Shown here: positions 1 to 64,000 of the stretch, piece after piece
Numbering within the stretch: position 1 is the first letter of the stretch
Layout: every line of letters begins with the position of its first letter
NCBI GenBank assembly: GCA_023151185.1
Contig: JAKLJL010000001.1
Location: 806,001-870,000 of the forward strand
Reading direction: 5' to 3'
From: Bacteroidota bacterium
GTDB taxonomy: Bacteria; Bacteroidota; JABWAT01
DNA: 64,000 nucleotides
Position numbers and translations under genes: made by a program
Notes under the pieces: model-generated
The model's input: the letters and a program-made list of their open reading frames with translations, nothing else
The model's database searches: none
What the model was told of the DNA's origin: nothing

Positions 1-3000
1 CAGGTTCACTTTCAACTGTAATGAACCCGCCATGGCTTTTTACAATTGCCATCACGGTTGAGAGCCCGAGCCCGGTTCCTTTTTCAAGTTCCTTGGTTGT
101 AAAAAACGGGTCGAATATTTTTTCAATGACTTCTCTGGGGATTCCGGTTCCGGTATCTTTGACCCGGATCAGGATATAATTTCCCGGCTGGGCTTCCTGA
201 TTCTTGTGGATGTAATCGTCATGAAACCGGAGAAACTCAGTCTCAATTCTGAGTTCACCGCCAAGCGGCATGGCATCGCGGGCATTTACACACAAATTCA
301 GCATGACCTGATGAAGCTGGGTAAGATCTCCCCGCAGTGGTGGTAAATCGGATGGAACCGTCATGAAAACTGCAATGTTTTTCGGGAAGGTTGAACGCAA
401 AATGTTTTCGAGTTCAGCCAGAAGGAGATGAATCCTGATCTGATCACGCCGGCTTTCGGTGCCCCGTGTAAACATGAGCAGACGTTTCATCAGGTCAGAA
501 GCCCGTTCTACATTGCTTTCCATCATCCCGATCATTTTAACACTTGTATCATCCCGCAGTTTTTCTTTGAAGGACTGAACTGCAATCAGAATTGGCGACA
601 GAATATTGTTCAGATCGTGGGCAATGCCGCTTGCCATCCGGCCGATGCTTTCCATTCTCTGGGCTCTGAGGTACTGCTGCTCAGTTTTTTTACGTTCCGT
701 GATGTTGGTGATAATATGCAAAATTGACCGGGGTGATCCGTCCTGATTCCGGATCAGGCTTTTACGGATTTCAACCTGAATTTCGGACCTGGTCCGGGTA
801 AGGTGAGAAAACTCACCGGCATGTTCGCCTTTGGTTAAAACCTGGACATACCCGGAATACTGATCATCCGTCCGGTTTCCCGTCAGGGTAATAAAATCGT
901 AGCCGGGTATTTCTCCCGGATTGAGTCCATACAGAGTCTCGAAGCTGTGATTCCAGTATAAAACGTTCCGGTTAAGGTCAGTCACGATAATGGCATCTGT
1001 AGCGTTGTCAAGCAGCATAGCCTGTTCGGTGATGGTTTCCTGTGCCTTTTTCTCAAAGGTCACATTCCGGGCAATAATAACTAACCCAAGCCGGTTTCCG
1101 TTCTCAAAAATGGGGATTTTGGTTGTTTCCAGGTAAATAGGGTCGGCATCGGTGAATTTCAATACTTCAAGTTCGTCAATCCGGCTTCCTTTTCCCCAGG
1201 CCATTTCATCAAGCTCAATACAGGCCGTGTGAGCCTCTGCAGTTTCGGGAATCAGGGCAGCAAGTTCCTGATCCGTTTTTCCGTACCAGGGCTTATTTTC
1301 TATCCGGAATAGTTTCTGGGCTGATTTATTGGTTACCAACCATCGTCCTGTGGCATCTTTGAAAAAGACAGAATCCGGAATTCCCTCAACCAGAATTTCG
1401 AGTTCATTCAGGGTTTTCAGCAAATGGCCGTGAAGGTGAATGTTTTCAAGTGCAATCGAAACTTCAGAAGCCAGGGCAGTGACAAACTCAAACTCATCCT
1501 GTTTCCAGTGATGGATGGCAGTCATCTGATTAAAAGCCAGAAGAAAAAATCCATCCGATGAAATCTCAAAAGGGAACCAGAGCAGAGATTTAATTCCCAT
1601 TACTGTGTGGATCAGGTGGTCAGATCCGTCTTTTTTGAACAGCGGATTTACTTTTTGGATATGGCTGTCGATGTATTGAACTTTCCGTAACCTGATTGCC
1701 CGTTCGGCTTCACTGAAAAGTCCGACAGGGAAGCTTTCCTGCCCCGGATTTTTCTCTTCATAATTCGCCCGGTGCCATTTGGCAATACTGGTTGCCTGAC
1801 CCGAAATATAGTCAATTTTAAAAATCAGGCACCGGTCAGTTTCCATGGTTTCGCCGGCAAGCCGTGCCATTTCTTCGAGGATACGGTTCTGGTGATCCTT
1901 TCCGGTTGCAATAACATCGGCAATGCTGTTTAAGGCCCGGGTAAATTTAAGCTGTCTTTCAAGAAGCAGACTGGCTTCTTTTTTCTGGGTGATATCCCGG
2001 TAATTGAAAATGAGGGCATGGATGGTTTCGTCGTGAACCAGATTGGTGACCGTGCTTTCCAGCCAACACCAAAATCCTTTTTTATGCCGGAAACGGTATT
2101 GGAAAGTCTTGATTTCACCCGGATTTTCAAGAACCTGGGCAAGTTTTTTAGTCAGTCCGGATAAATCCTCAGGATGGATGAACTCAACAGGAGATTTTCC
2201 GGTTACCTCTTCAGGAAAGTAACCCAGAATGGAGTGACTGGCGGGGCTGATGTAGGTCATCAGCCCGTTTTCACCTGCCTCCGGATCAAAGAGGGCTATT
2301 CCTTCGGCAGAGTTTTCGATCAGGGCTCTGAATCTGCGTTCTCTGGCGGAAAGGGCATCGACCGCCTTTTTCCGTTCAGCAGCCGTTTCAATCCGGGTAA
2401 TGGAAGCCATAAGCTGGTTGGCCAGCAGTTTTAAAAATTCAATCTGACCAGGGGTTGGCGGCCTGATCCCTTCCTCTCCAAATGTACCGGTTCCCAAAGT
2501 CCAGACTGATCCGTCATAGGAAATTACCGGAATGTTGATAATCGTTCGGCTTCCCAGTTTCCTGACCATTTTTTTGTCGGTTCTTGGGTCAGATTCGGCA
2601 TTTTCAATGATAACCGGGTGCGTCCCGAGGGCAATTTCTTCCATCATCGGATCGCCCTTGATTTTAAGATCATCCCTGAAAATACCGGATACCGTTCCGG
2701 TCAGGATTATAGCAGTTGCTTTGGGTGAACCCTGGACAAATTTATAAACCCAAAGACTGTTATACTGAAGCAGGGTCCGGGTTTCCCTTAGGGCAGATGC
2801 CATAATTTCATCAACAGTCACAGCCGTCTGGAATTCCTGTGCCAGCAGAAGTAAAACCTGCTGGTGCCGGGTTTTGGATTCCATTTCCTGAATCATTTCC
2901 AGCCGTTCCGAGCTGTCGCGGATAATGGCTGTTGCAAACGTTTCATTGCCCGAAGAGTGTTTCGACAGGGTAAATTCACCGGGAAATTCAGTTCCATCCT

Positions 3001-3706
3001 TCTTCAGACAGGGAAGCGGCCCTGCCTTTTGAACTGATCCGGCTTTTTCAGAAAGGCTAAGAAAACGGCTGACGTGCTGCTCATGTCTGACTCTGTGCCT
3101 TTCAGGGATCAGAGTCAGAAGCGGTTTACCAATTATTTCTTCAGGCGTATATCCAAATAAAGCTGTGGCTCCCTGGTTAAACAGATCAATGGTCTGGTCT
3201 TCCCGGATGGTAATAATGGCATCATTGGCTGAAATCAGCAGGGTCTCAAGTTTTTGCTGCAGAGCTTCTGTTTTGGTGGCCTGAATCCGCAGGGCCTCAC
3301 GGGCTTTAACCTTTTCTGTTACATCCTTCCAGCTCCCGATAAAATGGGTGATGGCACCTGTTTCATCAAAAACCGGTGAAATGGAATGTTCAACATTAAA
3401 CAGAGTTCCGTCTTTTTTCCGGTTGACTTCAATGCCGGTAAATGGTTTGCCTGATTTGATCGTGTCCCAAAGGTTTTTATAAAAATCTTCGGAATATACG
3501 CCAGATTTTACCAAAGCAGGGCGGGATCCGATGGCTTCCTCTCTGGAAAACCCGGTCTGATCTACAAAGGCCTGATTTACATCGAGAATTGTTCCATCCG
3601 GACCAGTGATAATGATACAATCAGAAATATGATCAAAAGCGGTAATCAACAGATCACTGGTTTCGATATGGCCGGGGTTTGATTTGGTGCTGTGAAGAGT
3701 CGCCAT
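1..3706 (-). CDS. Multi-PAS/GAF sensor histidine kinase (partial, C-terminus beyond window)
   Basis: Reverse-strand reading from an ATG at 3706 stays open to the window edge: about 1235 residues with no stop. Visible order: PAS about 22-125, PAS about 140-270, GAF about 280-440, PAS about 455-575, GAF about 590-745, PAS about 750-870, PAS about 890-1005, then the dimerisation/phosphoacceptor helix with SGIAHDLNNILSPIL (His about 1030) and an HATPase domain showing VNARDAM (N box), DTGTGIP and GTGLGLS. The HDLNN form of the H box is typical of large hybrid kinases that often end in a receiver domain, but that part lies outside the window. I see no transmembrane segment, so it is probably a cytoplasmic or peripherally sensing kinase. 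Ligands are unknown. It lies 140 bp downstream of rodA on the same strand; no strong ribosome site precedes the chosen ATG. Confidence 0.9.
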   Translation of the reverse strand, partial: MATLHSTKSNPGHIETSDLLITAFDHISDCIIITGPDGTILDVNQAFVDQTGFSREEAIGSRPALVKSGVYSEDFYKNLWDTIKSGKPFTGIEVNRKKDGTLFNVEHSISPVFDETGAITHFIGSWKDVTEKVKAREALRIQATKTEALQQKLETLLISANDAIITIREDQTIDLFNQGATALFGYTPEEIIGKPLLTLIPERHRVRHEQHVSRFLSLSEKAGSVQKAGPLPCLKKDGTEFPGEFTLSKHSSGNETFATAIIRDSSERLEMIQEMESKTRHQQVLLLLAQEFQTAVTVDEIMASALRETRTLLQYNSLWVYKFVQGSPKATAIILTGTVSGIFRDDLKIKGDPMMEEIALGTHPVIIENAESDPRTDKKMVRKLGSRTIINIPVISYDGSVWTLGTGTFGEEGIRPPTPGQIEFLKLLANQLMASITRIETAAERKKAVDALSARERRFRALIENSAEGIALFDPEAGENGLMTYISPASHSILGYFPEEVTGKSPVEFIHPEDLSGLTKKLAQVLENPGEIKTFQYRFRHKKGFWCWLESTVTNLVHDETIHALIFNYRDITQKKEASLLLERQLKFTRALNSIADVIATGKDHQNRILEEMARLAGETMETDRCLIFKIDYISGQATSIAKWHRANYEEKNPGQESFPVGLFSEAERAIRLRKVQYIDSHIQKVNPLFKKDGSDHLIHTVMGIKSLLWFPFEISSDGFFLLAFNQMTAIHHWKQDEFEFVTALASEVSIALENIHLHGHLLKTLNELEILVEGIPDSVFFKDATGRWLVTNKSAQKLFRIENKPWYGKTDQELAALIPETAEAHTACIELDEMAWGKGSRIDELEVLKFTDADPIYLETTKIPIFENGNRLGLVIIARNVTFEKKAQETITEQAMLLDNATDAIIVTDLNRNVLYWNHSFETLYGLNPGEIPGYDFITLTGNRTDDQYSGYVQVLTKGEHAGEFSHLTRTRSEIQVEIRKSLIRNQDGSPRSILHIITNITERKKTEQQYLRAQRMESIGRMASGIAHDLNNILSPILIAVQSFKEKLRDDTSVKMIGMMESNVERASDLMKRLLMFTRGTESRRDQIRIHLLLAELENILRSTFPKNIAVFMTVPSDLPPLRGDLTQLHQVMLNLCVNARDAMPLGGELRIETEFLRFHDDYIHKNQEAQPGNYILIRVKDTGTGIPREVIEKIFDPFFTTKELEKGTGLGLSTVMAIVKSHGGFITVESEP

Positions 3707-3846
3707 TGCCGGGTGCCCGAGATGATTATCACAGGAAATTACACTTTTGGAAGCTAAAATGGAAACAGGGACTGGAATTTTAACCGGATATTAATGCCTG
3801 TGCCAGCAAGCCCGTCAATTCATAAACAGGAGCAGGTGATTCCGGT

Positions 3847-5076
3847 TCAAAGATTTTCTTCTTTTCTCTGGGCATAAATTGCCAGAGCAGTTCCGGTAAA
3901 GGCCATAAAGGTCAGCATGGAAGAACCGCCATACGAGACAAACGGAAGCGGAATGCCAATTATGGGCAGAAGGCCCATGGTCATTCCAAGATTGATGAAC
4001 AGGTGGATGGAAATAACCAGCAGCATTCCAATCAGGAAAATGGAGGCAAAACGCTGCTTGATCCGGCTTGCAAGGTTCAGCAGCCGCCACATGAGGATTG
4101 CAAAGGTGAGAATTAAAATCAGGCTTCCGATCAGGCCGTATTCTTCACTGATCACACAGAAAATAAAATCTGTCCATTGTTTAGGAAGAAACCCAAGCTG
4201 AGTCTGGGTTCCGTGCATGAATCCCTTTCCAAACCAACCACCGGAACCGATTGCCACTTCTGACTGAATCACATTGTAGCCGGCCCCTTTCGGATCAATA
4301 AACGGATCAAGCAGAATTTCCAGGCGTTTTCTCTGATGCGGCAGCAGCACATTCTGAATAAAAAAGACCGTTCCGAAACCGGCAGCAAGATTGGTTGTAA
4401 TAAAGTAAAAGGACTGGAGGAGGTTGCTTTTTCTGTAAAAAATGAACAGAATCCCCAGCAGAATAAACCCGATAAACAAATAAAAACTAAAAAATGCCAT
4501 CGCTGCCGAAAGCACCGGTGCAATAACCATGAAGGTAAACAGATCATCAAGCCCAAGCCAGAAGAGCAGGGGAACGGTCATTCCAAGGAAGACCAGTGCC
4601 GTTCCGGTATCGGGCTGCATCAGGATCAGTCCTACCGGGAAAAGTAAAAATCCCATGGCAATAACCAACTGAATGGTGGCACTCCGCCCCGATTTCTGAA
4701 CAGCCAGATAGGAGGCAACCATTAAAATGGCGGTGTACTTGGTCAGTTCGGAAGGCTGAATCCCGACCGGACCCAGATAAAGCCAGGATTTGGATCCGTA
4801 AACTTCCTTTCCGGCAATCAGAACAGCAACCAGCAGCACAATGCTGATTCCATATAGAAGAATGGCCAGGATCTGAAAGGTTTTAAGATTAATGAAATAC
4901 AATGCGGCAGCCAGCCCGATTGAAATAACCATCCAGATTACCTGGCGGTAAAAATTTTCACTCACATCCGAGTTAATCGTTGAACTGTAAATTGCCAGGG
5001 TCCCGAAGGTCATCAGGATGGCAACAGGAATAACAATAACCCAGTCAATCGGAAATTTTTCTCTTAGTCTGCTCAT
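3847..5076 (-). CDS. rodA: Rod shape-determining protein RodA (SEDS peptidoglycan glycosyltransferase)
   Basis: The 409-residue polytopic protein has about ten hydrophobic segments and SEDS-family signatures: the GVQPSE-like GIQPSELTKY loop, the QPDTGTALVF segment and the C-terminal FVSYGGSSML. RodA polymerises lipid II into glycan strands during lateral wall growth and works with a class B PBP. It is the last gene of the purN-purH-mreBCD-mrdA-rodA run and starts 12 bp after mrdA ends, which fits RodA rather than FtsW. Length is normal for RodA. Confidence 0.95.
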   Translation of the reverse strand: MSRLREKFPIDWVIVIPVAILMTFGTLAIYSSTINSDVSENFYRQVIWMVISIGLAAALYFINLKTFQILAILLYGISIVLLVAVLIAGKEVYGSKSWLYLGPVGIQPSELTKYTAILMVASYLAVQKSGRSATIQLVIAMGFLLFPVGLILMQPDTGTALVFLGMTVPLLFWLGLDDLFTFMVIAPVLSAAMAFFSFYLFIGFILLGILFIFYRKSNLLQSFYFITTNLAAGFGTVFFIQNVLLPHQRKRLEILLDPFIDPKGAGYNVIQSEVAIGSGGWFGKGFMHGTQTQLGFLPKQWTDFIFCVISEEYGLIGSLILILTFAILMWRLLNLASRIKQRFASIFLIGMLLVISIHLFINLGMTMGLLPIIGIPLPFVSYGGSSMLTFMAFTGTALAIYAQRKEENL

Positions 5077-5088
5077 AAAGTCTGCATT

Positions 5089-6948
5089 TCAGTCCGCAAT
5101 CCGGAGGGAATCGGTTTTTGAGAGTATTACTTCACCTGAACCGGACAGGACGGCAATTCCAAGCTTTTTTTCTTCTGCCAGAATAAAGTTCTTTCCGTAA
5201 AAGTGATATTTCAGCATTTGTCTGGCAACGGGCAGGGCAGCAACGGCACCAAACCCTGCATTTTCAACCATGACTGAAATGGCAATTTCCGGATTATCGA
5301 AGGGGGCAAAGCAAATAAACCAGGCATGATCCTTCCCATGCGGATTCTGGGCTGTTCCTGTTTTCCCGGCAACCTGAACATCAGGAAGCCCGGCACTGAC
5401 GGCGGTACCGGCTTCAACCACCTTTCTCATCCCTTCCCTTATGATTTTTATATTCTCACTGCTAATAGTCACTTTCTGTGACGGAACCTTGATTTCTTCA
5501 AAACTGCCGGTCTGCTTTCTGAAAATTTTCCGTACAAAATGGGGTTTGTAATGGGTTCCGCCGTTGGCAACAGTTGCAACATAAGCCGCCGACTGGATGG
5601 GTGATACACCAACTTCTCCCTGGCCGATACCCAGTGAAATCAGGAATCCTTTTGTCCATCCCCGCTTACCGTATACCCGGTCATAATACTCGGTGCTTGG
5701 TATCAGGCCATTTCTTTGTTCAAAAATATCGACTCCTGTACCTTGTCCCATCCCGAATTCAAGTCCGTAGGCGTGCAGTTTATCAAGCGGGATTTTTGTC
5801 ATGAGCTGGTAGAAAAAGCTGTTGCAGGATTTTTGAATGGCGGTCCGGATGTCAATTGGGCCGTGGACGCCGCCATGACATTTGAATCCCCGGTTTCCAA
5901 AGGTAAAAACACCCCGGCAAACCAGTTTGGTATCTTCGGTAATAATGCCTTCCTGAAGGGCAACAGCACCTACAAAAGGTTTAAAGGTTGAGCCCGGCGG
6001 GTACCGGGTCAGGGTAGCCCTGTTAAAAAGTGGCTTTGACGGATCGTTGACCATATCGCGCCACAATGTCGAATTTTTTAACCCGGAAAGCTGATTCAGA
6101 TTGAAATCAGGTTTACTGACCAGCGCCAGAATTTCACCGTTTCTCGGGTCAATGGCTACGGCACCGCCGGTTTTTCCTTCCATGAGCAATTCGGCATAGC
6201 TCTGAAGTCCGTCATCAATTGTCAGATACAGATCATCGCCGTTCACAGCCGGAATGTTATTGCCGCCGTCTTCCCAGGACCCAACAAGCTGTCCGGTGGC
6301 ATTGACCAGCCAGAACTCATGTCCTTTTACCCCTCTGAGCGGAGATTCATAAAATTTTTCGAGTCCCGATCCACCGGTAATATCACCCGGGCTGTACTCG
6401 TCGGGCTGTTTTTCAATCATTTTCTGTGTGACTTCAGACAGATACCCGAAAATATGGCTTCCCCGGGTTTGTGCCGGATAGTTCCGTTTTGTATCAACCC
6501 GGTAATTAATTCCCGAAAGCTTCCAGCCGAATTCTTCGAGTGAAACCATCTGGGCAAAAGAGATATCCCTGAAAATTACAGAGGGGACAAACGGAGAGTA
6601 CCGTCTGGCTTCCCGTATTTTTTTCTGAAGGGTCAGGGTATCTGTATCGAGGAGTTCAGAGATCAGACTGTCAGTTCCTGACCGGTAATCTTTTGGTGTA
6701 ACGGTCAGGGAGTAATAGGGATAGCTGTCGACCAGCAGAATACCATTTCTGTCGAACATATTTCCCCGGATCGGAATGACCGGAACGTCCCGTATTGCAT
6801 TTTTACGGGATTCTGCAAGCAGAGAATCCGATTTGAAAATCTGCAGATAAAACAACCGGCCGGCGAGAACACCAAAAATCAGCAGACCCGCCCAGGTAAA
6901 AACCTGAAGCCGGAAAAGGTTGCCGAACCGGTTTGGATTATAAATCAC
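5089..6948 (-). CDS. mrdA: Penicillin-binding protein 2 (elongasome transpeptidase)
   Basis: This 619-residue class B PBP has one N-terminal membrane segment (about 15-37), a pedestal domain (about 55-240) and a transpeptidase domain. The catalytic motifs are visible: PPGSTFKPF with nucleophile Ser320 and Lys323, KSCNSFF (SxN, 374-376) and AGKTGTAQN (KTG). It cross-links peptidoglycan in the periplasm together with RodA and the MreCD scaffold. The start codon is GTG at 6948-6946, three bases after the mreD stop; no nearer ATG keeps the membrane anchor. Neighbours mreD and rodA identify it as the elongation rather than division PBP. Confidence 0.95.
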   Translation of the reverse strand: MIYNPNRFGNLFRLQVFTWAGLLIFGVLAGRLFYLQIFKSDSLLAESRKNAIRDVPVIPIRGNMFDRNGILLVDSYPYYSLTVTPKDYRSGTDSLISELLDTDTLTLQKKIREARRYSPFVPSVIFRDISFAQMVSLEEFGWKLSGINYRVDTKRNYPAQTRGSHIFGYLSEVTQKMIEKQPDEYSPGDITGGSGLEKFYESPLRGVKGHEFWLVNATGQLVGSWEDGGNNIPAVNGDDLYLTIDDGLQSYAELLMEGKTGGAVAIDPRNGEILALVSKPDFNLNQLSGLKNSTLWRDMVNDPSKPLFNRATLTRYPPGSTFKPFVGAVALQEGIITEDTKLVCRGVFTFGNRGFKCHGGVHGPIDIRTAIQKSCNSFFYQLMTKIPLDKLHAYGLEFGMGQGTGVDIFEQRNGLIPSTEYYDRVYGKRGWTKGFLISLGIGQGEVGVSPIQSAAYVATVANGGTHYKPHFVRKIFRKQTGSFEEIKVPSQKVTISSENIKIIREGMRKVVEAGTAVSAGLPDVQVAGKTGTAQNPHGKDHAWFICFAPFDNPEIAISVMVENAGFGAVAALPVARQMLKYHFYGKNFILAEEKKLGIAVLSGSGEVILSKTDSLRIAD

Positions 6949-6951
6949 TGG

Positions 6952-7434
6952 TTACCGTCTCCTGTTCCAGAAATACATGGTAAACAACCAGGCAAACAGA
7001 AGGGTATAAAGAGTTTGGCCGCCAACAAATTTCAACAGAAACTGAAGAACCGATCCCGAAAGGTGGAGGTGGTTGTAAAAACTGAGAACGAGAAAATGGA
7101 AGATAGCCCCGATTGCGAAAATCTGAAGATATTGCTGTTTATACCAACCGGTAAGCGGTTTGTTGTCGACATAAAACATGCCATAAATAAATCCGGAGAT
7201 TGTTTTGGCAAACGCATGAACCCCCAGAAACCCGGTCATCAGATCCAGAAGAAAGCCGGAGGCAAATCCGTAAACCATTCCGGTTGTCCGGCCATATTGA
7301 ATTGAAACGGCAGAGACTGAAATCAGAAGAATATCCGGAGCAATATCCAGTATTGCAATGCGGTTCATGACCAGAAACTGAACCAGCACAACCCCAACTG
7401 TGATCAGGGTAAGGTAAATCCATTCCCGGTTCAT
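6952..7434 (-). CDS. mreD: Rod shape-determining membrane protein MreD
   Basis: The 160-residue, very hydrophobic protein has about five predicted membrane helices, the size and topology of MreD. Sequence identity within this family is low, so position is the main support: it lies between mreC and mrdA. The ATG overlaps the mreC stop as ATGA (7434-7431), implying translational coupling. MreD is an inner-membrane partner of MreC in the elongasome. Confidence 0.88.
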   Translation of the reverse strand: MNREWIYLTLITVGVVLVQFLVMNRIAILDIAPDILLISVSAVSIQYGRTTGMVYGFASGFLLDLMTGFLGVHAFAKTISGFIYGMFYVDNKPLTGWYKQQYLQIFAIGAIFHFLVLSFYNHLHLSGSVLQFLLKFVGGQTLYTLLFAWLFTMYFWNRRR

Positions 7435-8276
7435 GGTTTTTCCTCATTCCGTTTTGCTTCGAGCCGGATTAACGAAGAGTCGGTTTTTTCCGGGATTGTC
7501 ACATAAACATGGTTAATTCTGGTGAAATCTGCAGCGGTCCGGATTCTGACGGTTTTAAATAATTGCTTAGGATCAACAAATACAGAATCGACATAACCGA
7601 CCGGGATCCCTTCAGGGGCAAAGGTTGAATTTTTTGAGGTAACAACCGGATCGCCTTTTTCGACGTTGGCAGTCTGAACCACATTGTTCAGATTCACGTG
7701 GGTGGGTGCGAGTCCGTTCCAGGTTACAAGTCCCTCCGTATTGGTCCGCTGAATCTTTGCCCCCATTTTGAACTGATGGCTGATCATTAATTGAACAAGG
7801 GAATAGTGAGTATCCACAAGAACAACCCTTCCGATGACGCCGGCAGAATTTCTGACCAGATTATTGACCCTGACACCGTCTTCGGAACCTGCGGTTATGG
7901 TAATGGTGTTATCCGACCCGAAAATGGACGTATGAATAATGGATGCAGGAACCGACCTGAATCCGGTTTCAGTGGAAAGACCGATTTCCTTTTTGAGCTG
8001 GAGGTTTTCGATCCGGTAGGTTCTGAGGCGGTACACTTCTTCTGAGAGCAGCATATTTTCTTTTCTGAGGTCGTCTGCAGTCCGAAGGGCTTCGAAATAC
8101 CGGTTAAAATAGCTGAAGGCTTCTTCGGCGCCGGCAAAAAAGCCAAACGCTGATGCCCTCAGAAAATTCAGTTGTTCGTTCTGGTTGGAAAGAATAAACA
8201 GGTTGGAAATCAACGTCAGAAAGACAAGGACAAGATAGTCCCTGAACTTGAGTAAAAATTCAATCAGTCGCTGCAA
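7431..8276 (-). CDS. mreC: Rod shape-determining protein MreC
   Basis: The 281-residue protein has an N-terminal membrane helix (about 12-32), a coiled-coil stretch (about 60-105) and the two-barrel MreC domain, seen in segments such as ITAGSEDGVRVNNLV and GDPVVTSKNST. It organises PBP2, RodA and MreD at the periplasmic face. The start is TTG at 8276-8274: a GGGAG ribosome site (8284-8288) precedes it and no ATG occurs before the membrane helix. It follows mreB by 76 bp and overlaps mreD by 4 bp. Confidence 0.92.
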   Translation of the reverse strand: MQRLIEFLLKFRDYLVLVFLTLISNLFILSNQNEQLNFLRASAFGFFAGAEEAFSYFNRYFEALRTADDLRKENMLLSEEVYRLRTYRIENLQLKKEIGLSTETGFRSVPASIIHTSIFGSDNTITITAGSEDGVRVNNLVRNSAGVIGRVVLVDTHYSLVQLMISHQFKMGAKIQRTNTEGLVTWNGLAPTHVNLNNVVQTANVEKGDPVVTSKNSTFAPEGIPVGYVDSVFVDPKQLFKTVRIRTAADFTRINHVYVTIPEKTDSSLIRLEAKRNEEKP

Positions 8277-8352
8277 AAAGAAACTCCCGAAGTCATGTTA
8301 ACTGCTGATGAGGCCGTTCAGTACGGTAAACTACCGGATGAAGGGGGAAGTG

Positions 8353-9381
8353 TTAGTATCTTCTTGCTTTCAGCAGTACAGCCTTGTACTTGTCAACATC
8401 TTCCAGAACCCGTCCGGTTCCTCTTACCACGGCAGTAAGGGGATCATCGGCAACGTGAACCGGAAGGCCGGTTTCTTCCCGGATTCTCTGATCCAGCCCC
8501 CGGATGAGAGCACCACCGCCGGTCAGCATTATACCACGATCCAGAATATCTGCAGCGAGTTCAGGCGGTGTTTTTTCAAGTGCCAGCCGGACAGCAGAAA
8601 CAATACTTTCAACCGGCTCATTCAGCGAGTCACGGACTTCAATGGAGTTGACTTCAATATTTTTCGGATTTCCGGTGACCAGGTCACGTCCTTTAACGGT
8701 GACCGATTGTTCTTCTTCGAGCGGAGTGGCACTTCCGATAAGCTGCTTGATGTTTTCAGCGGTTTTTTCGCCGACCAGCAGGTTATGATTCCGTCTGAAA
8801 AACTGGATAATAGCCTGATCCATCTCATCCCCGCCGATCCGGATTGATTCATCCACCACGATCCCCGAAAGGGCAATAACGGCAATTTCGGTAGTTCCGC
8901 CGCCAATATCGACCACCATGTTGCCAACCGGAAGTTCAACATCCAGACCGATACCGATGGCAGCAGCCATTGGCTCTGCAATCAGGTACACTTCTTTGGC
9001 ACCTGCATGCTCAGCCGAATCCCGGACCGCACGTTTTTCAACCTCGGTCACCCCGGATGGCACACACACAACCATTCGCCGGATGGATGGAAACCAGGCG
9101 GTGTTCACTTTCCGGATAAAACCTTTGATCAGCTCTTCGGTCATCTCAAAGTCGGCAATCACACCATCCTTCAGCGGACGGATGGTGACGATATCTGAGT
9201 GGGTTTTTTCATGCATCTGCCGGGCTTCTGAGCCAATGGCGACCACATTTTTTGAAACCCGGTCGATGGCGACGATTGAAGGCTCATTCAGTACAACGCC
9301 TTTTCCCCTGACGTAAAAAAGAGTATTGGCGGTTCCAAGGTCAATTCCGATCTCGGTTGCCAGAAAATCTAAAAATCCCAT
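8353..9381 (-). CDS. mreB: Actin-like cell shape protein MreB
   Basis: The 342-residue protein is highly conserved with MreB/Mbl. It shows the N-terminal nucleotide-binding motif IDLGTANTLFYVRGKGVVL, the phosphate-2 motif VDIGGGTTEIAV and the adenosine motif LTGGGALIRGL. MreB filaments under the inner membrane orient elongasome movement. AAGGAAA lies just upstream of the ATG, and the gene starts 9 bp after the purH stop, so the shape genes appear to be read through from the purine genes. Confidence 0.97.
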   Translation of the reverse strand: MGFLDFLATEIGIDLGTANTLFYVRGKGVVLNEPSIVAIDRVSKNVVAIGSEARQMHEKTHSDIVTIRPLKDGVIADFEMTEELIKGFIRKVNTAWFPSIRRMVVCVPSGVTEVEKRAVRDSAEHAGAKEVYLIAEPMAAAIGIGLDVELPVGNMVVDIGGGTTEIAVIALSGIVVDESIRIGGDEMDQAIIQFFRRNHNLLVGEKTAENIKQLIGSATPLEEEQSVTVKGRDLVTGNPKNIEVNSIEVRDSLNEPVESIVSAVRLALEKTPPELAADILDRGIMLTGGGALIRGLDQRIREETGLPVHVADDPLTAVVRGTGRVLEDVDKYKAVLLKARRY

Positions 9382-9390
9382 TTCGTTTCC

Positions 9391-10932
9391 TTAATGTCTG
9401 AAATGTCTGATTCCTGTAAAAACCATAGCCAGACCCTGAAGGTCGGCTGCTTCAATAATTTCTGCATCTCTGACACTGCCGCCCGGCTGAATGACCGCAG
9501 TGGCACCGGCGTCTGCTGCAGCCAGAATCCCGTCAGGAAACGGGAAAAAGGCGTCAGATGCCACCACCGAGCCGACCAGAGATAAACCGGCTTCTCCGGC
9601 TTTCCAAACTGCAGTCCGGGATGAATCTACCCGGCTCATCTGGCCGGCACCAATTCCCAAAGTCCGGTTTTTCCCGCCGAAAACAATGGCATTTGACTTC
9701 ACATGTTTAACAACCCGCCAGGCAAAAAGCAGGTTTTCAAGTTCTTCAGGCCCGGGTATCCGTCTGGTTACTACCTTCAGGTCCTTTCCGGAAGTCTTAT
9801 GGAAATCAGGAGTCTGAACCAAAAATCCGCCTGCGATAGATTTGATCTGATACGGATAGCTGCCGGTAACTTTTAGGTTTTGCCTGAGCAGCCGCCGGTC
9901 TCTTTTTTTCTGCAGAAATTCAAGAACGCCGGGTTCAAACTCTGGTGCAATGATGATCTCAGTAAAAATATCATTGATCTTTTCAGCAGTTTCCCGGTCA
10001 AGCGGCCGGTTTACCGCAATAATTCCGCCGAATGGTGCCTGCCGGTCTGTTTCATAGGCTGCGTCCCAGGCTTCAGACAGGGTTTTTCCGGAGGCAACAC
10101 CGCACGGATTGGTATGTTTAATGATTGCTAAAGTAGGTTCTGAAAACTCTTCAATCAATTCAACCGACGCCTGAACATCTACCAGATTGTTGTAACTTAA
10201 TTCTTTACCGTGAAGTTTGGTGAAAAACCGGTAAAAATCACCATAAACAGCAGCAGACTGGTGGCTGTTTTCGCCATACCGAAGGGATTCCGTCAGTTTT
10301 GAGGATATCTGCAGCCAGGGCAGCGGACCCGTTTGTCCCGGCTGTTTTCCCTGAAAATACCGGGCGATCATCGTATCGTAATTGGCGGTATGACTGAACA
10401 CTTTAACCATCAGTGAAAACCGGAATTCATCCGGAAGGTCACCCCCATTCTCATCCATCAGCGACAGAATGACCGGGTAATCTGCAGCATCAGCAACTGG
10501 TGCGGTAAAGAGATAATTTTTTGCAGCAGCCCGGAGCATGGAAGGTCCGCCGATGTCGATGTTTTCAACGGCTTCTTCAAGCTGAACACCGGGTTTTGCA
10601 ATTGTTGCTTCGAACGGGTACAGGTTAACAACCACCAGATCAATAGAAAGAATACCGTGACCGGCAATACTGTCAAGATCTTCCTGATGGTTTTTTCGGG
10701 CAAGAATACCGCCATGAATTTTGGGGTGAAGGGTTTTGACCCGTCCGTCGAGCATTTCCGGAAAGCCGGTGTAATCTTCAACTGCGGTAACAGGAAGTCC
10801 GTTTTCTTTCAGGAGTTTAAAAGTACCGCCGGTTGAGAGAAGGGCAACACCCCGCCGGTGAAGTCCGGAAGCAAACTCAACAATTCCGGTTTTGTCAGAT
10901 ACAGACAATAAGGCCCGTTCAATCTTTTTCAT
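9391..10932 (-). CDS. purH: Bifunctional AICAR transformylase / IMP cyclohydrolase
   Basis: The 513-residue protein has the normal PurH length. The N-terminal IMP cyclohydrolase domain (about 1-195) contains SVSDKTGI and [10 protein letters not shown]. The C-terminal AICAR transformylase domain contains [23 protein letters not shown] and [10 protein letters not shown]. It catalyses the last two steps of de novo purine synthesis, AICAR to FAICAR to IMP, in the cytoplasm. The ATG lies 14 bp inside the end of purN, indicating coupling. Confidence 0.97.
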
Positions 10933-11575
10933 GGGGATCCGTTAGTTTAAAGGTATTTCCGGTTACTGTCCAGGGCTGGGTTGAAATCAGTTCAACCGCC
11001 ATAGGATAAAGCTGGTGTTCCATGGTCAGAACCCGTTTCTGGAGTTCTTCAGGTGTATCCTCCTGAAGAACAGGAACGGCTTCCTGCAGAATGATCGGGC
11101 CTTCGTCATAGTTTTCAGTAACAAAATGCAAGGTGACCCCGGTGATTTTGCATCCCTTTTCGATGACTGCCCGGTGGATGTGAATCCCATACATTCCTTT
11201 ACCGCCAAAAGAAGGCAACAGTGCCGGGTGAATATTAACAATCCGGTGCCGGAAGCTTTCAATCAGTGAAACCGGAAGCTTTTTTAAATATCCAGCCAGA
11301 CAGATCAGGTGGATGTTATTGTCTTTTAAAAGACTGATCAACTGATGTTCGTAAGCCTCCTGCGAGGAAAATAAGGCGGGCTTCAGAATGATAAAGGGAA
11401 TCCCCAGGTTTTCTGCCCGTTCCTGGGCACCAATGCCGGCTTTATCCGAAATAACCAGTTTGCCGGAGGCTTTGGGGAATTTTTCCCTGAAGTAATCCTC
11501 AAGGTTCTGGAAGTTGCTTCCGCTGCCAGAAACGAAATAGGCAATGTTCAGTGAACCGGATTCCCAGAGATTCAT
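10919..11575 (-). CDS. purN: Phosphoribosylglycinamide formyltransferase
   Basis: The 218-residue formyltransferase-fold protein has SGSGSNFQNL near the N-terminus, the catalytic NIHPALLPSF (Asn and His) and a downstream YDEGPII aspartate region. It transfers a formyl group from 10-formyl-THF to GAR in purine synthesis. The start overlaps the ldcA stop by 4 bp (ATGA), and its end overlaps purH by 14 bp, so ldcA-purN-purH is translationally coupled. Confidence 0.95.
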   Translation of the reverse strand: MNLWESGSLNIAYFVSGSGSNFQNLEDYFREKFPKASGKLVISDKAGIGAQERAENLGIPFIILKPALFSSQEAYEHQLISLLKDNNIHLICLAGYLKKLPVSLIESFRHRIVNIHPALLPSFGGKGMYGIHIHRAVIEKGCKITGVTLHFVTENYDEGPIILQEAVPVLQEDTPEELQKRVLTMEHQLYPMAVELISTQPWTVTGNTFKLTDPHEKD

Positions 11576-12510
11576 CGGTTATAGTCCGTGACTTTTAAAG
11601 AGAAAGAATTTTTCCGGATTGAAAGTGAACAGGTTCCGCCAACCGGAAGGGTCAGTTTATCCGGAATATGTCCGAATGGCAATCCGGTCAAAACCGGGAT
11701 GTCAAGCAGATTTCTGATATGGGTGACGACATGATCCAGTGTGTAGGGAAATGCCGAACCTGTGCCCGGTGCACAATGAGAAAATGCACCAAAAATCAAG
11801 GCTTTCTGGCGGTTCAGAATTCCGGCATGATACAGTTGGTAAAGCATTCTTTCGATCCGGTAGGGTTCTTCACCAGTGTCTTCGATGAACAGAATACCGC
11901 CCTGGATGGCCGGCATGGCAGGCGTTCCGGTTGCGGCAGAAAGAATTGAAAGGCATCCGCCCCAGAGAATCCCCTCCAGAATCTGGGGTTTATAAGGATG
12001 TTCAGACCGGATCTCATCAGTGGAAAAGGATTTTTTGGTCAGTACAGACCAGAAATTTTTTTCGGTAAAGGAACTCAGCACGGACTGGCCGAAATCCGGT
12101 GCGGCCATGGGCCCCTGAAAGGTTACATAATTTTCCCGGGCCAGAAGCAGAAGATTGAAAAAGGTAAAGTCACTGAACCCAACCCAGCATTGCCCAGAGG
12201 CGGCGATGCGGCCAGTATCCAGGTCTTTCAGAATGCGTGAAAGTCCGTAACCGCCACGGCCGGCCATTACCAGCCGGATCTCTTTCTTTTTTGATACGGA
12301 ATGAACCGCCTGAATCCTGTCAGTGTCGGGTGCAGAAAAATAAAGCCATGAAGAGTCAAGTTCGGGAGAAAGAAAAACTGGTTTTCCGGAGGAACCAAGC
12401 CGGTCAGAAAACCGGCCGATCTGAGCAGCATCCCGGATAAAGCCGGAAGGGGCAATGACACCGGTCTGAACGGGTAATTTCAGGCGGTCTGGAAGTCCAC
12501 GGTCTGCCAC
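11572..12510 (-). CDS. LD-carboxypeptidase (peptidase family S66)
   Basis: The 312-residue protein has the S66 hallmarks: GRGGYG (84-89), the nucleophile motif GFSDFT (Ser113), IEDTGEEPYRIER with the presumed catalytic Glu, and GHIPDKLTLPVG with the catalytic His. Family members remove the terminal D-Ala from muropeptide tetrapeptides during wall recycling; a minority (MccF-like) cleave microcin-type peptides. The clustered elongasome genes favour the wall-recycling role. The start is GTG at 12510-12508 with a GGAG-type site upstream. It is the first gene of the long minus-strand run. Confidence 0.88.
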   Translation of the reverse strand: MADRGLPDRLKLPVQTGVIAPSGFIRDAAQIGRFSDRLGSSGKPVFLSPELDSSWLYFSAPDTDRIQAVHSVSKKKEIRLVMAGRGGYGLSRILKDLDTGRIAASGQCWVGFSDFTFFNLLLLARENYVTFQGPMAAPDFGQSVLSSFTEKNFWSVLTKKSFSTDEIRSEHPYKPQILEGILWGGCLSILSAATGTPAMPAIQGGILFIEDTGEEPYRIERMLYQLYHAGILNRQKALIFGAFSHCAPGTGSAFPYTLDHVVTHIRNLLDIPVLTGLPFGHIPDKLTLPVGGTCSLSIRKNSFSLKVTDYNR

Positions 12511-12716
12511 GTTCTGCTCCGGTTCGAAAATCAGTTAAAACCTGCAAAATTAAACTCTGAACCGGGCTAAATCAACTAAACTGAAAAGCCTGACAGGGAC
12601 TTGTATTCAGTTTGTATTTTAATTCCGGTAAAAAACTTATCAGGTTGGGTTCCGGTACAAGAACTTATCTCTGTTTCCGGTTGTTCAGGTGGCATGTTAA
12701 ACAATCTGGAACAAAT

Positions 12717-13631
12717 ATGACGGAAATTACACCGCTTCACTGGATACTTTTCAACTCAGTTATTCTGATTTTACTCTTACTGGACCTCGGTGTGTTTCAC
12801 AAAAAAGCGGAAGCTGTTTCCGTAAAAAGTGCATTGTACTGGAGTGGATTTTGGGTTCTGCTGGCCATTTTGTTTAATCTGTTCATCTGGAAGTGGCTTG
12901 GAGCAGAAACCGGACTTCAGTTTCTGACCGGGTATCTGATTGAAAAATCGCTCAGTGTAGATAATATTTTCGTCTTCATCATGGTGTTCAGCTACTTTGC
13001 TGTTCCTCCTGCTTACCAACACAAGGTGTTATTCTGGGGAATTCTGGGTGCACTGGTTATGCGGTTCATTCTGATTCTGGCTGGCGCAGCCCTGATTCAG
13101 GAATTCCACTGGATTATTTATGTTTTCGGAGCTTTTCTTGTTTTTACCGGAATCCGGATGGCGTTACAAAAAGAAGGGCAGACAAATCCTGAAATGAATC
13201 CTGTCGTCAGGCTGTTTAAACGGTATTTTCCTGTTTCGAAGGATTATGACGGAAACCGGTTCTTTACCCGGATCAACGGTAAAAAAGCGGCAACCCCGCT
13301 GTTTATCGTGGTACTGATCATTGAAGTCACTGACCTTGTGTTTGCCGTCGACTCGATTCCGGCAATTTTTGCCATTACCACAAACCCGTTTATCGTTTAC
13401 ACTTCGAACGTGTTTGCAATTCTGGGACTCAGGTCGTTGTATTTTGCCCTTTCCGGAATTTTAAACCTGTTTCATTACCTGAAGTACGGACTGGCCTTAA
13501 TCCTGGTCTTCGTCGGGTTCAAAATGATGCTGGTTGATGTGTTTAAAATCCCTGTTCTGGTTTCCCTTTCCGTTGTCGGCGGAATCCTATTCGGGTCCGT
13601 TCTGCTCTCTCTTTTCAAAAAAGCCAAATAA
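12717..13631 (+). CDS. TerC/Alx-family integral membrane protein
   Basis: From the ATG at 12717 the protein has 304 residues. An upstream in-frame start at 12612 would add 35 non-hydrophobic residues and is unlikely. About nine membrane helices are seen, with TerC signatures such as EKSLSVDNIFVF and VEVTDLVFAVDSIPAI-like IEVTDLVFAVDS, whose acidic residues sit inside helices. Members are linked to tellurite resistance and to manganese export during alkaline or secretion stress. The gene is divergent from ldcA and appears monocistronic, with a strong inverted repeat 17 bp after its stop. Confidence 0.9.
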   Translation: MTEITPLHWILFNSVILILLLLDLGVFHKKAEAVSVKSALYWSGFWVLLAILFNLFIWKWLGAETGLQFLTGYLIEKSLSVDNIFVFIMVFSYFAVPPAYQHKVLFWGILGALVMRFILILAGAALIQEFHWIIYVFGAFLVFTGIRMALQKEGQTNPEMNPVVRLFKRYFPVSKDYDGNRFFTRINGKKAATPLFIVVLIIEVTDLVFAVDSIPAIFAITTNPFIVYTSNVFAILGLRSLYFALSGILNLFHYLKYGLALILVFVGFKMMLVDVFKIPVLVSLSVVGGILFGSVLLSLFKKAK

Positions 13632-13647
13632 CGGCACACCTTTTGTA

Positions 13648-13676
13648 TCCGTATCCGGTGCCCTGCCGGATACGGA
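13648..13676 (+). terminator. Perfect 11-bp stem-loop after the TerC gene
   Basis: TCCGTATCCGG and CCGGATACGGA are exact inverted copies separated by a 7-base loop, starting 17 bp after the TerC stop. The T-rich stretch only begins about 10 bases later, so it is an imperfect intrinsic terminator and might instead be an RNA 3'-end stabilising hairpin. Confidence 0.55.
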
Positions 13677-13829
13677 ACAGGAAAACCCTCTCTTTTTCTG
13701 CTCTCACTTTTCCGGATGGCGTCCGGTTTGGATTAGGAATCCGTAAAGAAACCCATTTTCTGAAAGATTAAATCCTTACCTGTTTATCTGAATCTCTGTA
13801 ACTGACTCACTTTTTAATGCAGGCTTGAT

Positions 13830-15902
13830 ATGAATTTTTTTGCTCCGGCTGTCTATCTGATGAACCGGCTTAAGTACCCGGTCAAATTTTTCCTGATTTC
13901 AGTGATTTTTCTTGTTCCGTCAGCATTACTGGTTTACCTGCTCATTACAATTCGTAATGAAGCCATTGATTTTGGCAGGAAAGAAAGAGTCGGAGTCCAG
14001 TATCTGGAGCCGCTTCACAAACTTTATGGCTCTTTAATGGACTATCAGCGGGACCACACCCGGTTCCTGCTGGGTGACCCTGCTGCACTGCAGGCGTTTC
14101 AGGTGAGTGGTCAGGCCGTTGTGACGTCTATTGCGCAGGTTGACTCGGTAAATACTGCACTTGGCCGGGAACTGAATACCGCTAAGGACTGGCAGGAGGT
14201 TGTTGCAGGCTGGTCTTCCTTAAATACCCGGATCGAATCGGGTGGCGATTTTTATAAAGTGCAGAAAGCACACCTCGATCTTCAGAACCAGGTTCTTGCC
14301 CTTTTATACAAAGTTGGCGATGAATCGAACCTGATCCTCGATCCTGATCTGGATTCCTATTACCTGATGGATGCGGTGATTCTGAAAGTTCCGGCTCTCA
14401 TCCGGGATACTGAAACTTCACGGCTTTACGCCTGGACTCTGGCATTGAATGGCGGGATGCTTCAGAAGGATAAGCTGGATTTATTGTACGGACTTCCCGG
14501 CCTGATGGCCTCGAATGCCGGAGCACTCGACCGCGGAATGACGATTTTCAACCGAAAAAACTCTGAACGCCCCGAACCGGTTTCCGATTCACTGCTGAAA
14601 TCTCTGTATTCAGCCTCCCAAACCTCAATCCGGAAGCTGACTGAACTTTCAGGCCAGGGAAGTATTTCGGGTGATACTCTTTATTTCAATGTTCAGGGTT
14701 ACCTTCAGGAATCAGCAGCAACTTCTGCACTTCTGAGAGAATTGTATCAAAGCCAGCTTTTTGTTTTGGATCAGTTGCTGGTAAACCGGATAAACGGATT
14801 TCTCGACCAGAAAAGAATGATTCTGATTCTGGTGCCGCTTATTCTGGTTCTGGTGACCTACCTGTTGGTCGGATTTTACTTTGCAGTGAAAAAAACAGTA
14901 CTTTCCCTTGATGAAATCGCCGAAAAACTCGTCAGCGGAAACACCGACGAGGAAGTCAGGCTGGATGCCCGGGATGAACTTGCCCAGGTCGGAAATTCCT
15001 TTAATACAATCGGCCGGGCTCTGATCCAGCGAAACAAGGAAATTGAGGAAAGCTACCGGCAGATCCGGGAACAGCAGGCCCAGTTGATCCAGTCAGAAAA
15101 AATGGCCTCACTCGGGCAGATGGTTGCCGGAATTGCACACGAAGTGAATACACCGCTTGGGTTCGTGAGAAATAACATCGAAATGCTGGAACGGCATCAA
15201 AGCAGGCAGATTGAATTGCTGGATAAATATCACCAGCTCAGAAATAACCTGATCACCGGCAGTATTGACGACCTGGAAGCTCAATTGGTTGATGTCGCCG
15301 AAAAATCCAAAAAAATGGAAGTTCCTTCCTACACCGATAAGGTAAAATCAATTCTTGAAGAGTCTCTGGTAGGGATTGACCGGATTCAGGAACTTGTTCT
15401 TGATTTGAAAAATTTCTCCCGTCTGGATGAAACCCAGTTTAAAACGGCTGATCTTAACGAGGGAATTGATACTACCCTGAAAATTGCCCACAACCAGATT
15501 AAACACCGGTTAACTGTTCATAAGGACTACACACCGGGTCTGATTGCGGATTGCTATCCTGCCAGATTGAATCAGGTTTTTCTGAATCTGATCACCAATG
15601 CAGCTCAGGCCTGTGACCCACAGGGCGATTTATACATTACCACCCGGCTGGAGCCTTCAGGCTCAGAGCCCAGAGCCATTCTTCAATTCCGGGATACTGG
15701 AAAAGGAATTTCCGAAGAAAATCTTCAGAAAATCTTTGAGCCGTTTTATACTACCAAACCGGTCGGACAGGGAACCGGGCTTGGCCTTTCGATTGCATTT
15801 AAAATTATGGAACAGCACAACGGAAGCATAACTGTGAAAAGCGAAGTTGGAAAAGGGACCGAATTCACACTTTCTCTGCCGGTAAAACAATCCAAACTTT
15901 GA
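13830..15902 (+). CDS. Membrane sensor histidine kinase with HAMP domain
   Basis: The 690-residue kinase has a membrane helix (about 18-40), a roughly 285-residue, mostly helical periplasmic region, a second helix (about 329-351), HAMP (about 352-405) and a coiled coil (about 400-425). The H box GIAHEVNTPLGFV follows (His437), with a long helical insertion and an HATPase domain with NLITNAAQA, DTGKGIS and GQGTGLGLS. The HEVNTPLG-type H box places it in a class that often lacks a standard HisKA match. It phosphorylates a partner regulator, very likely the double-receiver protein encoded 12 bp downstream. The signal is unknown. Confidence 0.93.
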   Translation: MNFFAPAVYLMNRLKYPVKFFLISVIFLVPSALLVYLLITIRNEAIDFGRKERVGVQYLEPLHKLYGSLMDYQRDHTRFLLGDPAALQAFQVSGQAVVTSIAQVDSVNTALGRELNTAKDWQEVVAGWSSLNTRIESGGDFYKVQKAHLDLQNQVLALLYKVGDESNLILDPDLDSYYLMDAVILKVPALIRDTETSRLYAWTLALNGGMLQKDKLDLLYGLPGLMASNAGALDRGMTIFNRKNSERPEPVSDSLLKSLYSASQTSIRKLTELSGQGSISGDTLYFNVQGYLQESAATSALLRELYQSQLFVLDQLLVNRINGFLDQKRMILILVPLILVLVTYLLVGFYFAVKKTVLSLDEIAEKLVSGNTDEEVRLDARDELAQVGNSFNTIGRALIQRNKEIEESYRQIREQQAQLIQSEKMASLGQMVAGIAHEVNTPLGFVRNNIEMLERHQSRQIELLDKYHQLRNNLITGSIDDLEAQLVDVAEKSKKMEVPSYTDKVKSILEESLVGIDRIQELVLDLKNFSRLDETQFKTADLNEGIDTTLKIAHNQIKHRLTVHKDYTPGLIADCYPARLNQVFLNLITNAAQACDPQGDLYITTRLEPSGSEPRAILQFRDTGKGISEENLQKIFEPFYTTKPVGQGTGLGLSIAFKIMEQHNGSITVKSEVGKGTEFTLSLPVKQSKL

Positions 15903-15914
15903 TCAGGAAACTCC

Positions 15915-16868
15915 ATGTCACGTATATTGTTAATTGATGATGAACCCATGATTCTGACCAGTCTTACCCGCCTTCTTGAGGATGACTTTGATGTCATGAC
16001 CGCTCAGGATGGGGTGAAGGCACTGGAACTGGTATCCAAAACTTCATTCAAAGTCGTTATCTGCGACCAGAGAATGCCCGGACTCCAGGGCCATGAGGTG
16101 CTGCGGAAAATCCGGGATATCTCACCCAAAACCATCCGTATTCTGCTGACCGGTTATTCTGACCTGGATGCTATCATCAATTCAGTCAATGCAGGAGAGG
16201 TTTTCAGGTATATCAACAAACCCTGGAAAGCTGAACACCTGATGAATACCATTCGGCTCGGGATCCAGATATATGATAAAATCAATGATCTTCAGTCAAC
16301 AGTGGCGAAAGCTTCACCGGCATCGGGCACTGTAAATCCGGTACATATTGAAGTCGAGGAAAAGCAGGGAGATGTTCTTTTTGTTGATTATTCTCCTGCG
16401 GAAGCCAGAAAACTGGCAGAACAGTTTGGAAATAAATTCAATATTACCCTGGCTACCTCAGTGGATGAGGCATTTAAGGAAATGGCACAGAAACCGGTCT
16501 CAGTTATCGTCAGCAACGTGGTTTTTGATGATGGAGTTGATGGTATTTCTTTTCTCAATACCATTAAAAAGGAATACCCGCAAACGGTTACCGTGATTCT
16601 GACAGAGGTAAAAGATGCCACACTTGCAGTGAGGTCCATCAATGAGCTTCAGGTTTTCAAGTACCTGATTAAGCCAACTGATGAAACCGTTATCGAGAAA
16701 ACCATTTCTGACGGTATTCTTCAGTCGAAGGCAATCCGGGGCAATGTGATGTCAAGTACCAAGTATGTTTCAGAGTCAATATCGCCAACCCAAACACCGT
16801 CTGCTGCTCAGGAAAGTGAACTCCGTTTAAGACTAAGGGCTGCACAGGCGCTGCTTTCCAAAAAGTAA
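15915..16868 (+). CDS. Double-receiver response regulator
   Basis: The 317-residue protein has an N-terminal receiver domain (about 2-120) with acidic pair Asp8-Asp9, phospho-acceptor Asp51 in VVICDQRMPG and the lysine in YINKPWK, the sequence typical of regulators near HD-GYP or kinase proteins. A second receiver-like domain (about 150-270) begins VLFVDYSPAEA but has SNVVFDDG where a phospho-Asp motif is expected, so it is probably degenerate. No DNA-binding or enzyme domain is present. The C-terminus is a short helical tail. It is likely a phosphotransfer or protein-interaction output for the kinase just upstream (AGGAA site, 12-bp gap). Confidence 0.9.
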   Translation: MSRILLIDDEPMILTSLTRLLEDDFDVMTAQDGVKALELVSKTSFKVVICDQRMPGLQGHEVLRKIRDISPKTIRILLTGYSDLDAIINSVNAGEVFRYINKPWKAEHLMNTIRLGIQIYDKINDLQSTVAKASPASGTVNPVHIEVEEKQGDVLFVDYSPAEARKLAEQFGNKFNITLATSVDEAFKEMAQKPVSVIVSNVVFDDGVDGISFLNTIKKEYPQTVTVILTEVKDATLAVRSINELQVFKYLIKPTDETVIEKTISDGILQSKAIRGNVMSSTKYVSESISPTQTPSAAQESELRLRLRAAQALLSKK

Positions 16869-16898
16869 CCGGTTCAGGAATTTTTCCTCCGAACCCGG
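16869..16898 (+). terminator. Imperfect stem-loop after the two-component genes
   Basis: Directly after the regulator stop, CCGGTTCAGGAA can pair with TTCCTCCGAACCCGG through a short T loop and a 2-base bulge. The following tract is only moderately T-rich. It is a plausible weak terminator before the AT-rich region ahead of the next gene. Confidence 0.4.
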
Positions 16899-17057
16899 AT
16901 GTTTGTTTCTTTAAATAATGCATAAATGTTTAGAATGCTTTATAATAAAACATAAATCGCATTATAGGTGAAATAAATAAAGTATTATGACTGATTTCCG
17001 ACAATAAAGACAAAATTTATTTTGATATTTGCATGTACGGAAAAGGGGAGGCAGAAG

Positions 17058-17348
17058 ATGAGTTACCCGTTAGGAAATGAACTGAAAAAAGTGACGAATC
17101 TGGTTGGAATCTGGGTTCTGGCAGGATTTGTATTAAGTGCAGGACTGGCAATTGCATCCCAATTGGCAGGAAGTGAAGGTTCAGGCTTTTTCGGGGATCT
17201 TGGAGGAAATCTCGTCTTTTATCCTTTCTTTTTCCTGATTTCCTTTATTTCAAGCCGGATCCTGTATGTTTTGGGGTATTACCGGGATGCAGTAGTAGTA
17301 AACGTAATCATCCCGGTATTGTTTGCAGCCTCTGCCCTGATCGGCTGA
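17058..17348 (+). CDS. Small hydrophobic membrane protein, unknown function
   Basis: The ATG at 17058 has a strong AAGGGGAGG ribosome site at about 17042-17050; an in-frame start at 17022 lacks one. The 96-residue product has three hydrophobic segments (about 15-35, 48-68 and 72-94) joined by short glycine-rich and charged loops. I do not recognise a family. An AT-rich region (about 16910-17030) upstream probably holds its promoter. Its stop abuts the stop of the convergent downstream gene with no bases between. Confidence 0.75.
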   Translation: MSYPLGNELKKVTNLVGIWVLAGFVLSAGLAIASQLAGSEGSGFFGDLGGNLVFYPFFFLISFISSRILYVLGYYRDAVVVNVIIPVLFAASALIG

Positions 17349-18191
17349 TCAGGGAACGGGGTGCAGTTCGGTAAGAACCGGGCAATGGTCACTTGGCCAT
17401 AAATCATTGGCCCGTTTATCCGTTAAAATTCCGGTTCGGATTGTTTTCAGATTTGCGGAAATAAAAATGTAATCGATTAGCTGGCGTTCTGCGAACGGCA
17501 CCGATCCGAATCCCTGAAAGGACCAGTCCGGCCCGTAAACTGCAGATTCTTTCTGGTCATAAACTGACAAAAGGCCTGAATTCACCAGGCCGTCAAGTTC
17601 ACCTGAACCAAGGGTGGTGTTGAAATCTCCGGTCAGTACCACAAAATGAATCCCCGATTTGCCGGATATAAAGCGGGCAATCTGTTCGGCACCTTTTTTT
17701 CTGGCCAGGCTTCCCTGATTGTCGAGATGAGCACTGATGACAAGAAGCGATTTCCCGGTAGCTTTATCCTCGGCGACGGTCCAGATCACCGGCCGGATGT
17801 AGGCAGCATCCCATCCCAGTGAGGGTTTTTCAGGCGTTTCAGAGAGGAAAAAATGCCCGCTTTGCTTTAAAGTGAACCGTGATTTTGCCAGGCCGATTGC
17901 AGGCCCTTCCCCTTTTCTTTCTCCGTCTTCCCGTCCTGAAACTGCAAAAACAAAATCCGGAAAAGCGGCTTCAAACTCGGTCATCTGATCGGGCAATACT
18001 TCCTGAAGTCCGAAAATTTCGGCCTGGTGAAACCGAAGAAGTCCAAAAACGTCATCCCGCCGGTTCGGCCAGGCATTCAGGCTGTCTGAACTTAAATTCA
18101 GCCTGATGTTGTAGGATATAACCCTGAAGGCAGGATTTTCACTTTTGCAGGCCGTTAAAAGAAAGAGCAGTGCAACAAGATATTTTATCAT
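17349..18191 (-). CDS. Endonuclease/exonuclease/phosphatase-family lipoprotein
   Basis: The 280-residue protein opens with a lipoprotein signal ending LLTAC (Cys15). The mature part has the EEP fold motifs: SYNIRLN near the N-terminus, IFGLQEV with the metal-binding Glu, ISAHLDNQG, TGDFNTTLGSGE and the terminal SDHCPVLTEL with the catalytic His. EEP enzymes cleave phosphodiesters in DNA, RNA, sphingomyelin or phosphoinositides; the substrate cannot be told from sequence. As a lipoprotein it would act in the periplasm or at the outer membrane. AGAGG precedes the ATG. Confidence 0.88.
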   Translation of the reverse strand: MIKYLVALLFLLTACKSENPAFRVISYNIRLNLSSDSLNAWPNRRDDVFGLLRFHQAEIFGLQEVLPDQMTEFEAAFPDFVFAVSGREDGERKGEGPAIGLAKSRFTLKQSGHFFLSETPEKPSLGWDAAYIRPVIWTVAEDKATGKSLLVISAHLDNQGSLARKKGAEQIARFISGKSGIHFVVLTGDFNTTLGSGELDGLVNSGLLSVYDQKESAVYGPDWSFQGFGSVPFAERQLIDYIFISANLKTIRTGILTDKRANDLWPSDHCPVLTELHPVP

Positions 18192-18248
18192 TTCAGCCTC
18201 TGTTCATCCAATGGGTTCCGTTATTAAGATAACCAATCAGGATTAGAA

Positions 18249-20519
18249 TTACTTGACTACTTTCAGGTTGGCAAATTTAAGGACAAGGGTTTTGGCCCCG
18301 TGCCCGACGAAAAAGACCACAGCTTTCCGGTTATCCCCCGAGCCGTCAACCGAGGTTACTTTTCCCCGGCCGAATTTGGCATGCTCAACATAAATTCCGG
18401 TTTTTATAGCCACTTCACCTTCATCATAAACGACAGACCGTTCCTTGCTGACCTTGGTTGCAGGTGAACCTTTTGGCTGAGTATATTTTTCATCCCGCCA
18501 GTAATAAGGATCCTTGTTGGCATAATCACCTAAAGCATCTCCATCGAGGCCACGGGTTGCAAACCGGTTGCGGGTTTCAACCGGGGCCTGACCTTCAGTT
18601 TTAATCTGAGAGAGGTCCATTTCATCAATAAACCGGGATCTGACGGTGTACTCGGTTGATCCGAACCGGAACCGGGTTTTTGCATGCGAAATGAAGAGTT
18701 TTTTTTCAGCCCGGGTTATCCCGACGTAACAAAGACGGCGTTCTTCTTCAAGGTTTGAATCCCGTTCAGCACCGCCGGAAAAGGGAAATAGACCTTCTTC
18801 AAGTCCACAGATAAACACAACCGGGAACTCAAGGCCTTTGGCGGCGTGAAGGGTCATCAGTGTCACCACATTTCGGTCGTTATCCAGATTATCGGTATCA
18901 GCGACCAGAGACACGTCCTGAAGGAAAGCTTCAAGAGTGGCATCCTGCCGGGTAACTGAAAACTCCTCGATGGCGTTGATTAACTCCTGAACGTTTTCAA
19001 CACGGGTTCTCCCTTCCTGTGTCTGGTCCTGCCCAAGTTCTGAAATCAGGTGAAGTTCCTCAACATAGGTCCTGATCAGAAGTCCCAATGGGGAGTTTGT
19101 CAGATTGTTCCGGGTTTCCTGTACGACCCGGTTCAGTTCCTGCAGGGCGCTGCGCTGACGTGCCGTCAGGCCGGGAACCATATCAATAACCGATAGAATT
19201 TCCGCCGGACCTTTCTGGGTCTGGTGGGCATATTCTTCAATCTTTGCCAGGGCAACCTCGCCGATGTTCCTGGCCGGATAGTTAACAATTCTCCGGAATG
19301 ATTCAGTATCTCTGGGGTTAACCAGGATTTTCAGGTAAGCCAGAACGTCTTTAACTTCCTTCCGCTTGTAAAACTGAATTCCGCCGATAATGACATAGGG
19401 GACAGCGATCCGGCGAAGCCCGTCCTCAAGTGCCCGAGACTGGGCATTCGTCCGGTAGAGAATGGCGAAATCCTTATTGTGCATTCCTTTCGTAATCTTG
19501 AACTGCTGGATATAATTGGCCACCCGCATGCTTTCATCACGTTCAGAATCACATTCCAGAAGGGTGATAAAATCTCCCTCGTCATTATCCGTCCAGAGGG
19601 TTTTGGGAATCTGTTCCTTGTTCGATTTGATTACGGCATCAGCAACAGCAAGAATCCGTTTGGTTGACCGGTAATTCTGTTCCAGCCTTACCACTTTGGC
19701 TTCCGGGTAATCCTTTTCAAAATCAAGAATATTCTGGATATCTGCACCGCGCCAGGAGTAAATTGACTGGGCATCATCACCCACAACTGCAATATTACGG
19801 CCCGATGCAGCCAGAAGTTTGGCAATGGTATACTGAGCTTTATTGGTATCCTGATACTCATCAATCATCAGGTATTTAAATTGATTCTGATATTTTTTCA
19901 GGGTTTCGGGGCTTTTGGTAAACAATTCAATAGGTTTCATCAGCAAGTCATCAAAATCCATCGAGTTGGATTCTTTAAGACGGATCTGATAGTCCTTAAA
20001 AACCTGTGCAGCTTTAATATCAGCCGGATGAACTGCAAATTTTTCAAGATCAGCGGGGTACCAAAGCCGGTTTTTGGAGGCAGAAATCTTGGACATCATC
20101 TGCCGGACCGGGAATTGCTGGTGATTAATGCTCAGATCGGCCATGATTTTTTTGATCAGGCTTTCCTGGTCATCGGTATCATAAATAGAAAAATTGCGGT
20201 CATATCCAAGTTTGTCGCCGTCCATTCTCAGGATTCTGGCAAAAATGGAGTGGAAGGTGCCCATCCAGATTCCGGCTGCCACCTGTTCACCGATCAGGGC
20301 TGCAATCCGGGTTTTCATTTCCTTGGCGGCTTTGTTTGTAAAGGTCAGCATCAGAATCTGCCAGGGGGCTGCCTGACGTTCTGCCAGCATGTGGGCGGTC
20401 CGGTAAGTTAAAACCCGGGTTTTTCCTGACCCGGCACCGGCAATAATCATCACCGGACCGTGAATTGTTCCGGCTGCTTCCTGCTGCCGGTCATTTAACT
20501 GAGAAAGAAAACTCGACAT
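18249..20519 (-). CDS. UvrD/PcrA-type superfamily 1A DNA helicase
   Basis: The 756-residue helicase has all SF1A motifs: LNDRQQEAA (Q motif), GAGSGKT (28-34), TFTNKAAKEM, DEYQDTN, GDDAQSIYSWRGA, LEQNYRST, TLHAAKGLEF and VGITRAEKKLF. The C-terminus ends in a Tudor-like segment (HAKFGRGKVTSVDG) that in PcrA contacts RNA polymerase. It unwinds DNA 3' to 5' in nucleotide excision and replication-conflict repair. Length and C-terminal module favour PcrA/UvrD over Rep. It is minus strand and follows no close upstream gene. Confidence 0.95.
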   Translation of the reverse strand: MSSFLSQLNDRQQEAAGTIHGPVMIIAGAGSGKTRVLTYRTAHMLAERQAAPWQILMLTFTNKAAKEMKTRIAALIGEQVAAGIWMGTFHSIFARILRMDGDKLGYDRNFSIYDTDDQESLIKKIMADLSINHQQFPVRQMMSKISASKNRLWYPADLEKFAVHPADIKAAQVFKDYQIRLKESNSMDFDDLLMKPIELFTKSPETLKKYQNQFKYLMIDEYQDTNKAQYTIAKLLAASGRNIAVVGDDAQSIYSWRGADIQNILDFEKDYPEAKVVRLEQNYRSTKRILAVADAVIKSNKEQIPKTLWTDNDEGDFITLLECDSERDESMRVANYIQQFKITKGMHNKDFAILYRTNAQSRALEDGLRRIAVPYVIIGGIQFYKRKEVKDVLAYLKILVNPRDTESFRRIVNYPARNIGEVALAKIEEYAHQTQKGPAEILSVIDMVPGLTARQRSALQELNRVVQETRNNLTNSPLGLLIRTYVEELHLISELGQDQTQEGRTRVENVQELINAIEEFSVTRQDATLEAFLQDVSLVADTDNLDNDRNVVTLMTLHAAKGLEFPVVFICGLEEGLFPFSGGAERDSNLEEERRLCYVGITRAEKKLFISHAKTRFRFGSTEYTVRSRFIDEMDLSQIKTEGQAPVETRNRFATRGLDGDALGDYANKDPYYWRDEKYTQPKGSPATKVSKERSVVYDEGEVAIKTGIYVEHAKFGRGKVTSVDGSGDNRKAVVFFVGHGAKTLVLKFANLKVVK

Positions 20520-20610
20520 AAATTCCGATTAAAAGGTAAACTGACAAAGATACGGCAGAAACACGGACTCCTGACCGTAAAAGGCGGTATTTGGTGAACT
20601 TATTGTGAAT

Positions 20611-23175
20611 TTATCCGGAAACAGGAACTGGTTTTAACCCATCCACCCGAATGATCAGGGAAGTCATGTCATCCTCATTTTCCAGCCCGGAGGCAAACTC
20701 ATCACAGGACTGAAATAGACTGCCGGTTATCGCTTCCGGATCAGATTCAGATTTCAGAACTGATTCAACAGTTGAGTTGAATTTCTGGTTTTCAAACCAG
20801 AGAACTTCTTCCGGATTCATCCGTTCTGTAAATCCGTCAGAAACAAACACAAACAGGTCACCGGGTACCAAATCCAATGAAACAACCGAAAGCTCAAGGT
20901 CAGCAACCATTCCAAGCGGCGGCCCGGTAAGTTCAAGAATCTGATAATCGCCGGTTTTTTTTCGGTAGAAAAACGGAAACGGCATTCCGGTTGATGTCAG
21001 ATCGGCTTTCATTTTATCCAGATCGATCACCATCAGGCAAAGTCCCATTCCGATTCCCCGGTTATGGATGGATTCCCGCAGGGCAATGTTCAGGTTGATC
21101 ATCAGCTTTTCGAGCGGTAGGTTAACGTTATAACTTCTGATGGAGTTGATCAGAGCCATTTTTACCATCCCGACAACCAGCCCTGCTGCCACACCGTGTC
21201 CTGTTGCATCACCAATGGCAACACAATACCTGTGATCGGCAATATGGATCAGGTCATAATAATCTCCACCGACTTCGGTTGCCGGGCGCATCCGTCCAAC
21301 AAAGGTCAATCCCGGTATGTCAGGATTGTCAGCCGGAAGCATATTCATCTGAAGGTTCCGGGCAAATTCCAGTTCCTCGCTTTTCCGGCTCAGTTCCATT
21401 TGAAGCAATTCTTCTTCTTTTTCCTTCTGGATCAGCAGCAGTTCTTCCTCTTTTGCCAGCCGGACAGAGTCAATCATCTGATTGAAGGACCTGGTGAGGT
21501 ACCCGATTTCATCATCATCCTTAACCCTGACCTGAACCGTCAGGTCGCCTTCATTTACCCTTCTGACGCCGTCAAGCAGAGTTTTTAACGGTTGGGTGAC
21601 TGTCAGCCTGAAAAAGGATGGAAAAACGATCAGTGCCAGGGCAGCAGAAAGCAGAATCATCAGAATGAAAACACTGGCTCCCTTATGAATATACTCCCGC
21701 TGGTTGCGGTAAAAATCCTCAAAAACAGATGTTCCTTTCGGAAAGGATGCCGGTAAATCTTCAGTAAACCGAACCGTTTCTGCCGGATTCGACCGGGTTC
21801 CGTCATCCAGACCAATGAATCCGGGGTACAAATCCGAAATCCCGTAATAGGTCAGATCAATTTTCCCCGATTGGTAAAGAATGATCTGGAACGTGTTTTT
21901 CTGGTCAGATCCAAAATCGGGAACCTGAACCCAGGAGACCGTGACTTTCCCGGGTTCTTCTTTCAGCAGGACTGCCCCGCCTGAAGCTGGATTCAGGTCT
22001 TTGAACAATGCTGCAATTTTCGGGTTTGCCCTGAAAAACTCGGTGTAATGGAAGCTCTTGATTCCGTCGCCAAAACTCAGAATTCCATTGCTTCCCACAT
22101 AAACGGACCGGAATTCAACGCCATAAAACGGGAAAGGGAATGGAAGAACCGACCAGACTGATCCCGCATCTCCGGTTGGCAGAAACCGTCCTTTCGGATC
22201 CTGCCAGACTGCCGGTTCGGATGAAACCTGGTAAGAGCCGTTCAATCCCGGTTCAAAATGGATCGTAGTGAAATCGGGCAGTGATCTGGTGTTCATATAC
22301 TGCCGGGCAAAAGTCGACATGGTGGCCGTACCGACTGTGCTCAGAACCACGAGAATGGTCAGAAGGGAAACCGTAATGATTTTCCGGTTGATGGTTGTAT
22401 GCTCAGGCGAGAGCTTGAAGTAGGCCAGAATGAACAGAAACAGAAAAAGCAGGTAAAAAACGTTTGACAGGTATAAATTGGTTGAAAGGGAAATCAGGCT
22501 GGTGTGGAACAGAAAATTCAGAACAGACGGCAAAGCTCCGGTAAAAAGTATGAAAACCAGAACAAAATGTTCCCTGAAGGGTTTATATAACTCATCTTTC
22601 CGCCCGGACATGACGGCACGGATTGCTGAAAGGAACAGCTTTACCCAGTCAGGAGAACCGGCGGCCGGAGTTTTTCCCTGGGCAAATTCTTCCTTCAGAA
22701 TAGGAAGCAGAGAATACCGGGTGGCCACACCTGCAGCCCAGAAAAAGCCGGAAACAATCAGCAGATTCACAACCTGAAGTTCATAAGGTGCAAAGAACTG
22801 ATTCTGAAGAATGGAATAAACCAGATAACTGCTCACCGCCCCGGTAATAAACAGGCTGATCCCAAGCAGAAGTCTTGATTCATTGGTAAAGTAATTCACC
22901 GGGTACCGGTAAACGTACTGGGTAATCAGAGATACGGCTACCATCAGAAAAATATACTGGGTAGCGATGAAGTACTTCGACCACCAGACGTACAGGCTCG
23001 TACTCAGGAAAGTGCTGAGAAAAACAAGCGTTATGGCTACAAAAAATAAAGTTCTGAACCATCCGCGGGGGTGCTGTTTTTTGACAACCAGAAAGAAAAG
23101 GGTGATCAGAAAGGACAGCAGAAACTGGGAGAAGCTGGAGATCGAGAATTGATTGAAGAAGAAATCCTGAAACAT
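20611..23175 (-). CDS. Membrane PP2C (SpoIIE/RsbU-type) phosphatase with NIDO-like ectodomain
   Basis: The preferred start is ATG 23175 (854 residues). An in-frame start at 23313 would overlap the upstream lipoprotein gene and add a poorly supported leader. Order: about seven to eight N-terminal membrane helices (10-285); an extracytoplasmic domain (about 300-470) with FPFYGVEFRSVYVGSNGILSF and NTFQIILYQSGKIDL, resembling the nidogen NIDO module; a membrane helix (about 500-520); HAMP (about 522-572); a coiled coil; then the PP2C domain (about 605-845) with EVGGDYYD and IGDATGHGVAAG, holding the metal-binding aspartates. Such phosphatases usually dephosphorylate anti-sigma-factor antagonists in partner-switching systems. 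No partner gene is nearby. Confidence 0.88.
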   Translation of the reverse strand: MFQDFFFNQFSISSFSQFLLSFLITLFFLVVKKQHPRGWFRTLFFVAITLVFLSTFLSTSLYVWWSKYFIATQYIFLMVAVSLITQYVYRYPVNYFTNESRLLLGISLFITGAVSSYLVYSILQNQFFAPYELQVVNLLIVSGFFWAAGVATRYSLLPILKEEFAQGKTPAAGSPDWVKLFLSAIRAVMSGRKDELYKPFREHFVLVFILFTGALPSVLNFLFHTSLISLSTNLYLSNVFYLLFLFLFILAYFKLSPEHTTINRKIITVSLLTILVVLSTVGTATMSTFARQYMNTRSLPDFTTIHFEPGLNGSYQVSSEPAVWQDPKGRFLPTGDAGSVWSVLPFPFPFYGVEFRSVYVGSNGILSFGDGIKSFHYTEFFRANPKIAALFKDLNPASGGAVLLKEEPGKVTVSWVQVPDFGSDQKNTFQIILYQSGKIDLTYYGISDLYPGFIGLDDGTRSNPAETVRFTEDLPASFPKGTSVFEDFYRNQREYIHKGASVFILMILLSAALALIVFPSFFRLTVTQPLKTLLDGVRRVNEGDLTVQVRVKDDDEIGYLTRSFNQMIDSVRLAKEEELLLIQKEKEEELLQMELSRKSEELEFARNLQMNMLPADNPDIPGLTFVGRMRPATEVGGDYYDLIHIADHRYCVAIGDATGHGVAAGLVVGMVKMALINSIRSYNVNLPLEKLMINLNIALRESIHNRGIGMGLCLMVIDLDKMKADLTSTGMPFPFFYRKKTGDYQILELTGPPLGMVADLELSVVSLDLVPGDLFVFVSDGFTERMNPEEVLWFENQKFNSTVESVLKSESDPEAITGSLFQSCDEFASGLENEDDMTSLIIRVDGLKPVPVSG

Positions 23176-23275
23176 TGACAAATATCGCCAGTTTACAGGA
23201 AACAAACAACTACAGGGAAGGGAGACAGGAAGGATTGCCGCCCGGAGCCGGAGCCCCGGTGCGGTTAACAGCATC

Positions 23276-23761
23276 CTATTTCTTTTTACCGTTAGAAAGG
23301 GCCCAGTCTGCATGTGCCTTCAGGGCACTTTTCGCCACATCCATGGCCTCATGCATTTGTGAAGCAACGGCAGATAAGTTGGTTTTCTGTTCTTCGAGCA
23401 GTTTGACTACTTCTTCATGTTTCATTTCGGCATAGTCGGGTTGGCCGAGTGTCGGCATAACATCATTCATTGCTGAAATGGCAGCCTGTACTTTTTCCCT
23501 GGCCCCTGCGAGGTCGAGTCCCGAATGATCAGCTTCTGTTTTTTTCAGTTTTAAAAGCAGCGAGTCGTGCCGGGCAACCGTTTTTTCCAGAGTCAGGTCC
23601 ATTTCTCTGAGTTCTCTCAGAAAATCCATTTCAGATGAATGGGCCGAATCAATTTTCGCCCATTCGGCCATTTCAAGCCGGATCGTTTCATCAGATTTGC
23701 CGCACCCGGTAAATGCCAGAGCTGCGAGTAACAATCCCGAAAATGCCAAAGCAGTTTTCAT
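23276..23761 (-). CDS. Putative coiled-coil lipoprotein
   Basis: The 161-residue protein has a clear lipoprotein signal (LAFTGC, Cys20) and a charged, helical mature region with heptad-like patterns at about 40-75 and 120-150, plus a lysine-rich end. The ATG is preceded by AAAGGAA. I do not recognise a characterised family; similar small helical lipoproteins of unknown role are common in Bacteroidota-related genomes. It lies 100 bp upstream of the PP2C phosphatase on the same strand and could be co-transcribed with it. Confidence 0.8.
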   Translation of the reverse strand: MKTALAFSGLLLAALAFTGCGKSDETIRLEMAEWAKIDSAHSSEMDFLRELREMDLTLEKTVARHDSLLLKLKKTEADHSGLDLAGAREKVQAAISAMNDVMPTLGQPDYAEMKHEEVVKLLEEQKTNLSAVASQMHEAMDVAKSALKAHADWALSNGKKK

Positions 23762-24120
23762 ACGTATTCCTTTTATGGTTGGTTGATTGCGATCAGTAAA
23801 GGTACATGCCTGAACTGCCTGATTCCACCATAAAATTTCATCTTTTGTTAAAATTTGATGAAAAAACGGATTTTAACAGGTGAATTCACAGCTTTTTAGG
23901 AAGTCCGGGCGGAAATCTATTCCTGCCGGGAATTAGTTTAAATGAAATATTTTTTTTAACTTGGTAGCCGGAAAGAGTTTTTTTGCCCCGACGGCAACAA
24001 GTTAATTAAGTCTCTCTTTCCGGGTGCACTTTTCTTCGGATGCTTTAATCCCCGAACGAACACCCTCCATTCAGTGCCGGCATATAGAAAAGGACCGGCC
24101 TTTAACGTGATAAAAAGTAC
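23762..24120. other. 359-bp intergenic region upstream of the DEAD-box helicase
   Basis: This is a divergent region between the lipoprotein gene (-) and the helicase (+), so it must hold promoters for both. It is AT-rich around 23825-23960. Close to the helicase start, GCCGG (about 24077) can pair with CCGGC (about 24096). No good ribosome site precedes the helicase ATG, which leaves room for structured 5' leader control as known for cold-shock helicases. I see no ORF or tRNA here. Confidence 0.4.
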
Positions 24121-26013
24121 ATGGAAAACCAAGAAACACAAAACAAGGAAAATCAGAATTTGCCGGTCAGTGAACCCGCACATTCTGCAGCAGAACCGGC
24201 AGTAAATGAATCTGCCCAGGCTGCATCCGCTGCTGAGGGCCAGGTGGCCACTTCTCGGCCGCATCAGGAAAACACAGAACTCCCCCAGAGTGAAAATACA
24301 CCTGAACCCGTTCAGGAAGAATCTGTTCCGGTAACGTTCGATTCTTTCGGATTTCATCCCGAAATCAAAGAAGGCATTCTGGATGCCGGCTATTCGGTCG
24401 CAACTTCCATTCAGGCACAAGCTATCCCGGCAATTTTAACCGGGAAAGATGTCATCGGTTCTGCTCAAACCGGAACCGGGAAAACTGCAGCATTCGTTCT
24501 GCCTATTCTTCAGCTTCTGATGACTAACAAAAAACCCGGAATCAGGGCACTGATTTTAAGTCCAACCCGGGAACTTGCAACCCAGATTTCTGATCAGATT
24601 TGGGGTCTGGGATATCATACCGGCATTTCATCCTGCTCGATTATCGGGGGCACTGACTGGGCTGACCAGGCTGATGCTTTGAAAAAGGGAGCCAATGTGG
24701 TGATTGCAACCCCAGGCCGTCTCCTTGACCAGATGCGGGATATGGCAATTGATTTCAGTCAGGTCGAAATTTTCGTTCTCGATGAAGCCGACCGGATGCT
24801 GGATATGGGATTTATTCCGGCGGTGATGAATATTGTGAACCGGTTGCCCCAGAAACGCCAGAATCTGATGTTCTCAGCCACAATTCCCGGAAAGATTAAA
24901 TACATCACCCAGAAAATCATGACTGATCCGATTTGGGTCAACGTGGCAACTTTCAAAGCTGCCGACACGGTTACCCAAACTTATTACGTTGTGCCAGAGT
25001 TTCAGAAAACAGCCCTGCTTGAAATGCTGATCAAAACCAATGACTGGAAATCGGTGATTGTTTTCACCGGAACCAAAAAGGGAGCTGATCTGCTGGCCGG
25101 TAAATTAAACCGCCGCCAGATTCCGGTTGCTTATATTCACGGCGACCGGACTCAGGAAGAACGGGATGCGGCTCTGAACGCTTTCAAGGCCGGTCAATAC
25201 CGGGTTCTGGTTGCAACCGATGTTCTGGCCAGAGGAATTGATATTTCTGATGTGAGTCTGATTGTTAATTTTGATATCCCACGGGATATTGACGATTACA
25301 TCCACCGGATCGGAAGAACCGGCAGGGCAGAGACTGAGGGGTCCGCCATTTCCCTGGTTTCACCCGGTGAAACCCGGTATCTCGACAACATCGTTGAACG
25401 GGTTGGCATTTCTCTGAACCGGGTCGAAATTCCGGAAGACATCCAGACTTTTCTGGATACAAAAATCAGAAAACCGGAACACCCGAAAGACCGTCATCAC
25501 CGGCATAAAGACCGGGATCACCGTCAGCCAAGGCCTGATCCGGAATTGGGTGAAGTCATCCCGCAGGAAAAACCTGCTGCGGAAGAGAAACCGGTTCAGG
25601 AAGCCCGTCCGCAAAATCAGGACAGGAACCGGAACCAGCAGGACAACCGGAACCGCCAGCAAAACAGAAAGCCTCAGGGCGATGGACAGCCCCGCCAGCA
25701 GGATCCAAACCGGCCCCAGCAGCGTGAAAATCAGCAGCAGGGGAAACCTCAGCCTGAAGGTCAGCAGAACCGCCAGCAAAACCGCAGACCGGATGGTCAA
25801 AATCCGAACCGGCCTCAGGGTCAGCGTCAGGAAAACCGCCAGCATCAGGGTCAGGGTGGCAGAAATGACCGCCGCGGCCACCAGAATCAGGGACGGAATC
25901 CCCGGCAGTTCGAAAAACCTGCCTCACGGCCGGCAAGAAAGGACGATCTGAAACTGTCACAACCCGGCGGATTTTTCTCGGGCCTGTTCAAAAAACTGTT
26001 CGGAAAGAAATAA
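24121..26013 (+). CDS. DEAD-box ATP-dependent RNA helicase (RhlE-like) with Q/N/R/P tail
   Basis: The 630-residue protein has an unusual acidic, low-complexity N-terminus (about 1-70), then the two RecA-like domains with Q motif SIQAQAIPAI, AQTGTGKTA, PTRELA, TPGRLLDQM, DEAD, SAT, VFTGTKKGADLL, ATDVLARGID and HRIGRTGRAE. The tail (about 450-610) is a basic repeat-rich region of Arg, Gln, Asn, Pro and Gly, followed by a short hydrophobic end. Such tails bind RNA and can drive condensate formation. The family unwinds RNA duplexes in ribosome assembly, decay and cold adaptation. A strong terminator follows immediately. Confidence 0.95.
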   Translation: MENQETQNKENQNLPVSEPAHSAAEPAVNESAQAASAAEGQVATSRPHQENTELPQSENTPEPVQEESVPVTFDSFGFHPEIKEGILDAGYSVATSIQAQAIPAILTGKDVIGSAQTGTGKTAAFVLPILQLLMTNKKPGIRALILSPTRELATQISDQIWGLGYHTGISSCSIIGGTDWADQADALKKGANVVIATPGRLLDQMRDMAIDFSQVEIFVLDEADRMLDMGFIPAVMNIVNRLPQKRQNLMFSATIPGKIKYITQKIMTDPIWVNVATFKAADTVTQTYYVVPEFQKTALLEMLIKTNDWKSVIVFTGTKKGADLLAGKLNRRQIPVAYIHGDRTQEERDAALNAFKAGQYRVLVATDVLARGIDISDVSLIVNFDIPRDIDDYIHRIGRTGRAETEGSAISLVSPGETRYLDNIVERVGISLNRVEIPEDIQTFLDTKIRKPEHPKDRHHRHKDRDHRQPRPDPELGEVIPQEKPAAEEKPVQEARPQNQDRNRNQQDNRNRQQNRKPQGDGQPRQQDPNRPQQRENQQQGKPQPEGQQNRQQNRRPDGQNPNRPQGQRQENRQHQGQGGRNDRRGHQNQGRNPRQFEKPASRPARKDDLKLSQPGGFFSGLFKKLFGKK

Positions 26014-26039
26014 AAAAAGGGGCCTCGGCCCCTTTTTTT
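26013..26039 (+). terminator. Intrinsic terminator of the DEAD-box helicase gene
   Basis: A7-GGGGCC-TC-GGCCCC-T7 starts within the stop codon of the helicase. The perfect GC stem flanked by A and T runs could terminate in both directions. Confidence 0.92.
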
Positions 26040-26078
26040 ATTTAAAAAGGTGGGAGAGTTCCCTGATGTTCTGTCTCT

Positions 26079-26098
26079 GCTGACAACCCGTTGTCAGC
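26079..26098. promoter_or_regulatory. Perfect 20-bp palindrome, candidate operator
   Basis: GCTGACAAC-CC-GTTGTCAGC is an exact inverted repeat about 130 bp upstream of the YdeI-family gene and 40 bp after the helicase terminator. The 2-base spacer makes a protein-binding dyad more natural than an RNA hairpin, although an 8-bp stem with a CCCG loop is possible. The binding protein is unknown. Confidence 0.4.
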
Positions 26099-26227
26099 TG
26101 CCTGTCCGATCTTGCAGGAACAGGGCTGACCAAACAGAAGAATGACCAGATCATAAAAAGGTAAATACTTTTCTACCCGGCCTGCCCAAACCGATTCCAG
26201 ATTACAATTTGCTGACGGAGATGCGCT

Positions 26228-26710
26228 GTGTCAGAGAAATTAATTGACAAATCCTGTTTGCTTGAAAAATTCCCGGGAAAAGGGGGGTGGACTTATGCTG
26301 CACTTCCGGACATCGGGATTGGAAGATCAACTCCCTTTGGCTGGATTAAGGTAAAAGGAACCATTGACGGAATCGAAATCAGGCAATACCACCTCATGCC
26401 GATGGGAAACGGAAATCTCTTTTTGCCGGTTAAGACAGAAATCCGGAAAAAAATAAACAAACAGGCCGGAGACTGGGTTCATGTGTGTCTTCAGGCGGAT
26501 ACCGATCCTGCTGAAATTCCTGAAGAATTCACCGAATGCCTGATGATGGAACCGGACGCATTCCGGTATTTTTCTTCGCTGACCGAAAGTGAAAAACACC
26601 AGTACGTCCGGTGGGTTTATTCAGCAAAGACTGAAGAAACCCGGGCAGACCGTATCGCAGAGGTGATTGGCAGGCTGATTAAAAATAAACGGTTTTATGA
26701 CCGGCTTTAA
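26228..26710 (+). CDS. YdeI/OmdA-like protein with DUF1905 domain
   Basis: The 160-residue protein starts at GTG 26228 with GGAG at 26217-26220. The N-terminal half (about 10-95) matches the DUF1905 barrel pattern (GWIKVKGTIDG, FLPVKTEIRKKI). The C-terminal half (about 112-158) matches the OmdA/YdeI helical domain (FSSLTESEKHQYVRWVYSAKTEETRADRI). Family members have been linked to resistance to antimicrobial peptides, but the biochemical role is not known. Its TAA overlaps the TAA of the convergent gene by a shared TTAA. Confidence 0.85.
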   Translation: MSEKLIDKSCLLEKFPGKGGWTYAALPDIGIGRSTPFGWIKVKGTIDGIEIRQYHLMPMGNGNLFLPVKTEIRKKINKQAGDWVHVCLQADTDPAEIPEEFTECLMMEPDAFRYFSSLTESEKHQYVRWVYSAKTEETRADRIAEVIGRLIKNKRFYDRL

Positions 26711-27561
26711 TAGTCTGTTTCGAAGGAGTACAACCGGGTGATGTTGAATCCGATGAAAAAATGGCGCCCTGTCCAGTCGGTATTCGATCCGAGCAGAGAA
26801 CCAACCGTCGAAATGTTCTGGGTATTGCTCACAAGCAGTTGAAAAGTATGCCCTGAAATTTCCAGATTAACACCTGCTGAAAGGGTGTTCCATTTATAGG
26901 TTGCAAGTGAATTACTGTTCACCTCAGTCCGGTTGAATACCGGTATCCACTCTGCAGTCAGGGATACTTTCCTGGACAGAACATAATTGGCTGCCACGAC
27001 TGATCCGAATATGGGCTGAGCACCGGTATAGCTGTCCTTGTTTTCAAGCCGCTGGACATAAAACGGACTGATCTGGGTTGAAAATGCTTTGGTCCACTTC
27101 CTCGCAATCAGAGGCATGATCAGAAGATGGGTTTGCTCGGCACCGTCTGCAGTTGCAAAATCAGCTTCACCGTAAAGACTTAACGTAACTGGGCTTCCGT
27201 CTTCGGTTTTCTGGCTGAGCAGCCGGTACTGGGAATGGAATTCATACGTCTTCAGAGAACCGGCTCCTCCCAAACGGGAAAATCCAGCCATCCAGTCATC
27301 CAGAATCCCGTAATCAAGTCCAAAGTAAGCTGAGGCTCCCAGATCTATCCCAAACAGATCCTTCAAACCGGAGTAACTGTCCCCAAACCGGTGTCCCATT
27401 CTGAATTCAGCAGTTTTTGAGTAAAGCTGATCAACGGACCTTTGGTTGATAATATTGGTACTTCTGAACGTCCGGGTTACAGGTTCCGGCTCTGAAACAG
27501 ATGTTTCAAGTGAATCGCCGGCAGTTTGAAAAACCAGCAGCAGACCTAAAAGGGATGTCAT
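26707..27561 (-). CDS. DUF5777-like outer-membrane beta-barrel protein
   Basis: The 284-residue protein has a short signal-like N-terminus (ends about residue 15) and then alternating amphipathic strands typical of a beta-barrel, ending in aromatic residues (FNITRLYSFETDY). The NIINQRSVDQLYSKTAEFRMGHRFGD and LGASAYFGLDYGILDDW segments resemble the DUF5777 family. It is last in the cytochrome c-YceI-YceI-barrel cluster, and its ATG shares a base with the upstream YceI stop. It may be an outer-membrane pore or scaffold for that system; its function is not established. Confidence 0.75.
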   Translation of the reverse strand: MTSLLGLLLVFQTAGDSLETSVSEPEPVTRTFRSTNIINQRSVDQLYSKTAEFRMGHRFGDSYSGLKDLFGIDLGASAYFGLDYGILDDWMAGFSRLGGAGSLKTYEFHSQYRLLSQKTEDGSPVTLSLYGEADFATADGAEQTHLLIMPLIARKWTKAFSTQISPFYVQRLENKDSYTGAQPIFGSVVAANYVLSRKVSLTAEWIPVFNRTEVNSNSLATYKWNTLSAGVNLEISGHTFQLLVSNTQNISTVGSLLGSNTDWTGRHFFIGFNITRLYSFETDY

Positions 27562-28085
27562 TATTTCTCCTTGATTTCTACGTCAATTGACATGCTCAAT
27601 GTCTCTTTGACTTTATTGATTATAAATTTTTCGGGAATTTCGATATTATAATCCGTTAACCTGATCATCCAACGGGCTTTCAACCGGTTTTCTGCAATGA
27701 ATCCGGTTGCAGTAACCGGTTTGGAAACCCCGTGAACCGTGAAAACCCCAACCGCAATAACGGCACCGGGTCTTCCGTTGGGTTTGATTTTTCCGTTAAA
27801 CGTTGCAGTTGGGTAGGAATCGGTTTCCAGATAATCCTCGTGCATGTGGGTGTCTCTGAGTTTAATACCGGTTTTTAATTTTTTAAGCTCAAAAGTAAAT
27901 CTGAAGGTACTGTCTTTCAGGTTTAAGGTTCCGTCGAGTCCGGCTCCGACTCCTTCGAACTGAGAGTCAATTCCCATGGTCTCGGCAGAAGTTGTAAATT
28001 TGGCAATTCCGTTTTTGATCGAATAAATCTGGGCCTGGACGGATCCGAAGGCCAAAAATAGAACAAGGATTACCATGGATTTCAT
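27561..28085 (-). CDS. YceI-family periplasmic protein (second copy)
   Basis: The 174-residue protein has a signal peptide (about 1-18) and the YceI lipocalin-like fold, with LKTGIKLRDTHMHEDYLETDSYPTA-type residues and the VHGVSKPVT motif. YceI proteins bind long hydrophobic chains such as polyprenyls or amides in their barrel. It is clearly paralogous to the gene immediately upstream, with matching MHEDYLET and HGV.KPVT blocks and matching length. Its start overlaps the upstream stop by 4 bp. Confidence 0.9.
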   Translation of the reverse strand: MKSMVILVLFLAFGSVQAQIYSIKNGIAKFTTSAETMGIDSQFEGVGAGLDGTLNLKDSTFRFTFELKKLKTGIKLRDTHMHEDYLETDSYPTATFNGKIKPNGRPGAVIAVGVFTVHGVSKPVTATGFIAENRLKARWMIRLTDYNIEIPEKFIINKVKETLSMSIDVEIKEK

Positions 28086-28618
28086 AACGCCACCTCCTTA
28101 AGTTTTCCCTCTGCTGACATCGCTAAAACTTCACTGATTTTCCCGATCATAAATTTTTCAGGAATTTCAATGTTGAAATCCTTCAGATTTAATTTCCACT
28201 CTGCTTTCAGGAAGGTACCCGAAAGGCTTCCGGTTATGGTAACCGGTTTTTTAACCCCATGAAGCGAAAACTCCCCCTGTGCAACCAGAGTCCCCGGGTC
28301 CTTTCCTTTCACGACTTTTCCTGTGAAAGTAGCCGTGGGGTAAGTTTCCGTTTCAAGATAATCCTCATGCATATGGGAATCTCTGAGCTTGATTCCGGTT
28401 TGCAGTTTTTTCAGATCAAAGCTGAAAGAGAGTGTTCCATCCGTCAGATTCAGTTTCCCGTTCAGGCCGGAACCCGAGCCCTCAAACCGGCTGTCAACCC
28501 CAAAAGTTTCGGCACTTGTCTGAAATCTGGCCGTTCCGCCGGCCATAACATAAACCTGGCAAAAGGCTTCAGGGAATCCTGCCGCAAACAGGGCTAAAAA
28601 ACAAATCAGTCTGATCAT
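28082..28618 (-). CDS. YceI-family periplasmic protein (first copy)
   Basis: The start is taken at ATG 28618 because AAGGAG lies just before it and a signal peptide (MIRLICFLALFAAGFPEAFCQ-type) begins there; a longer frame from 28645 adds nine polar residues. The 178-residue YceI protein shares SAETFG-DSRFEG, KLRDSHMHEDYLET and the HGVKKPVT block with the next gene, so the pair arose by tandem duplication. The start overlaps the cytochrome stop as ATGA. It probably binds an isoprenoid or other lipid in the periplasm. Confidence 0.9.
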   Translation of the reverse strand: MIRLICFLALFAAGFPEAFCQVYVMAGGTARFQTSAETFGVDSRFEGSGSGLNGKLNLTDGTLSFSFDLKKLQTGIKLRDSHMHEDYLETETYPTATFTGKVVKGKDPGTLVAQGEFSLHGVKKPVTITGSLSGTFLKAEWKLNLKDFNIEIPEKFMIGKISEVLAMSAEGKLKEVAL

Positions 28619-28986
28619 TTCTCCTTCTTTCCCTGAGTGACCCATTTCGAAAAGGTTTCCAGGTCAGTTGCAGAAAGCTTGGGACCGCCATTGGGCATAA
28701 GCAATCCGTCTCCAGGATTCCGGTTTATCCGGTCACTGATTTTGGAGGAGGCTGCTGAAACCTGGGAATAGGTTGTCAGGCTTCTGCCGCCTGAAGGTGA
28801 GGTTGTTCCATGACAGGAAACACAATTTCCGTTAATAATCGGCCTGACGTCTGCTTCATAAGTGTAGGTTTTGGCAGAATCAATTGGCCCGGATCCGGTA
28901 TCTGGGCCCGAAACCTCGCTTTTACATCCGGAAAATGAACCGGCTCCAAACAGAATTCCAGCTAAAACCCATTTTCTGACACGCAT
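28615..28986 (-). CDS. c-type cytochrome lipoprotein
   Basis: The 123-residue protein has a lipoprotein signal (FSGC, Cys about 20) and one haem-binding CVSCH motif in a domain that begins TYEADVRPIINGNCVSCHG; the downstream GLLMPNGGPKLS provides a plausible Met ligand. It resembles short planctomycete-type or monohaem cytochrome c domains that carry electrons. It heads the cluster with two YceI genes and a beta-barrel, suggesting a periplasmic redox or lipid-quinone related function, which is inferred from context only. Confidence 0.88.
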   Translation of the reverse strand: MRVRKWVLAGILFGAGSFSGCKSEVSGPDTGSGPIDSAKTYTYEADVRPIINGNCVSCHGTTSPSGGRSLTTYSQVSAASSKISDRINRNPGDGLLMPNGGPKLSATDLETFSKWVTQGKKEK

Positions 28987-29091
28987 GGGACTCCTTTTTC
29001 ATAATTTAGTATAAATAAAAATAAGCGAGAAAAAAGGATGTTGCAACAGGAATTAAAAAAGCCCGGGCGAAAATGTGATACGGGGTAATTT

Positions 29092-31449
29092 TTAGTAGGA
29101 GGTGACGGTGATAAAACAGGAACTTGAACGGCCTTTGTCATCGGTAACGAGGATCCGGTAACCTCCGGGATCCGGAGAAAACCAGACTGGCTTTCCGGGA
29201 GCAGATTCGGTCAGAAGCCGGTTGTTGATATACCAGTAAAGAGTCGAGACATCCGATTCCGCATAGGCCAGAAGTTGAATCCGGCTTTTCTCCTTTTTAT
29301 CGAGGAAGTAGGCAGCATGGTCAACCGGTGAGGATATGCCGGGACCGGTCTCGGTAAAAATGCGGGTACATGCCGGATTATGTGGCGGGATTTTCTGATA
29401 ACTGAGTCCCTGTTCCTCATAAAAGGCAATTAACTCAGGAGGTAAATTGGGATAAAGGTGACTAACTGTGCCCAATCCCGGGTCACAACGGGTACAATAG
29501 GATTTGGTCTCTCGCAGATCGGTCTTAACTTTTTTCAGGTGCGTGCACTTCCGGTTCGAGGAAACAGCCGGAAGAAAGTCATCCATAACCGGGTTTTCAC
29601 AGTTTTCACCCGGTGGCAAACCGGATTGCGGACAAACCAGCCTGAAATCAAGCGAAACCGGACGGGGAAACCAAACTTCAGTTGAACTGTAATCCAGCGC
29701 ATTGAACAGATCGAACAGAAGGGGCGTTGCAATTTCAGCACCTGTCAGTTCAGGGACGCCTTCGCCAGAGAAATTCCCGGTCCAGACGCCAATGGTCAGT
29801 CTGGAGTTGAACCCGATACTCCATCCATCCCGCCTGCCGTATGAAGTTCCGGTTTTCCAGGCAATTTTGGGAACATGAATCCCGCTTTGAAAAAAATCAG
29901 GAAAATCAGGGCGGGTCAGGGAAGTCAGAATTTTACCAATGGTCCAGGCAGTTCCTTCAGTCAGGAGAGGGACAGTGAAACCCGATGTATCTCCTGAATG
30001 AAATTTCAACGGACGGAATCTTCCTCCTCTGGAAAAAGCAGAATATGCCGGTACCAATTCCTCCAGCCGGACGCCGCAGCCGCCCAAAACAACGGATAAA
30101 CCCAATTTGGGGCGATCGATCCCGATTTGACGGAATCCGGCATCCGCAAGAAATGAAGTAAAAATTCCTGGGGTAATCAGGGCTGTTACACTAACCACCG
30201 GCAGGTTTAATGAACGGGCCAAGGCCTCTTCAACGGTGACCTGGCCGGTAAATTCTTCATTGAAGTTTTCAGGCATATATCCACTGAAACTCAGGGGAAC
30301 ATCCAGAAGAACTGTTTTTGGGGTGACGATTCCTTTATCCATGGCAAGGCCGTAGGCAAAAGGCTTTAACGTACTCCCCGGTGACCTGACGGCTTTCACC
30401 CCGTCGACCTGCCCCATTGAACCGATATCCTGAAAATCCGCCGATCCGGCATAGGCAATAACCCGGGCCGTCCGGTTGTCCATTACCAGAACCGCTGCCT
30501 GTGAAATTCCGAAAGACGACATCCGCCTGACATGGTTTTTTACCAGCGATTCGGTTATTAACTGACTTTCCCTGTGAATCGTGGACCTGATTACTGCACT
30601 GTCGGGAAACTGGGCTTTCAATCTTGCGGAAAGGTGAGGTGCAACCGAAGGCAGGGGTTGCCGTTTAATGTCGAGCGGTTCCCTCAAGGCAGATTCAATT
30701 TCCTCTGACTGAAATACGGATTCCTGCTTCATGCGGTTCAACCAGAGGTCCCGTTCTGCACGGACCCGTTCAGGATATTTTACCGGATTCAATTCTCCCG
30801 GGCGGTTTGGAATTACCGTCAGTGATACAACCTGAGACAGACTTAACTTTTCCGGTGAACGGCCGAAACAGAGCAGAGAAGCAGATTTAACCCCTTCTAT
30901 ATTTCCGCCATAAGGCACCAGGTTCAGATAGAGCTGCAGAATTTCATCTTTTGAATAATGGAGTTCGAGTTGAAGTGCTCTGAAAAATTCAATCAGCTTT
31001 GCAGAATAAGTTCTCCGGCGGGGTTCAAGCAATCTGACGGTCTGAAGGGTAATGGTTGATGCGCCGGCTACAATCCGGTCCTGGGTAACATTCTGCCAGG
31101 CAGCTTTAACAATCGATACCGGGTTAATTCCCGGGTGCCAGTAAAAAAATTTATCCTCTTTGAAAATCAGCGATTTTTTAAGCTGGTCAGAAATTTCGGA
31201 GAGTTCAGTTTTTACCCGCCACTTTTCATCCCGGCTCAGAAAGGAATACAGCGGAAGTCCGGTGGAATCGGTAACCAAAACGGAATAATCGGGTTCTGAA
31301 GGAAGGGGGAAACTGAAGTCAGCAAGAATAAAAAGACAGAAAAAACCAACTCCGGTAAGGAAGAATCTTGAAAGCAGTGGAAACCGGGTCGAAAGGGATT
31401 TCAGTGGTCCGGAGATGGCAGGAACCCGTAAATCAGGAAGGAAAGCCAT
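29092..31449 (-). CDS. pbpC: Penicillin-binding protein 1C (bifunctional class A PBP)
   Basis: The 785-residue protein has a membrane anchor (about 28-46), a GT51 glycosyltransferase domain with KEDKFFYWHPGINP (catalytic Glu98) and GASTITLQTVRL, and a transpeptidase domain with RSPGSTLKPF (Ser359, Lys362), RSLNLPV (SxN) and WKTGTSYGRRDGW. A C-terminal BiPBP_C beta-domain (about 690-785) completes the PBP1C layout. It polymerises and may cross-link peptidoglycan in the periplasm. PBP1C genes commonly sit beside an alpha-2-macroglobulin gene; here the neighbour is mqnC instead. Confidence 0.93.
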   Translation of the reverse strand: MAFLPDLRVPAISGPLKSLSTRFPLLSRFFLTGVGFFCLFILADFSFPLPSEPDYSVLVTDSTGLPLYSFLSRDEKWRVKTELSEISDQLKKSLIFKEDKFFYWHPGINPVSIVKAAWQNVTQDRIVAGASTITLQTVRLLEPRRRTYSAKLIEFFRALQLELHYSKDEILQLYLNLVPYGGNIEGVKSASLLCFGRSPEKLSLSQVVSLTVIPNRPGELNPVKYPERVRAERDLWLNRMKQESVFQSEEIESALREPLDIKRQPLPSVAPHLSARLKAQFPDSAVIRSTIHRESQLITESLVKNHVRRMSSFGISQAAVLVMDNRTARVIAYAGSADFQDIGSMGQVDGVKAVRSPGSTLKPFAYGLAMDKGIVTPKTVLLDVPLSFSGYMPENFNEEFTGQVTVEEALARSLNLPVVSVTALITPGIFTSFLADAGFRQIGIDRPKLGLSVVLGGCGVRLEELVPAYSAFSRGGRFRPLKFHSGDTSGFTVPLLTEGTAWTIGKILTSLTRPDFPDFFQSGIHVPKIAWKTGTSYGRRDGWSIGFNSRLTIGVWTGNFSGEGVPELTGAEIATPLLFDLFNALDYSSTEVWFPRPVSLDFRLVCPQSGLPPGENCENPVMDDFLPAVSSNRKCTHLKKVKTDLRETKSYCTRCDPGLGTVSHLYPNLPPELIAFYEEQGLSYQKIPPHNPACTRIFTETGPGISSPVDHAAYFLDKKEKSRIQLLAYAESDVSTLYWYINNRLLTESAPGKPVWFSPDPGGYRILVTDDKGRSSSCFITVTSY

Positions 31450-31499
31450 CCCCGTTCCTCAAATTTACTGAAATGGAGAATAGTAAACCGGGGCTGGCA

Positions 31500-32600
31500 T
31501 TACCAGTTTCTCTGAACCGGTGTAAAACCGGCAGTTTTAATTGCCTTGGTCATTTTTTTCAGAGTCATGTTGTACTGAAGTCCGGTTGCAGAAACAACAT
31601 TTTCCTCAATCATCAGGCTTCCGAAGTCGTTTGCACCGAATCTGAGAGAAATCTGAGCAACTTTAAGACCTTGGGTGACCCATGAAGATTGAATGGTCGG
31701 AATGTTATCGACCATTATCCTGCTGATTGCAACTGTTTTAAGGTATTCAAAAGCTGATGTTTTTTCCCGTTCGGGCAAGAGAACAAAATCGAGTTCGGTG
31801 TTTCCTCTGTGGAAGGTCCAGGGGATAAAGTTGTAAAATCCCCCGGTTTTATCCTGAAGTTCCCGGCACAGAATCATGTGGTCAACACGTTCTGCAACTG
31901 TTTCGACATGGCCGAACATCATGGTGGCGGTGGTTTTAAGGCCAAGTTTATGGGCCTCTTCCATCACGCCGAGCCACTCGGCAGATGAGGTTTTGCCCGG
32001 GGCAATGATGGCTCTGACCCGGTCAGAAAGGATTTCTGCCCCACCGCCAGGAATCGAATCAAGACCGGCCGCCTTTAACCGGCTGATTACCTCAGGAACC
32101 GAAATCCGGGATACTTTTGAAATAGTTATTATTTCTGACGGACTCAGTGCATGCAGAATGATGGAATAAGTCGACTTAATCCAGCGGAACATCTCTTCAT
32201 ACCATTCAATTTTCAATTCCGGGTTGTGTCCGCCCTGAAGCAGAATCCGGGTGCCGCCGAGATCAAGGGTTTCCTGAATTTTCTTCCCGATGGTTTCCTT
32301 GTCGAGGGTGTAGCCTTCGGCATCGCCAGGTCTGCGGTAAAAGGCGCAGAATTTGCAGTCTGCAGTACAAACGTTGGTGTAATTAATATTCCTGTCGATG
32401 ATGTAGGAGACTTCTTTTTCGGGATGATGCTTCCATCTGACGGCATCTGCCAGAAGACCCAGTGTAGTCAGGTCTTCAACATCGAAAAGGTGAATGCCTT
32501 CTTCTCTGGAAATTCTCTGGCCGGATGCAATTTTTGAGTAGACCTGCGCAACCAGGTCTGATTGTGCACGGGTATCAAGACGGGGAAACTGAATATCCAT
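31500..32600 (-). CDS. mqnC: Cyclic dehypoxanthinyl futalosine synthase
   Basis: The 366-residue radical SAM enzyme has the [4Fe-4S] motif CTADCKFCAF (Cys78, Cys82, Cys85) preceded by DRNINYTNV, and a GGTRILLQGGHNP segment typical of MqnC rather than MqnE or CofH. It cyclises dehypoxanthine futalosine in the alternative (futalosine) menaquinone pathway. It starts 9 bp after the diguanylate cyclase stop and could be co-transcribed with it and with pbpC. The mqnP prenyltransferase gene occurs about 5 kb away on the other strand. Confidence 0.93.
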   Translation of the reverse strand: MDIQFPRLDTRAQSDLVAQVYSKIASGQRISREEGIHLFDVEDLTTLGLLADAVRWKHHPEKEVSYIIDRNINYTNVCTADCKFCAFYRRPGDAEGYTLDKETIGKKIQETLDLGGTRILLQGGHNPELKIEWYEEMFRWIKSTYSIILHALSPSEIITISKVSRISVPEVISRLKAAGLDSIPGGGAEILSDRVRAIIAPGKTSSAEWLGVMEEAHKLGLKTTATMMFGHVETVAERVDHMILCRELQDKTGGFYNFIPWTFHRGNTELDFVLLPEREKTSAFEYLKTVAISRIMVDNIPTIQSSWVTQGLKVAQISLRFGANDFGSLMIEENVVSATGLQYNMTLKKMTKAIKTAGFTPVQRNW

Positions 32601-32609
32601 AAACCTAAC

Positions 32610-33668
32610 TTATCCTGCGACGACTCTGTTTCTGCCGTCTCTTTTTGCTTTATAAAGATTTGAATCTGCAAAATTAATCATTTCTGCCTTGTCTTCACAA
32701 TTCGACGGGAAAGCAGAAAGTCCGATTGAAACGGTAACGGGTGATTTCAGAAATTCCAGTTCCGGAAATTTCTGATGGTACAGTTCTTCAACACTCCGCC
32801 GTACCTTTTCTGCAACAAGAAAGGCATTCTGTTCGTTCGTATCCGGCAGAAAAATGATAAATTCCTCACCCCCCCATCTGGCAAACGTATCCGATTTCCG
32901 GATACTGGACTGAATGGAGTCTGAAACTTTTTTCAGAACCACATCACCCGAAGCATGGCCGTAGGTATCATTCAGTTTTTTAAAAAAGTCGATATCCAGC
33001 ATCAGAATGCCGTAAGGAGTGTGATACCGCTTATGCCGGTAATACTCATGGTCGTAATGTTCATTGAAAAACCGCCGGTTATAGGCGCCGGTCAGTTCAT
33101 CCCGGAAACTTTTTTCGACTGCTTCCCGGATGGAATAGAACATTTCAAGTGCCATTCCGAGCAGAGTCGATACCTTGCCGAGTACGATGCAGGCATGTTC
33201 GTCGAAGAAAAATGGATCTTTCGAGTAGACTGCAATCACACCCAGACGCTTCAGATTCGATTGTTCAATCGGGAAGCAAAAATAGGACCCGTCGCCGCCT
33301 GGTAATACGTCTTTGGCAGTAAAGTACGGATCCTGGCCGAGATTGGGGATCAGGCGTGAAAACCCCGAGAGGTAAACATCCCAGGTATGCCCGTCACCCA
33401 ACCTGAAAAGTTCGGTGCTGGCCAGTTTCCGGTTCGAAATCCGGTCAATCAGCAGTTCAAAATTCCCTGACCGGCTGTCGGGCATATAAATGGCGATATC
33501 GGTGATTTCAGGGAAAAACCGGTTGATAAACCGGATAGCTTCCAGGCTGTATTCCTGAAGGTCTTTTTTTTGACCCTGAAATTTCAGGGCCAGTTCTACA
33601 AGCCCAAGCAGGGAGGGAATCTGGTTTTTGTACCTGAAGTCTTTCTGTTCCGGATTTGAATCTGTCAT
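32610..33668 (-). CDS. GAF-like/GGDEF diguanylate cyclase
   Basis: The 352-residue protein has an N-terminal GAF-like sensory region (about 30-180) and a C-terminal GGDEF domain (about 185-350) with DELTGAYNRRFF, MLDIDFFKKLNDTYGH and RWGGEEF (266-270). An RxxD product-inhibition site (RKSD, 257-260) lies five residues before GGEEF, so allosteric inhibition by c-di-GMP is expected. It makes c-di-GMP from GTP in the cytoplasm. No membrane segment is seen. It is divergent from the GAF kinase gene at 33930. Confidence 0.93.
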   Translation of the reverse strand: MTDSNPEQKDFRYKNQIPSLLGLVELALKFQGQKKDLQEYSLEAIRFINRFFPEITDIAIYMPDSRSGNFELLIDRISNRKLASTELFRLGDGHTWDVYLSGFSRLIPNLGQDPYFTAKDVLPGGDGSYFCFPIEQSNLKRLGVIAVYSKDPFFFDEHACIVLGKVSTLLGMALEMFYSIREAVEKSFRDELTGAYNRRFFNEHYDHEYYRHKRYHTPYGILMLDIDFFKKLNDTYGHASGDVVLKKVSDSIQSSIRKSDTFARWGGEEFIIFLPDTNEQNAFLVAEKVRRSVEELYHQKFPELEFLKSPVTVSIGLSAFPSNCEDKAEMINFADSNLYKAKRDGRNRVVAG

Positions 33669-33929
33669 CAGCCTCTGCCAGGTTTTTATAATTTCAGTAA
33701 GAGAAAAAAGTTAAGGACCTATGTCCAGCAATTACTTAAGTTATTAAAAAAAAATGAAATGTGATACTTCCTGACCGGTTGATTTTATTTAACGCCACCC
33801 CCTTTGCGTTCAATCCGGGTCAGTCTGGATCAAAAAAAGACAAAACAGGGATAAAAATCTTTTGGGATTTTGTAAAATAGGCCTTCGTTTCTTAATTTGA
33901 GGAATATTAAAAAACCATCAAAAGGTTTC

Positions 33930-36302
33930 ATGCAGACAGCAAACAAATCGGGTTTCCCGGCAGAAATAATTGCAGACCTGACGGATCTCCTGTCGGGTGA
34001 TCTGACTTTTGCCGAAGGGATTCAAAATGTCTGCACCTATGGGTCTTCCCAGATGGGCGCAAGCATTGTACTGGCCTATCAGTATCAGAAAGCAGCCGAT
34101 CTGATCAGTCTGTCTGGCTCCGTAAATGTGACTCCATCGCTTCACCGGGCTATCTCGACCTTCCATATACACCGGAACGAGGGCGGAATTCTGAATTCTG
34201 CTCTGAATTCAAAGGATATTATTCTTTCCCGGAATGCTGAAGAAGCACCGATCTGTCTGGAATTTATGGAAGAAATTCAGTCCAGACGGCTGGTTTCTGC
34301 CATTATTCTGCCTGTTACGGCCGGCAACGAAGTCCGTCAGCTTTTTGCTTTCTTTTTCAGTTCTGACCGGCAGTTCAGTTTGTTTTCTGAGGATCAGCTC
34401 AGGTTTATTGCCGGGTATCTGAGCATTCTGCTTTCCCGTCTGGAAATGAAGGAACGCCTTGAAATTCTGGAAAAACAGGTTTCAGTTGACAGGAAAATTA
34501 TCAACCAGAAGTCAACTGATATTCAGAAGAAAGGGGAACAGCTCGATAACATCGACACCAAACTGCGCCGGGTGGTCGAAGTTATGCTGTCCGATTCCAA
34601 GGATCAGGAAACTCTGATGACCAATATTTTTAAAGTGGTCTCTGATCTGTTAAATATGGAAACGATTGGTATGGGGCGGAGCAATGGTGATTTCCTGGTT
34701 CTGGACTATATCTACGACAAGGATAATATCCTCAGGCAGGGTGATCAGTTTCCCTCACTTGATCACTTCAAAGTCACAGTGAAAGGTGGTGGCCGGAACC
34801 AGGACCTGGATATGAAAAATCCGTTCACGATGAAAAAATACGTGAACCATCCGGTTTACCAGCACCTTGGGTTTTCAACTTTTTTCAGTACCCCCATTCT
34901 GATCAATCAATTTCCGATCGGAACTCTGTTTGCGGCATCCAAACATGTTAAAACGATTTCCATGTTTGAAGAAGATATGCTGTATTTTCTGGCTCATAAA
35001 CTGGCCTTTGAGCTTGAAAAACGGCAGATGGAAGCGAAAATATTCGAACACAGCCGTGAACTTGAACGGTCCAACCAGGAGCTCAAGACCATCAACCTGC
35101 TGGGGCAGGCAATTACGTCGGTTCTCGACCAGTCTGCCCTGCTGAAAACCATTCTGCGAAGTTTGGTTCAGGCTTCTGAATGTGAGGATGCTTCATTGTT
35201 TCTGTACGATGAAGGTACCGATGAACTGATCATTACCATGGTGGCATCCGAAAAAAACAAATCCATTGAAGGATTCCGGATGCCCAGTTCCAAGGGAATT
35301 GCCGGATGGGTTTTCAGCAACCAGAAATCCCAGATCGTGAACAATACCAACACGGATAAACGTCACGATAAAGGGGTTGATAAAATTTTGCAGCACCGGA
35401 CGGACAGTATTCTCTGTACCCCGATCATCGGCCCGGATAAAACAATTCATGGTGTTGTTCAGCTCATTAATAAACTGGATGAAAACGGGTATGTGCAGCG
35501 GGATCTGGAATATATGGAAATGCTTATGCCGTTTATTTCCATTGCCCTTAAGAATGCCCGCCTTTTCACCATGGAGCAGGAAACCACCCGTAAAGCTCAG
35601 CAGGCGCAGGCGCTGAAATCTGAATTTCTGAGCAATATGAGCCATGAGCTCAGAACACCGCTGACTTCGATTATTGCCTATACAGATATCCTGCTGCGGG
35701 ATTATGAAACCTTCAATGACCGGCAGAAAAAATCGGTTGACCGGATCAAAATGTCGTCCAAGCATTTGCTGAATCTGATCAACGATATTCTGGATCTGTC
35801 GAAAATTGAAGCCGGAATGATGAATATCCACAAATCTGAGGTGGATCTTTCTTCTATTATCTACTCGGCAGTTTCAACCTTTGAACTGCAAACACAGCAG
35901 AAGGGAATTCAGCTGACGGTCAATCCGCCCGAAAGCCGGGTCGTTTTGCTGACAGATGAAATCCGGGTCAAACAAATTCTGATCAACCTGGTTTCGAATG
36001 CTCTCAAATTTACTGACGAGGGAGGAATTTATATTTCTTTCGGTGAGTTTTCTGAAGGCCGGGTGTTTATTTCGGTGCAGGATACCGGAACCGGAATCCC
36101 GGAAGATTCCAAAGAAGTTATTTTTGAAAGTTTCAGACAGGCAGATGGCTCTGCCTCAAGAAAAGCCGGAGGAACCGGACTGGGACTTTCTATCAGCCAA
36201 AAACTGGCAACTCTGCTGGGCGGAAGGCTCCAGCTCCAGAGTGAAGTCGGTGTTGGATCTACATTTACGCTTTTGCTTCCTTATGAACGGGGACTGATAT
36301 GA
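33930..36302 (+). CDS. Triple-GAF sensor histidine kinase
   Basis: ATG 33930 (790 residues) is preferred; a TTG at 33897 would add 11 residues without a ribosome site. Three GAF-type domains are seen at about 15-175, 215-370 and 395-545, the first two joined by a coiled coil (about 180-215). Then comes HisKA with SNMSHELRTPLTSIIAYTD (His572) and an HATPase domain with NLVSNALKF, DTGTGIP and GGTGLGLS. It is soluble. It is fused by an ATGA overlap to the receiver-kinase gene downstream, so the two probably form one phosphorelay with a small-ligand input. Confidence 0.93.
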   Translation: MQTANKSGFPAEIIADLTDLLSGDLTFAEGIQNVCTYGSSQMGASIVLAYQYQKAADLISLSGSVNVTPSLHRAISTFHIHRNEGGILNSALNSKDIILSRNAEEAPICLEFMEEIQSRRLVSAIILPVTAGNEVRQLFAFFFSSDRQFSLFSEDQLRFIAGYLSILLSRLEMKERLEILEKQVSVDRKIINQKSTDIQKKGEQLDNIDTKLRRVVEVMLSDSKDQETLMTNIFKVVSDLLNMETIGMGRSNGDFLVLDYIYDKDNILRQGDQFPSLDHFKVTVKGGGRNQDLDMKNPFTMKKYVNHPVYQHLGFSTFFSTPILINQFPIGTLFAASKHVKTISMFEEDMLYFLAHKLAFELEKRQMEAKIFEHSRELERSNQELKTINLLGQAITSVLDQSALLKTILRSLVQASECEDASLFLYDEGTDELIITMVASEKNKSIEGFRMPSSKGIAGWVFSNQKSQIVNNTNTDKRHDKGVDKILQHRTDSILCTPIIGPDKTIHGVVQLINKLDENGYVQRDLEYMEMLMPFISIALKNARLFTMEQETTRKAQQAQALKSEFLSNMSHELRTPLTSIIAYTDILLRDYETFNDRQKKSVDRIKMSSKHLLNLINDILDLSKIEAGMMNIHKSEVDLSSIIYSAVSTFELQTQQKGIQLTVNPPESRVVLLTDEIRVKQILINLVSNALKFTDEGGIYISFGEFSEGRVFISVQDTGTGIPEDSKEVIFESFRQADGSASRKAGGTGLGLSISQKLATLLGGRLQLQSEVGVGSTFTLLLPYERGLI

Positions 36303-37759
36303 ACAAGAAAAACAAAGTAGTGGTGGTGGATGATGATTTCTATCTTCTTGATGCACTGAACATTCAGCTCAATTGCGAAGATTACGATGTCATTACCCTG
36401 GAAAATGGAATCAAAGCCTTTGAAACCATTAAAAAAGAACAGCCGGATTGTGTTGTCCTCGACGTGATGATGCCGGGAAAAACAGGAATTGAAGTTGCCA
36501 AAGAACTGAAATCTGACGAAACGACTAAACTTATTCCGGTTATTCTCCTGACCGCCAAATCTGAACTGGATGATAAACTTGCCGGATTTGAAAGCGGTAT
36601 TGAAGATTATATAACCAAACCCTTCGATTTCAGGGAACTGAATGCCCGGATCAAATCTCAGATCCGGTTGTATTCCTCAATCAGGGAAGCCTACGAAAAC
36701 CGGTATGCCCAGAAAGCCAAACTGACCTCTGACTACTCCCTGAATCTGATTTCATGGGATTCTTCCATTCACACCATTCTGTTTTCTACGACTAAAACCC
36801 TGCAGAACCAGCGGTGTCTCGACATTTTTAAATGCCACGAAACCGATTGCCCGATGAGACTGAACGGGAAGGATGAAGATTCCCAGGAACTGATTATCAA
36901 TGTCTCGGGAATTAATCCTGTGAAGGTTTTGAAAGAGTGCAAAACCAACCCGATTGCCGGAAATGAAATTACCATCATTGATCACCGGTCGACCCGGGAT
37001 ATCATTGACCAGCTTGTGGGACTGAACGAGAAATTGTTCAGAGAGGCAACCCAGAGTGAAAAAATCAATAAAGAAAATATCTGGTATCTCACCAACCTGA
37101 ATCATGAACTGAAAGGACCGCTGTCAGCCATCATCGGATACGCCGATATGATCAACCAGTATCAGAATGATGAGGATAAATCCAAAAAATATCTGGATAT
37201 CATTGACAAGTCTGCCCGGAATATCATGTCGATGATGATGGAAATGATGGACCTTGCCCGCATTCATTCGGGTGACCTGAATCTTCACCGTGAGTTGCTT
37301 TCGTTTACTGATTTGTTCGAAACCGTTCTTGCTGTTCTGGAATTCAATATTGAGCAGCGCCAGGTCAAGGTTATTACGAACTTTGATAAAAAACTGGATC
37401 TGATCAAGGTTGATCCGAACCGGTTCAAACAAATAATTCTGAATCTGGTCTCAAATTCGGTTAAATACAACAAAGTCGGCGGCACCATTCACCTGACAAC
37501 CCGGTTGGAAAACAATCAGGTCATTGTAGAAATTGAGGATTCCGGAATCGGGATTCCTGAGGAGAATATAAAACTGGTTGCCGGTGAAATTGAACCTCAG
37601 AATTATCGGGATTTTGTTCCCAAACAGGGGATGGGATTTGGCTTAAAACTATCCAGATTGCTGGTTTCGCTTCATGGCGGATCAATGGCTATTCAATCGG
37701 TGGTCGGGTCCGGGACGAAAATCACCCTGTCCTTTCCCAAAGAATCAATTATTGGATAG
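36299..37759 (+). CDS. Receiver-histidine kinase hybrid with cysteine-containing middle domain
   Basis: The 486-residue protein has an N-terminal receiver (about 5-125; Asp11-Asp13 region, phospho-site Asp55 in VVLDVMMPG, KPFD lysine). A PAS-like middle (about 145-245) follows, with Cys173, Cys179, Cys184 and Cys214, including CHETDCP. The kinase has the divergent H box LNHELKGPLSAIIGY (His269) and an HATPase with NLVSNSVKY, DSGIGIPE and GMGFGLKLS. The receiver-first layout means it can receive phosphate and pass on a signal. It is translationally coupled to the GAF kinase upstream. Confidence 0.9.
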   Translation: MNKKNKVVVVDDDFYLLDALNIQLNCEDYDVITLENGIKAFETIKKEQPDCVVLDVMMPGKTGIEVAKELKSDETTKLIPVILLTAKSELDDKLAGFESGIEDYITKPFDFRELNARIKSQIRLYSSIREAYENRYAQKAKLTSDYSLNLISWDSSIHTILFSTTKTLQNQRCLDIFKCHETDCPMRLNGKDEDSQELIINVSGINPVKVLKECKTNPIAGNEITIIDHRSTRDIIDQLVGLNEKLFREATQSEKINKENIWYLTNLNHELKGPLSAIIGYADMINQYQNDEDKSKKYLDIIDKSARNIMSMMMEMMDLARIHSGDLNLHRELLSFTDLFETVLAVLEFNIEQRQVKVITNFDKKLDLIKVDPNRFKQIILNLVSNSVKYNKVGGTIHLTTRLENNQVIVEIEDSGIGIPEENIKLVAGEIEPQNYRDFVPKQGMGFGLKLSRLLVSLHGGSMAIQSVVGSGTKITLSFPKESIIG

Positions 37760-37761
37760 GA

Positions 37762-38637
37762 ATGACCCGGCTGCTTGAACAGATCAGAACTTTTGGATCC
37801 CTGATCAAATTTTCACATACCATCTTTGCTCTTCCGTTTGCCATGATCAGTCTGGTCATGGCCAGTTATCAGATCCCGTTTGGTTCAGTCCTCGGTGAAA
37901 AACTGCTTTGGATTGTGGTTGCCATGGTTGGGGCCCGGTCTGCAGCCATGGGGTTTAACCGGGTTGCCGATGCCCGGTTCGATAAAGAAAATCCCAGAAC
38001 GCAGCAACGGGAAATCCCGGCAGGTAAAATTTCGGCCGGTACTGCCGGTTTGTTCATTTTACTCTCCTCTGCAGTGTTTATTTTTGCCGCCTGGATGCTG
38101 AATGACCTGTGCTTTTATTTGTCACCGGTGGCGCTGGCGGTTATATTCTTTTATTCCCTGACCAAGCGGTTTACCTGGGCAGCCCATCTGGTTCTGGGAT
38201 TGGGGATTGGTCTTGCACCGGTTGGAGCCTGGCTGGGTCTGACAGGGCAGTTTGACTGGGTTCCTATCCTGCTTGGATTTTCAGTCACCTTCTGGATTGC
38301 GGGTTTTGATATTATCTATGCCTGCCAGGATATGGAATTTGACCGGGGGGCAGCACTTAAAAGTATTCCCGTCCGGTTTGGGATTCCGGCCTCCCTGATG
38401 ATTGCCAAATTTTTCCACAGTGTCATGGTGATCTTAATGATCCTGACAGGACTCTTTGCCGGATCAGGATTCCTATATTTTGCTGGAATGGCAGCTCTGG
38501 TGATTTTACTGACTGTTGAACACCGGCTGGTAAACCCGAAGGATCTTTCACGGCTGGATATTGCCTTTTTTAATGTGAACAGTGCCATTTCAGTTGTTTT
38601 ATTTTTCTTTGTTCTGGCAGACCGGCTTTTTTTCTGA
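37762..38637 (+). CDS. mqnP: UbiA-family polyprenyltransferase of the futalosine menaquinone pathway (MqnP-like)
   Basis: The 291-residue membrane protein has about eight helices and the two Asp-rich prenyl-diphosphate sites: NRVADARFDKENPRT and DIIYACQDMEFDR. The N-terminal KFSHTIFALPFA is the UbiA/MqnP signature. It attaches the isoprenoid tail to the aromatic ring. Because mqnC lies nearby, the likely substrate is a 6-hydroxynaphthoate (MqnP) rather than 4-hydroxybenzoate. It starts 2 bp after the receiver-kinase stop with a GGATAGGA site, so it shares that operon. Confidence 0.87.
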   Translation: MTRLLEQIRTFGSLIKFSHTIFALPFAMISLVMASYQIPFGSVLGEKLLWIVVAMVGARSAAMGFNRVADARFDKENPRTQQREIPAGKISAGTAGLFILLSSAVFIFAAWMLNDLCFYLSPVALAVIFFYSLTKRFTWAAHLVLGLGIGLAPVGAWLGLTGQFDWVPILLGFSVTFWIAGFDIIYACQDMEFDRGAALKSIPVRFGIPASLMIAKFFHSVMVILMILTGLFAGSGFLYFAGMAALVILLTVEHRLVNPKDLSRLDIAFFNVNSAISVVLFFFVLADRLFF

Positions 38638-38655
38638 TCCCGTATTCCAAAATTT

Positions 38656-40515
38656 ATGTCAGATGAGTTAACGGAGCACCTCCGTCAGGTGTATCATATT
38701 CCCAGCTTCCGTCCAATGCAGAAAGAAATTATTTCTGCACTCCTTGATGGCGGATCGGTGGCGGCATTCCTCCCTACAGGAATGGGTAAAACACTGCTTT
38801 ATCAGTTTCCGACAACCCTGTTAAAATTGAAAACCGTTGTTTTATCTCCCCTGATTGCTCTGATCGCTGATCAGGCCCGGCGGGCAGAATCACTAAAAAT
38901 CCCGGTCTTTGAACTTCACGGACTTAAAACAGCAGGTGAAAATCAGAAGGAACTTGCGGCATTTCTGTCTTCTGAGTACGGGATTCTGATATTATCGCCT
39001 GAAAGATGGAACTCCGGTCTCCGGGATGTTATTTCCGGCACGGGGCAGCCAATTCTTCTGGTCATAGATGAGGCCCATTGCATTTCGACCTGGGGAAAAT
39101 CCTTCCGGCCGTCTTACCGTGAAATGACCTATCCATTTGCTGAAAATCCGGAATCCAGATTTCTGGTTCTTTCTGCAACTCCGGCACCTGATCTGATTAA
39201 TCTGGTTAAAGACCAGTTCAATCCGCCAAATCTCAGGATTTTTACAGGGGATTTATACCGGTATAATCTGGTTTATGCAACCCGGATCGTTCCCTCGGCT
39301 GCCGCATTTCTCGAGTCCGTATTTCCCAAAATGACAGGTCCTGCAATTTTATATCTTCAAAACCGGGCAGGAACCGAACGGCTGGCTTCCCATTTTACAG
39401 AAAAAAAGATGCAGGTTTCCTGGTTTCATGCAGGCCTTTCTCCTGATGCAAAAAAATTCCACTCATCATCCTTTATGACAGGGAAAACCAATCTGATGTT
39501 TGCAACAAGTGCTTTCGGTATGGGGATTGACAAGGCAGACATCCGGTATATTTTTCATCTGGATTTCCCGGAAACCATTGCTGATTACCTGCAGGAAACC
39601 GGACGGGCCGGCCGGGACGGGAAAAAATCCTGGATTTATCTGGTAATGGAGGAAGAACAGGTCTTCTGGCTTCGGAAATCCATTGAAGAAATCCGTGAAT
39701 TTCTGGAAATACCGCCAACCAAACAATTCGGGGAGCCGGCTTTCAGATCACCCTACCTGAGAAGGTTTTTTAAAACTGAGCTGGTAAAAAACATGAAGGA
39801 ATGGATCTGTGAAGACGACTTTTTGCCGTACCCGTCAGAGATCTCGGTTCAATTGACAACAGACCAGGTTTCGAATGAGCCCGAACTACCTTCCGGACTT
39901 ACTCTTCCTGAAATTTTACTTCACCTGGGAACCGGGAGAATCAGGCTGGAACCGGTTAAAATCCGGCTGAATCAGGTTTCACAGGTTACCGGATGCACGG
40001 AGCAGGAGGTTTTTCTTCACCTGATCCGGATGGAGGGTGAAGGGAAGCTGGTTTTCAGTGCGAAATCACCCGGATTACCGTTCAGGTTTCCCGTCCGGTG
40101 GAAAAATACCGGAGCACCGGCAAATCTGGCTGCTGTTTTAAAGAAAAAATTAGAGGACCTTGTTTTCTGGGATAAGTACATTCAGGGATCCGCCTGTTTG
40201 ATGGGGTTATTGGTCCAGTCTCTGGGCGCAGGAGCAGCAGATTACCGATGCGGACAGTGTTCCTGGTGTCTGTCACACGGTGGCTCAGAACCACAGCTTG
40301 AAGACCTTGACAGATTGATCCGGATTTTACAGGATTCCGGCCCGATGTCTTACCGGGACTTACTGACCCGACTTTCCGGATCGTGGATGAATACCGGAGA
40401 GGAAATCCTCCCGAAAGTGCGGTTGGATCAGGTTATCCGGTATGCTGAACGGGAGGGAGTGATTTACGAAACCCGGCTTCAGGATGGCTCAGAAATTGGA
40501 TTGAGGGAAAAGTAA
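38656..40515 (+). CDS. RecQ-family ATP-dependent DNA helicase
   Basis: The 619-residue protein has RecQ helicase motifs: FRPMQKEII (motif 0), LPTGMGKTLLYQ (Walker A, 40-50), DEAHCISTWG, SATPAPDL, FGMGIDKADIR and QETGRAGRDG. A C-terminal CGQCSWC pair provides half of the usual zinc site and is followed by a winged-helix-like region. There is no clear HRDC domain. It unwinds DNA 3' to 5' in recombination repair. It starts 18 bp after mqnP. It is a shorter, divergent RecQ form and may not be the main RecQ of the genome. Confidence 0.9.
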   Translation: MSDELTEHLRQVYHIPSFRPMQKEIISALLDGGSVAAFLPTGMGKTLLYQFPTTLLKLKTVVLSPLIALIADQARRAESLKIPVFELHGLKTAGENQKELAAFLSSEYGILILSPERWNSGLRDVISGTGQPILLVIDEAHCISTWGKSFRPSYREMTYPFAENPESRFLVLSATPAPDLINLVKDQFNPPNLRIFTGDLYRYNLVYATRIVPSAAAFLESVFPKMTGPAILYLQNRAGTERLASHFTEKKMQVSWFHAGLSPDAKKFHSSSFMTGKTNLMFATSAFGMGIDKADIRYIFHLDFPETIADYLQETGRAGRDGKKSWIYLVMEEEQVFWLRKSIEEIREFLEIPPTKQFGEPAFRSPYLRRFFKTELVKNMKEWICEDDFLPYPSEISVQLTTDQVSNEPELPSGLTLPEILLHLGTGRIRLEPVKIRLNQVSQVTGCTEQEVFLHLIRMEGEGKLVFSAKSPGLPFRFPVRWKNTGAPANLAAVLKKKLEDLVFWDKYIQGSACLMGLLVQSLGAGAADYRCGQCSWCLSHGGSEPQLEDLDRLIRILQDSGPMSYRDLLTRLSGSWMNTGEEILPKVRLDQVIRYAEREGVIYETRLQDGSEIGLREK

Positions 40516-40613
40516 TCGGTTGTAAATTCAGAATCCTGTCAGGATTTTTATAAACCGGGTGGTAAGCATTTCATCGTTTTTGGTTAACTTAAAAATTTTC
40601 AACAGAGGATTAA

Positions 40614-41516
40614 ATGGGCAGGTTACTTCTTTTGGCTAGTGCGTTGTGCCTGATATTTTTAAGTGTAAACGGGCAGACGATAAACCAGAGGGATACCGTT
40701 TTGACAGTGCCCCAATCCAAAATTACCAAGGATCCCAACCAACCAAAGATATCAAGGGCTGCCGAACTTAACCCTGTTTTGACCCGAGGGTTACTCTATG
40801 GCACAGTCGGGGCCGTAACCGGCTATCTGGTCTCCATTCCAGTTGTCAGATCGATGAAAAGGGAACCTGGAGACCCGGGGATTCTTCAATCCATTGCGGT
40901 TGGCGGTTTAACTGGTTTCGGTGGTATCTGTGGCTTTTTTTACGGGGCTAATTCAGGGTTCGAAAAGAAACAAAAGTTTAATGCGGTTACTCCCGATTCA
41001 ATCCCGGCTCCTGTAAAAACACCAGGCAGAAAAAGTAAATCCGAGGTTTATTTTTCTTTTTCGCCGGGTTATTCTCAAATTAAAACCGGGTGGAAAAATT
41101 CAACCGGTTTTTCTATAATCTCAAATCCCTGGCAGAAGGCAGAATTTTTTCCCGGCTACTACAGTATTGAAGTTGAAACTGCCACCTGGTCAGTGGATTC
41201 TTTTTCAGGAAGGGAGTCCAGACTTGGAGTAGCTGGGATTTACAAATTCCCGTTGGTGGACCGCCCCAAACTAATGTTGGTTTCAGGGCTTGGAGGTGGT
41301 ATGGCTATTGCCAAACAGGAAGGCAAAATTAATTATTTACCGTATATAGCGGGGGTGGCAGGAGCTGAAGTTCATATTTATGATCTTATTCAGGTAGGAA
41401 TTCTGGTGGAATTTCAGCCGGCAGGTGCTCACTATATCATGATGAACAAACAATTTGCCTTTAAACAGTTGTTTTCAGTTAAAGCAGTGCTCGGACTGAA
41501 GGTTCTTTCTTACTGA
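40614..41516 (+). CDS. Exported protein of unknown function
   Basis: The 300-residue protein has an N-terminal signal peptide (about 1-20, ending SVNGQ), an AGAGG-type site before the ATG, a glycine-rich hydrophobic pair (about 58-108, the second with GGLTGFGGICGFFYGAN), and a C-terminal region of alternating strands (about 140-300) such as SGLGGGMAIAKQEG. It resembles outer-membrane or envelope proteins but I do not recognise a family. It has fewer CGG codons than its neighbours. It stands alone between recQ and a convergent lipoprotein gene. Confidence 0.8.
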   Translation: MGRLLLLASALCLIFLSVNGQTINQRDTVLTVPQSKITKDPNQPKISRAAELNPVLTRGLLYGTVGAVTGYLVSIPVVRSMKREPGDPGILQSIAVGGLTGFGGICGFFYGANSGFEKKQKFNAVTPDSIPAPVKTPGRKSKSEVYFSFSPGYSQIKTGWKNSTGFSIISNPWQKAEFFPGYYSIEVETATWSVDSFSGRESRLGVAGIYKFPLVDRPKLMLVSGLGGGMAIAKQEGKINYLPYIAGVAGAEVHIYDLIQVGILVEFQPAGAHYIMMNKQFAFKQLFSVKAVLGLKVLSY

Positions 41517-41545
41517 GAATAGTAAGGTAATAAGTACCCCTTCAG

Positions 41546-41878
41546 TTATTTGGAAGAGAGTGATTTCTCAAACCTGGAGATTTTTTCTTCAACCTGTCGT
41601 TGGATCACTGCAAGAAATTCCGGATCCCGTTTTAAAAGGATCATGCAGGAATCATACTGCTGTTCCGAGATCTGATGGTAATCCAGAAGAACTGTTTTTC
41701 CTGCCTGAAGGGTGCTGTCTTTTTTGATTTGGTTTTGTACCCTGGCCTGCAACAGGTACAGGTCGAATAAAACATCCACCAGTTTTTCTTCCCTGACAGG
41801 CAAGAGTTCTGAACCACTTTTCTGACACGAGAGAGTTCCGGTCAGGGTGATTAAACCAATAAATATCCACTTTTTCAT
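41546..41878 (-). CDS. DUF4296-like lipoprotein
   Basis: The 110-residue protein has a lipoprotein signal (TLSC, Cys18) followed by a helical domain with LVDVLFDLYLLQARVQ and HQISEQQYDSCMILL, the pattern of the DUF4296 family found mainly in Bacteroidota-group genomes. It is probably periplasmic or outer-membrane anchored; its function is not known. It lies between a convergent unknown gene and the terminator of the T9SS cargo gene, and has its own promoter region (about 41879-41920). Confidence 0.8.
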   Translation of the reverse strand: MKKWIFIGLITLTGTLSCQKSGSELLPVREEKLVDVLFDLYLLQARVQNQIKKDSTLQAGKTVLLDYHQISEQQYDSCMILLKRDPEFLAVIQRQVEEKISRFEKSLSSK

Positions 41879-41921
41879 ATTCCGAAGTTAAAAGTAAATC
41901 GGTTCTTTTGCCAATCAGAAC

Positions 41922-41954
41922 AATAAAAAAGGGGCATTAAGCCCCTTTTTTATT
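41922..41954 (-). terminator. Intrinsic terminator after the cohesin-bearing T9SS gene
   Basis: AATAAAAAA-GGGGC-ATTAA-GCCCC-TTTTTTATT is a symmetric stem-loop with A and T flanks, so it could stop transcription from either side. It lies 18 bp after the stop at 41973 on the minus strand. Confidence 0.92.
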
Positions 41955-41972
41955 GGTTTCTGAACCTGATGG

Positions 41973-44900
41973 TTATTTCATCAGCAGCATTTTCCCGGTC
42001 AGAGTCCGGTGACCGTCGGAAAGCTGATAGAAATAAACTCCGGATCCCAGGCCTGCGCCTGAAAATTCAGCAGTCTGCAGCCCGGAATCCAGTTGTTTCC
42101 CTTTCAGAAGAACAGCAACTTCCTGACCCAGGGCATTATACACAGTCAGGGTAACCGGGCTTCTTCTGTCGAGAGAAAACCGGATCGTCGTTGCCGGGTT
42201 GAACGGATTCGGGTAGTTACCGAAAAGCTTATATTCTGCAGGAGCAGTTTCAGCAACATCAGTCGGGAGTTTCACCGTTACATTGCCACCCTTGGTGGTC
42301 ACTTTCGGGTCTCCGTCATTATAGACGAATTTGGTGAAGCCCATTGGTGAGGTTCCTACTGCTTTTCCTTTGAATTCGATCAAAATCAAAAGACTGTCGG
42401 TTCCGCTGAGTACCTGAGAATGAGCAGCAGCGACAGTAAGCGTCCCGGGAACGGACTGGTTGATTGCCGTCAGCATTCCGTCAGACATTGTTCCGGCCTG
42501 AACCATTTTCACATATTGAAGAACATTCGGATCATAAGTGACAGTGAAGTCTGCACTTAATACCTCATGATCGCCTAATTTTGATGTGTAAACAGGTACC
42601 TGAATAATGGAATTTACAGCAACCGTATCAGTTGAATTAAACCGGACAACAAGACCGTCAGATATGACTCCGCCTTCCGATTTTACAGCAATCCACGGTA
42701 ACCATTCCGTTTCCCAGGAATCAGGATCGGAGAAGGCATAGAAAGAACCGTCACTCCATTGTTCCCAGGCCAGTCCCATCGGTGCAGTTTCATAATTGTG
42801 CACAATAGAAAAGGCTTCGGCATCATTGGCAGCTTCAGGGAATTCGATTCCGACAAAGAATTCACCTGAGACTTCAACGGGGGAAGTCAGAGTATGAACT
42901 GTCGGCGAAATATCGTCTGGATCATATTCACCGGTTTCGGCATCCGGTTCTCCGGCAGCAGGAATTGCATTTGCAAGACTGAATTCCTGGCTGTAAAGCA
43001 CAGAACCTGGTCCGCCGGTTGCTTCGTCAACATCCCGGATGACAACCGAATAATTATAGGTTCCGTTTACAGGTCCAAAACCGATGGATACTTCCGTAAT
43101 CGGGAATTTACCTTCACCGGCATCCAGCTTAATGTACTTGCCAACATCACCATAGCCGTTGGTACCCCAAACGTAACCGCCTTCAGTTGTCGTATAGGCA
43201 AATGCACCATCAAAATAATTGAAGCCAAAGATTTCATTAGATTTGTGAACAAATGCACCGACCGGAATATAAAGCGGAGAGTTTTCTTCATCGTTCGAGT
43301 TGATGGCCAGCAGTGCAGTATAAAGTCCGGGCTCACCACCAGCAAAGGTTACTTCAGTTGTTTCACTTCCGCCAGCTTCTACAGTTCCTTCAGCAGGATA
43401 AACAGTAACCCAGTCCTCACCGGCGGCTTTTTTGTTTCTTGGGTGTGAAATTGCCTTTTTCTTCCCGTTCTTTTGTGCTGTTGCTTTTTCAGCAGGAACA
43501 ACAGAGATCGAATACTCGAGAGGAGCCAGCCCTGTGTTGGAAATTTCAAGGTACTCACTCGCCTCATGGCCTTCTGCAACCATGGTTGCAAGGAATTCCT
43601 GATCAACCGAAATGGATGGAACTGCAAGATCGGATGCTTTTCCTAAACTGTAATTATCTGTAATGAACAGAAAATCACCCGAACCACCATAATATCCGAA
43701 TAAATGGAATTGCAGAGTGTCATCAGAATAAGCAGAAAGGTCAGCAGTGAACCGGCTGAAGGCTTCACCCGGAGTGTGGTTCTGATCGGTTACGGCTCCA
43801 AGATGAACCCATTCTTCGTCATTAACCAGTGCCCAGAAGGCAATTGAATCACCCGGTTGAAGGGTATATGCGGGTCCTGGAATAATCTGAACACCATCAT
43901 CAGCCCATTCCAGAATGCGGTACTGGAAGGAGAATGACAAACTTTCAGCAGGTGCAAAGTGAGTGGTCACCAGTTGGAATTCGGTGCTTTCTTCATACAA
44001 ATCGGAACCGACACCATAAGAATCGCCTGTTCCAACAGGCCCGAGATAATGGTCACCGGTATAAATCCAGAGAGGTGCTGCAAAATCCTCACCATCGAAG
44101 GTTTCCAGGTAAGGCGTTTCGAACAGACTTTCAACGGTATATCCTGCAAGGTCAGTCTCGGTAATATTGCCGGTCACGTCAGAAGCATGAATGTAGAAGT
44201 AGACATCAGTTCCGCCTGTCTGCCCAGGAATTTCAGCAGTGTATACTGATCCTTCCCCAGCAGTCATTTCGATTTTTTCAAAAGGACCTTCTTCTGCAGT
44301 TCCCCAGTATACAATAACAGAATCAACCCCGGAAAGATCATCCGTTACCATTGCAGTGACCTGAACCGGTGTGGTTTTGGCAGTCGTATAACTGAAGTCA
44401 CCCAGTTCAACTTCAGGTGCGGTTATATCGGATCCGGCCTCCGCGACGGCGAAGTTGTCGAAGGTAATCAGGAAATCGGCTCCTTCGTCAAGTGCTGTGC
44501 GGTCAGCAATTGTTTCAAAATACAAGCGGTAAACCGAGGAACCGGTTCCCTTGGCGGGCATCAGGTCATTCAGTTCGAAATTAAAGTGCACAAACCCATC
44601 CTGACCCTCAAAATCGGCTTCGGTAAGGGAGGCCAATTTCGTTTTGTAGCCGTCGGCCAGTTCTCCCCAAACGTGAATGGAGTCACCAACAGCAAGGGTA
44701 TGTGCCTCACCCGTTTCATAATCAGTAACCGAAATATCAACAACAGCTTCAGTTTCAGGTGTTAAGCCTGAGAAAAATCCGGAGGATAACAGCGAAGAAT
44801 CTGCATAGGCTCCTGAAATCGAGGCGTAGTGGTTGGTTTGCAGAGCTGGGGTTCCATCAACACCTTCAGTGTCGGTTAAATAAAACCCGTTATAATTAAA

Positions 44901-46139
44901 GAATGAAATCAGATCCTCATCGTTGAAATTGTCAGTGTAGGGAATTTCATTCACAGGAACAAGGAAGTACTGGTAAGCATCTGTCTCGGTTGTATTATCA
45001 TAAGTATCAGTTGCCTCGACATAATAAACCACGACACCATCGGTTTCCAGCATTTCAGGTCCAACCGATCCGGTATAGACGCCAGCAGTAACCGCTGTCA
45101 TTTCACTTTCTGTCCAGGTTGGAACTTCGGCGTCGTAATAATCTGTGGACCAGAAAATTGAAGCTGAGGCAATTTCAGATTCATCTGTAATTGATGCTGT
45201 CAGGGTTTTTGCAGAAGGATCAACCGTTACAAAATCAAATGGTTCGAAGGTGACAGTTGGTGCAACCAGATCAGAAGCATCCAGATGAACTTGTATATCA
45301 TCCACAGCCCAGCCCCAAACCCAGTCTTCACCATCAGAATATTCAAATTTCAACCGGATTGTATCAGCAGGAAGTGCCAGTTCAGTTATATCGATCAGAA
45401 CGGATTCCCAGCCGGTGTCCTCTGTAAAGGAAGCCACCTCTGTGGCGGTTTCACCTGCAACGATAAAAACCTTACCATAGGAGGGAACGGTTGAATATTG
45501 CTCGAAATCATGATAAAATGACAGGTGGACAGAGGTTGTTGCTCCCGAAACGTCAATTACCGGAGAGGTAGCAACTGTGTGGGTTGTAACGCCATCTCCG
45601 GCCAGATCATCATCAGCCGCAAGGTATTGGGTTTCATTTTCTGAACCAGCAAAATAACTGGCTGTTGAAACAACAAATCCTGAAGCCGGATCACCGAGGT
45701 TTTCAACCGTCCAGCCAGAAGGAACCGACCCATTGACATAGGATTCAAAGGATTCTGAATAAGCTGAACCGGCAGTTTTCAGGTGTGGCTTGCCGCTTCT
45801 TGCCTGGTTTTCCTCTTTCCTGAATTTCTTCACCAGTTCTTTTTCCTGAAGGGTCAGGTGCCGGTCTTTTCCCCGCAGGGAAATGGCTTTTGCCAGCCGG
45901 TAATTAATATCAGATAAGGAAGTCTTCAGCCGTTTGGAAACCAGGGGCTGCCGGTAGACAGGCTGCTGCCTGTCATTTGCAGTCTGAATAGCCGGGGACT
46001 TTGTCTTATTCAGTTTTGCAGATTTTGCAAGCTGAACGGGATGGTGTTTTCCTGCCGGGCCCGGATAGGCGCTGCCGGGAAGAAAAACAAAACCTGCTGT
46101 CACCAGAGACAGCAGAAAAACAGTTAACTTGTTTTTCAT
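41973..46139 (-). CDS. Large secreted T9SS protein with Ig-like, ASH/BACON-like and cohesin domains
   Basis: The 1388-residue exported protein has a signal peptide (about 1-27). A carbohydrate-binding or MAM-like jelly-roll (about 128-290, ending DDIQVHL) is followed by repeated units made of Ig-like strands and further jelly-rolls (about 295-870). Then comes an N-terminal-BACON/ASH-like region (about 880-1010), a second jelly-roll, and a cohesin domain (1161-1292) with LSADFTVTYDPNVLQYV and GTLTVAAAHSQ. The end (1303-1388) is a type A T9SS sorting domain: NYPNPFNPATTI, VYNALGQEV and SGVYFYQL. The cohesin may hold the dockerin-bearing protease encoded upstream. No catalytic domain is evident. 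Confidence 0.88.
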   Translation of the reverse strand: MKNKLTVFLLSLVTAGFVFLPGSAYPGPAGKHHPVQLAKSAKLNKTKSPAIQTANDRQQPVYRQPLVSKRLKTSLSDINYRLAKAISLRGKDRHLTLQEKELVKKFRKEENQARSGKPHLKTAGSAYSESFESYVNGSVPSGWTVENLGDPASGFVVSTASYFAGSENETQYLAADDDLAGDGVTTHTVATSPVIDVSGATTSVHLSFYHDFEQYSTVPSYGKVFIVAGETATEVASFTEDTGWESVLIDITELALPADTIRLKFEYSDGEDWVWGWAVDDIQVHLDASDLVAPTVTFEPFDFVTVDPSAKTLTASITDESEIASASIFWSTDYYDAEVPTWTESEMTAVTAGVYTGSVGPEMLETDGVVVYYVEATDTYDNTTETDAYQYFLVPVNEIPYTDNFNDEDLISFFNYNGFYLTDTEGVDGTPALQTNHYASISGAYADSSLLSSGFFSGLTPETEAVVDISVTDYETGEAHTLAVGDSIHVWGELADGYKTKLASLTEADFEGQDGFVHFNFELNDLMPAKGTGSSVYRLYFETIADRTALDEGADFLITFDNFAVAEAGSDITAPEVELGDFSYTTAKTTPVQVTAMVTDDLSGVDSVIVYWGTAEEGPFEKIEMTAGEGSVYTAEIPGQTGGTDVYFYIHASDVTGNITETDLAGYTVESLFETPYLETFDGEDFAAPLWIYTGDHYLGPVGTGDSYGVGSDLYEESTEFQLVTTHFAPAESLSFSFQYRILEWADDGVQIIPGPAYTLQPGDSIAFWALVNDEEWVHLGAVTDQNHTPGEAFSRFTADLSAYSDDTLQFHLFGYYGGSGDFLFITDNYSLGKASDLAVPSISVDQEFLATMVAEGHEASEYLEISNTGLAPLEYSISVVPAEKATAQKNGKKKAISHPRNKKAAGEDWVTVYPAEGTVEAGGSETTEVTFAGGEPGLYTALLAINSNDEENSPLYIPVGAFVHKSNEIFGFNYFDGAFAYTTTEGGYVWGTNGYGDVGKYIKLDAGEGKFPITEVSIGFGPVNGTYNYSVVIRDVDEATGGPGSVLYSQEFSLANAIPAAGEPDAETGEYDPDDISPTVHTLTSPVEVSGEFFVGIEFPEAANDAEAFSIVHNYETAPMGLAWEQWSDGSFYAFSDPDSWETEWLPWIAVKSEGGVISDGLVVRFNSTDTVAVNSIIQVPVYTSKLGDHEVLSADFTVTYDPNVLQYVKMVQAGTMSDGMLTAINQSVPGTLTVAAAHSQVLSGTDSLLILIEFKGKAVGTSPMGFTKFVYNDGDPKVTTKGGNVTVKLPTDVAETAPAEYKLFGNYPNPFNPATTIRFSLDRRSPVTLTVYNALGQEVAVLLKGKQLDSGLQTAEFSGAGLGSGVYFYQLSDGHRTLTGKMLLMK

Positions 46140-46161
46140 GGGTATTCCTTTTTTAGTGATC

Positions 46162-48561
46162 TTACTTGAGTAAAGTCATTTTGCCGGTAAATTGCTTGCT
46201 TCCGGCTTTAACTGAGTAAAAATAAACGCCAGTCGGAAGTGTTTCCGCCTTTAAAGTCAATGTATGGATGCCGGCTTCCTGCTGGGATCCATTTGCAAAT
46301 GAACCTGAAACCATCGGCGTAACATCCTGCCCTAAAATATTCAGAATCCTGTATTCTACAACAGATTTAACAGGAAGTGCCAGTTGGAATGCTGTTGAGG
46401 GATTAAATGGATTCGGGTAGTTGGCAGACAGACTGAAATTGCTGATTTCTGCTTCGGCTGAAGATAGTTTTTCAAGGATAACCTGCTCTTCAGGTGCTTC
46501 ATTAACTGAAACTGAAAATACCAAATCCAGATTGTTTTTGACTTTTCCGCTGAAACGGGCAACCAATCCGCTTTCACCTGTTGATGGTTTTACAAGAGAT
46601 AATTGATACTCATTGAGGGTTCCGGTCGTTCTGATTGCACTTTCGTAAAGTCCGCCCTGTTCGGAAGCGAATATGGACCTGAGTGTTTTTAGATCTTCCA
46701 GCTTTCCGCTTACCCGGATGTCAGCAGAAAGAATCTCCGGTTTACCCATTGTTCGGATTTCAATCCCATAGTCTGTTTGAAGTAGTTTCACAGGGATTTC
46801 GACATCTGAGTAAACTTTGGAACCTGAAGCTTCAGGGCCAAAGCCATCCTGATTGATATCTGCGGGGAAGAAGGATAAAATTCCGGCTGCTTTCTGAAGG
46901 ATGTAGGCAGCATCAAGGGAGGTCACTTTTCCGTTTCCTGAAACATCAGCAATAATCAGGTTGTCGCCGGTGTAGGCGGGGATAGATCCAACAACAGATT
47001 TTAAAACTCCGGGTACATCAGCAGAAGTAACAGTACCGCTTTTATTCAAATCGCCGTACCGAAGATAATTCGCCTGAACACCCGGTCCGTATTTGAAAGT
47101 GGCACCGGTCGTGCCTGAGTTGGTTACAACCAAAACGACTTCCTGAATGGTTGCATCCGGTTGCGGAATGATAATGAATCCTTTGTTGGTAACCGGGTCA
47201 AGAGAAACATTTTTTACAACCAGAGAGTTATCAGTCAGGTAAACAAGAACTGAAAGCCCCAGTTTTGAGTTATCCGACCCGTCGAAGGACAGAGTATCAT
47301 TTGCCGGCAAAGCTGCTGGCTTAACAACAATATAGTTTGCAGACAGGCTGACCAGACTGGTTCCGGACTGCGTTCCTGAAACTACTCCCGAACTGATCGT
47401 TTTCGTTGCGGCGATGACCGGGTAAGAGGATGCTTCACCAAACCCAAAACCAGCACGGGCTTTTGTTCCGCTTGCTGCATGCCAGGAATAGGCATTTAAA
47501 AACTCATCATTGAAATTTTTTCCGTAACTGGTTAGCACTGTCGTCATCGCCTGAACCATAGTCAGGGAGTTGTTGGCTTCAATGGCCTCCCAAACCTGGA
47601 CCCAGTATTGATCTGAAATGCTTTCTGTAAAGTAATGAGAAAACGTGCAGTCTTCATAGGACCCGGGGTTTAAGGAAGTTGCCGGCGATTTGAACAAACT
47701 GCCGGATCCATCCAGATAATTATAATAATCGTTCACATAGTCAAAAACGATATCCTCAGTCCAGGTGGCATCCATTTCAAGCCAGTTTGAGGACTCGCCG
47801 TTCCAGCCTGCAGAAATATATTGGAGTGCATGTTTGAACTCATGGGCTGCAGTAACCTTTGCAGCACCAAGCACATCGCCCTCAGGGTCGTCATTCGCCG
47901 GAAAACCAGAGAAATTGCGGTGCATGACAATATGGGTGCCATTTGTTCCTGAAGCGGGTTCTGTATACCCGTAAATTCCGCTCATGGCTTCAAAACTGAT
48001 GTTATACGGATTGGCTTCGGTTGCCGGCGGAGCAGCAAAGCCAAGTTCTGTTACTTCCTTATCCCAGGAAAGATCAAAATACAGGGCCACTTTTTCTACG
48101 AAGTCAGGAATCCCGTTTGAATCTGTATCACCAGCCGGGACTGCATTTGTGCCGGACGTCGAATAGGTGACTTTAAACCGTTTTGACGGTGAGGTGTAGA
48201 CGGCTGCCACTTTTTCCGGATTTCCCCGCAGGTAGCTTTCGATTTCTTCCCTTGCGTCTGACTGAAGGAAAGGCTTGTTCTGGTAAAATGCCTTAACAAG
48301 TTCCGTACCGCACCGGTGAAATAAACGGGCAGTTAACTCAGAAGAAACCGGTTTCTGCAGTTTCCCCGGGTTGAAAACCATACGGAAGCCGGTAACAAGA
48401 GCTTCTTCGTCGGTAGCGGTTTCGCTTAAAACATTATCACGGATTGATTCCAGTACTGCTTTTCCAGATTGGCTGTGAACATGCTGTGCGGTAGAGGGCG
48501 AGGGAAACAGTAATAGAATCCCTGCAACTGCCAACAGGGCAGTTTGATAGATAGATTTCAT
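46162..48561 (-). CDS. T9SS-secreted zinc metalloprotease with type I-like dockerin
   Basis: The 799-residue protein has a signal peptide (about 1-25) and a zinc-protease domain (about 140-380) with TAAHEFKHALQ (His240, Glu241, His244) and WLEMDATWTED (Glu262 region), as in MXAN_6640-type putative metalloproteases. A beta-rich domain follows, then a dockerin (about 502-562) with two calcium-loop repeats (GDLNKSGTVTSADV and ADVSGNGKVTSLDA), a cohesin-like beta region (585-690) and a T9SS type A domain (714-799). Its stop is 23 bp from the start of the cohesin-bearing gene, so the two are probably one operon and may form a cell-surface complex. Confidence 0.88.
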   Translation of the reverse strand: MKSIYQTALLAVAGILLLFPSPSTAQHVHSQSGKAVLESIRDNVLSETATDEEALVTGFRMVFNPGKLQKPVSSELTARLFHRCGTELVKAFYQNKPFLQSDAREEIESYLRGNPEKVAAVYTSPSKRFKVTYSTSGTNAVPAGDTDSNGIPDFVEKVALYFDLSWDKEVTELGFAAPPATEANPYNISFEAMSGIYGYTEPASGTNGTHIVMHRNFSGFPANDDPEGDVLGAAKVTAAHEFKHALQYISAGWNGESSNWLEMDATWTEDIVFDYVNDYYNYLDGSGSLFKSPATSLNPGSYEDCTFSHYFTESISDQYWVQVWEAIEANNSLTMVQAMTTVLTSYGKNFNDEFLNAYSWHAASGTKARAGFGFGEASSYPVIAATKTISSGVVSGTQSGTSLVSLSANYIVVKPAALPANDTLSFDGSDNSKLGLSVLVYLTDNSLVVKNVSLDPVTNKGFIIIPQPDATIQEVVLVVTNSGTTGATFKYGPGVQANYLRYGDLNKSGTVTSADVPGVLKSVVGSIPAYTGDNLIIADVSGNGKVTSLDAAYILQKAAGILSFFPADINQDGFGPEASGSKVYSDVEIPVKLLQTDYGIEIRTMGKPEILSADIRVSGKLEDLKTLRSIFASEQGGLYESAIRTTGTLNEYQLSLVKPSTGESGLVARFSGKVKNNLDLVFSVSVNEAPEEQVILEKLSSAEAEISNFSLSANYPNPFNPSTAFQLALPVKSVVEYRILNILGQDVTPMVSGSFANGSQQEAGIHTLTLKAETLPTGVYFYSVKAGSKQFTGKMTLLK

Positions 48562-48936
48562 TGTAATCCTGTATTTGATCGAAACAATTGATATAAAAGG
48601 CAGGCTTGAACCGGGAAATCAGCTTGGATGCTCCACATTTCTGCCGCTTATCATGACATCCGTCAAAAATGTCGTAGTTTAATTTCAGTTAAAAAATCGG
48701 ATTATGCAAGCTGAACCGGAAATTATCCTAAATTATTACGGTTTTTATGGGATGGATCACGTTTGAACAAGTCAGAAAATTTTCGGTAAAAGGTAAAGAA
48801 TTTTTATTCATCCGGTTGTAATTTTTGGATTTAGTCGACATTTTTATACAGCCGGAGAAACATTTTTTTACAGAAACTGCTCCTGGAAATTCCTCCGGTG
48901 TTCCATCCGCAGTTTTTCTTTATCGGAATAATCAGA
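48562..48936. other. 375-bp divergent intergenic region
   Basis: It lies between the metalloprotease gene (-) and the DUF3127 gene (+) and must hold promoters for both. An AGGA site precedes the protease ATG. A short inverted repeat GACAT...ATGTC lies at about 48655-48673. The region from 48780 to 48880 is AT-rich. I find no ORF, tRNA or strong terminator here. Confidence 0.35.
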
Positions 48937-49332
48937 ATGACTCTTTCAGTTCAGGGAAAAATTGTCGAAATTTTTTCCACCATTCAGGTCAATGAAAAAT
49001 TCAAGAAAAGGGAGTTTGTTGTCGAGTATATTGAAAACTCCCAATATCCCGAATATCTGAAGTTCGAATTCAACCATGATAAATGCACGATTCTGGATAA
49101 TTACAAGGCTGATGATTTTGTCGAACTTCATTTTAATCTGAAGGGAAGGGCCTTTAATAATCAGAATGGCGGGAAAAATTATTACAACACCCTTCAGGCC
49201 TGGAAAATCCTTAAAATTGATCCGGAAACCCGTTTACCTCTCCACCCGGTCAGAGAAAACAGACCACCGCAGAAACCACAAAACAGCTTCAACGACATGC
49301 TGACAAATTCCACCAATGTGGATGATGAATAA
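48937..49332 (+). CDS. DUF3127 protein
   Basis: The start is set at ATG 48937 (131 residues); a GTG at 48898 would add a hydrophobic, non-conserved leader. MTLSVQGKIVEIF, KREFVVEY and LKFEFNHDKCTILDNY are typical of DUF3127, a small beta-barrel, OB-like family mostly in Bacteroidota-group genomes, sometimes considered single-strand DNA-binding-like. The C-terminus (about 100-131) is proline- and glutamine-rich and acidic at the tip, as in SSB tails. No enzyme residues are visible. Confidence 0.82.
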   Translation: MTLSVQGKIVEIFSTIQVNEKFKKREFVVEYIENSQYPEYLKFEFNHDKCTILDNYKADDFVELHFNLKGRAFNNQNGGKNYYNTLQAWKILKIDPETRLPLHPVRENRPPQKPQNSFNDMLTNSTNVDDE

Positions 49333-49428
49333 GGCCGTACTGACTTTTTCGGGTCCCGCAGATTTCTGACTGCGGGATTCCCCACCCTGACTTTCTGCAA
49401 CTCCCACCCGATATCGGTTCCCATTTCG

Positions 49429-49436
49429 TATCTTTG
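49429..49436 (+). promoter_or_regulatory. Bacteroidota-type -7 promoter element before prfC
   Basis: TATCTTTG matches TAnnTTTG exactly and lies 23 bp before the prfC start. No matching TTG is found at the usual distance upstream, so the call is partial. Confidence 0.5.
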
Positions 49437-49459
49437 CGCTCCAAAAAACCGGAATTGTT

Positions 49460-51058
49460 ATGTCCTCAAGTGAAATTCAACAGGAAATCCAGCGCCGCCG
49501 AACGCTGGCTATCATCTCGCACCCGGATGCAGGAAAAACCACCCTGACCGAAAAACTGCTGCTTTACTCAGGTGCCATCCACCGGGCAGGTTCGGTTACC
49601 GGTAAGGCCGGAACAAAAAGCACGACGTCTGACTGGATGGCCATTGAGCAGCAGCGGGGAATTTCAATTTCCTCTTCGGCTATGCAGGTCGAATATAGCG
49701 ACTTCCTGCTTAATATTCTGGATACACCCGGTCACCAGGATTTCAGCGAAGATACCTACCGGACCCTTTTGGCCGTCGATTGCGCCATCATGCTCATTGA
49801 TTCCGCAAAAGGAGTTGAACCGCAGACCATCAAACTGTTTAAAGTCTGCAGGGACAGGGGAATACCCATAATCACGTTTATGAATAAACTCGACAGGCCC
49901 GGGCAAAATCCGTTCGACCTGATGGCCGAGGTTGAAAATGTTCTTGGAATTACCTGTGTTCCTTTAACCTGGCCCATTGGTAACGGAGATGAATTTCAGG
50001 GAATACTTGAACTTTCGACCCTGAAAGTCAGTCAGTTTCAGGAAGTTGTAAAAGGTCAGTATAAAGCCCCGGAAAAAGTCAGTGGTCTTAATGCACCTGA
50101 ACTCAAGGATCTGATCGGAGAAAAAGCCCAGAAACAGCTTCAGGATGATGTTATTCTTCTAAGAGAAGCTTTGCCTGAGTTTGAACAGGAGTATTTTTTT
50201 GCTCAGGAAATAACCCCTGTATTTTGGGGAAGTGCAATCAATAATTTCGGGATTGAGCATTTTCTGGATAGTTTGGTTTCGCTGGCTCCGGTCCCCGGAA
50301 ACTTTTCAACCAGTACGGGTCCTGTAAAACCTGATGCCGGTTTTTTCTCCGGGTTTATCTACAAAGTTCAGGCCAATATGAACCAGAAACACCGTGACCG
50401 GGTTGCCTTTATGCGGGTCATGTCAGGAAAATTTGAACGGGGAATGGACGCCTTTCATTTCCGGATGGGAAAAGACGTCAAGCTGTCTTATTCCTACAAA
50501 ATCTTCGGACAGGACCGGTCAATGGTCGAGGAGGCCTGGCCAGGTGATGTTATTGGTCTGATCAACCCGGGTGTTTTTAGGGTTGGGGATGCTGTTTCAG
50601 CCGGACCCAGACTCGATATTGCGCGGTTTCCGCGGTTTGCACCCGAACTGTTTTCACGGGTTTATCCGGCAGCCTATTCCTTCTCGAAAGGGTTTAAGAA
50701 AGGTGTCCAGGAATTGGGTGAGGAAGGGGTTGTTCAGCTTTTTTATGACGCCAACGACTCTCCCACACCAGTAATTGGTGCAGTTGGCCGACTTCAGCTT
50801 GAGGTTTTCTCGACCAGAATGGAAGAAGAATATAAAGAAAAAATCCGGTTTGAGGAACTCTCTTTTACCCGGTGCAGATGGTTGCCTGAAGGTCAGAACC
50901 TTCCAGAAGGCCGATCCTTCAATTTATACAAAGACACACAGGGCCGCCGGGTTCTGTTGTTCGATTCTGAATGGGAATTGAATTATGTGAAAGATAAAAA
51001 TCCGGACCTGATTCTTCTGGATGCCCCCCCGAATGAACAGGGAGTAAATTTACGCTGA
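49460..51058 (+). CDS. prfC: Peptide chain release factor 3
   Basis: The 532-residue GTPase has SHPDAGKTTLTEK (G1), a switch I/II region with DWMAIEQQRGISI and DTPGHQDFSEDTYR (G3), FMNKLDRPGQNP (G4) and the RF3 C-terminal domains with GAVGRLQLEVF. It recycles class I release factors off terminated ribosomes. Length is normal for RF3. It overlaps the 3' end of the convergent copA gene by 9 bp. Confidence 0.97.
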   Translation: MSSSEIQQEIQRRRTLAIISHPDAGKTTLTEKLLLYSGAIHRAGSVTGKAGTKSTTSDWMAIEQQRGISISSSAMQVEYSDFLLNILDTPGHQDFSEDTYRTLLAVDCAIMLIDSAKGVEPQTIKLFKVCRDRGIPIITFMNKLDRPGQNPFDLMAEVENVLGITCVPLTWPIGNGDEFQGILELSTLKVSQFQEVVKGQYKAPEKVSGLNAPELKDLIGEKAQKQLQDDVILLREALPEFEQEYFFAQEITPVFWGSAINNFGIEHFLDSLVSLAPVPGNFSTSTGPVKPDAGFFSGFIYKVQANMNQKHRDRVAFMRVMSGKFERGMDAFHFRMGKDVKLSYSYKIFGQDRSMVEEAWPGDVIGLINPGVFRVGDAVSAGPRLDIARFPRFAPELFSRVYPAAYSFSKGFKKGVQELGEEGVVQLFYDANDSPTPVIGAVGRLQLEVFSTRMEEEYKEKIRFEELSFTRCRWLPEGQNLPEGRSFNLYKDTQGRRVLLFDSEWELNYVKDKNPDLILLDAPPNEQGVNLR

Positions 51059-53431
51059 TTTCCGGATTCTGGATTTCAGACGGATCGCATTCAGAACGAC
51101 CGAGACAGAACTGAGTGACATAGCCGTTCCGGCAATCCAGGGAGTTAAAATCCCGGCTGCCGCGGCCGGTATTCCAATCACATTATATAAAAATGCCCAC
51201 CAGAAGTTTTGGCGGATATTTTCCCTGGTCAGACGGCTGATTTCCCAGGCCCTGATAATCGCTGACGGGGTGGAAGATAAAAGGGTTACATCACCGGCCT
51301 GAATGGCCACATCCGATCCCCATCCCATTGCAATTCCGGTATCTGATTGTGAAAGTGCAGCTGCATCATTGATTCCGTCGCCGGCAAAAGCTACTTTCCC
51401 GCCTTTTAAAATCTGCTCTTTTACAAACCCGGCTTTATCGGCAGGTGAATTCTGTGCCGACCAGATTTTGATTCCCGTTTCCCTTGCTACCTTTTTAACC
51501 ACTTCCTCCCTGTCACCTGAAAGCAAAATCACTTTTACATTCCGGTCCTGAAGAAACCTGACAAGTTCAGAAGACCCGGGTCTGACCGGATCGCTGAATT
51601 CAATCGATCCGGCCGGTACTCCGTTTTCGGAAACAAACAGCACCGGATTTTCTGATGAAACCGAATGTTCGATACCCGGCCAGGCAAATCCCGGGCGTCC
51701 CGCCAAAATTTCCGTTCCCATAACCGTTCCCGAAAGCCCGGATCCGGTAAGATGGAGAACCTTCTCTGCCGGTTCAAAACTCATATTTATTTCTTCTGCC
51801 TTACGTATAACGGCCTCAGAAACCGGATGAGTCGAATGAAAGGCAAGGGAAGATGCCAATTGCAGCACCTTTGCTTCAGAGTATCCCTTTTCCGGATCAA
51901 TTTTCAGAACGGAGAGAGAACCCGAAGTCAGGGTACCGGTTTTATCAAGAATAAAAACAGTAGTTTCGGATAGGCTTTGGAGGGAAGAACCCGACCTGAA
52001 TAAAATTCCCGAAAGTGCAGCTTCTCCCGAAGCTACCAGAACTGACACAGGAGTCGCCAGTCCGAGGGCACAGGGGCACGCAATAACCAAAACCGAAACC
52101 ATTGCCAGAATGGCCGGTGTAAAACTGCCCGGAGTAATCAGGGAGAACCAGAGAAGGAAAACAAAACCGGCAATCAGGATAACAACAGGAACAAATACAG
52201 CCGAAATACGGTCCGCCAGAATCTGGGCTGCCGGTTTCCCGGCCTGTGCCTGTTCAACAAGACGGATTATTCCGGAAAGGACGGTATCCTTACCCGTTTT
52301 TTCCACCCGGACGGAAACCAATCCTGTTAAATTCACAGTGCCTGAATAAACCGGATTTCCGGGAGTTTTTTCAACCGGAACAGACTCGCCGGTCAAAAGA
52401 GATTCATCTGCGGTGGACTGTCCGTCCAGGATTTTTCCATCAATGGGGAAATTTTCCCCTGGCCGGATCCGGATAACCTGACCGGGCAAAACTGCACTAA
52501 CCGGAACCGGAATTTCCACTCCGTTTTCTAAGACCCGGCAGGTTTCGGGAGTCAGTTTCAGAAGTGCCCTGATGGCTTCGCCAGATTTTCGTTTTGCCCG
52601 TCTTTCGAGATACTTTCCGGTTAAAACAAAAGAAATGACGAGCACACCCGATTCAAAATAAAAGTGAGTGCCGCCGGATAGCAGTGTCCAGAGACTGAGG
52701 CCAAAGGATGCCCAGCTTCCCAAACTGACCAGGACATTCATATCCGGACTAAGCTGGCGGATGGCATGCCAGGCATTCAGATGAAACTGCCGTCCAAACC
52801 AGAATTGAACCGGCAAACTTAGAATCAGTTGAAACCATCCTGTATGAAACAGATGAGGTAACAAATGGTTTCCGTTTCTGACAGCCATGACCACCATATC
52901 GGCCATCAGGATCAGAAAGGGAGCTGAAAAGACAAGTGCCAGAATAAGGTTGGTGAGTTCCTTTTGGTCCTGAGTTTCTTTGCTGCTGTTGACAGATTCT
53001 GCCCCGGTTATCTGTCCTGAATAACCCGCCTTTATGATTGTGGCAAGAATATCCTGCTCAGTAATTTGTTCAGGGTCAAAGGTAAAAAGACCGGTTTCTG
53101 TACCCAGATTGACTGTGGCGGAGAGGACACCGGTGAGTTTGCCTGTTTTCTTTTCAATCCGGCTTACACAATTGGCACAGGTCATACCCGAAATGGCAAC
53201 AGAAACCTGGCGGGACTGGGATTCCGGGACTTCATAACCCGATTTCCGGATGGTTTCCCTGATGGCAGAGTACCCGATCAGATCATCCTGAAAGGAAACT
53301 GTTGCTGTTTCTCCCGCCAGGTTAACGCTGACCTGGCTAACTCCCTGAAGACGGGAAACTTTTTTTTCAATCCGGGTAACACAGGAGGAGCAGGTCATTC
53401 CCTGAACAGGAATGGTAACTGTTTTTTGCAT
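51050..53431 (-). CDS. copA: Copper-translocating P1B-type ATPase
   Basis: The 793-residue pump has two N-terminal HMA domains, GMTCSSC (Cys14, Cys17) and GMTCANC (Cys85, Cys88), followed by eight membrane helices. The transport CPC motif lies in ACPCALGLATP, with LTGESVPVEK, DKTGTLTSG, STHPVSEA and GDGINDAAAL. It exports Cu(I) across the inner membrane. It overlaps the upstream CopZ-like gene by one base (TAATG), so both are co-translated. The HMA-AraC regulator is immediately upstream. Confidence 0.95.
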   Translation of the reverse strand: MQKTVTIPVQGMTCSSCVTRIEKKVSRLQGVSQVSVNLAGETATVSFQDDLIGYSAIRETIRKSGYEVPESQSRQVSVAISGMTCANCVSRIEKKTGKLTGVLSATVNLGTETGLFTFDPEQITEQDILATIIKAGYSGQITGAESVNSSKETQDQKELTNLILALVFSAPFLILMADMVVMAVRNGNHLLPHLFHTGWFQLILSLPVQFWFGRQFHLNAWHAIRQLSPDMNVLVSLGSWASFGLSLWTLLSGGTHFYFESGVLVISFVLTGKYLERRAKRKSGEAIRALLKLTPETCRVLENGVEIPVPVSAVLPGQVIRIRPGENFPIDGKILDGQSTADESLLTGESVPVEKTPGNPVYSGTVNLTGLVSVRVEKTGKDTVLSGIIRLVEQAQAGKPAAQILADRISAVFVPVVILIAGFVFLLWFSLITPGSFTPAILAMVSVLVIACPCALGLATPVSVLVASGEAALSGILFRSGSSLQSLSETTVFILDKTGTLTSGSLSVLKIDPEKGYSEAKVLQLASSLAFHSTHPVSEAVIRKAEEINMSFEPAEKVLHLTGSGLSGTVMGTEILAGRPGFAWPGIEHSVSSENPVLFVSENGVPAGSIEFSDPVRPGSSELVRFLQDRNVKVILLSGDREEVVKKVARETGIKIWSAQNSPADKAGFVKEQILKGGKVAFAGDGINDAAALSQSDTGIAMGWGSDVAIQAGDVTLLSSTPSAIIRAWEISRLTRENIRQNFWWAFLYNVIGIPAAAAGILTPWIAGTAMSLSSVSVVLNAIRLKSRIRKSA

Positions 53432-53646
53432 TATTCGATGGATACCAGCCGGAAGCCTGCCTCGCTGATGGCTTCCTTGATCTGGTCAGGGGATACTTTT
53501 TCGGAATCATATTCAACAGTTGCTTCATTTACCACGACCGTTTTTATAGTGATCTCCTCAAGAAGTCCGAGTTCTTCTTTCACGGCTCTCACGCAGGAGT
53601 TCATGCAATGCATGCCTTCAATTTTTAGGGTATGAATACCGGTCAT
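53431..53646 (-). CDS. Small HMA-domain protein, CopZ-like with a CxxxC motif
   Basis: ATG 53646 is chosen because AAAGAGG lies directly upstream; a longer frame from 53676 lacks a site. The 71-residue protein has the ferredoxin-like HMA fold pattern (THTLKIEGMHC..., NEATVEYDSEKVSPDQI, SEAGFRLV), as in copper chaperones that hand Cu(I) to CopA. It is odd in having GMHCMNSC (Cys14, Cys18): three residues between the cysteines instead of two. This could alter metal geometry or be a functional variant. The gene is coupled to copA. Confidence 0.82.
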   Translation of the reverse strand: MTGIHTLKIEGMHCMNSCVRAVKEELGLLEEITIKTVVVNEATVEYDSEKVSPDQIKEAISEAGFRLVSIE

Positions 53647-53721
53647 CTTAAACCTCTTTCTGTTTGTTGAATGCAAAAATCGGGATTTTCCGGGTAAGAT
53701 ACGTTACAGAATTTTTCCTGA

Positions 53722-53736
53722 TTGATACAAAATCAA
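53722..53736. promoter_or_regulatory. TTGAT-N5-ATCAA inverted repeat upstream of the copper genes
   Basis: An exact 5-bp inverted repeat lies between the regulator stop and the copZ-like start, within a longer imperfect dyad (53717-53738). Its position suits an operator for the adjacent HMA-AraC regulator, but this is inference from location only. Confidence 0.35.
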
Positions 53737-53765
53737 GGTGTTTTTTTAAGATCAGTGATCCGGGG

Positions 53766-54338
53766 TCAGATGGAATCTAGTGGTAGGCGGTTTGCATCTG
53801 TGTTTTTCCGGTAGGCTGTCATTGTCATTCCGGTGGTTTTCTTAAAGGCAGAGGCAAGGTGGGCAGGTGAAGAAAAACCCAGCTTGTCCGCAATCTCCTT
53901 GATTGTCAGATCCGGGTAGGATAAATATTCCCGTGCTTTTTCTATCCGGAGCCGGATGAAGTAGGATTCGATGGTTAAGCCAGCCGTTTCAGAAAAGAGG
54001 GCGGAAAGTCTTGAATAGCTCATGTGAAACTGATCCTGTAACAGAATAGAGAGTTTTTGTTTCCGGTTTGAAGGCCCGGAATCACAAAGTTCGATCAGAA
54101 CCGTTTTAATTCCTTCCGTCAGGATTTCTTCCCGTGCTGAAAGTAAACTGAACCCGGCCGTTTGAAGATTTTGGGAAAGTTGTTGTTTTTTTTCAGGTTC
54201 GATCGGTGAAATCAAAGCAACCTCACCCAGGCGGACCGACGAAAAGGGAACTTCCAGAGAAGTCAGAATCCGCTGAACAGATTCAATACACCTGGGGCAG
54301 ACCATATTCCGGATATGAAGGAGTTTGGGTTGATCCAT
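53766..54338 (-). CDS. HMA-AraC fusion transcriptional regulator
   Basis: The 190-residue protein joins an N-terminal heavy-metal-associated-like domain (about 5-68) with NMVCPRC (Cys14, Cys17) to a C-terminal AraC-type double helix-turn-helix (about 90-187) with TIKEIADKLGFSSPAHLASAFKKTTGMT. The metal-binding half suggests that copper or another thiophilic ion controls DNA binding. It lies directly upstream of the copZ-like and copA genes on the same strand, so it probably regulates them. It follows the EamA gene by 4 bp. Confidence 0.88.
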   Translation of the reverse strand: MDQPKLLHIRNMVCPRCIESVQRILTSLEVPFSSVRLGEVALISPIEPEKKQQLSQNLQTAGFSLLSAREEILTEGIKTVLIELCDSGPSNRKQKLSILLQDQFHMSYSRLSALFSETAGLTIESYFIRLRIEKAREYLSYPDLTIKEIADKLGFSSPAHLASAFKKTTGMTMTAYRKNTDANRLPLDSI

Positions 54339-54342
54339 TTTT

Positions 54343-54771
54343 TCAGAGTTTAACGGTCAGTACAACAATTCCGGAAACCGTTAGCAGCATTCCGATGATA
54401 GTTTTCAGTTCAACCGGTTCTCCGCCGTATAAAATTCCCATCAGGGCGCCAAAAAACGGGGAAGTAAAGGCAATCGGCATAACTGTGCTCAGCGGCGCAC
54501 CTTTTATTGCAAAATAAAAACACAGCATTCCGACAGAACCGGCAACAATTCCGCCGCCGACAATCATGTACGTCAGGGCTTTTGGCCCTGCCTGAGTAAT
54601 CAGTTTCCAGTCAGGGTAGCTAACCAGGCCAAGAATGACCAATGCTACCGCCGTCCGGATGGTTATACCCAATTGCGGACTTAAATTCCCCATATGGAGC
54701 CCTTTTTTTTCAAAATAGCCGCCAATCCCCCAGGCCATTGAGGTCAATACTGCAAACAGAATGGGTTTCAT
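54343..54771 (-). CDS. EamA-domain small membrane transporter-like protein
   Basis: ATG 54771 has a strong GGGAGGA site, giving 142 residues; the longer frame from 54828 adds a charged leader. About five membrane helices are seen with EamA/DMT features: AWGIGGYFEKKGLHMGNLSPQ, GSVGMLCFYFAIKGAPLSTVMPIAFTSPFF and LKTIIGMLLTVSGIVV. It is half the size of the common ten-helix DMT carriers and so would have to work as a dimer. The substrate is unknown. It is the first gene of the minus-strand copper cluster, which may or may not be functional linkage. Confidence 0.82.
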   Translation of the reverse strand: MKPILFAVLTSMAWGIGGYFEKKGLHMGNLSPQLGITIRTAVALVILGLVSYPDWKLITQAGPKALTYMIVGGGIVAGSVGMLCFYFAIKGAPLSTVMPIAFTSPFFGALMGILYGGEPVELKTIIGMLLTVSGIVVLTVKL

Positions 54772-54903
54772 TTTATCCTCCCGTAAAAATTTTGAAAATA
54801 CGGATTTTGGCATTCCGGAAAAAGCCATTTTAATTCAGTTAGTTCAGAAGCTGCCTCGGCAGAAGAAATCCTGAAAACCCGGATTTAAAATCCACGATCC
54901 TAT

Positions 54904-54934
54904 TTGATTACAAAAAGTAATACTGTTATATTCA
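54904..54934 (+). promoter_or_regulatory. Candidate promoter of the PASTA-rpe operon
   Basis: TTG (54904-54906) and TATATTCA (54927-54934), spaced by 20 bp, resemble the Bacteroidota TTG...TAnnTTTG promoter with two mismatches. They lie 16 bp before the PASTA-protein ATG. Confidence 0.4.
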
Positions 54935-54949
54935 GCGACGGGAACTAAT

Positions 54950-55732
54950 ATGAATCCATTTGTAAAAAAACGACTTTACTTTTATTTCCGGAATCTGGTG
55001 ATTGTTGGCGGGATTCTGGCCTGTTTTGCTGTGCTTTTTAACGGCATACTTATGCCCTGGTATGTTACCCAGAAGGAAATTGTGAGAGTTCCGGATGTGA
55101 TGGGCCTGACGGGTGAGGAAGCCGCCGCCAAACTGACCTCCATCGGGCTTGAACCGGTAACGGCTATTGCCAGTTACGATCCGAAACAAAAACCGAATAC
55201 AGTGGTTTCTCAGAATCCGGAATCCAGAGTTGAGGTTAAAACCGGCCGCAGGATCTATCTGATGGTGACTGCCTCTGAACCCAAAAAGGTGACGGTTCCC
55301 GAACTTGTGACCAAGTCTGAGCGTGAAGCGACTATTCTGCTTGAAAAAGCCAGACTGAAAAAAGGTGGCGTTATTTACAGCCAGAGCAGCGAGTATCCGG
55401 AAAATGTGGTTATCAGTCAGTCGGTCAGCCCGGGCAGAGAAGTCAGGGAAGGTTCATTTGTTACTCTCGTTATTTCCAGTGGCGCAACCCGTGATTTTGT
55501 AACTGTTCCTGAGCTCACATCACAATCATTCAACGATGCCCAGAATCTTCTGCTTAAATCAGGTCTGGTTCTTGGAACAGTAACCTACCAGTCTACCGAC
55601 GAACTGCTTCCCAATACCGTGATCGACCAATTTCCAAAGGCGGGCGAAAGAACCGGAAGCGGTAAGGCAGTCAACATCTGGGTCAGTAAAAAACCGGTTC
55701 CGGGCGAGATGAAAGGAACGGTTCGTGACTAA
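54950..55732 (+). CDS. Membrane-anchored triple-PASTA protein
   Basis: The 260-residue protein has an N-terminal membrane helix (about 13-33) and three PASTA repeats outside the membrane: about 43-108 ([16 protein letters not shown]), 111-178 ([16 protein letters not shown]) and 181-250 ([16 protein letters not shown]). PASTA domains bind peptidoglycan or muropeptides and normally sit on Ser/Thr kinases or PBPs; here no kinase domain is present. Its 3' end overlaps the rpe start by 8 bp. It could be a wall-sensing scaffold. Confidence 0.9.
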
Positions 55733-56399
55733 CAGGATAAAAATTGCACCAAGCATACTTTCGGCTGATTTTTCACGGCTCGGTGACCAGATCAAAGCCT
55801 GTGAATCGGGCGGTGCTGACTGGATTCATTGCGATGTGATGGACGGACATTTTGTTCCGAACCTGACCTTTGGTCCGTTTATAGTAGCTGCGGCCCGGAA
55901 AGTGACCCGTCTTCCGCTGGATGTTCACCTGATGATTGAAAATCCGGATCTTTATATTCCTGAATTTGCTGCTGCCGGTGCTGAAATTATAACCGTTCAT
56001 CAGGAGGCAGTCCGCCACCTGCACCGGTCAGTTTCCCTGATTAAAAGCCTGGGAAAAAAAGCTGGGGTTTCCATAAATCCGGCAACTCCGGTAAGCACAC
56101 TCGAAGAAATTCTCCCGTTTGTTGACCTGGTTCTGATCATGTCTGTAAATCCCGGTTTTGGCGGACAGTCTTTTATCCGGACGATGCCCGAGAAAATTTC
56201 CAAACTGCGCCGCCTGGCGGATGAACTGAATCCCAGACTGATGATTGAAGTCGACGGTGGCGTCAGCCCAGAGACGATCGGGGAAATTGTTTCTGCAGGG
56301 GCAGAGATTCTGGTGGCCGGTTCTGCTGTTTTTAAATATGAAAATCCGGCAGACGGAATTACCCGGTTGCGCCAGGCGCTTGCGGATGGTGCAAGATGA
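55725..56399 (+). CDS. rpe: Ribulose-phosphate 3-epimerase
   Basis: The 224-residue TIM-barrel protein starts with GTG at 55725 inside the end of the PASTA gene. It shows the metal site [43 protein letters not shown] and [10 protein letters not shown]. It interconverts ribulose-5-phosphate and xylulose-5-phosphate in the pentose phosphate cycle. Its stop overlaps the start of the NtrC-type regulator by 4 bp (ATGA). Confidence 0.97.
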
Positions 56400-57757
56400 G
56401 CAAGAAAATTCTTTTCGTTGATGATGACTCGAACCTGCTGACGTTGCTTACCCACACTTTTTCTAAATATGGGTATCAGACTCACGGCGTTCAGAACCCG
56501 AAAAAGTTGCTTGATGAAATTTCATCCTTTTACCCGCATGTCATCTGTATGGATGTGTCTATGCCTGAAATGGACGGAGTGAGTCTTCTCAAAGAAGTCA
56601 AATCAACCGTACCCCAGATTCCGGTTATTATGGTAACAGCCAGCAATAATATGGATATTGCCATCGATTGCCTCAGAAGCGGTGCCTTCCATTACATCAG
56701 AAAGCCCATCAACCGGGAAGAACTCCTTAAAACGGTTGAGCAGGCTCTTGAACTGAAAAACCTGAAGAATGAAGTCAGCCAGTTTAAGCGTCAGGTCAAA
56801 ACTGAGTTTGATTTAAATTCGCTGGTCGGGCAGTCTTCTGCGTTCGCCAAACTCAGAACTCAGCTTGAAAAACTGGCTAAAGTACCCGAGGCGCCGGTTC
56901 TGATTACTGGCGAAACCGGTACCGGCAAGAGTTTTATCGCCCGGATCCTGCATCATATCACCCCCGAAACTGCTTCACATTCGTTTGTTGAGATAAATGC
57001 CGGGGCCATTCCCGGAACGATTTTTGAGTCAGAACTTTTCGGATATATGAAAGGTGCCTTTACTGACGCCAGGAAGGACAAAATCGGTTTGGTTGAAGAG
57101 GCTCAGGACGGAACCCTATTTTTGGATGAAATTGATTCAGTCCCGCTTCAGACACAGGCAAAACTGCTGTCTTTTCTCGAGTCTAAAAAGGTACGAAGAA
57201 TTGGCGGCCTGAAGGATTTCACGGTTTCAACCCGGGTGGTTGTGGCCACAAATGCTGACCTTGAAACACTGTGCCGGGCAGGCGGTTTCCGTGAAGATCT
57301 GTTTTACCGGATCAATGTCATCAACCTGAGAATGCCCTCCCTTCGGGAAGTTTCTGCCGACATTCCGCTGATCGCCGAACAGGTTTTAACTGAAGGAGCC
57401 CGTAAATTTGGCAAAGGCGAAATTAAATTAAGAGGGGATGCGGCTGACCTTCTGTCACAATACAGCTTTCCCGGAAATGTCAGGGAACTGAGGAATATTC
57501 TGGAACGGGCCCTGATTTTCTGTTCTTCAACTGAAATTACACCCGAAGATCTGAACCTGAAACCCGGACAGGAAAGCCGGGCTGAATCCCTTATCTTTGG
57601 CGTTGGAAAAGTTCTGGATCTGGAAGGACTTGAACGGGAGTACATTAATTATATTCTGAAATATCATGCAAAATCCTATCAGGAAGCTGCTGATATCCTG
57701 AATATCTCGACTAAAAACCTCTGGGAAAAGAGAAAAAAATATGATCTTGGCGACTGA
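56396..57757 (+). CDS. NtrC-family sigma-54-type response regulator
   Basis: The 453-residue protein has a receiver (1-120; Asp10-Asp11, phospho-site Asp53, Lys103 region), an AAA+ domain (about 140-370) with GETGTGKSF (Walker A, 172-180), the loop GAFTDA (220-225), [10 protein letters not shown] (Walker B) and RNILERAL, and a C-terminal Fis-type helix-turn-helix (about 410-453). It would activate sigma-54 promoters when phosphorylated. GAFTDA differs from the canonical sigma-54-contact loop GAFTGA at the fifth position, so strict sigma-54 dependence is not certain. It is coupled to rpe. Confidence 0.93.
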
Positions 57758-57778
57758 ACCGGAGTTTAAGGATTTGAA

Positions 57779-58717
57779 ATGAATAAAATCATGATTGTGG
57801 ATCCTGACAGCGTTGCATTGAAACAACTGAATATGCAGCTCACCGCAAAGGGTTTTGAGACCATGATTTTTGACCGGCCTGCAGATGCACTGTCTGCCGC
57901 AGAGGTTTTCAGACCTGAATTGATCATTTCTGAAGTCAGTTTTCCTGAAATAAACGGATTCACTTTTCTTGCTGGCATCCGGAAGATTGAACGGCTAAAC
58001 CGCACGCCGTTTATTTTCCTGAGTTACCAGGCTGATACCCAAACGAAGATTAAAGCATTCGAATCATCAGCAGATGAATTTATTGCCAAACCCTATGAAT
58101 TCAGGGATCTTCTTGTTCGGCTTAACCTCCAGATCAAACTCAGAAAAGACACCAGCTATTCTGGCGAAACCAGTGCAAGCGGTGATTTGAGAAACAATCC
58201 GCTTCGGCTTGTTCTGGATCAGATCCGGATGAAAAAACAAAGCGGTATTCTGCGGGTGGTTCATTGGGGAGAAACCTCCTTTATCGGGTTCAGGGATGGT
58301 GAAATCATTTACTCAAAATCCATTAACCGGATCGGGAAACAGGCCATTTTTTATCTGTTTACCCTTCAGACCGGGAAGTATAAATTTGCTGAAGATGAAA
58401 AAGTTCCTGCCCGGAATGTACTCGACCCATACGGCCCTCTGATGGCTATGGCAGAAAAAATTTCGGAATTTGCCGGCAGAGTATTGCCACGGTATACAGG
58501 AACTTCCAGAATCATGTTTGTTGATCCGACCCTGATTCTTCATCTGTCGGCTTCAACAGATATCAAAGATTCTAATCTGGGGCGCCTTCTTGAAACCTGC
58601 CAATCCCTCGAGAAAGTTATTAATTATACTGAATACGGTGTTCTTGAAGTCTTGAAACTGCTTCAGGACTATCTGACTGCGAAACAGGTAATTGTCGAAA
58701 ATACAAGTGACTTCTAA
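57779..58717 (+). CDS. Pseudo-receiver plus DUF4388 (PATAN) protein
   Basis: The 312-residue protein begins with a receiver-like fold (about 3-120): VDPDS acidic site, and LIISEVSFPE where Glu52 replaces the phosphorylatable Asp, with the KPYE lysine retained. A DUF4388/PATAN domain follows (about 140-230; LDQIRMKKQSGILRVV...FRDGEIIYSKS), then a helical end. PATAN proteins in other bacteria adapt signalling for motility or polar localisation. Glu at the phospho-site suggests a constitutively active mimic. It lies 21 bp after the NtrC-type gene. Confidence 0.85.
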   Translation: MNKIMIVDPDSVALKQLNMQLTAKGFETMIFDRPADALSAAEVFRPELIISEVSFPEINGFTFLAGIRKIERLNRTPFIFLSYQADTQTKIKAFESSADEFIAKPYEFRDLLVRLNLQIKLRKDTSYSGETSASGDLRNNPLRLVLDQIRMKKQSGILRVVHWGETSFIGFRDGEIIYSKSINRIGKQAIFYLFTLQTGKYKFAEDEKVPARNVLDPYGPLMAMAEKISEFAGRVLPRYTGTSRIMFVDPTLILHLSASTDIKDSNLGRLLETCQSLEKVINYTEYGVLEVLKLLQDYLTAKQVIVENTSDF

Positions 58718-58749
58718 AGACCTTTTTTTGATTTTTGTTTCTGGGGTTC

Positions 58750-58780
58750 TTGCGCACCGGGTTTTTCTGACGTATCTTTG
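58750..58780 (+). promoter_or_regulatory. Bacteroidota-type promoter of the tRNA cluster
   Basis: TTG (58750-58752) and TATCTTTG (58773-58780) match the TTG-N19/20-TAnnTTTG promoter of Bacteroidota exactly, with a 20-bp spacer. The expected transcript start (about 58787) is some 12 bases before tRNA-Gly. Confidence 0.85.
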
Positions 58781-58798
58781 TACCACTTTTTAAAACAA

Positions 58799-58871
58799 GC
58801 GGGAATAGCTCAGTTGGTAGAGCGCAACCTTGCCAAGGTTGATGTCGCGAGTTCGAGTCTCGTTTCCCGCT
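58799..58871 (+). tRNA. tRNA-Gly(GCC)
   Basis: GCGGGAA pairs with TTCCCGC in a 7-bp acceptor stem, with discriminator T. The D arm is AGCTCAGTTGGTAGAGC, and the anticodon loop TTGCCAA between CAACC and GGTTG gives GCC. The T arm has GTTCGAG. The 3' CCA is not encoded. It is followed directly by the 80-bp repeat array. Confidence 0.97.
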
Positions 58872-59116
58872 CTAAATCAAAAGATTAGGATTGAAGAGCG
58901 GAAGTAAGCTGGTGATGTCGTCCCGGAAATCGGGAAGTCTCGTTTCCCGCTCTAAGTCAGAAGATCAGGATTGAAAAGCGGAAGTAAGCTGGTGATGTCG
59001 TCCCGAAAATCGGGAAGTTTCGTTTCCCGCTCTAAGTCAGAAGATCAGGATTGAAAAGCGGAAGTAAGCTGGTGATGTCGTCCCGAAAATCGGGAAGTTT
59101 CGTTTCCCGCTCTAAG
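58861..59116 (+). repeat. 3.2-copy 80-bp tandem repeat derived from tRNA-Gly
   Basis: Copies start at 58861, 58941 and 59021, plus a 16-base partial at 59101. Each begins with CGTTTCCCGCTCTAA, the first part of which is the 3' end of the tRNA-Gly gene. Copies 2 and 3 are identical over 80 bases; copy 1 differs at six positions. Inside each unit, GCGGAAGTAAGCTGGT resembles the tRNA 5' end, followed directly by GATGTCG (variable-loop region) and a hairpin TCCCG-N5-CGGGA in place of the T arm. The unit thus looks like a tRNA-Gly that has lost its anticodon arm. No spacer diversity is seen, so this is not CRISPR. Confidence 0.93.
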
Positions 59117-59175
59117 TTCTTTTTAAGCCCGGTTTACGGGCATTGTTAACTTCAGGAGTTTTGCTCCGATAAAGG

Positions 59176-59201
59176 TCCCGGCAAACGGGATTTTTAGTTT
59201 T
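59176..59201 (+). terminator. Candidate terminator between tRNA-Gly/repeats and tRNA-Cys
   Basis: TCCCG-GCAAA-CGGGA followed by TTTTTAGTTTT is a short hairpin with a T run. A related hairpin GCCCG-GTTTA-CGGGC lies just before it (59127-59141). Partial termination or processing here would separate tRNA-Gly from the downstream tRNAs. Confidence 0.55.
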
Positions 59202-59222
59202 AGCAGCAGGTCTTTACAGATC

Positions 59223-59295
59223 GGCGACGTACCCAAGTGGCTAAGGGAGAAGTCTGCAAAACTTTCATTCGGCGGTTCGAATCCGCCCGTCGCCT
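59223..59295 (+). tRNA. tRNA-Cys(GCA)
   Basis: The GGCGACG/CGTCGCC acceptor stem has discriminator T. The anticodon loop CTGCAAA gives GCA, and the T loop is GTTCGAATCC. CCA is not encoded. Confidence 0.96.
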
Positions 59296-59313
59296 CTTGA
59301 ATTTGCTCGTGTC

Positions 59314-59399
59314 GCCGAGATGTTGGAATAGGTAGACAAGAGGGACTTAAAATCCCTTGGCTGCTAACAGCCGTGCGGGTTCGATTCCCGCTCTCGGTA
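59314..59399 (+). tRNA. tRNA-Leu(TAA)
   Basis: A class II tRNA of 86 bases with a long variable arm (GGCTGCTAACAGCC). The acceptor stem is GCCGAGA/TCTCGGT with a G-U first pair. The anticodon loop CTTAAAA between AGGGA and TCCCT gives TAA. Confidence 0.95.
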
Positions 59400-59501
59400 C
59401 AGTTCTTATACGGCAGAAGTGGTTCTTAAGCTCGTCTGATTCACCACCCTGTGCAGTTATTCTAAAGAAATCAGGTCTATTTTGAAATTAATCAAAGCAT
59501 T

Positions 59502-59575
<74 letters not shown>

Positions 59576-59605
59576 CTGCTTGATTTTTCTTCGCAGGATT
59601 CCATC

Positions 59606-61546
59606 GTGGAAAAAATCCGAATTACACTGCCCGATCAGTCGGTACGTGAATTTCAGTCCGGAGTAACCGGTATTGAAATCGCCTCTTCTATTTCCCGTTC
59701 CCTGGAAAAAGAAGCACTTGCCGTATCCGTAAACGGTAAAGTCAGGGATCTGAACCTTCCGGTCACATCAGACTCTTCATTGCGCATCATTACTTTCGAT
59801 TCCGATGAAGGGCGTGAAATTTACTGGCATTCCAGTTCACATATTATGGCCCAGGCCATCGAAGAGCTTTTCCCGGGTACAAGGTTTGGTGCCGGGCCGG
59901 CTATTGAAAACGGCTTTTACTACGATATTGACTCTCCTCACTCCTTTACCCCTGAAGATTTTTCCAAAATTGAAGAAAAGATGAAGGAAATCTCCAGGCG
60001 GGAACTGGACATCCGCCGCAGAGAATTGTCGCGGGATGAAGCTATTTCCTTTTTCAAATCCACCCGGCCAGATCCGTACAAAGTTGAAATTCTGGAAACA
60101 ACCATCAAAGAAGATGACACGGTTTCGGTTTACAATCAGGGTGGATTTACAGATCTCTGCACCGGACCGCATTTGCCAAATACCGGAAGACTAAAAGCAG
60201 TCAAGGTTTTGAGTGTTTCCTCCAGTTACTGGCGGGGAGATGCTTCCAGGCAGGTCATGCAGCGAATCTATGCCATTACCTTTCCCAAACAATCCCTGCT
60301 GGATGAACATCTGTTCCAGTTAGAGGAAGCAAAAAAACGGGATCATAAGAAGCTTGGAAAACAACTCAATCTTTTCATGTTCAGCCCTCTGGTGGGCAGA
60401 GGCCTTCCGGTTTGGCTTCCAAACGGAACAATTGTCAGGCGAACTCTTGAAGCTTTTCTGAGAGACGAGTTGTTAAAACGGGGGTATGTTGAGGTGATAA
60501 CCCCTCATATCGGTAATCTGGATATGTACCGGACTTCAGGGCACTATCCTTATTATTCCGAATCGCAGTTCGCCCCTATGAAGGTCGAGGATGAAGAGTA
60601 TCTCCTGAAACCTATGAATTGCCCGCATCATCACCAGATATATTCCAATCAGCCCAGGTCTTACCGGGACCTTCCGCTTAGACTTGCTGAATTCGGGTCT
60701 GTTTACCGGTTTGAACAGTCTGGTGAATTAAATGGTCTCAGCCGGGTTCGTGGATTTACCCAGGACGATGCCCATATTTACTGCACCCACGATCAGTTAA
60801 AGTCTGAACTGATCAATGCAATTGAGCTGACCCAATTGGTGTTCAAAACGTTTAACATGCCGGTTAAAACCCGTCTTTCATTCTGGGATCCGGAAAATAA
60901 AGACAAATATGCAGGTTCTCCTGAAATGTGGGAACAGTCGCAGCAGGAAATTCTGGAAGTAGCACAGGACATGGGGCTTGATTACTTTATCGGGATGGGT
61001 GAAGCCGCTTTTTACGGTCCGAAGTTTGATTTTATTGTTAAGGATGCCATTGGCAGAAAATGGCAGCTTGGAACCGTTCAGGTAGACTATGTGATGCCGG
61101 AACGCTTCGGACTGGAATATGTCGGACCAGAAAATACCAAATTGAAACCAGTCATTATCCACCGGGCACCTTTTGGTTCCATGGAACGGTTTCTGAGTAT
61201 CCTGATTGAACATTTTGCCGGAAATTTCCCAACCTGGCTGGCACCTGTTCAGGTTGCCGTTCTACCGATCAGCGATGTTTTCAATGAGTATGCAGCCTCC
61301 GTTGAAAAAGAACTTGCAGCCGCCGGAATCCGGGTCCGTCTGGACCTCAGGAATGAAAAAATCGGATATAAAATCCGGGATTGGGAAACCCAGAAAGTAC
61401 CTTATATGGCTGTTATCGGCGGTAAAGAGGCTGAATCCGGCTCTGTTGCCATCCGGCAGCACGGACAGGGTGATAAAGGGGCTCTGCCAGTCAGTGAATT
61501 TGTACAGAAACTTAGTTCCGAAATCGCATCAAGAAGTTTGAATTAA
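59606..61546 (+). CDS. thrS: Threonyl-tRNA synthetase
   Basis: The start is GTG 59606 with AGGA at 59596-59599; a TTG frame from 59564 runs into tRNA-Val. The 646-residue enzyme has a TGS domain (about 1-65), the HxxxH-type editing domain with HSSSHIMAQA and DLCTGPH (zinc/editing), the class II core with the zinc-binding residues in MNCPHHHQIY, motif 2 RFEQSGELNGLSRVRGFTQDDAH, motif 3 and the anticodon-binding domain. It charges tRNA-Thr. Its stop is 16 bp before the infC start. Confidence 0.96.
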   Translation: MEKIRITLPDQSVREFQSGVTGIEIASSISRSLEKEALAVSVNGKVRDLNLPVTSDSSLRIITFDSDEGREIYWHSSSHIMAQAIEELFPGTRFGAGPAIENGFYYDIDSPHSFTPEDFSKIEEKMKEISRRELDIRRRELSRDEAISFFKSTRPDPYKVEILETTIKEDDTVSVYNQGGFTDLCTGPHLPNTGRLKAVKVLSVSSSYWRGDASRQVMQRIYAITFPKQSLLDEHLFQLEEAKKRDHKKLGKQLNLFMFSPLVGRGLPVWLPNGTIVRRTLEAFLRDELLKRGYVEVITPHIGNLDMYRTSGHYPYYSESQFAPMKVEDEEYLLKPMNCPHHHQIYSNQPRSYRDLPLRLAEFGSVYRFEQSGELNGLSRVRGFTQDDAHIYCTHDQLKSELINAIELTQLVFKTFNMPVKTRLSFWDPENKDKYAGSPEMWEQSQQEILEVAQDMGLDYFIGMGEAAFYGPKFDFIVKDAIGRKWQLGTVQVDYVMPERFGLEYVGPENTKLKPVIIHRAPFGSMERFLSILIEHFAGNFPTWLAPVQVAVLPISDVFNEYAASVEKELAAAGIRVRLDLRNEKIGYKIRDWETQKVPYMAVIGGKEAESGSVAIRQHGQGDKGALPVSEFVQKLSSEIASRSLN

Positions 61547-61562
61547 TCAAGGAGAAGTACCT

Positions 61563-62099
61563 ATTAACGGTCCTGTAAAACCCTCATCTGACAAAGTCAG
61601 AGTCAACGAAGAAATTCGTGCAAAACGGGTCAGAGTTGTCGATCCGGATGGAAATCACGGAATATTGTCCATTCATGAAGCTTTAGCCCTTGCTGAATCC
61701 AAACAGCTTGATCTTGTTGAAATTTCGCCAATGGCCGATCCGCCGGTCTGTAAAATAGTTGATTTCGGGAAATACAAATACGAACTGACGAAGAAGGAAA
61801 AGATCGCCAAGAAAAAACAGGCGGTTGTAGTTGTTAAGGAAGTTCGTTTCCATATTAACACCGATGTTCATGATTTTGATTTTAAAACCAAACATGCCAT
61901 CCGGTTTCTTGAAGAAGGAAATAAAGTGAAGGGTGCGGTCATTTTTAAAGGCCGTGAAATCACTTACCAGAATCAGGGGCTGGAACTTCTTAACCGGTTT
62001 ATTGAACGCCTGGAAGATTACGGAAAGGTGGATCAGGAGCCGAAACTGGAAGGCAGGGCCATGACGGTGATGCTCTCGCCGGAAAAGAAAAAGAAATAA
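61563..62099 (+). CDS. infC: Translation initiation factor IF-3 (AUU start)
   Basis: The true start is ATT at 61563, eight bases after an AAGGAG site (61549-61554), giving 178 residues. A start at the first ATG (61665) would remove the first 34 residues, which include the conserved VNEEIRAKRVRVVDPDG. The protein has the N domain with SPMADPPVCKIVDFGK and the C domain with RFHINTDVHDFDFKTKH and FKGREITYQ. IF-3 is known to discriminate against AUU starts, so it limits its own translation. The next gene rpmI follows by 19 bp. Confidence 0.96.
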   Translation: MNGPVKPSSDKVRVNEEIRAKRVRVVDPDGNHGILSIHEALALAESKQLDLVEISPMADPPVCKIVDFGKYKYELTKKEKIAKKKQAVVVVKEVRFHINTDVHDFDFKTKHAIRFLEEGNKVKGAVIFKGREITYQNQGLELLNRFIERLEDYGKVDQEPKLEGRAMTVMLSPEKKKK

Positions 62100-62118
62100 T
62101 AAACCACCAGAGGATACT

Positions 62119-62313
62119 ATGCCGAAAGTTAAAACAAACAAAAGTGCCAAAAAACGGTTTAAAGTTACCGGTACCGGAAAGGTACTTCGTGCCAAAGCCT
62201 TTGCACGCCACATTCTGACATCCAAAAGCCGGAAACGGAAACGGGGCCTGCGGAAGGTTCTCGTCATGGCTGAAGTGGATCAGCCACGGGTAAAGCGGAT
62301 GCTGGGAATGTAA
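62119..62313 (+). CDS. rpmI: 50S ribosomal protein L35
   Basis: The 64-residue, very basic protein has the L35 pattern: PKVKTNKSAKKRFKVTGTGK and RHILTSKSRKRKRGLRK. It lies in the standard infC-rpmI-rplT order, with AGAGGA before the ATG. It is a component of the large ribosomal subunit. Confidence 0.97.
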   Translation: MPKVKTNKSAKKRFKVTGTGKVLRAKAFARHILTSKSRKRKRGLRKVLVMAEVDQPRVKRMLGM

Positions 62314-62341
62314 GAGATATTTGAAATAAGGAGTTTAAAAA

Positions 62342-62689
62342 ATGCCACGTTCACAAAATAAAGTTGCTTCCCACCGCCGCCGTAAAAAAATTATTGCCGC
62401 TGCCAGCGGATATTTCGGTCGCAGGAACAGTGTTTACACAGTTGCTAAAAATGCGGTTGAAAAAGGTCTGGCGTATTCATTCAGTGACAGACGGGTCAGA
62501 AAACGGAATTTCAGAAATCTCTGGATTGCCCGGATCAATGCTGCTGCACACCTGAACGGAACGACTTACAGCCGCCTGATCCATGCCATGGATGTGAAGA
62601 ACATTACCATTAACCGGAAGTCTCTTGCCGAACTGGCAGTGAACAATCCGGATGCTTTTGCTGCAGTTGTAAAACAAGCACTGGCCTGA
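62342..62689 (+). CDS. rplT: 50S ribosomal protein L20
   Basis: The 115-residue protein shows L20 hallmarks: [40 protein letters not shown] and [15 protein letters not shown]-like [19 protein letters not shown]. It binds 23S rRNA early in assembly and in other bacteria represses the infC operon. AAGGAG precedes the ATG. Confidence 0.97.
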
Positions 62690-62707
62690 TTTTTCTTTAA
62701 CCGGTAA

Positions 62708-62756
62708 GGGAACAGTCAGCAGGCCACCACCTGCCGGCTGTTCCTTTTCTTTTTTA
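62708..62756 (+). terminator. Stem-loop and T tract between rplT and pheS
   Basis: GGGAACAG...GCAGG pairs with CCTGC...CTGTTCC (62708-62744), followed by TTTTCTTTTTT. It is a clear intrinsic terminator or attenuator that could lower pheST expression relative to the ribosomal protein genes. Confidence 0.88.
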
Positions 62757-62770
62757 TGCGGATTTGATCT

Positions 62771-63775
62771 ATGGATGAGAATATCAGAAAAGTATCGGAG
62801 GAACTTGATTCAGCTGCTCCGGGTCTGACACATCAGGAGGCAATTGAAGCCTTCCGGATCCGTTTTCTTGGCAGAAAGGGAACTGTCAGTGCCCTGTTTG
62901 AACAACTGGGTACGGTTCCGAAAGAGCAAAGAGGACAGATCGGGAAACAACTCAATGACCTTAAAAACAAGGCACAGGGACTCATTGATGCTGCCACTGC
63001 CGGTCAGCAGAATTCAGTTATAAATACCAGAACTGATCTGACCCTGCCGGGTTATCCCGTTCAGTTTGGCAAGCTTCATCCGCTTACCGTTGTCATGAAT
63101 GAAATGATCGAAATCTTCCGGTTTCTTGGATTTTCAGTTGCTTCAGGGCCGGAACTGGAGCATGACTGGTATAATTTCGAAGCTCTGAATTTTGAACACG
63201 ACCACCCTGCAAGGGATATGCAGGATACCTATTTTATTGACAGGGATCTTCTTTTAAGAACCCATACGTCACCGGTACAAATCCGGGTAATGGAATCCCA
63301 GAAACCGCCGATCCGGTCCATCATGCCTGGCCGTGTGTACCGGAATGAGGCTGTTTCTGCCCGCAGTTACTGTCTGTTTCATCAGCTTGAAGGATTGCTG
63401 GTAGATAAAAACGTTTCCTTTGTTGACCTTAAAACCATCCTTCTTGCGTTTGCACGTGAATTTTTCGGGCCACAGACGAAAATCAAACTGAGACCATCCT
63501 TCTTTCCATTCACAGAACCCTCTGCCGAAGTGGATGTCTCCTGTCACCTTTGCCACGGGAAAGGATGCCGGGTTTGCAAACACACAGGATGGCTCGAAAT
63601 TCTTGGGTGCGGAATGGTGGACCCGAATGTACTGAAAGCCTGTAATGTCGATCCGGAGGAATATTCCGGGTATGCATTCGGGATGGGAATTGACCGGATA
63701 GCCATGATGCGGTATGGCATTGATGACATCCGGTTGCTCTGGGATAATAATCAACGGTTTTTACAACAGTTTTAA
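62771..63775 (+). CDS. pheS: Phenylalanyl-tRNA synthetase alpha subunit
   Basis: The 334-residue protein has the coiled-coil N-terminus (about 1-85) and the class II catalytic core with GPELEHDWYNFEALNFEHDHPARDMQDT, MPGRVYRNEAVSARS (motif 2), a zinc-like CHLCHGKGCRVCKHTGW insert and FGMGIDRIAMMRYGI (motif 3). It pairs with PheT to charge tRNA-Phe. Length is typical. It lies directly after the attenuator-like hairpin. Confidence 0.96.
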   Translation: MDENIRKVSEELDSAAPGLTHQEAIEAFRIRFLGRKGTVSALFEQLGTVPKEQRGQIGKQLNDLKNKAQGLIDAATAGQQNSVINTRTDLTLPGYPVQFGKLHPLTVVMNEMIEIFRFLGFSVASGPELEHDWYNFEALNFEHDHPARDMQDTYFIDRDLLLRTHTSPVQIRVMESQKPPIRSIMPGRVYRNEAVSARSYCLFHQLEGLLVDKNVSFVDLKTILLAFAREFFGPQTKIKLRPSFFPFTEPSAEVDVSCHLCHGKGCRVCKHTGWLEILGCGMVDPNVLKACNVDPEEYSGYAFGMGIDRIAMMRYGIDDIRLLWDNNQRFLQQF

Positions 63776-63776
63776 T

Positions 63777-64000
63777 ATGAAAATCATCTACAGCTGGCTT
63801 AAAGAATTTGTGGATTTCGACTGGTCTCCCGAAGAACTGGCTTCCCGCCTGACCATGACTGGTCTTGAAATTGAAGGAATTGAACGCGTTGGCGCTTCCT
63901 TTAAAGGGGTCATTATCGGTAAAGTGGTTTCCCGTGAAAAGCACCCCAATGCCGATAAACTCAGTGTATGCCGGGTTGATCTTGGTGACGGGCATCCGGT
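63777..64000 (+). CDS. pheT: Phenylalanyl-tRNA synthetase beta subunit (partial)
   Basis: ATG 63777 lies one base after the pheS stop. The 74 visible codons read MKIIYSWLKEFVDFDWSPEE... and RLTMTGLEIEGIE, then KHPNADKLSVCRVD, the start of the tRNA-binding OB domain of PheT. The gene continues beyond the window. Confidence 0.95.
   Translation, partial: MKIIYSWLKEFVDFDWSPEELASRLTMTGLEIEGIERVGASFKGVIIGKVVSREKHPNADKLSVCRVDLGDGHP

Follow-up and report, generated by a model that had tools for sequence, protein, structure and literature searches.

A conserved cytochrome-YceI-DUF5777 gene cluster in Bacteroidota that points to electron transfer in the envelope

In Burkholderia, lcoA-bcnA-bcnB comprises a cytochrome b561 gene and two YceI genes, and LcoA with BcnA and BcnB has been proposed to recycle YceI-bound ubiquinone and to protect against lipid peroxyl radicals (PMC9113575). 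A YceI-like domain and c-type cytochrome domains occur together in a single protein, Cbp2D of Cellvibrio japonicus (PMC8981238). Here we describe a YceI cluster from a Bacteroidota genome, on which we found nothing in the literature searched, its conservation among related loci and the role that its composition suggests.

The four-gene unit of the window

The window, by which we mean the whole stretch of 64,000 nucleotides that was analyzed, carries the unit on its minus strand between positions 26707 and 28986. The unit begins with a small mono-haem c-type cytochrome lipoprotein (28615..28986, 123 aa, one CVSCH motif), which is followed by YceI-a, a predicted periplasmic lipocalin-like protein with a signal peptide (28082..28618, 178 aa, Pfam YceI E=3.1e-21), by its tandem paralogue YceI-b (27561..28085, 174 aa, Pfam YceI E=3.1e-19) and by a DUF5777 predicted outer-membrane beta-barrel protein (26707..27561, 284 aa, Pfam PF19089 E=6.5e-54). 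The start/stop overlaps noticed in the sequence-only reading are borne out by these coordinates, which give 4 bases for cytochrome/YceI-a, 4 for YceI-a/YceI-b and 1 for YceI-b/DUF5777, and the four genes are translationally coupled. The ATG of YceI-a at 28618 overlaps the cytochrome stop; a longer alternative start at 28645 is also in the list of open reading frames. Directly upstream, in the same orientation, a PBP1C gene lies 105 bases from the cytochrome gene. Together with an MqnC-like gene, which we take to belong to the menaquinone futalosine pathway, it occupies 29092-32600, and the PBP1C linkage was found again within the genus. The 3' neighbour of the DUF5777 gene is convergent, encodes DUF1905 and OmdA domains and overlaps the barrel gene by 4 bases.

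The cytochrome combines CVSCH, a CXnCH motif, with the export signals expected of a c-type cytochrome (signal and lipobox judged by eye); the lipobox-like FSG-C ends at residue 21, also by eye. Its Pfam matches, PccH at 2.3e-4 and Cytochrome_CBB3 at 4.8e-4, fall under the curated cut-offs. Among its relatives, the L139 protein scored above the PSCyt1 cut-off, and those of L130 and L040 scored under theirs.

Both YceI proteins belong to PF04264, with 76.8 and 70.3 bits versus a gathering score of 23.7. The genome of the window has four YceI genes and one DUF5777 gene, and its two canonical YceI proteins reach 168-170 bits versus the 70-77 bits of the operon copies. The operon proteins have thus diverged from canonical YceI, and quinone binding may not carry over to them. 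An AF2 model of YceI-a built from 6 sequences had a middling pLDDT of 72.5 and matched BcnB, TT1927b and E. coli YceI in a Foldseek search; BcnB was the best match (E=4.4e-6), but with a TM score of only 0.57-0.59 and an rmsd of 6.2.

Conservation of the cluster across Bacteroidota

Of 296 Bacteroidota genomes sampled, 115 have DUF5777, and so do all four genomes examined from the class of the window. An association with the oxidase was considered from a comparison by eye, 0/11 genomes without COX1 versus 115/285 with COX1 having DUF5777; we do not lean on it because 8 of the 11 COX1-less genomes belong to one family (f8) in which no DUF5777 turned up. For the analysis of gene neighborhoods we used 126 of the 147 listed DUF5777 matches. 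They come from 102 genomes and were taken with roughly 5 kb of flanking sequence to either side, or less near a contig end. The other 21 matches were set aside manually, to save space or because the contig was short or the score weak, before their neighbours had been seen. Open reading frames were called for each locus and searched with HMMs built iteratively from the proteins of the window. The neighborhood was defined as 3.5 kb around DUF5777, and a cytochrome was called when a protein with a CX2-4CH motif was also matched by the cytochrome HMM.

Within this neighborhood, YceI occurs at 105 of the 126 loci, a c-type haem protein at 104 (counting the fusion at L159, described below) and both at 88, while 5 loci have neither; by family, the corresponding numbers are 20, 22 and 18 of 24. 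The matches are concentrated close to the barrel gene: in the same 126 loci, YceI gave 113 matches inside 3.5 kb (about 7 kb per locus) versus 2 at a distance of 3.5-5.4 kb (some 3.7 kb of sequence at each locus), and the cytochrome gave 122 versus 4. The linkage of YceI with DUF5777 is far above chance. The commonest gene order is cytochrome-YceI-DUF5777 (47 loci), the next DUF5777-cytochrome-YceI (17 loci). At 70 of the 126 loci YceI immediately precedes DUF5777 in the same orientation, with a gap of at most 60 bases in 69 of these 70 when reading frames are taken from the first start codon. The sequence-only reading had asked for a co-occurrence analysis and named a lack of conserved linkage in related genomes as its refutation; with YceI and a cytochrome together at 88 of 126 loci, that objection did not hold.

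Other genes recur around the cluster. At 30 loci the cluster has an additional small protein resembling tRNA_anti, with an OB fold (for example L042 2796-3200), and a sigma-factor-like protein (28 loci) and another conserved protein, some 430 aa long (16 loci), often flank it, for example at L117, and are perhaps regulators. DOMON, ankyrin, Crp-like and ECF sigma-like proteins were also seen repeatedly, the sigma label being assigned by eye.

The two YceI proteins of the window are 55% identical (97/175). Each has an orthologue at L039 and at L040, against a single YceI in the sister genus (L041). The proposed duplication is therefore upheld, both copies being present in the 3 of 3 genus members examined and one in the sister genus. 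Support for the node that unites the copies is low (0.17), so that a duplication right after the divergence from L041 is probable but unproven. Tandem YceI genes have separate origins at L094 and at L086/L087. The further suggestion that two copies reflect two related hydrophobic ligands found no support, since 97 of the 105 YceI loci have a single YceI and tandems arose in two other lineages. The extra copy could instead serve dosage or be a specialized one.

The carrier position and the barrel

Among the cytochromes neighbouring the 126 DUF5777 genes we counted 79 CX2CH motifs, 56 of the unusual CX4CH kind and one CX3CH. Most of these small proteins have one haem motif; some combine two motif kinds in a single protein. 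A lipobox-like motif is found in 107 of 127 cytochrome matches. We infer that the carrier is a lipoprotein. Its placement at the outer membrane is putative, a crude sign of surface export (at least two acidic residues following the lipobox cysteine) being present in 21 of the 107 lipobox-bearing cytochromes.

The cytochrome is missing from 17 YceI loci. A small Rieske iron-sulphur protein is present at 10 of them, and a plastocyanin-like protein at 2 others (L117, L129). The remaining five showed no carrier (L088, L096, where the contig ends, L113, L121 and L140); the YceI matches at L088, L113, L121 and L140 are clear. A Rieske protein is found in only 1 of the 88 loci with both YceI and a cytochrome (Fisher p=7e-9, uncorrected for kinship); this locus, L048, has both carriers, so that one does not strictly shut out the other. 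Each of the 11 Rieske proteins passes the Pfam cut-off, and 10 of them keep the C-x-H...C-x-x-H pattern, the exception being L044.

An IQ-TREE phylogeny of DUF5777, with 56 rows chosen by hand to thin near-copies, placed the Rieske loci in three separate groups with three label changes; a FastTree of all 126 proteins gave 4 changes. A single Rieske clade was rejected (AU p=2.6e-5) even when L048 and the carrier-less L113 and L121 were admitted to it. This shows that haem c and Rieske carriers have been exchanged for one another on different branches of the barrel phylogeny, with a cupredoxin at 2 loci. The three changes may represent one gain and two losses, and parsimony is blind to which carrier came first. 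The cupredoxin HMM drifted onto T9SS tail domains (32 matches; the L056 protein in this cluster has the secretion tail only), and cupredoxins were therefore counted by Pfam match (L050, L117, L129, L123). Those of L050 and L123 stand beside a cytochrome, which leaves 2 loci in support of copper as a substitute. This slot of the operon seems open to different one-electron carriers; what these unrelated proteins share is one-electron transfer, which argues that the function of the slot is electron transfer.

The window barrel matches PF19089 with 183.2 bits versus a gathering score of 23.1, over profile positions 1-247 of 247, and its nature as a membrane barrel is taken from the Pfam description. 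Pfam assigns the family no function, and the name DUF5777 is absent from the papers of the literature library searched. In 21 diverse members picked by hand, His57, Phe59, Gly71, Pro124, His238, Phe240, Gly271, Phe272 and Arg276 are invariant, and His57 and His238 are 96% conserved across all 126 proteins. Residues of this kind could be cofactor-binding, catalytic, as in outer-membrane lipid enzymes, or structural. A profile of the 21 rows gave no match to PDB sequences up to E=1, and a structure model built from three sequences only (window, L036, L037) had a pLDDT of 31.5.

At L159 (genome G029, 4989-6254), the DUF5777 reading frame has an N-terminal extension bearing CAQAGCH, a CX4CH motif. 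A Pfam scan found the barrel from residue 171 and gave no match over the haem part; the iterated cytochrome HMM matched that part at E=1.9e-10, a figure that is not independent as the L159 row may itself be in the HMM. On the motif and this HMM match, L159 is likely a natural cytochrome-barrel fusion. A second cytochrome gene follows the fusion frame.

The 21 DUF5777 loci without YceI include one group with genes for 4Fe-4S, NrfD and cytochrome c proteins, some of its loci also having an EB_dh-like gene, and another with a two-haem protein. At L110, L120, L126 and L138 the YceI-less barrel gene adjoins genes for cytochrome c, 4Fe-4S and NrfD proteins, and L120 also has EB_dh-cluster and six-haem genes; these sets are possibly a respiratory complex of their own.

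Proposed role and comparison with known systems

We give a probability of about 0.6 to the reading that the cluster specifies a redox unit for single electrons, situated in or close to the outer membrane, in which the lipoprotein carrier would pass electrons to or from a quinone-like isoprenoid inside the YceI barrel and DUF5777 would be an outer-membrane docking platform or gate. In the most likely direction, the respiratory chain would reduce the carrier, the carrier would re-reduce the YceI-bound quinone, and the quinone would neutralize radicals of the envelope, those of lipids among them, comparable to the proposal for LcoA with BcnA. The sequence-only reading had left the choice between an envelope redox and a lipid-transfer system. 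An interchangeable one-electron carrier in the slot favours the redox half, a Rieske protein or cupredoxin filling the place of the cytochrome at 12 of 17 loci, and pure lipid transfer has become the less likely half.

The same genes could be read as an electron conduit, outward or inward, in which DUF5777 and the haem lipoprotein would carry electrons through the outer membrane to acceptors on the surface or outside the cell and YceI would be a quinone buffer. The haem c motif on the L159 barrel protein, the two near-invariant histidines of the barrel and the T9SS secretion tail on one plastocyanin-like and one DOMON neighbour protein agree with such a path. However, the small cytochromes mostly have a single haem motif, a multihaem conduit is not typical of these loci, and neighbours with T9SS tails occur at a minority of loci, so that we regard a conduit as unlikely. 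Trafficking of lipids or isoprenoids would make YceI an intermembrane carrier, DUF5777 an outer-membrane gate and the redox protein a mere sensor or modifier. A barrel with a periplasmic carrier is a usual layout, and YceI relatives bind polyisoprenoids (PMC9113575), but the unrelated proteins swapped in the slot have only one-electron chemistry in common, and this explanation seems to us rather improbable.

That the envelope genes are loosely associated with no shared mechanism would agree with the recurrence of several unrelated neighbours (ECF sigma-like, OB-fold tRNA_anti-like). It is very hard to reconcile with the order, the tight spacing, the co-retention in 18 of 24 families and the L159 fusion, and we give it hardly any weight. 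A bolder form of the redox reading would have an undescribed quinone-redox machine of the outer membrane, widespread in Bacteroidota, in which a DUF5777 barrel with its two near-invariant histidines binds haem or quinone and, supplied by an exchangeable haem c, Rieske or copper lipoprotein and by YceI as quinone carrier, moves electrons into or across the outer membrane; we put this forward as a doubtful possibility. Under the preferred reading of a carrier exchanging electrons with YceI, DUF5777, a barrel family without known function in 115 of 296 Bacteroidota genomes, gains a concrete and testable role. That unrelated carriers replace one another at a set place in the operon is good evidence, at the genome level, for electron transfer there.

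MtrAB-type systems are porin-cytochrome conduits, and the unit resembles them in that an outer-membrane barrel is genetically tied to c-type cytochromes. It differs in that its proteins are small, mostly with one or two haem motifs, and its barrel is of another family; any conduit activity is putative. Cbp2D differs from the unit by its carbohydrate-binding module, its context of LPMO reduction and the lack of a barrel. The closest likeness is to LcoA-BcnA(-BcnB) of Burkholderia and other Gram-negatives, where a YceI lipocalin stands in an operon with a haem redox protein (PMC9113575), and a YceI gene is likewise tied to a gene for a haem partner at 88 of the 126 DUF5777 loci. In contrast to that system, units of the window type have a small cytochrome, Rieske protein or cupredoxin in place of the transmembrane cytochrome b561, together with an outer-membrane barrel, and the YceI proteins of the window are divergent. 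No cytochrome b561 gene was found among the four window genes and the two neighbours scanned, and because it is missing the Bacteroidota unit is not a member of LcoA-BcnA, although by analogy it may work like it. The evidence points to a real and conserved cluster of the cytochrome-YceI kind with a so far undescribed electron-transfer job in the envelope, which extends the cytochrome-YceI pairing of Proteobacteria to another phylum, with other carriers.

Follow-up and report, generated by a model that had tools for sequence, protein, structure and literature searches.

Tandem tRNA-Gly decoys in a Bacteroidota genome: a probable nuclease-less derivative of a tRNA-resident, homing-like GIY-YIG element

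Introduction

The 178-bp repeats of the E. coli tyrT operon (rtT RNA) lie in tandem behind a tRNA gene and hold the tRNA 3' end; to our knowledge, neither a nuclease nor an arm-replacing hairpin family occurs there. Ssn of Neisseria, a small GIY-YIG enzyme associated with short repeats in the genome, is not known to be linked to tRNA genes. SegB of phage T6, also a GIY-YIG enzyme, cleaves in tRNA genes and drives the tandem amplification of a unit made up of tRNA and segB (PMC13096335). The free-standing GIY-YIG homing endonucleases of T-even phages, SegB in particular, resemble the elements analysed here in enzyme superfamily and in their siting among tRNA genes, and the accessible parts of the two sources describe no arm-replaced tRNA decoy or hairpin for SegB (PMC2988022, PMC13096335). 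SegB is, moreover, a phage gene, whereas the present elements are chromosomal, have a single domain and fall into many isotype-linked lineages; the SegB protein is also the larger one and has extra DNA-binding regions.

Here we analyse a stretch of 64,000 nucleotides from a Bacteroidota genome (the window), in which a tRNA-Gly(GCC) gene is followed by a tandem array. The array resembles the tyrT repeats, in that both consist of tandem units which lie downstream of a tRNA gene and include a tRNA 3' end. It also shares features with REP/RAYT systems and small palindromic elements, which likewise combine short constant palindromes, a nuclease-type enzyme and non-autonomous copies; REP/RAYT, however, depends on an HUH (Y1) transposase and has dispersed extragenic copies, whereas the enzyme here is of the GIY-YIG type and the copies in this genome are confined to tRNA loci.

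Results

The intact, functional copy of tRNA-Gly(GCC) lies at positions 58799-58872 (ARAGORN; Rfam RF00005, 70.4 bits), and a tandem array with a period of 80 bp, 3.3 copies and 96% matches extends over 58856-59117 (TRF), its first partial copy being the 3' end of the intact gene; these and the following features are on the + strand. Comparison with the intact tRNA sequence delimits three decoys, at 58895-58952, 58975-59032 and 59055-59112, the last of which is followed by the native-type downstream region. In each 80-bp unit the eight bases CGAGTTCG, which make up the 5' strand of the T stem and part of the T loop of tRNA-Gly(GCC), are swapped exactly for a hairpin TCCCG-N5-CGGGA, located at 58921-58935 in decoy 1 (TCCCGGAAATCGGGA) and at 59001-59015 and 59081-59095 in decoys 2 and 3 (both TCCCGAAAATCGGGA). 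The hairpin is preceded by AGAGCGGAAGTAAGCTGGTGATGTCG, a degenerate remnant of the tRNA middle (58895-58920 in decoy 1), and followed by the tRNA 3' end AGTCTCGTTTCCCGCTC (58936-58952 in decoy 1), which has one change in copies 2 and 3. Copy 1 differs from copies 2 and 3 at six positions (58876, 58880, 58886, 58896, 58926 and 58939). When folded as single-stranded DNA, the window hairpin reaches about -5 to -6 kcal/mol, vs. -2.4 for the native T arm.

A preliminary description of this DNA had reported a tRNA-Gly followed by exact 80-bp units, with copies 2 and 3 identical and six changes in copy 1, and with the tRNA 3' end, a GATGTCG stretch and a new hairpin in each unit; ARAGORN, Rfam, TRF and position-wise comparison bear out all of these features. 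It was also right to regard the array as tRNA-derived and its units as deletion derivatives, the units being the 3' part of the tRNA with an arm replaced, whereas the 5'-like part that it listed is a remnant consisting of a degenerate piece of the tRNA middle only. Comparable decoys accompany tRNAs of many isotypes; they may precede or follow the gene, and the arm affected differs. The search in related genomes that it had proposed showed that congener G001 carries, at the same tRNA, two 86-bp units of the same design with a better-kept anticodon-side remnant, so that an assembly artefact is unlikely for the window array. We detected no nuclease gene or remnant in the window array, whose 80-bp units contain no ORF.

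In a systematic comparison within the window's genome, 6 of 40 tRNA genes had partial or decoy copies beside them. The decoy design is present without a nuclease gene at Gly-GCC, Gly-CCC, Ser-CGA and Leu-CAA; at tRNA-Asp and tRNA-Ser(GGA), a small GIY-YIG gene lies between the intact tRNA and the decoy, and at tRNA-Asn a GIY-YIG gene is present with no recognisable decoy. Searching the genome with the window array recovered a second array, behind tRNA-Gly(CCC), with six units of ~89 bp, five or six of them with a terminator; in some of its hairpins both partners of a pair are altered (TCCCGA..TCGGGA to TCCCGG..CCGGGA). TRF applied to the tRNA flanks identified two nearly complete 265-bp copies behind tRNA-Ser(CGA), whose T loop holds a compound palindrome of 55-60 bp. 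Upstream of tRNA-Leu(CAA) it identified two 97-bp copies, in which TCCCGATTCAATCGGGA stands in place of the anticodon arm CTGGACTCAAAATCCAG. Decoys of tRNA-Ser (loci L078 and L204) contain a compound palindrome of 55-62 bp that is inserted in the T loop rather than replacing it; these palindromes share the ends TCCA..CTTGGGGA and an inner GGACCCGTC. Of the 13 sites in this genome that match the hairpin pattern, 9 are in tRNA decoys, and the remainder is near the control level.

Across genomes, the full element consists of an intact tRNA, in some cases a copied terminator, an ORF of ~80-110 aa encoding a single-domain GIY-YIG protein, and a decoy, a copy of the tRNA that has a hairpin in place of one arm; the usual form of the hairpin is (T/C)CCCG-N-CGGG(A/G). 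Most Asp, Gly and Ser elements have lost the T arm to the hairpin, and most Ala, Val and Arg elements the anticodon arm; less frequently, in several Asn and some Asp elements, it is the variable-loop region. The order tRNA-ORF-decoy is the commonest, and the mirror order decoy-ORF-tRNA, with a duplicated promoter, occurs in Neomarinimicrobiota and in some Ser elements. Many of the relatives found by the T-arm pattern are units of 315-460 bp with an ORF of 80-95 aa, and for several T-arm types the encoded protein has ...GGRPD/E as its last residues, the stop codon lying within the hairpin loop. At one locus (L095, genome G050, 750-1200), the D arm of a 5' decoy of tRNA-Gly(TCC) holds a palindrome of another kind, CCTGCCTGCCGGTAGGCAGG, while the usual hairpin is present in the 3' decoy of the same tRNA; the adjacent tRNA-Thr(GGT) also has a degraded decoy. 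ARAGORN scores some hairpin decoys as tRNAs (Ala-GGC and Cys-GCA; L243, 1481-1554; L259, 1276-1349 and 1375-1448), the false anticodon coming from the hairpin loop.

Searches of 394 genomes of the phylum identified the T-arm decoy pattern in 22 genomes, representing 18 of 170 genera (reversed-pattern control, 0), and the anticodon-arm pattern in 33 genomes (controls, 0). Combined, the two patterns occur in at least 49 of the 394 genomes, vs. none for the reversed controls. A tRNA was present in all 30 of the T-arm loci fetched; among 30 anticodon-arm loci, 28 were near a tRNA and 15 had a GIY-YIG match. A protein scan of 84,980 species with one element nuclease as the query yielded 76 loci, in Ignavibacteria, Balneolaceae, Flavobacterium, Chitinophagaceae, Bacteroidales, Neomarinimicrobiota, Patescibacteria and others. 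The nuclease ORF was within 260 bp of a tRNA on the same strand in 53 of the 76 loci and of one on the opposite strand in none. Automatic search at the nuclease loci located 39 decoys, missing some with imperfect hairpins or mirror order; 32 of the 39 contained a hairpin, and 28 of the 32 hairpins shared the (T/C)CCCG core despite differences in isotype and replaced arm. Because the query was a protein and not the hairpin, the selection of these loci did not favour hairpins. A minority of nuclease loci have no decoy, and the queries used found no nuclease homologue in phages, plasmids or viral contigs.

The element ORF matches the Pfam GIY-YIG family (PF01541, E = 1e-14 to 1e-17), and the catalytic residues Y5, Y16, G18, R26, H30 and E62 are invariant in 36 diverse members; NCBIfam has no family for this nuclease. 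Its predicted structure (pLDDT 89.5) is a bare GIY-YIG domain, closest in sequence and fold to UPF0213 and Slx1 (PDB 1zg2, 1ywl and 6seh), followed by the I-TevI catalytic domain. UPF0213- and Slx1-like proteins are likewise bare catalytic domains; however, the UPF0213 structures are of uncharacterised proteins, Slx1 acts with Slx4 on branched DNA, and neither is a tRNA-linked mobile gene. On the nuclease tree, tRNA isotype requires 21 changes, compared to 44.8 for shuffled labels, and none of 200 shuffles was as low; since label shuffling leaves shared descent in, this result shows clustering and is not proof of specificity. The replaced arm and the hairpin core, the latter read by eye from the decoys, cluster on the tree in the same way. 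Flavobacterium has Ala and Asn elements with different nuclease lineages.

When the bases fixed by the search patterns are left out, 78 of 81 distinct hairpins have a complementary first free pair, counting G-T as a pair (shuffle mean 51.5, maximum 63), with A-T in 59, C-G in 15 and other pairs in the rest, and the second free pair is complementary in 51 of 53 hairpins, vs. 30.8 when shuffled. The core follows the nuclease lineage, being TCTCG..CGAGA in the Asp clade of Lentimicrobium/Bacteroidales and TCCCG in other Asp elements, and the hairpin therefore seems, from this co-occurrence, to be a property of the element and not of the tRNA. Constant over isotypes and most nuclease lineages, it is most likely a cis site of the element, putatively one that the nuclease recognises or that protects from cleavage. 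The dRS3 repeats of Neisseria, ATTCCC(N8)GGGAAT, resemble the hairpin core (PMC3898611), a likeness that we regard as a lead.

In a ten-genome genus (that of genome G088), orthologous tRNA-Gly(GCC) loci have an intact ORF, a broken ORF, a remnant or an empty site. In this genus, each host's tRNA variant recurs in its decoy fragments, suggesting that these arose by local duplication or conversion. Within the window's genus, the tRNA-Gly(GCC) site that is occupied in G001 is empty in G002, and the region past the last decoy of G001 closely resembles the region past the intact gene of G002. Presence/absence patterns of this kind could be due in part to loss. Outside the hairpin and the tRNA fragments, unit content varies between congeners. 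Plain duplication of the tRNA was also observed: at L035 and L036 (1501-1812), two intact tRNA-Gly(GCC) genes lie in tandem, 237 bp apart, and we noticed no decoy between them.

Discussion

In our view, the window array probably derives from a tRNA-resident, homing-like mobile GIY-YIG element, as a form without the nuclease and with tandemly amplified units. The identity of the element is well supported; its cleavage target and mobility are inferred. Since the window units hold no nuclease remnant, it is the analogy with the anatomy of the full elements that suggests an origin by deletion of the nuclease gene.

Slippage could have duplicated the ends of the tRNA, with REP-like palindromes inserted later and the nuclease an incidental neighbour. 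Tandem copies and palindromes each have known origins, some relatives carry plain, hairpin-free duplications of tRNA-Gly(GCC), and the window array itself is without a nuclease. This is the least improbable of the alternatives, and we nevertheless think it unlikely, given that the hairpin core is tied to the nuclease family across phyla and was recovered from the protein alone, that 53 of the 76 nuclease loci adjoin same-strand tRNAs, that the hairpins of this genome are confined to decoys but for a control-level number, and that core, arm and isotype all follow the nuclease tree.

Slightly less probable still is a functional RNA array, kept for its transcripts as rtT-like small RNAs, tRNA-processing decoys or regulators. 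The small-RNA analogy had been put forward in the preliminary description, and the siting of the array in a tRNA gene cluster, where it is probably co-transcribed, is consistent with it; covariation in the hairpin would equally be expected of an RNA. The folding and RNA-family checks proposed there, however, gave it no support: the folding of the 80-bp unit does not stand out from that of shuffled sequence (z about 0 to -1.8), and an Rfam search of the window locus matched tRNA as the sole family. Beyond the hairpin and the pieces of tRNA, unit content differs from one congener to another, presence is patchy with orthologous sites empty, and many homologous decoys lie behind terminators and adjoin a nuclease gene. 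The feature conserved between genomes is a nuclease-linked hairpin and not a processed RNA.

The units could also be scars or tandem att-like copies left by tyrosine-integrase elements, given that tRNA-site integration repeats tRNA 3' ends and regenerates an intact tRNA, and that the T and anticodon arms are its classical crossover zones. This origin is very improbable: no integrase was found among the neighbouring ORFs scanned, the units are 80-460 bp in length and hold a GIY-YIG gene or nothing, a hairpin stands in place of the arm where an identical att core would be expected, and some decoys precede the gene and have duplicated promoters. A system useful to the host, in which decoys absorb tRNA-targeting enzymes or integrases and the nuclease is domesticated, has just as little probability: the decoys do resemble tRNA genes altered in exactly the arms used by integrases and anticodon nucleases, but their distribution is patchy and decaying within a genus and they are often too fragmentary for a tRNA fold.

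The homing-like reading agrees with free-standing homing endonuclease genes in two respects: the autonomous elements have a GIY-YIG domain with intact active-site residues, and occupied and empty alleles exist at the same conserved site. The precedent of SegB makes this inference reasonable (PMC13096335). The intact tRNA copy would keep the host alive, while the nuclease would break the DNA at the tRNA locus, and recombination repair via the tRNA and flank repeats would carry a copy of the element to a cognate tRNA gene that lacks one. The same repair recombination could expand or contract tandem units, unequal recombination leaving tandem arrays; the earlier idea of the array as a recombination substrate is plausible.

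Classical homing, however, implies that an occupied allele resists cutting. At an occupied locus the decoy has lost one arm to the hairpin, yet the intact copy retains the full tRNA and, with the copied terminator, looks like an empty site. The escape of the intact tRNA from cutting is therefore a problem, which recognition of the hairpin would avoid. We tentatively propose, as a possibility that may well prove wrong, that the GIY-YIG enzyme recognises the folded hairpin (T/C)CCCG..CGGG(A/G) as the end of its own element, and that one nuclease acts in trans on nuclease-less, hairpin-marked satellites at several unrelated tRNA genes. The satellites in this genome would be Gly-GCC, Gly-CCC and Leu-CAA, and the nuclease encoded at its tRNA-Asp locus may act on the window array.

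Neither the enzyme superfamily nor the idea of homing is new. In the literature searched, coverage of which was incomplete such that an earlier description is possible, we found no account of the tRNA-GIY-YIG-hairpin arrangement; the tRNA-decoy-hairpin architecture, its spread over many isotypes and the nuclease-less arrays appear to be new. Hairpin decoys can pass as real tRNAs in annotation, and tRNA counts may be inflated as a result. If our reading is true, minimal and apparently overlooked selfish elements, each made up of one domain of ~80 residues and a hairpin of 15-20 nt, would reside at tRNA genes in a good share of Bacteroidota-like bacteria and in some other phyla. Such elements would account for tandem arrays and partial tRNA copies that are otherwise puzzling, and would represent a chromosomal counterpart of phage SegB that offers simple, testable nuclease-hairpin pairs.
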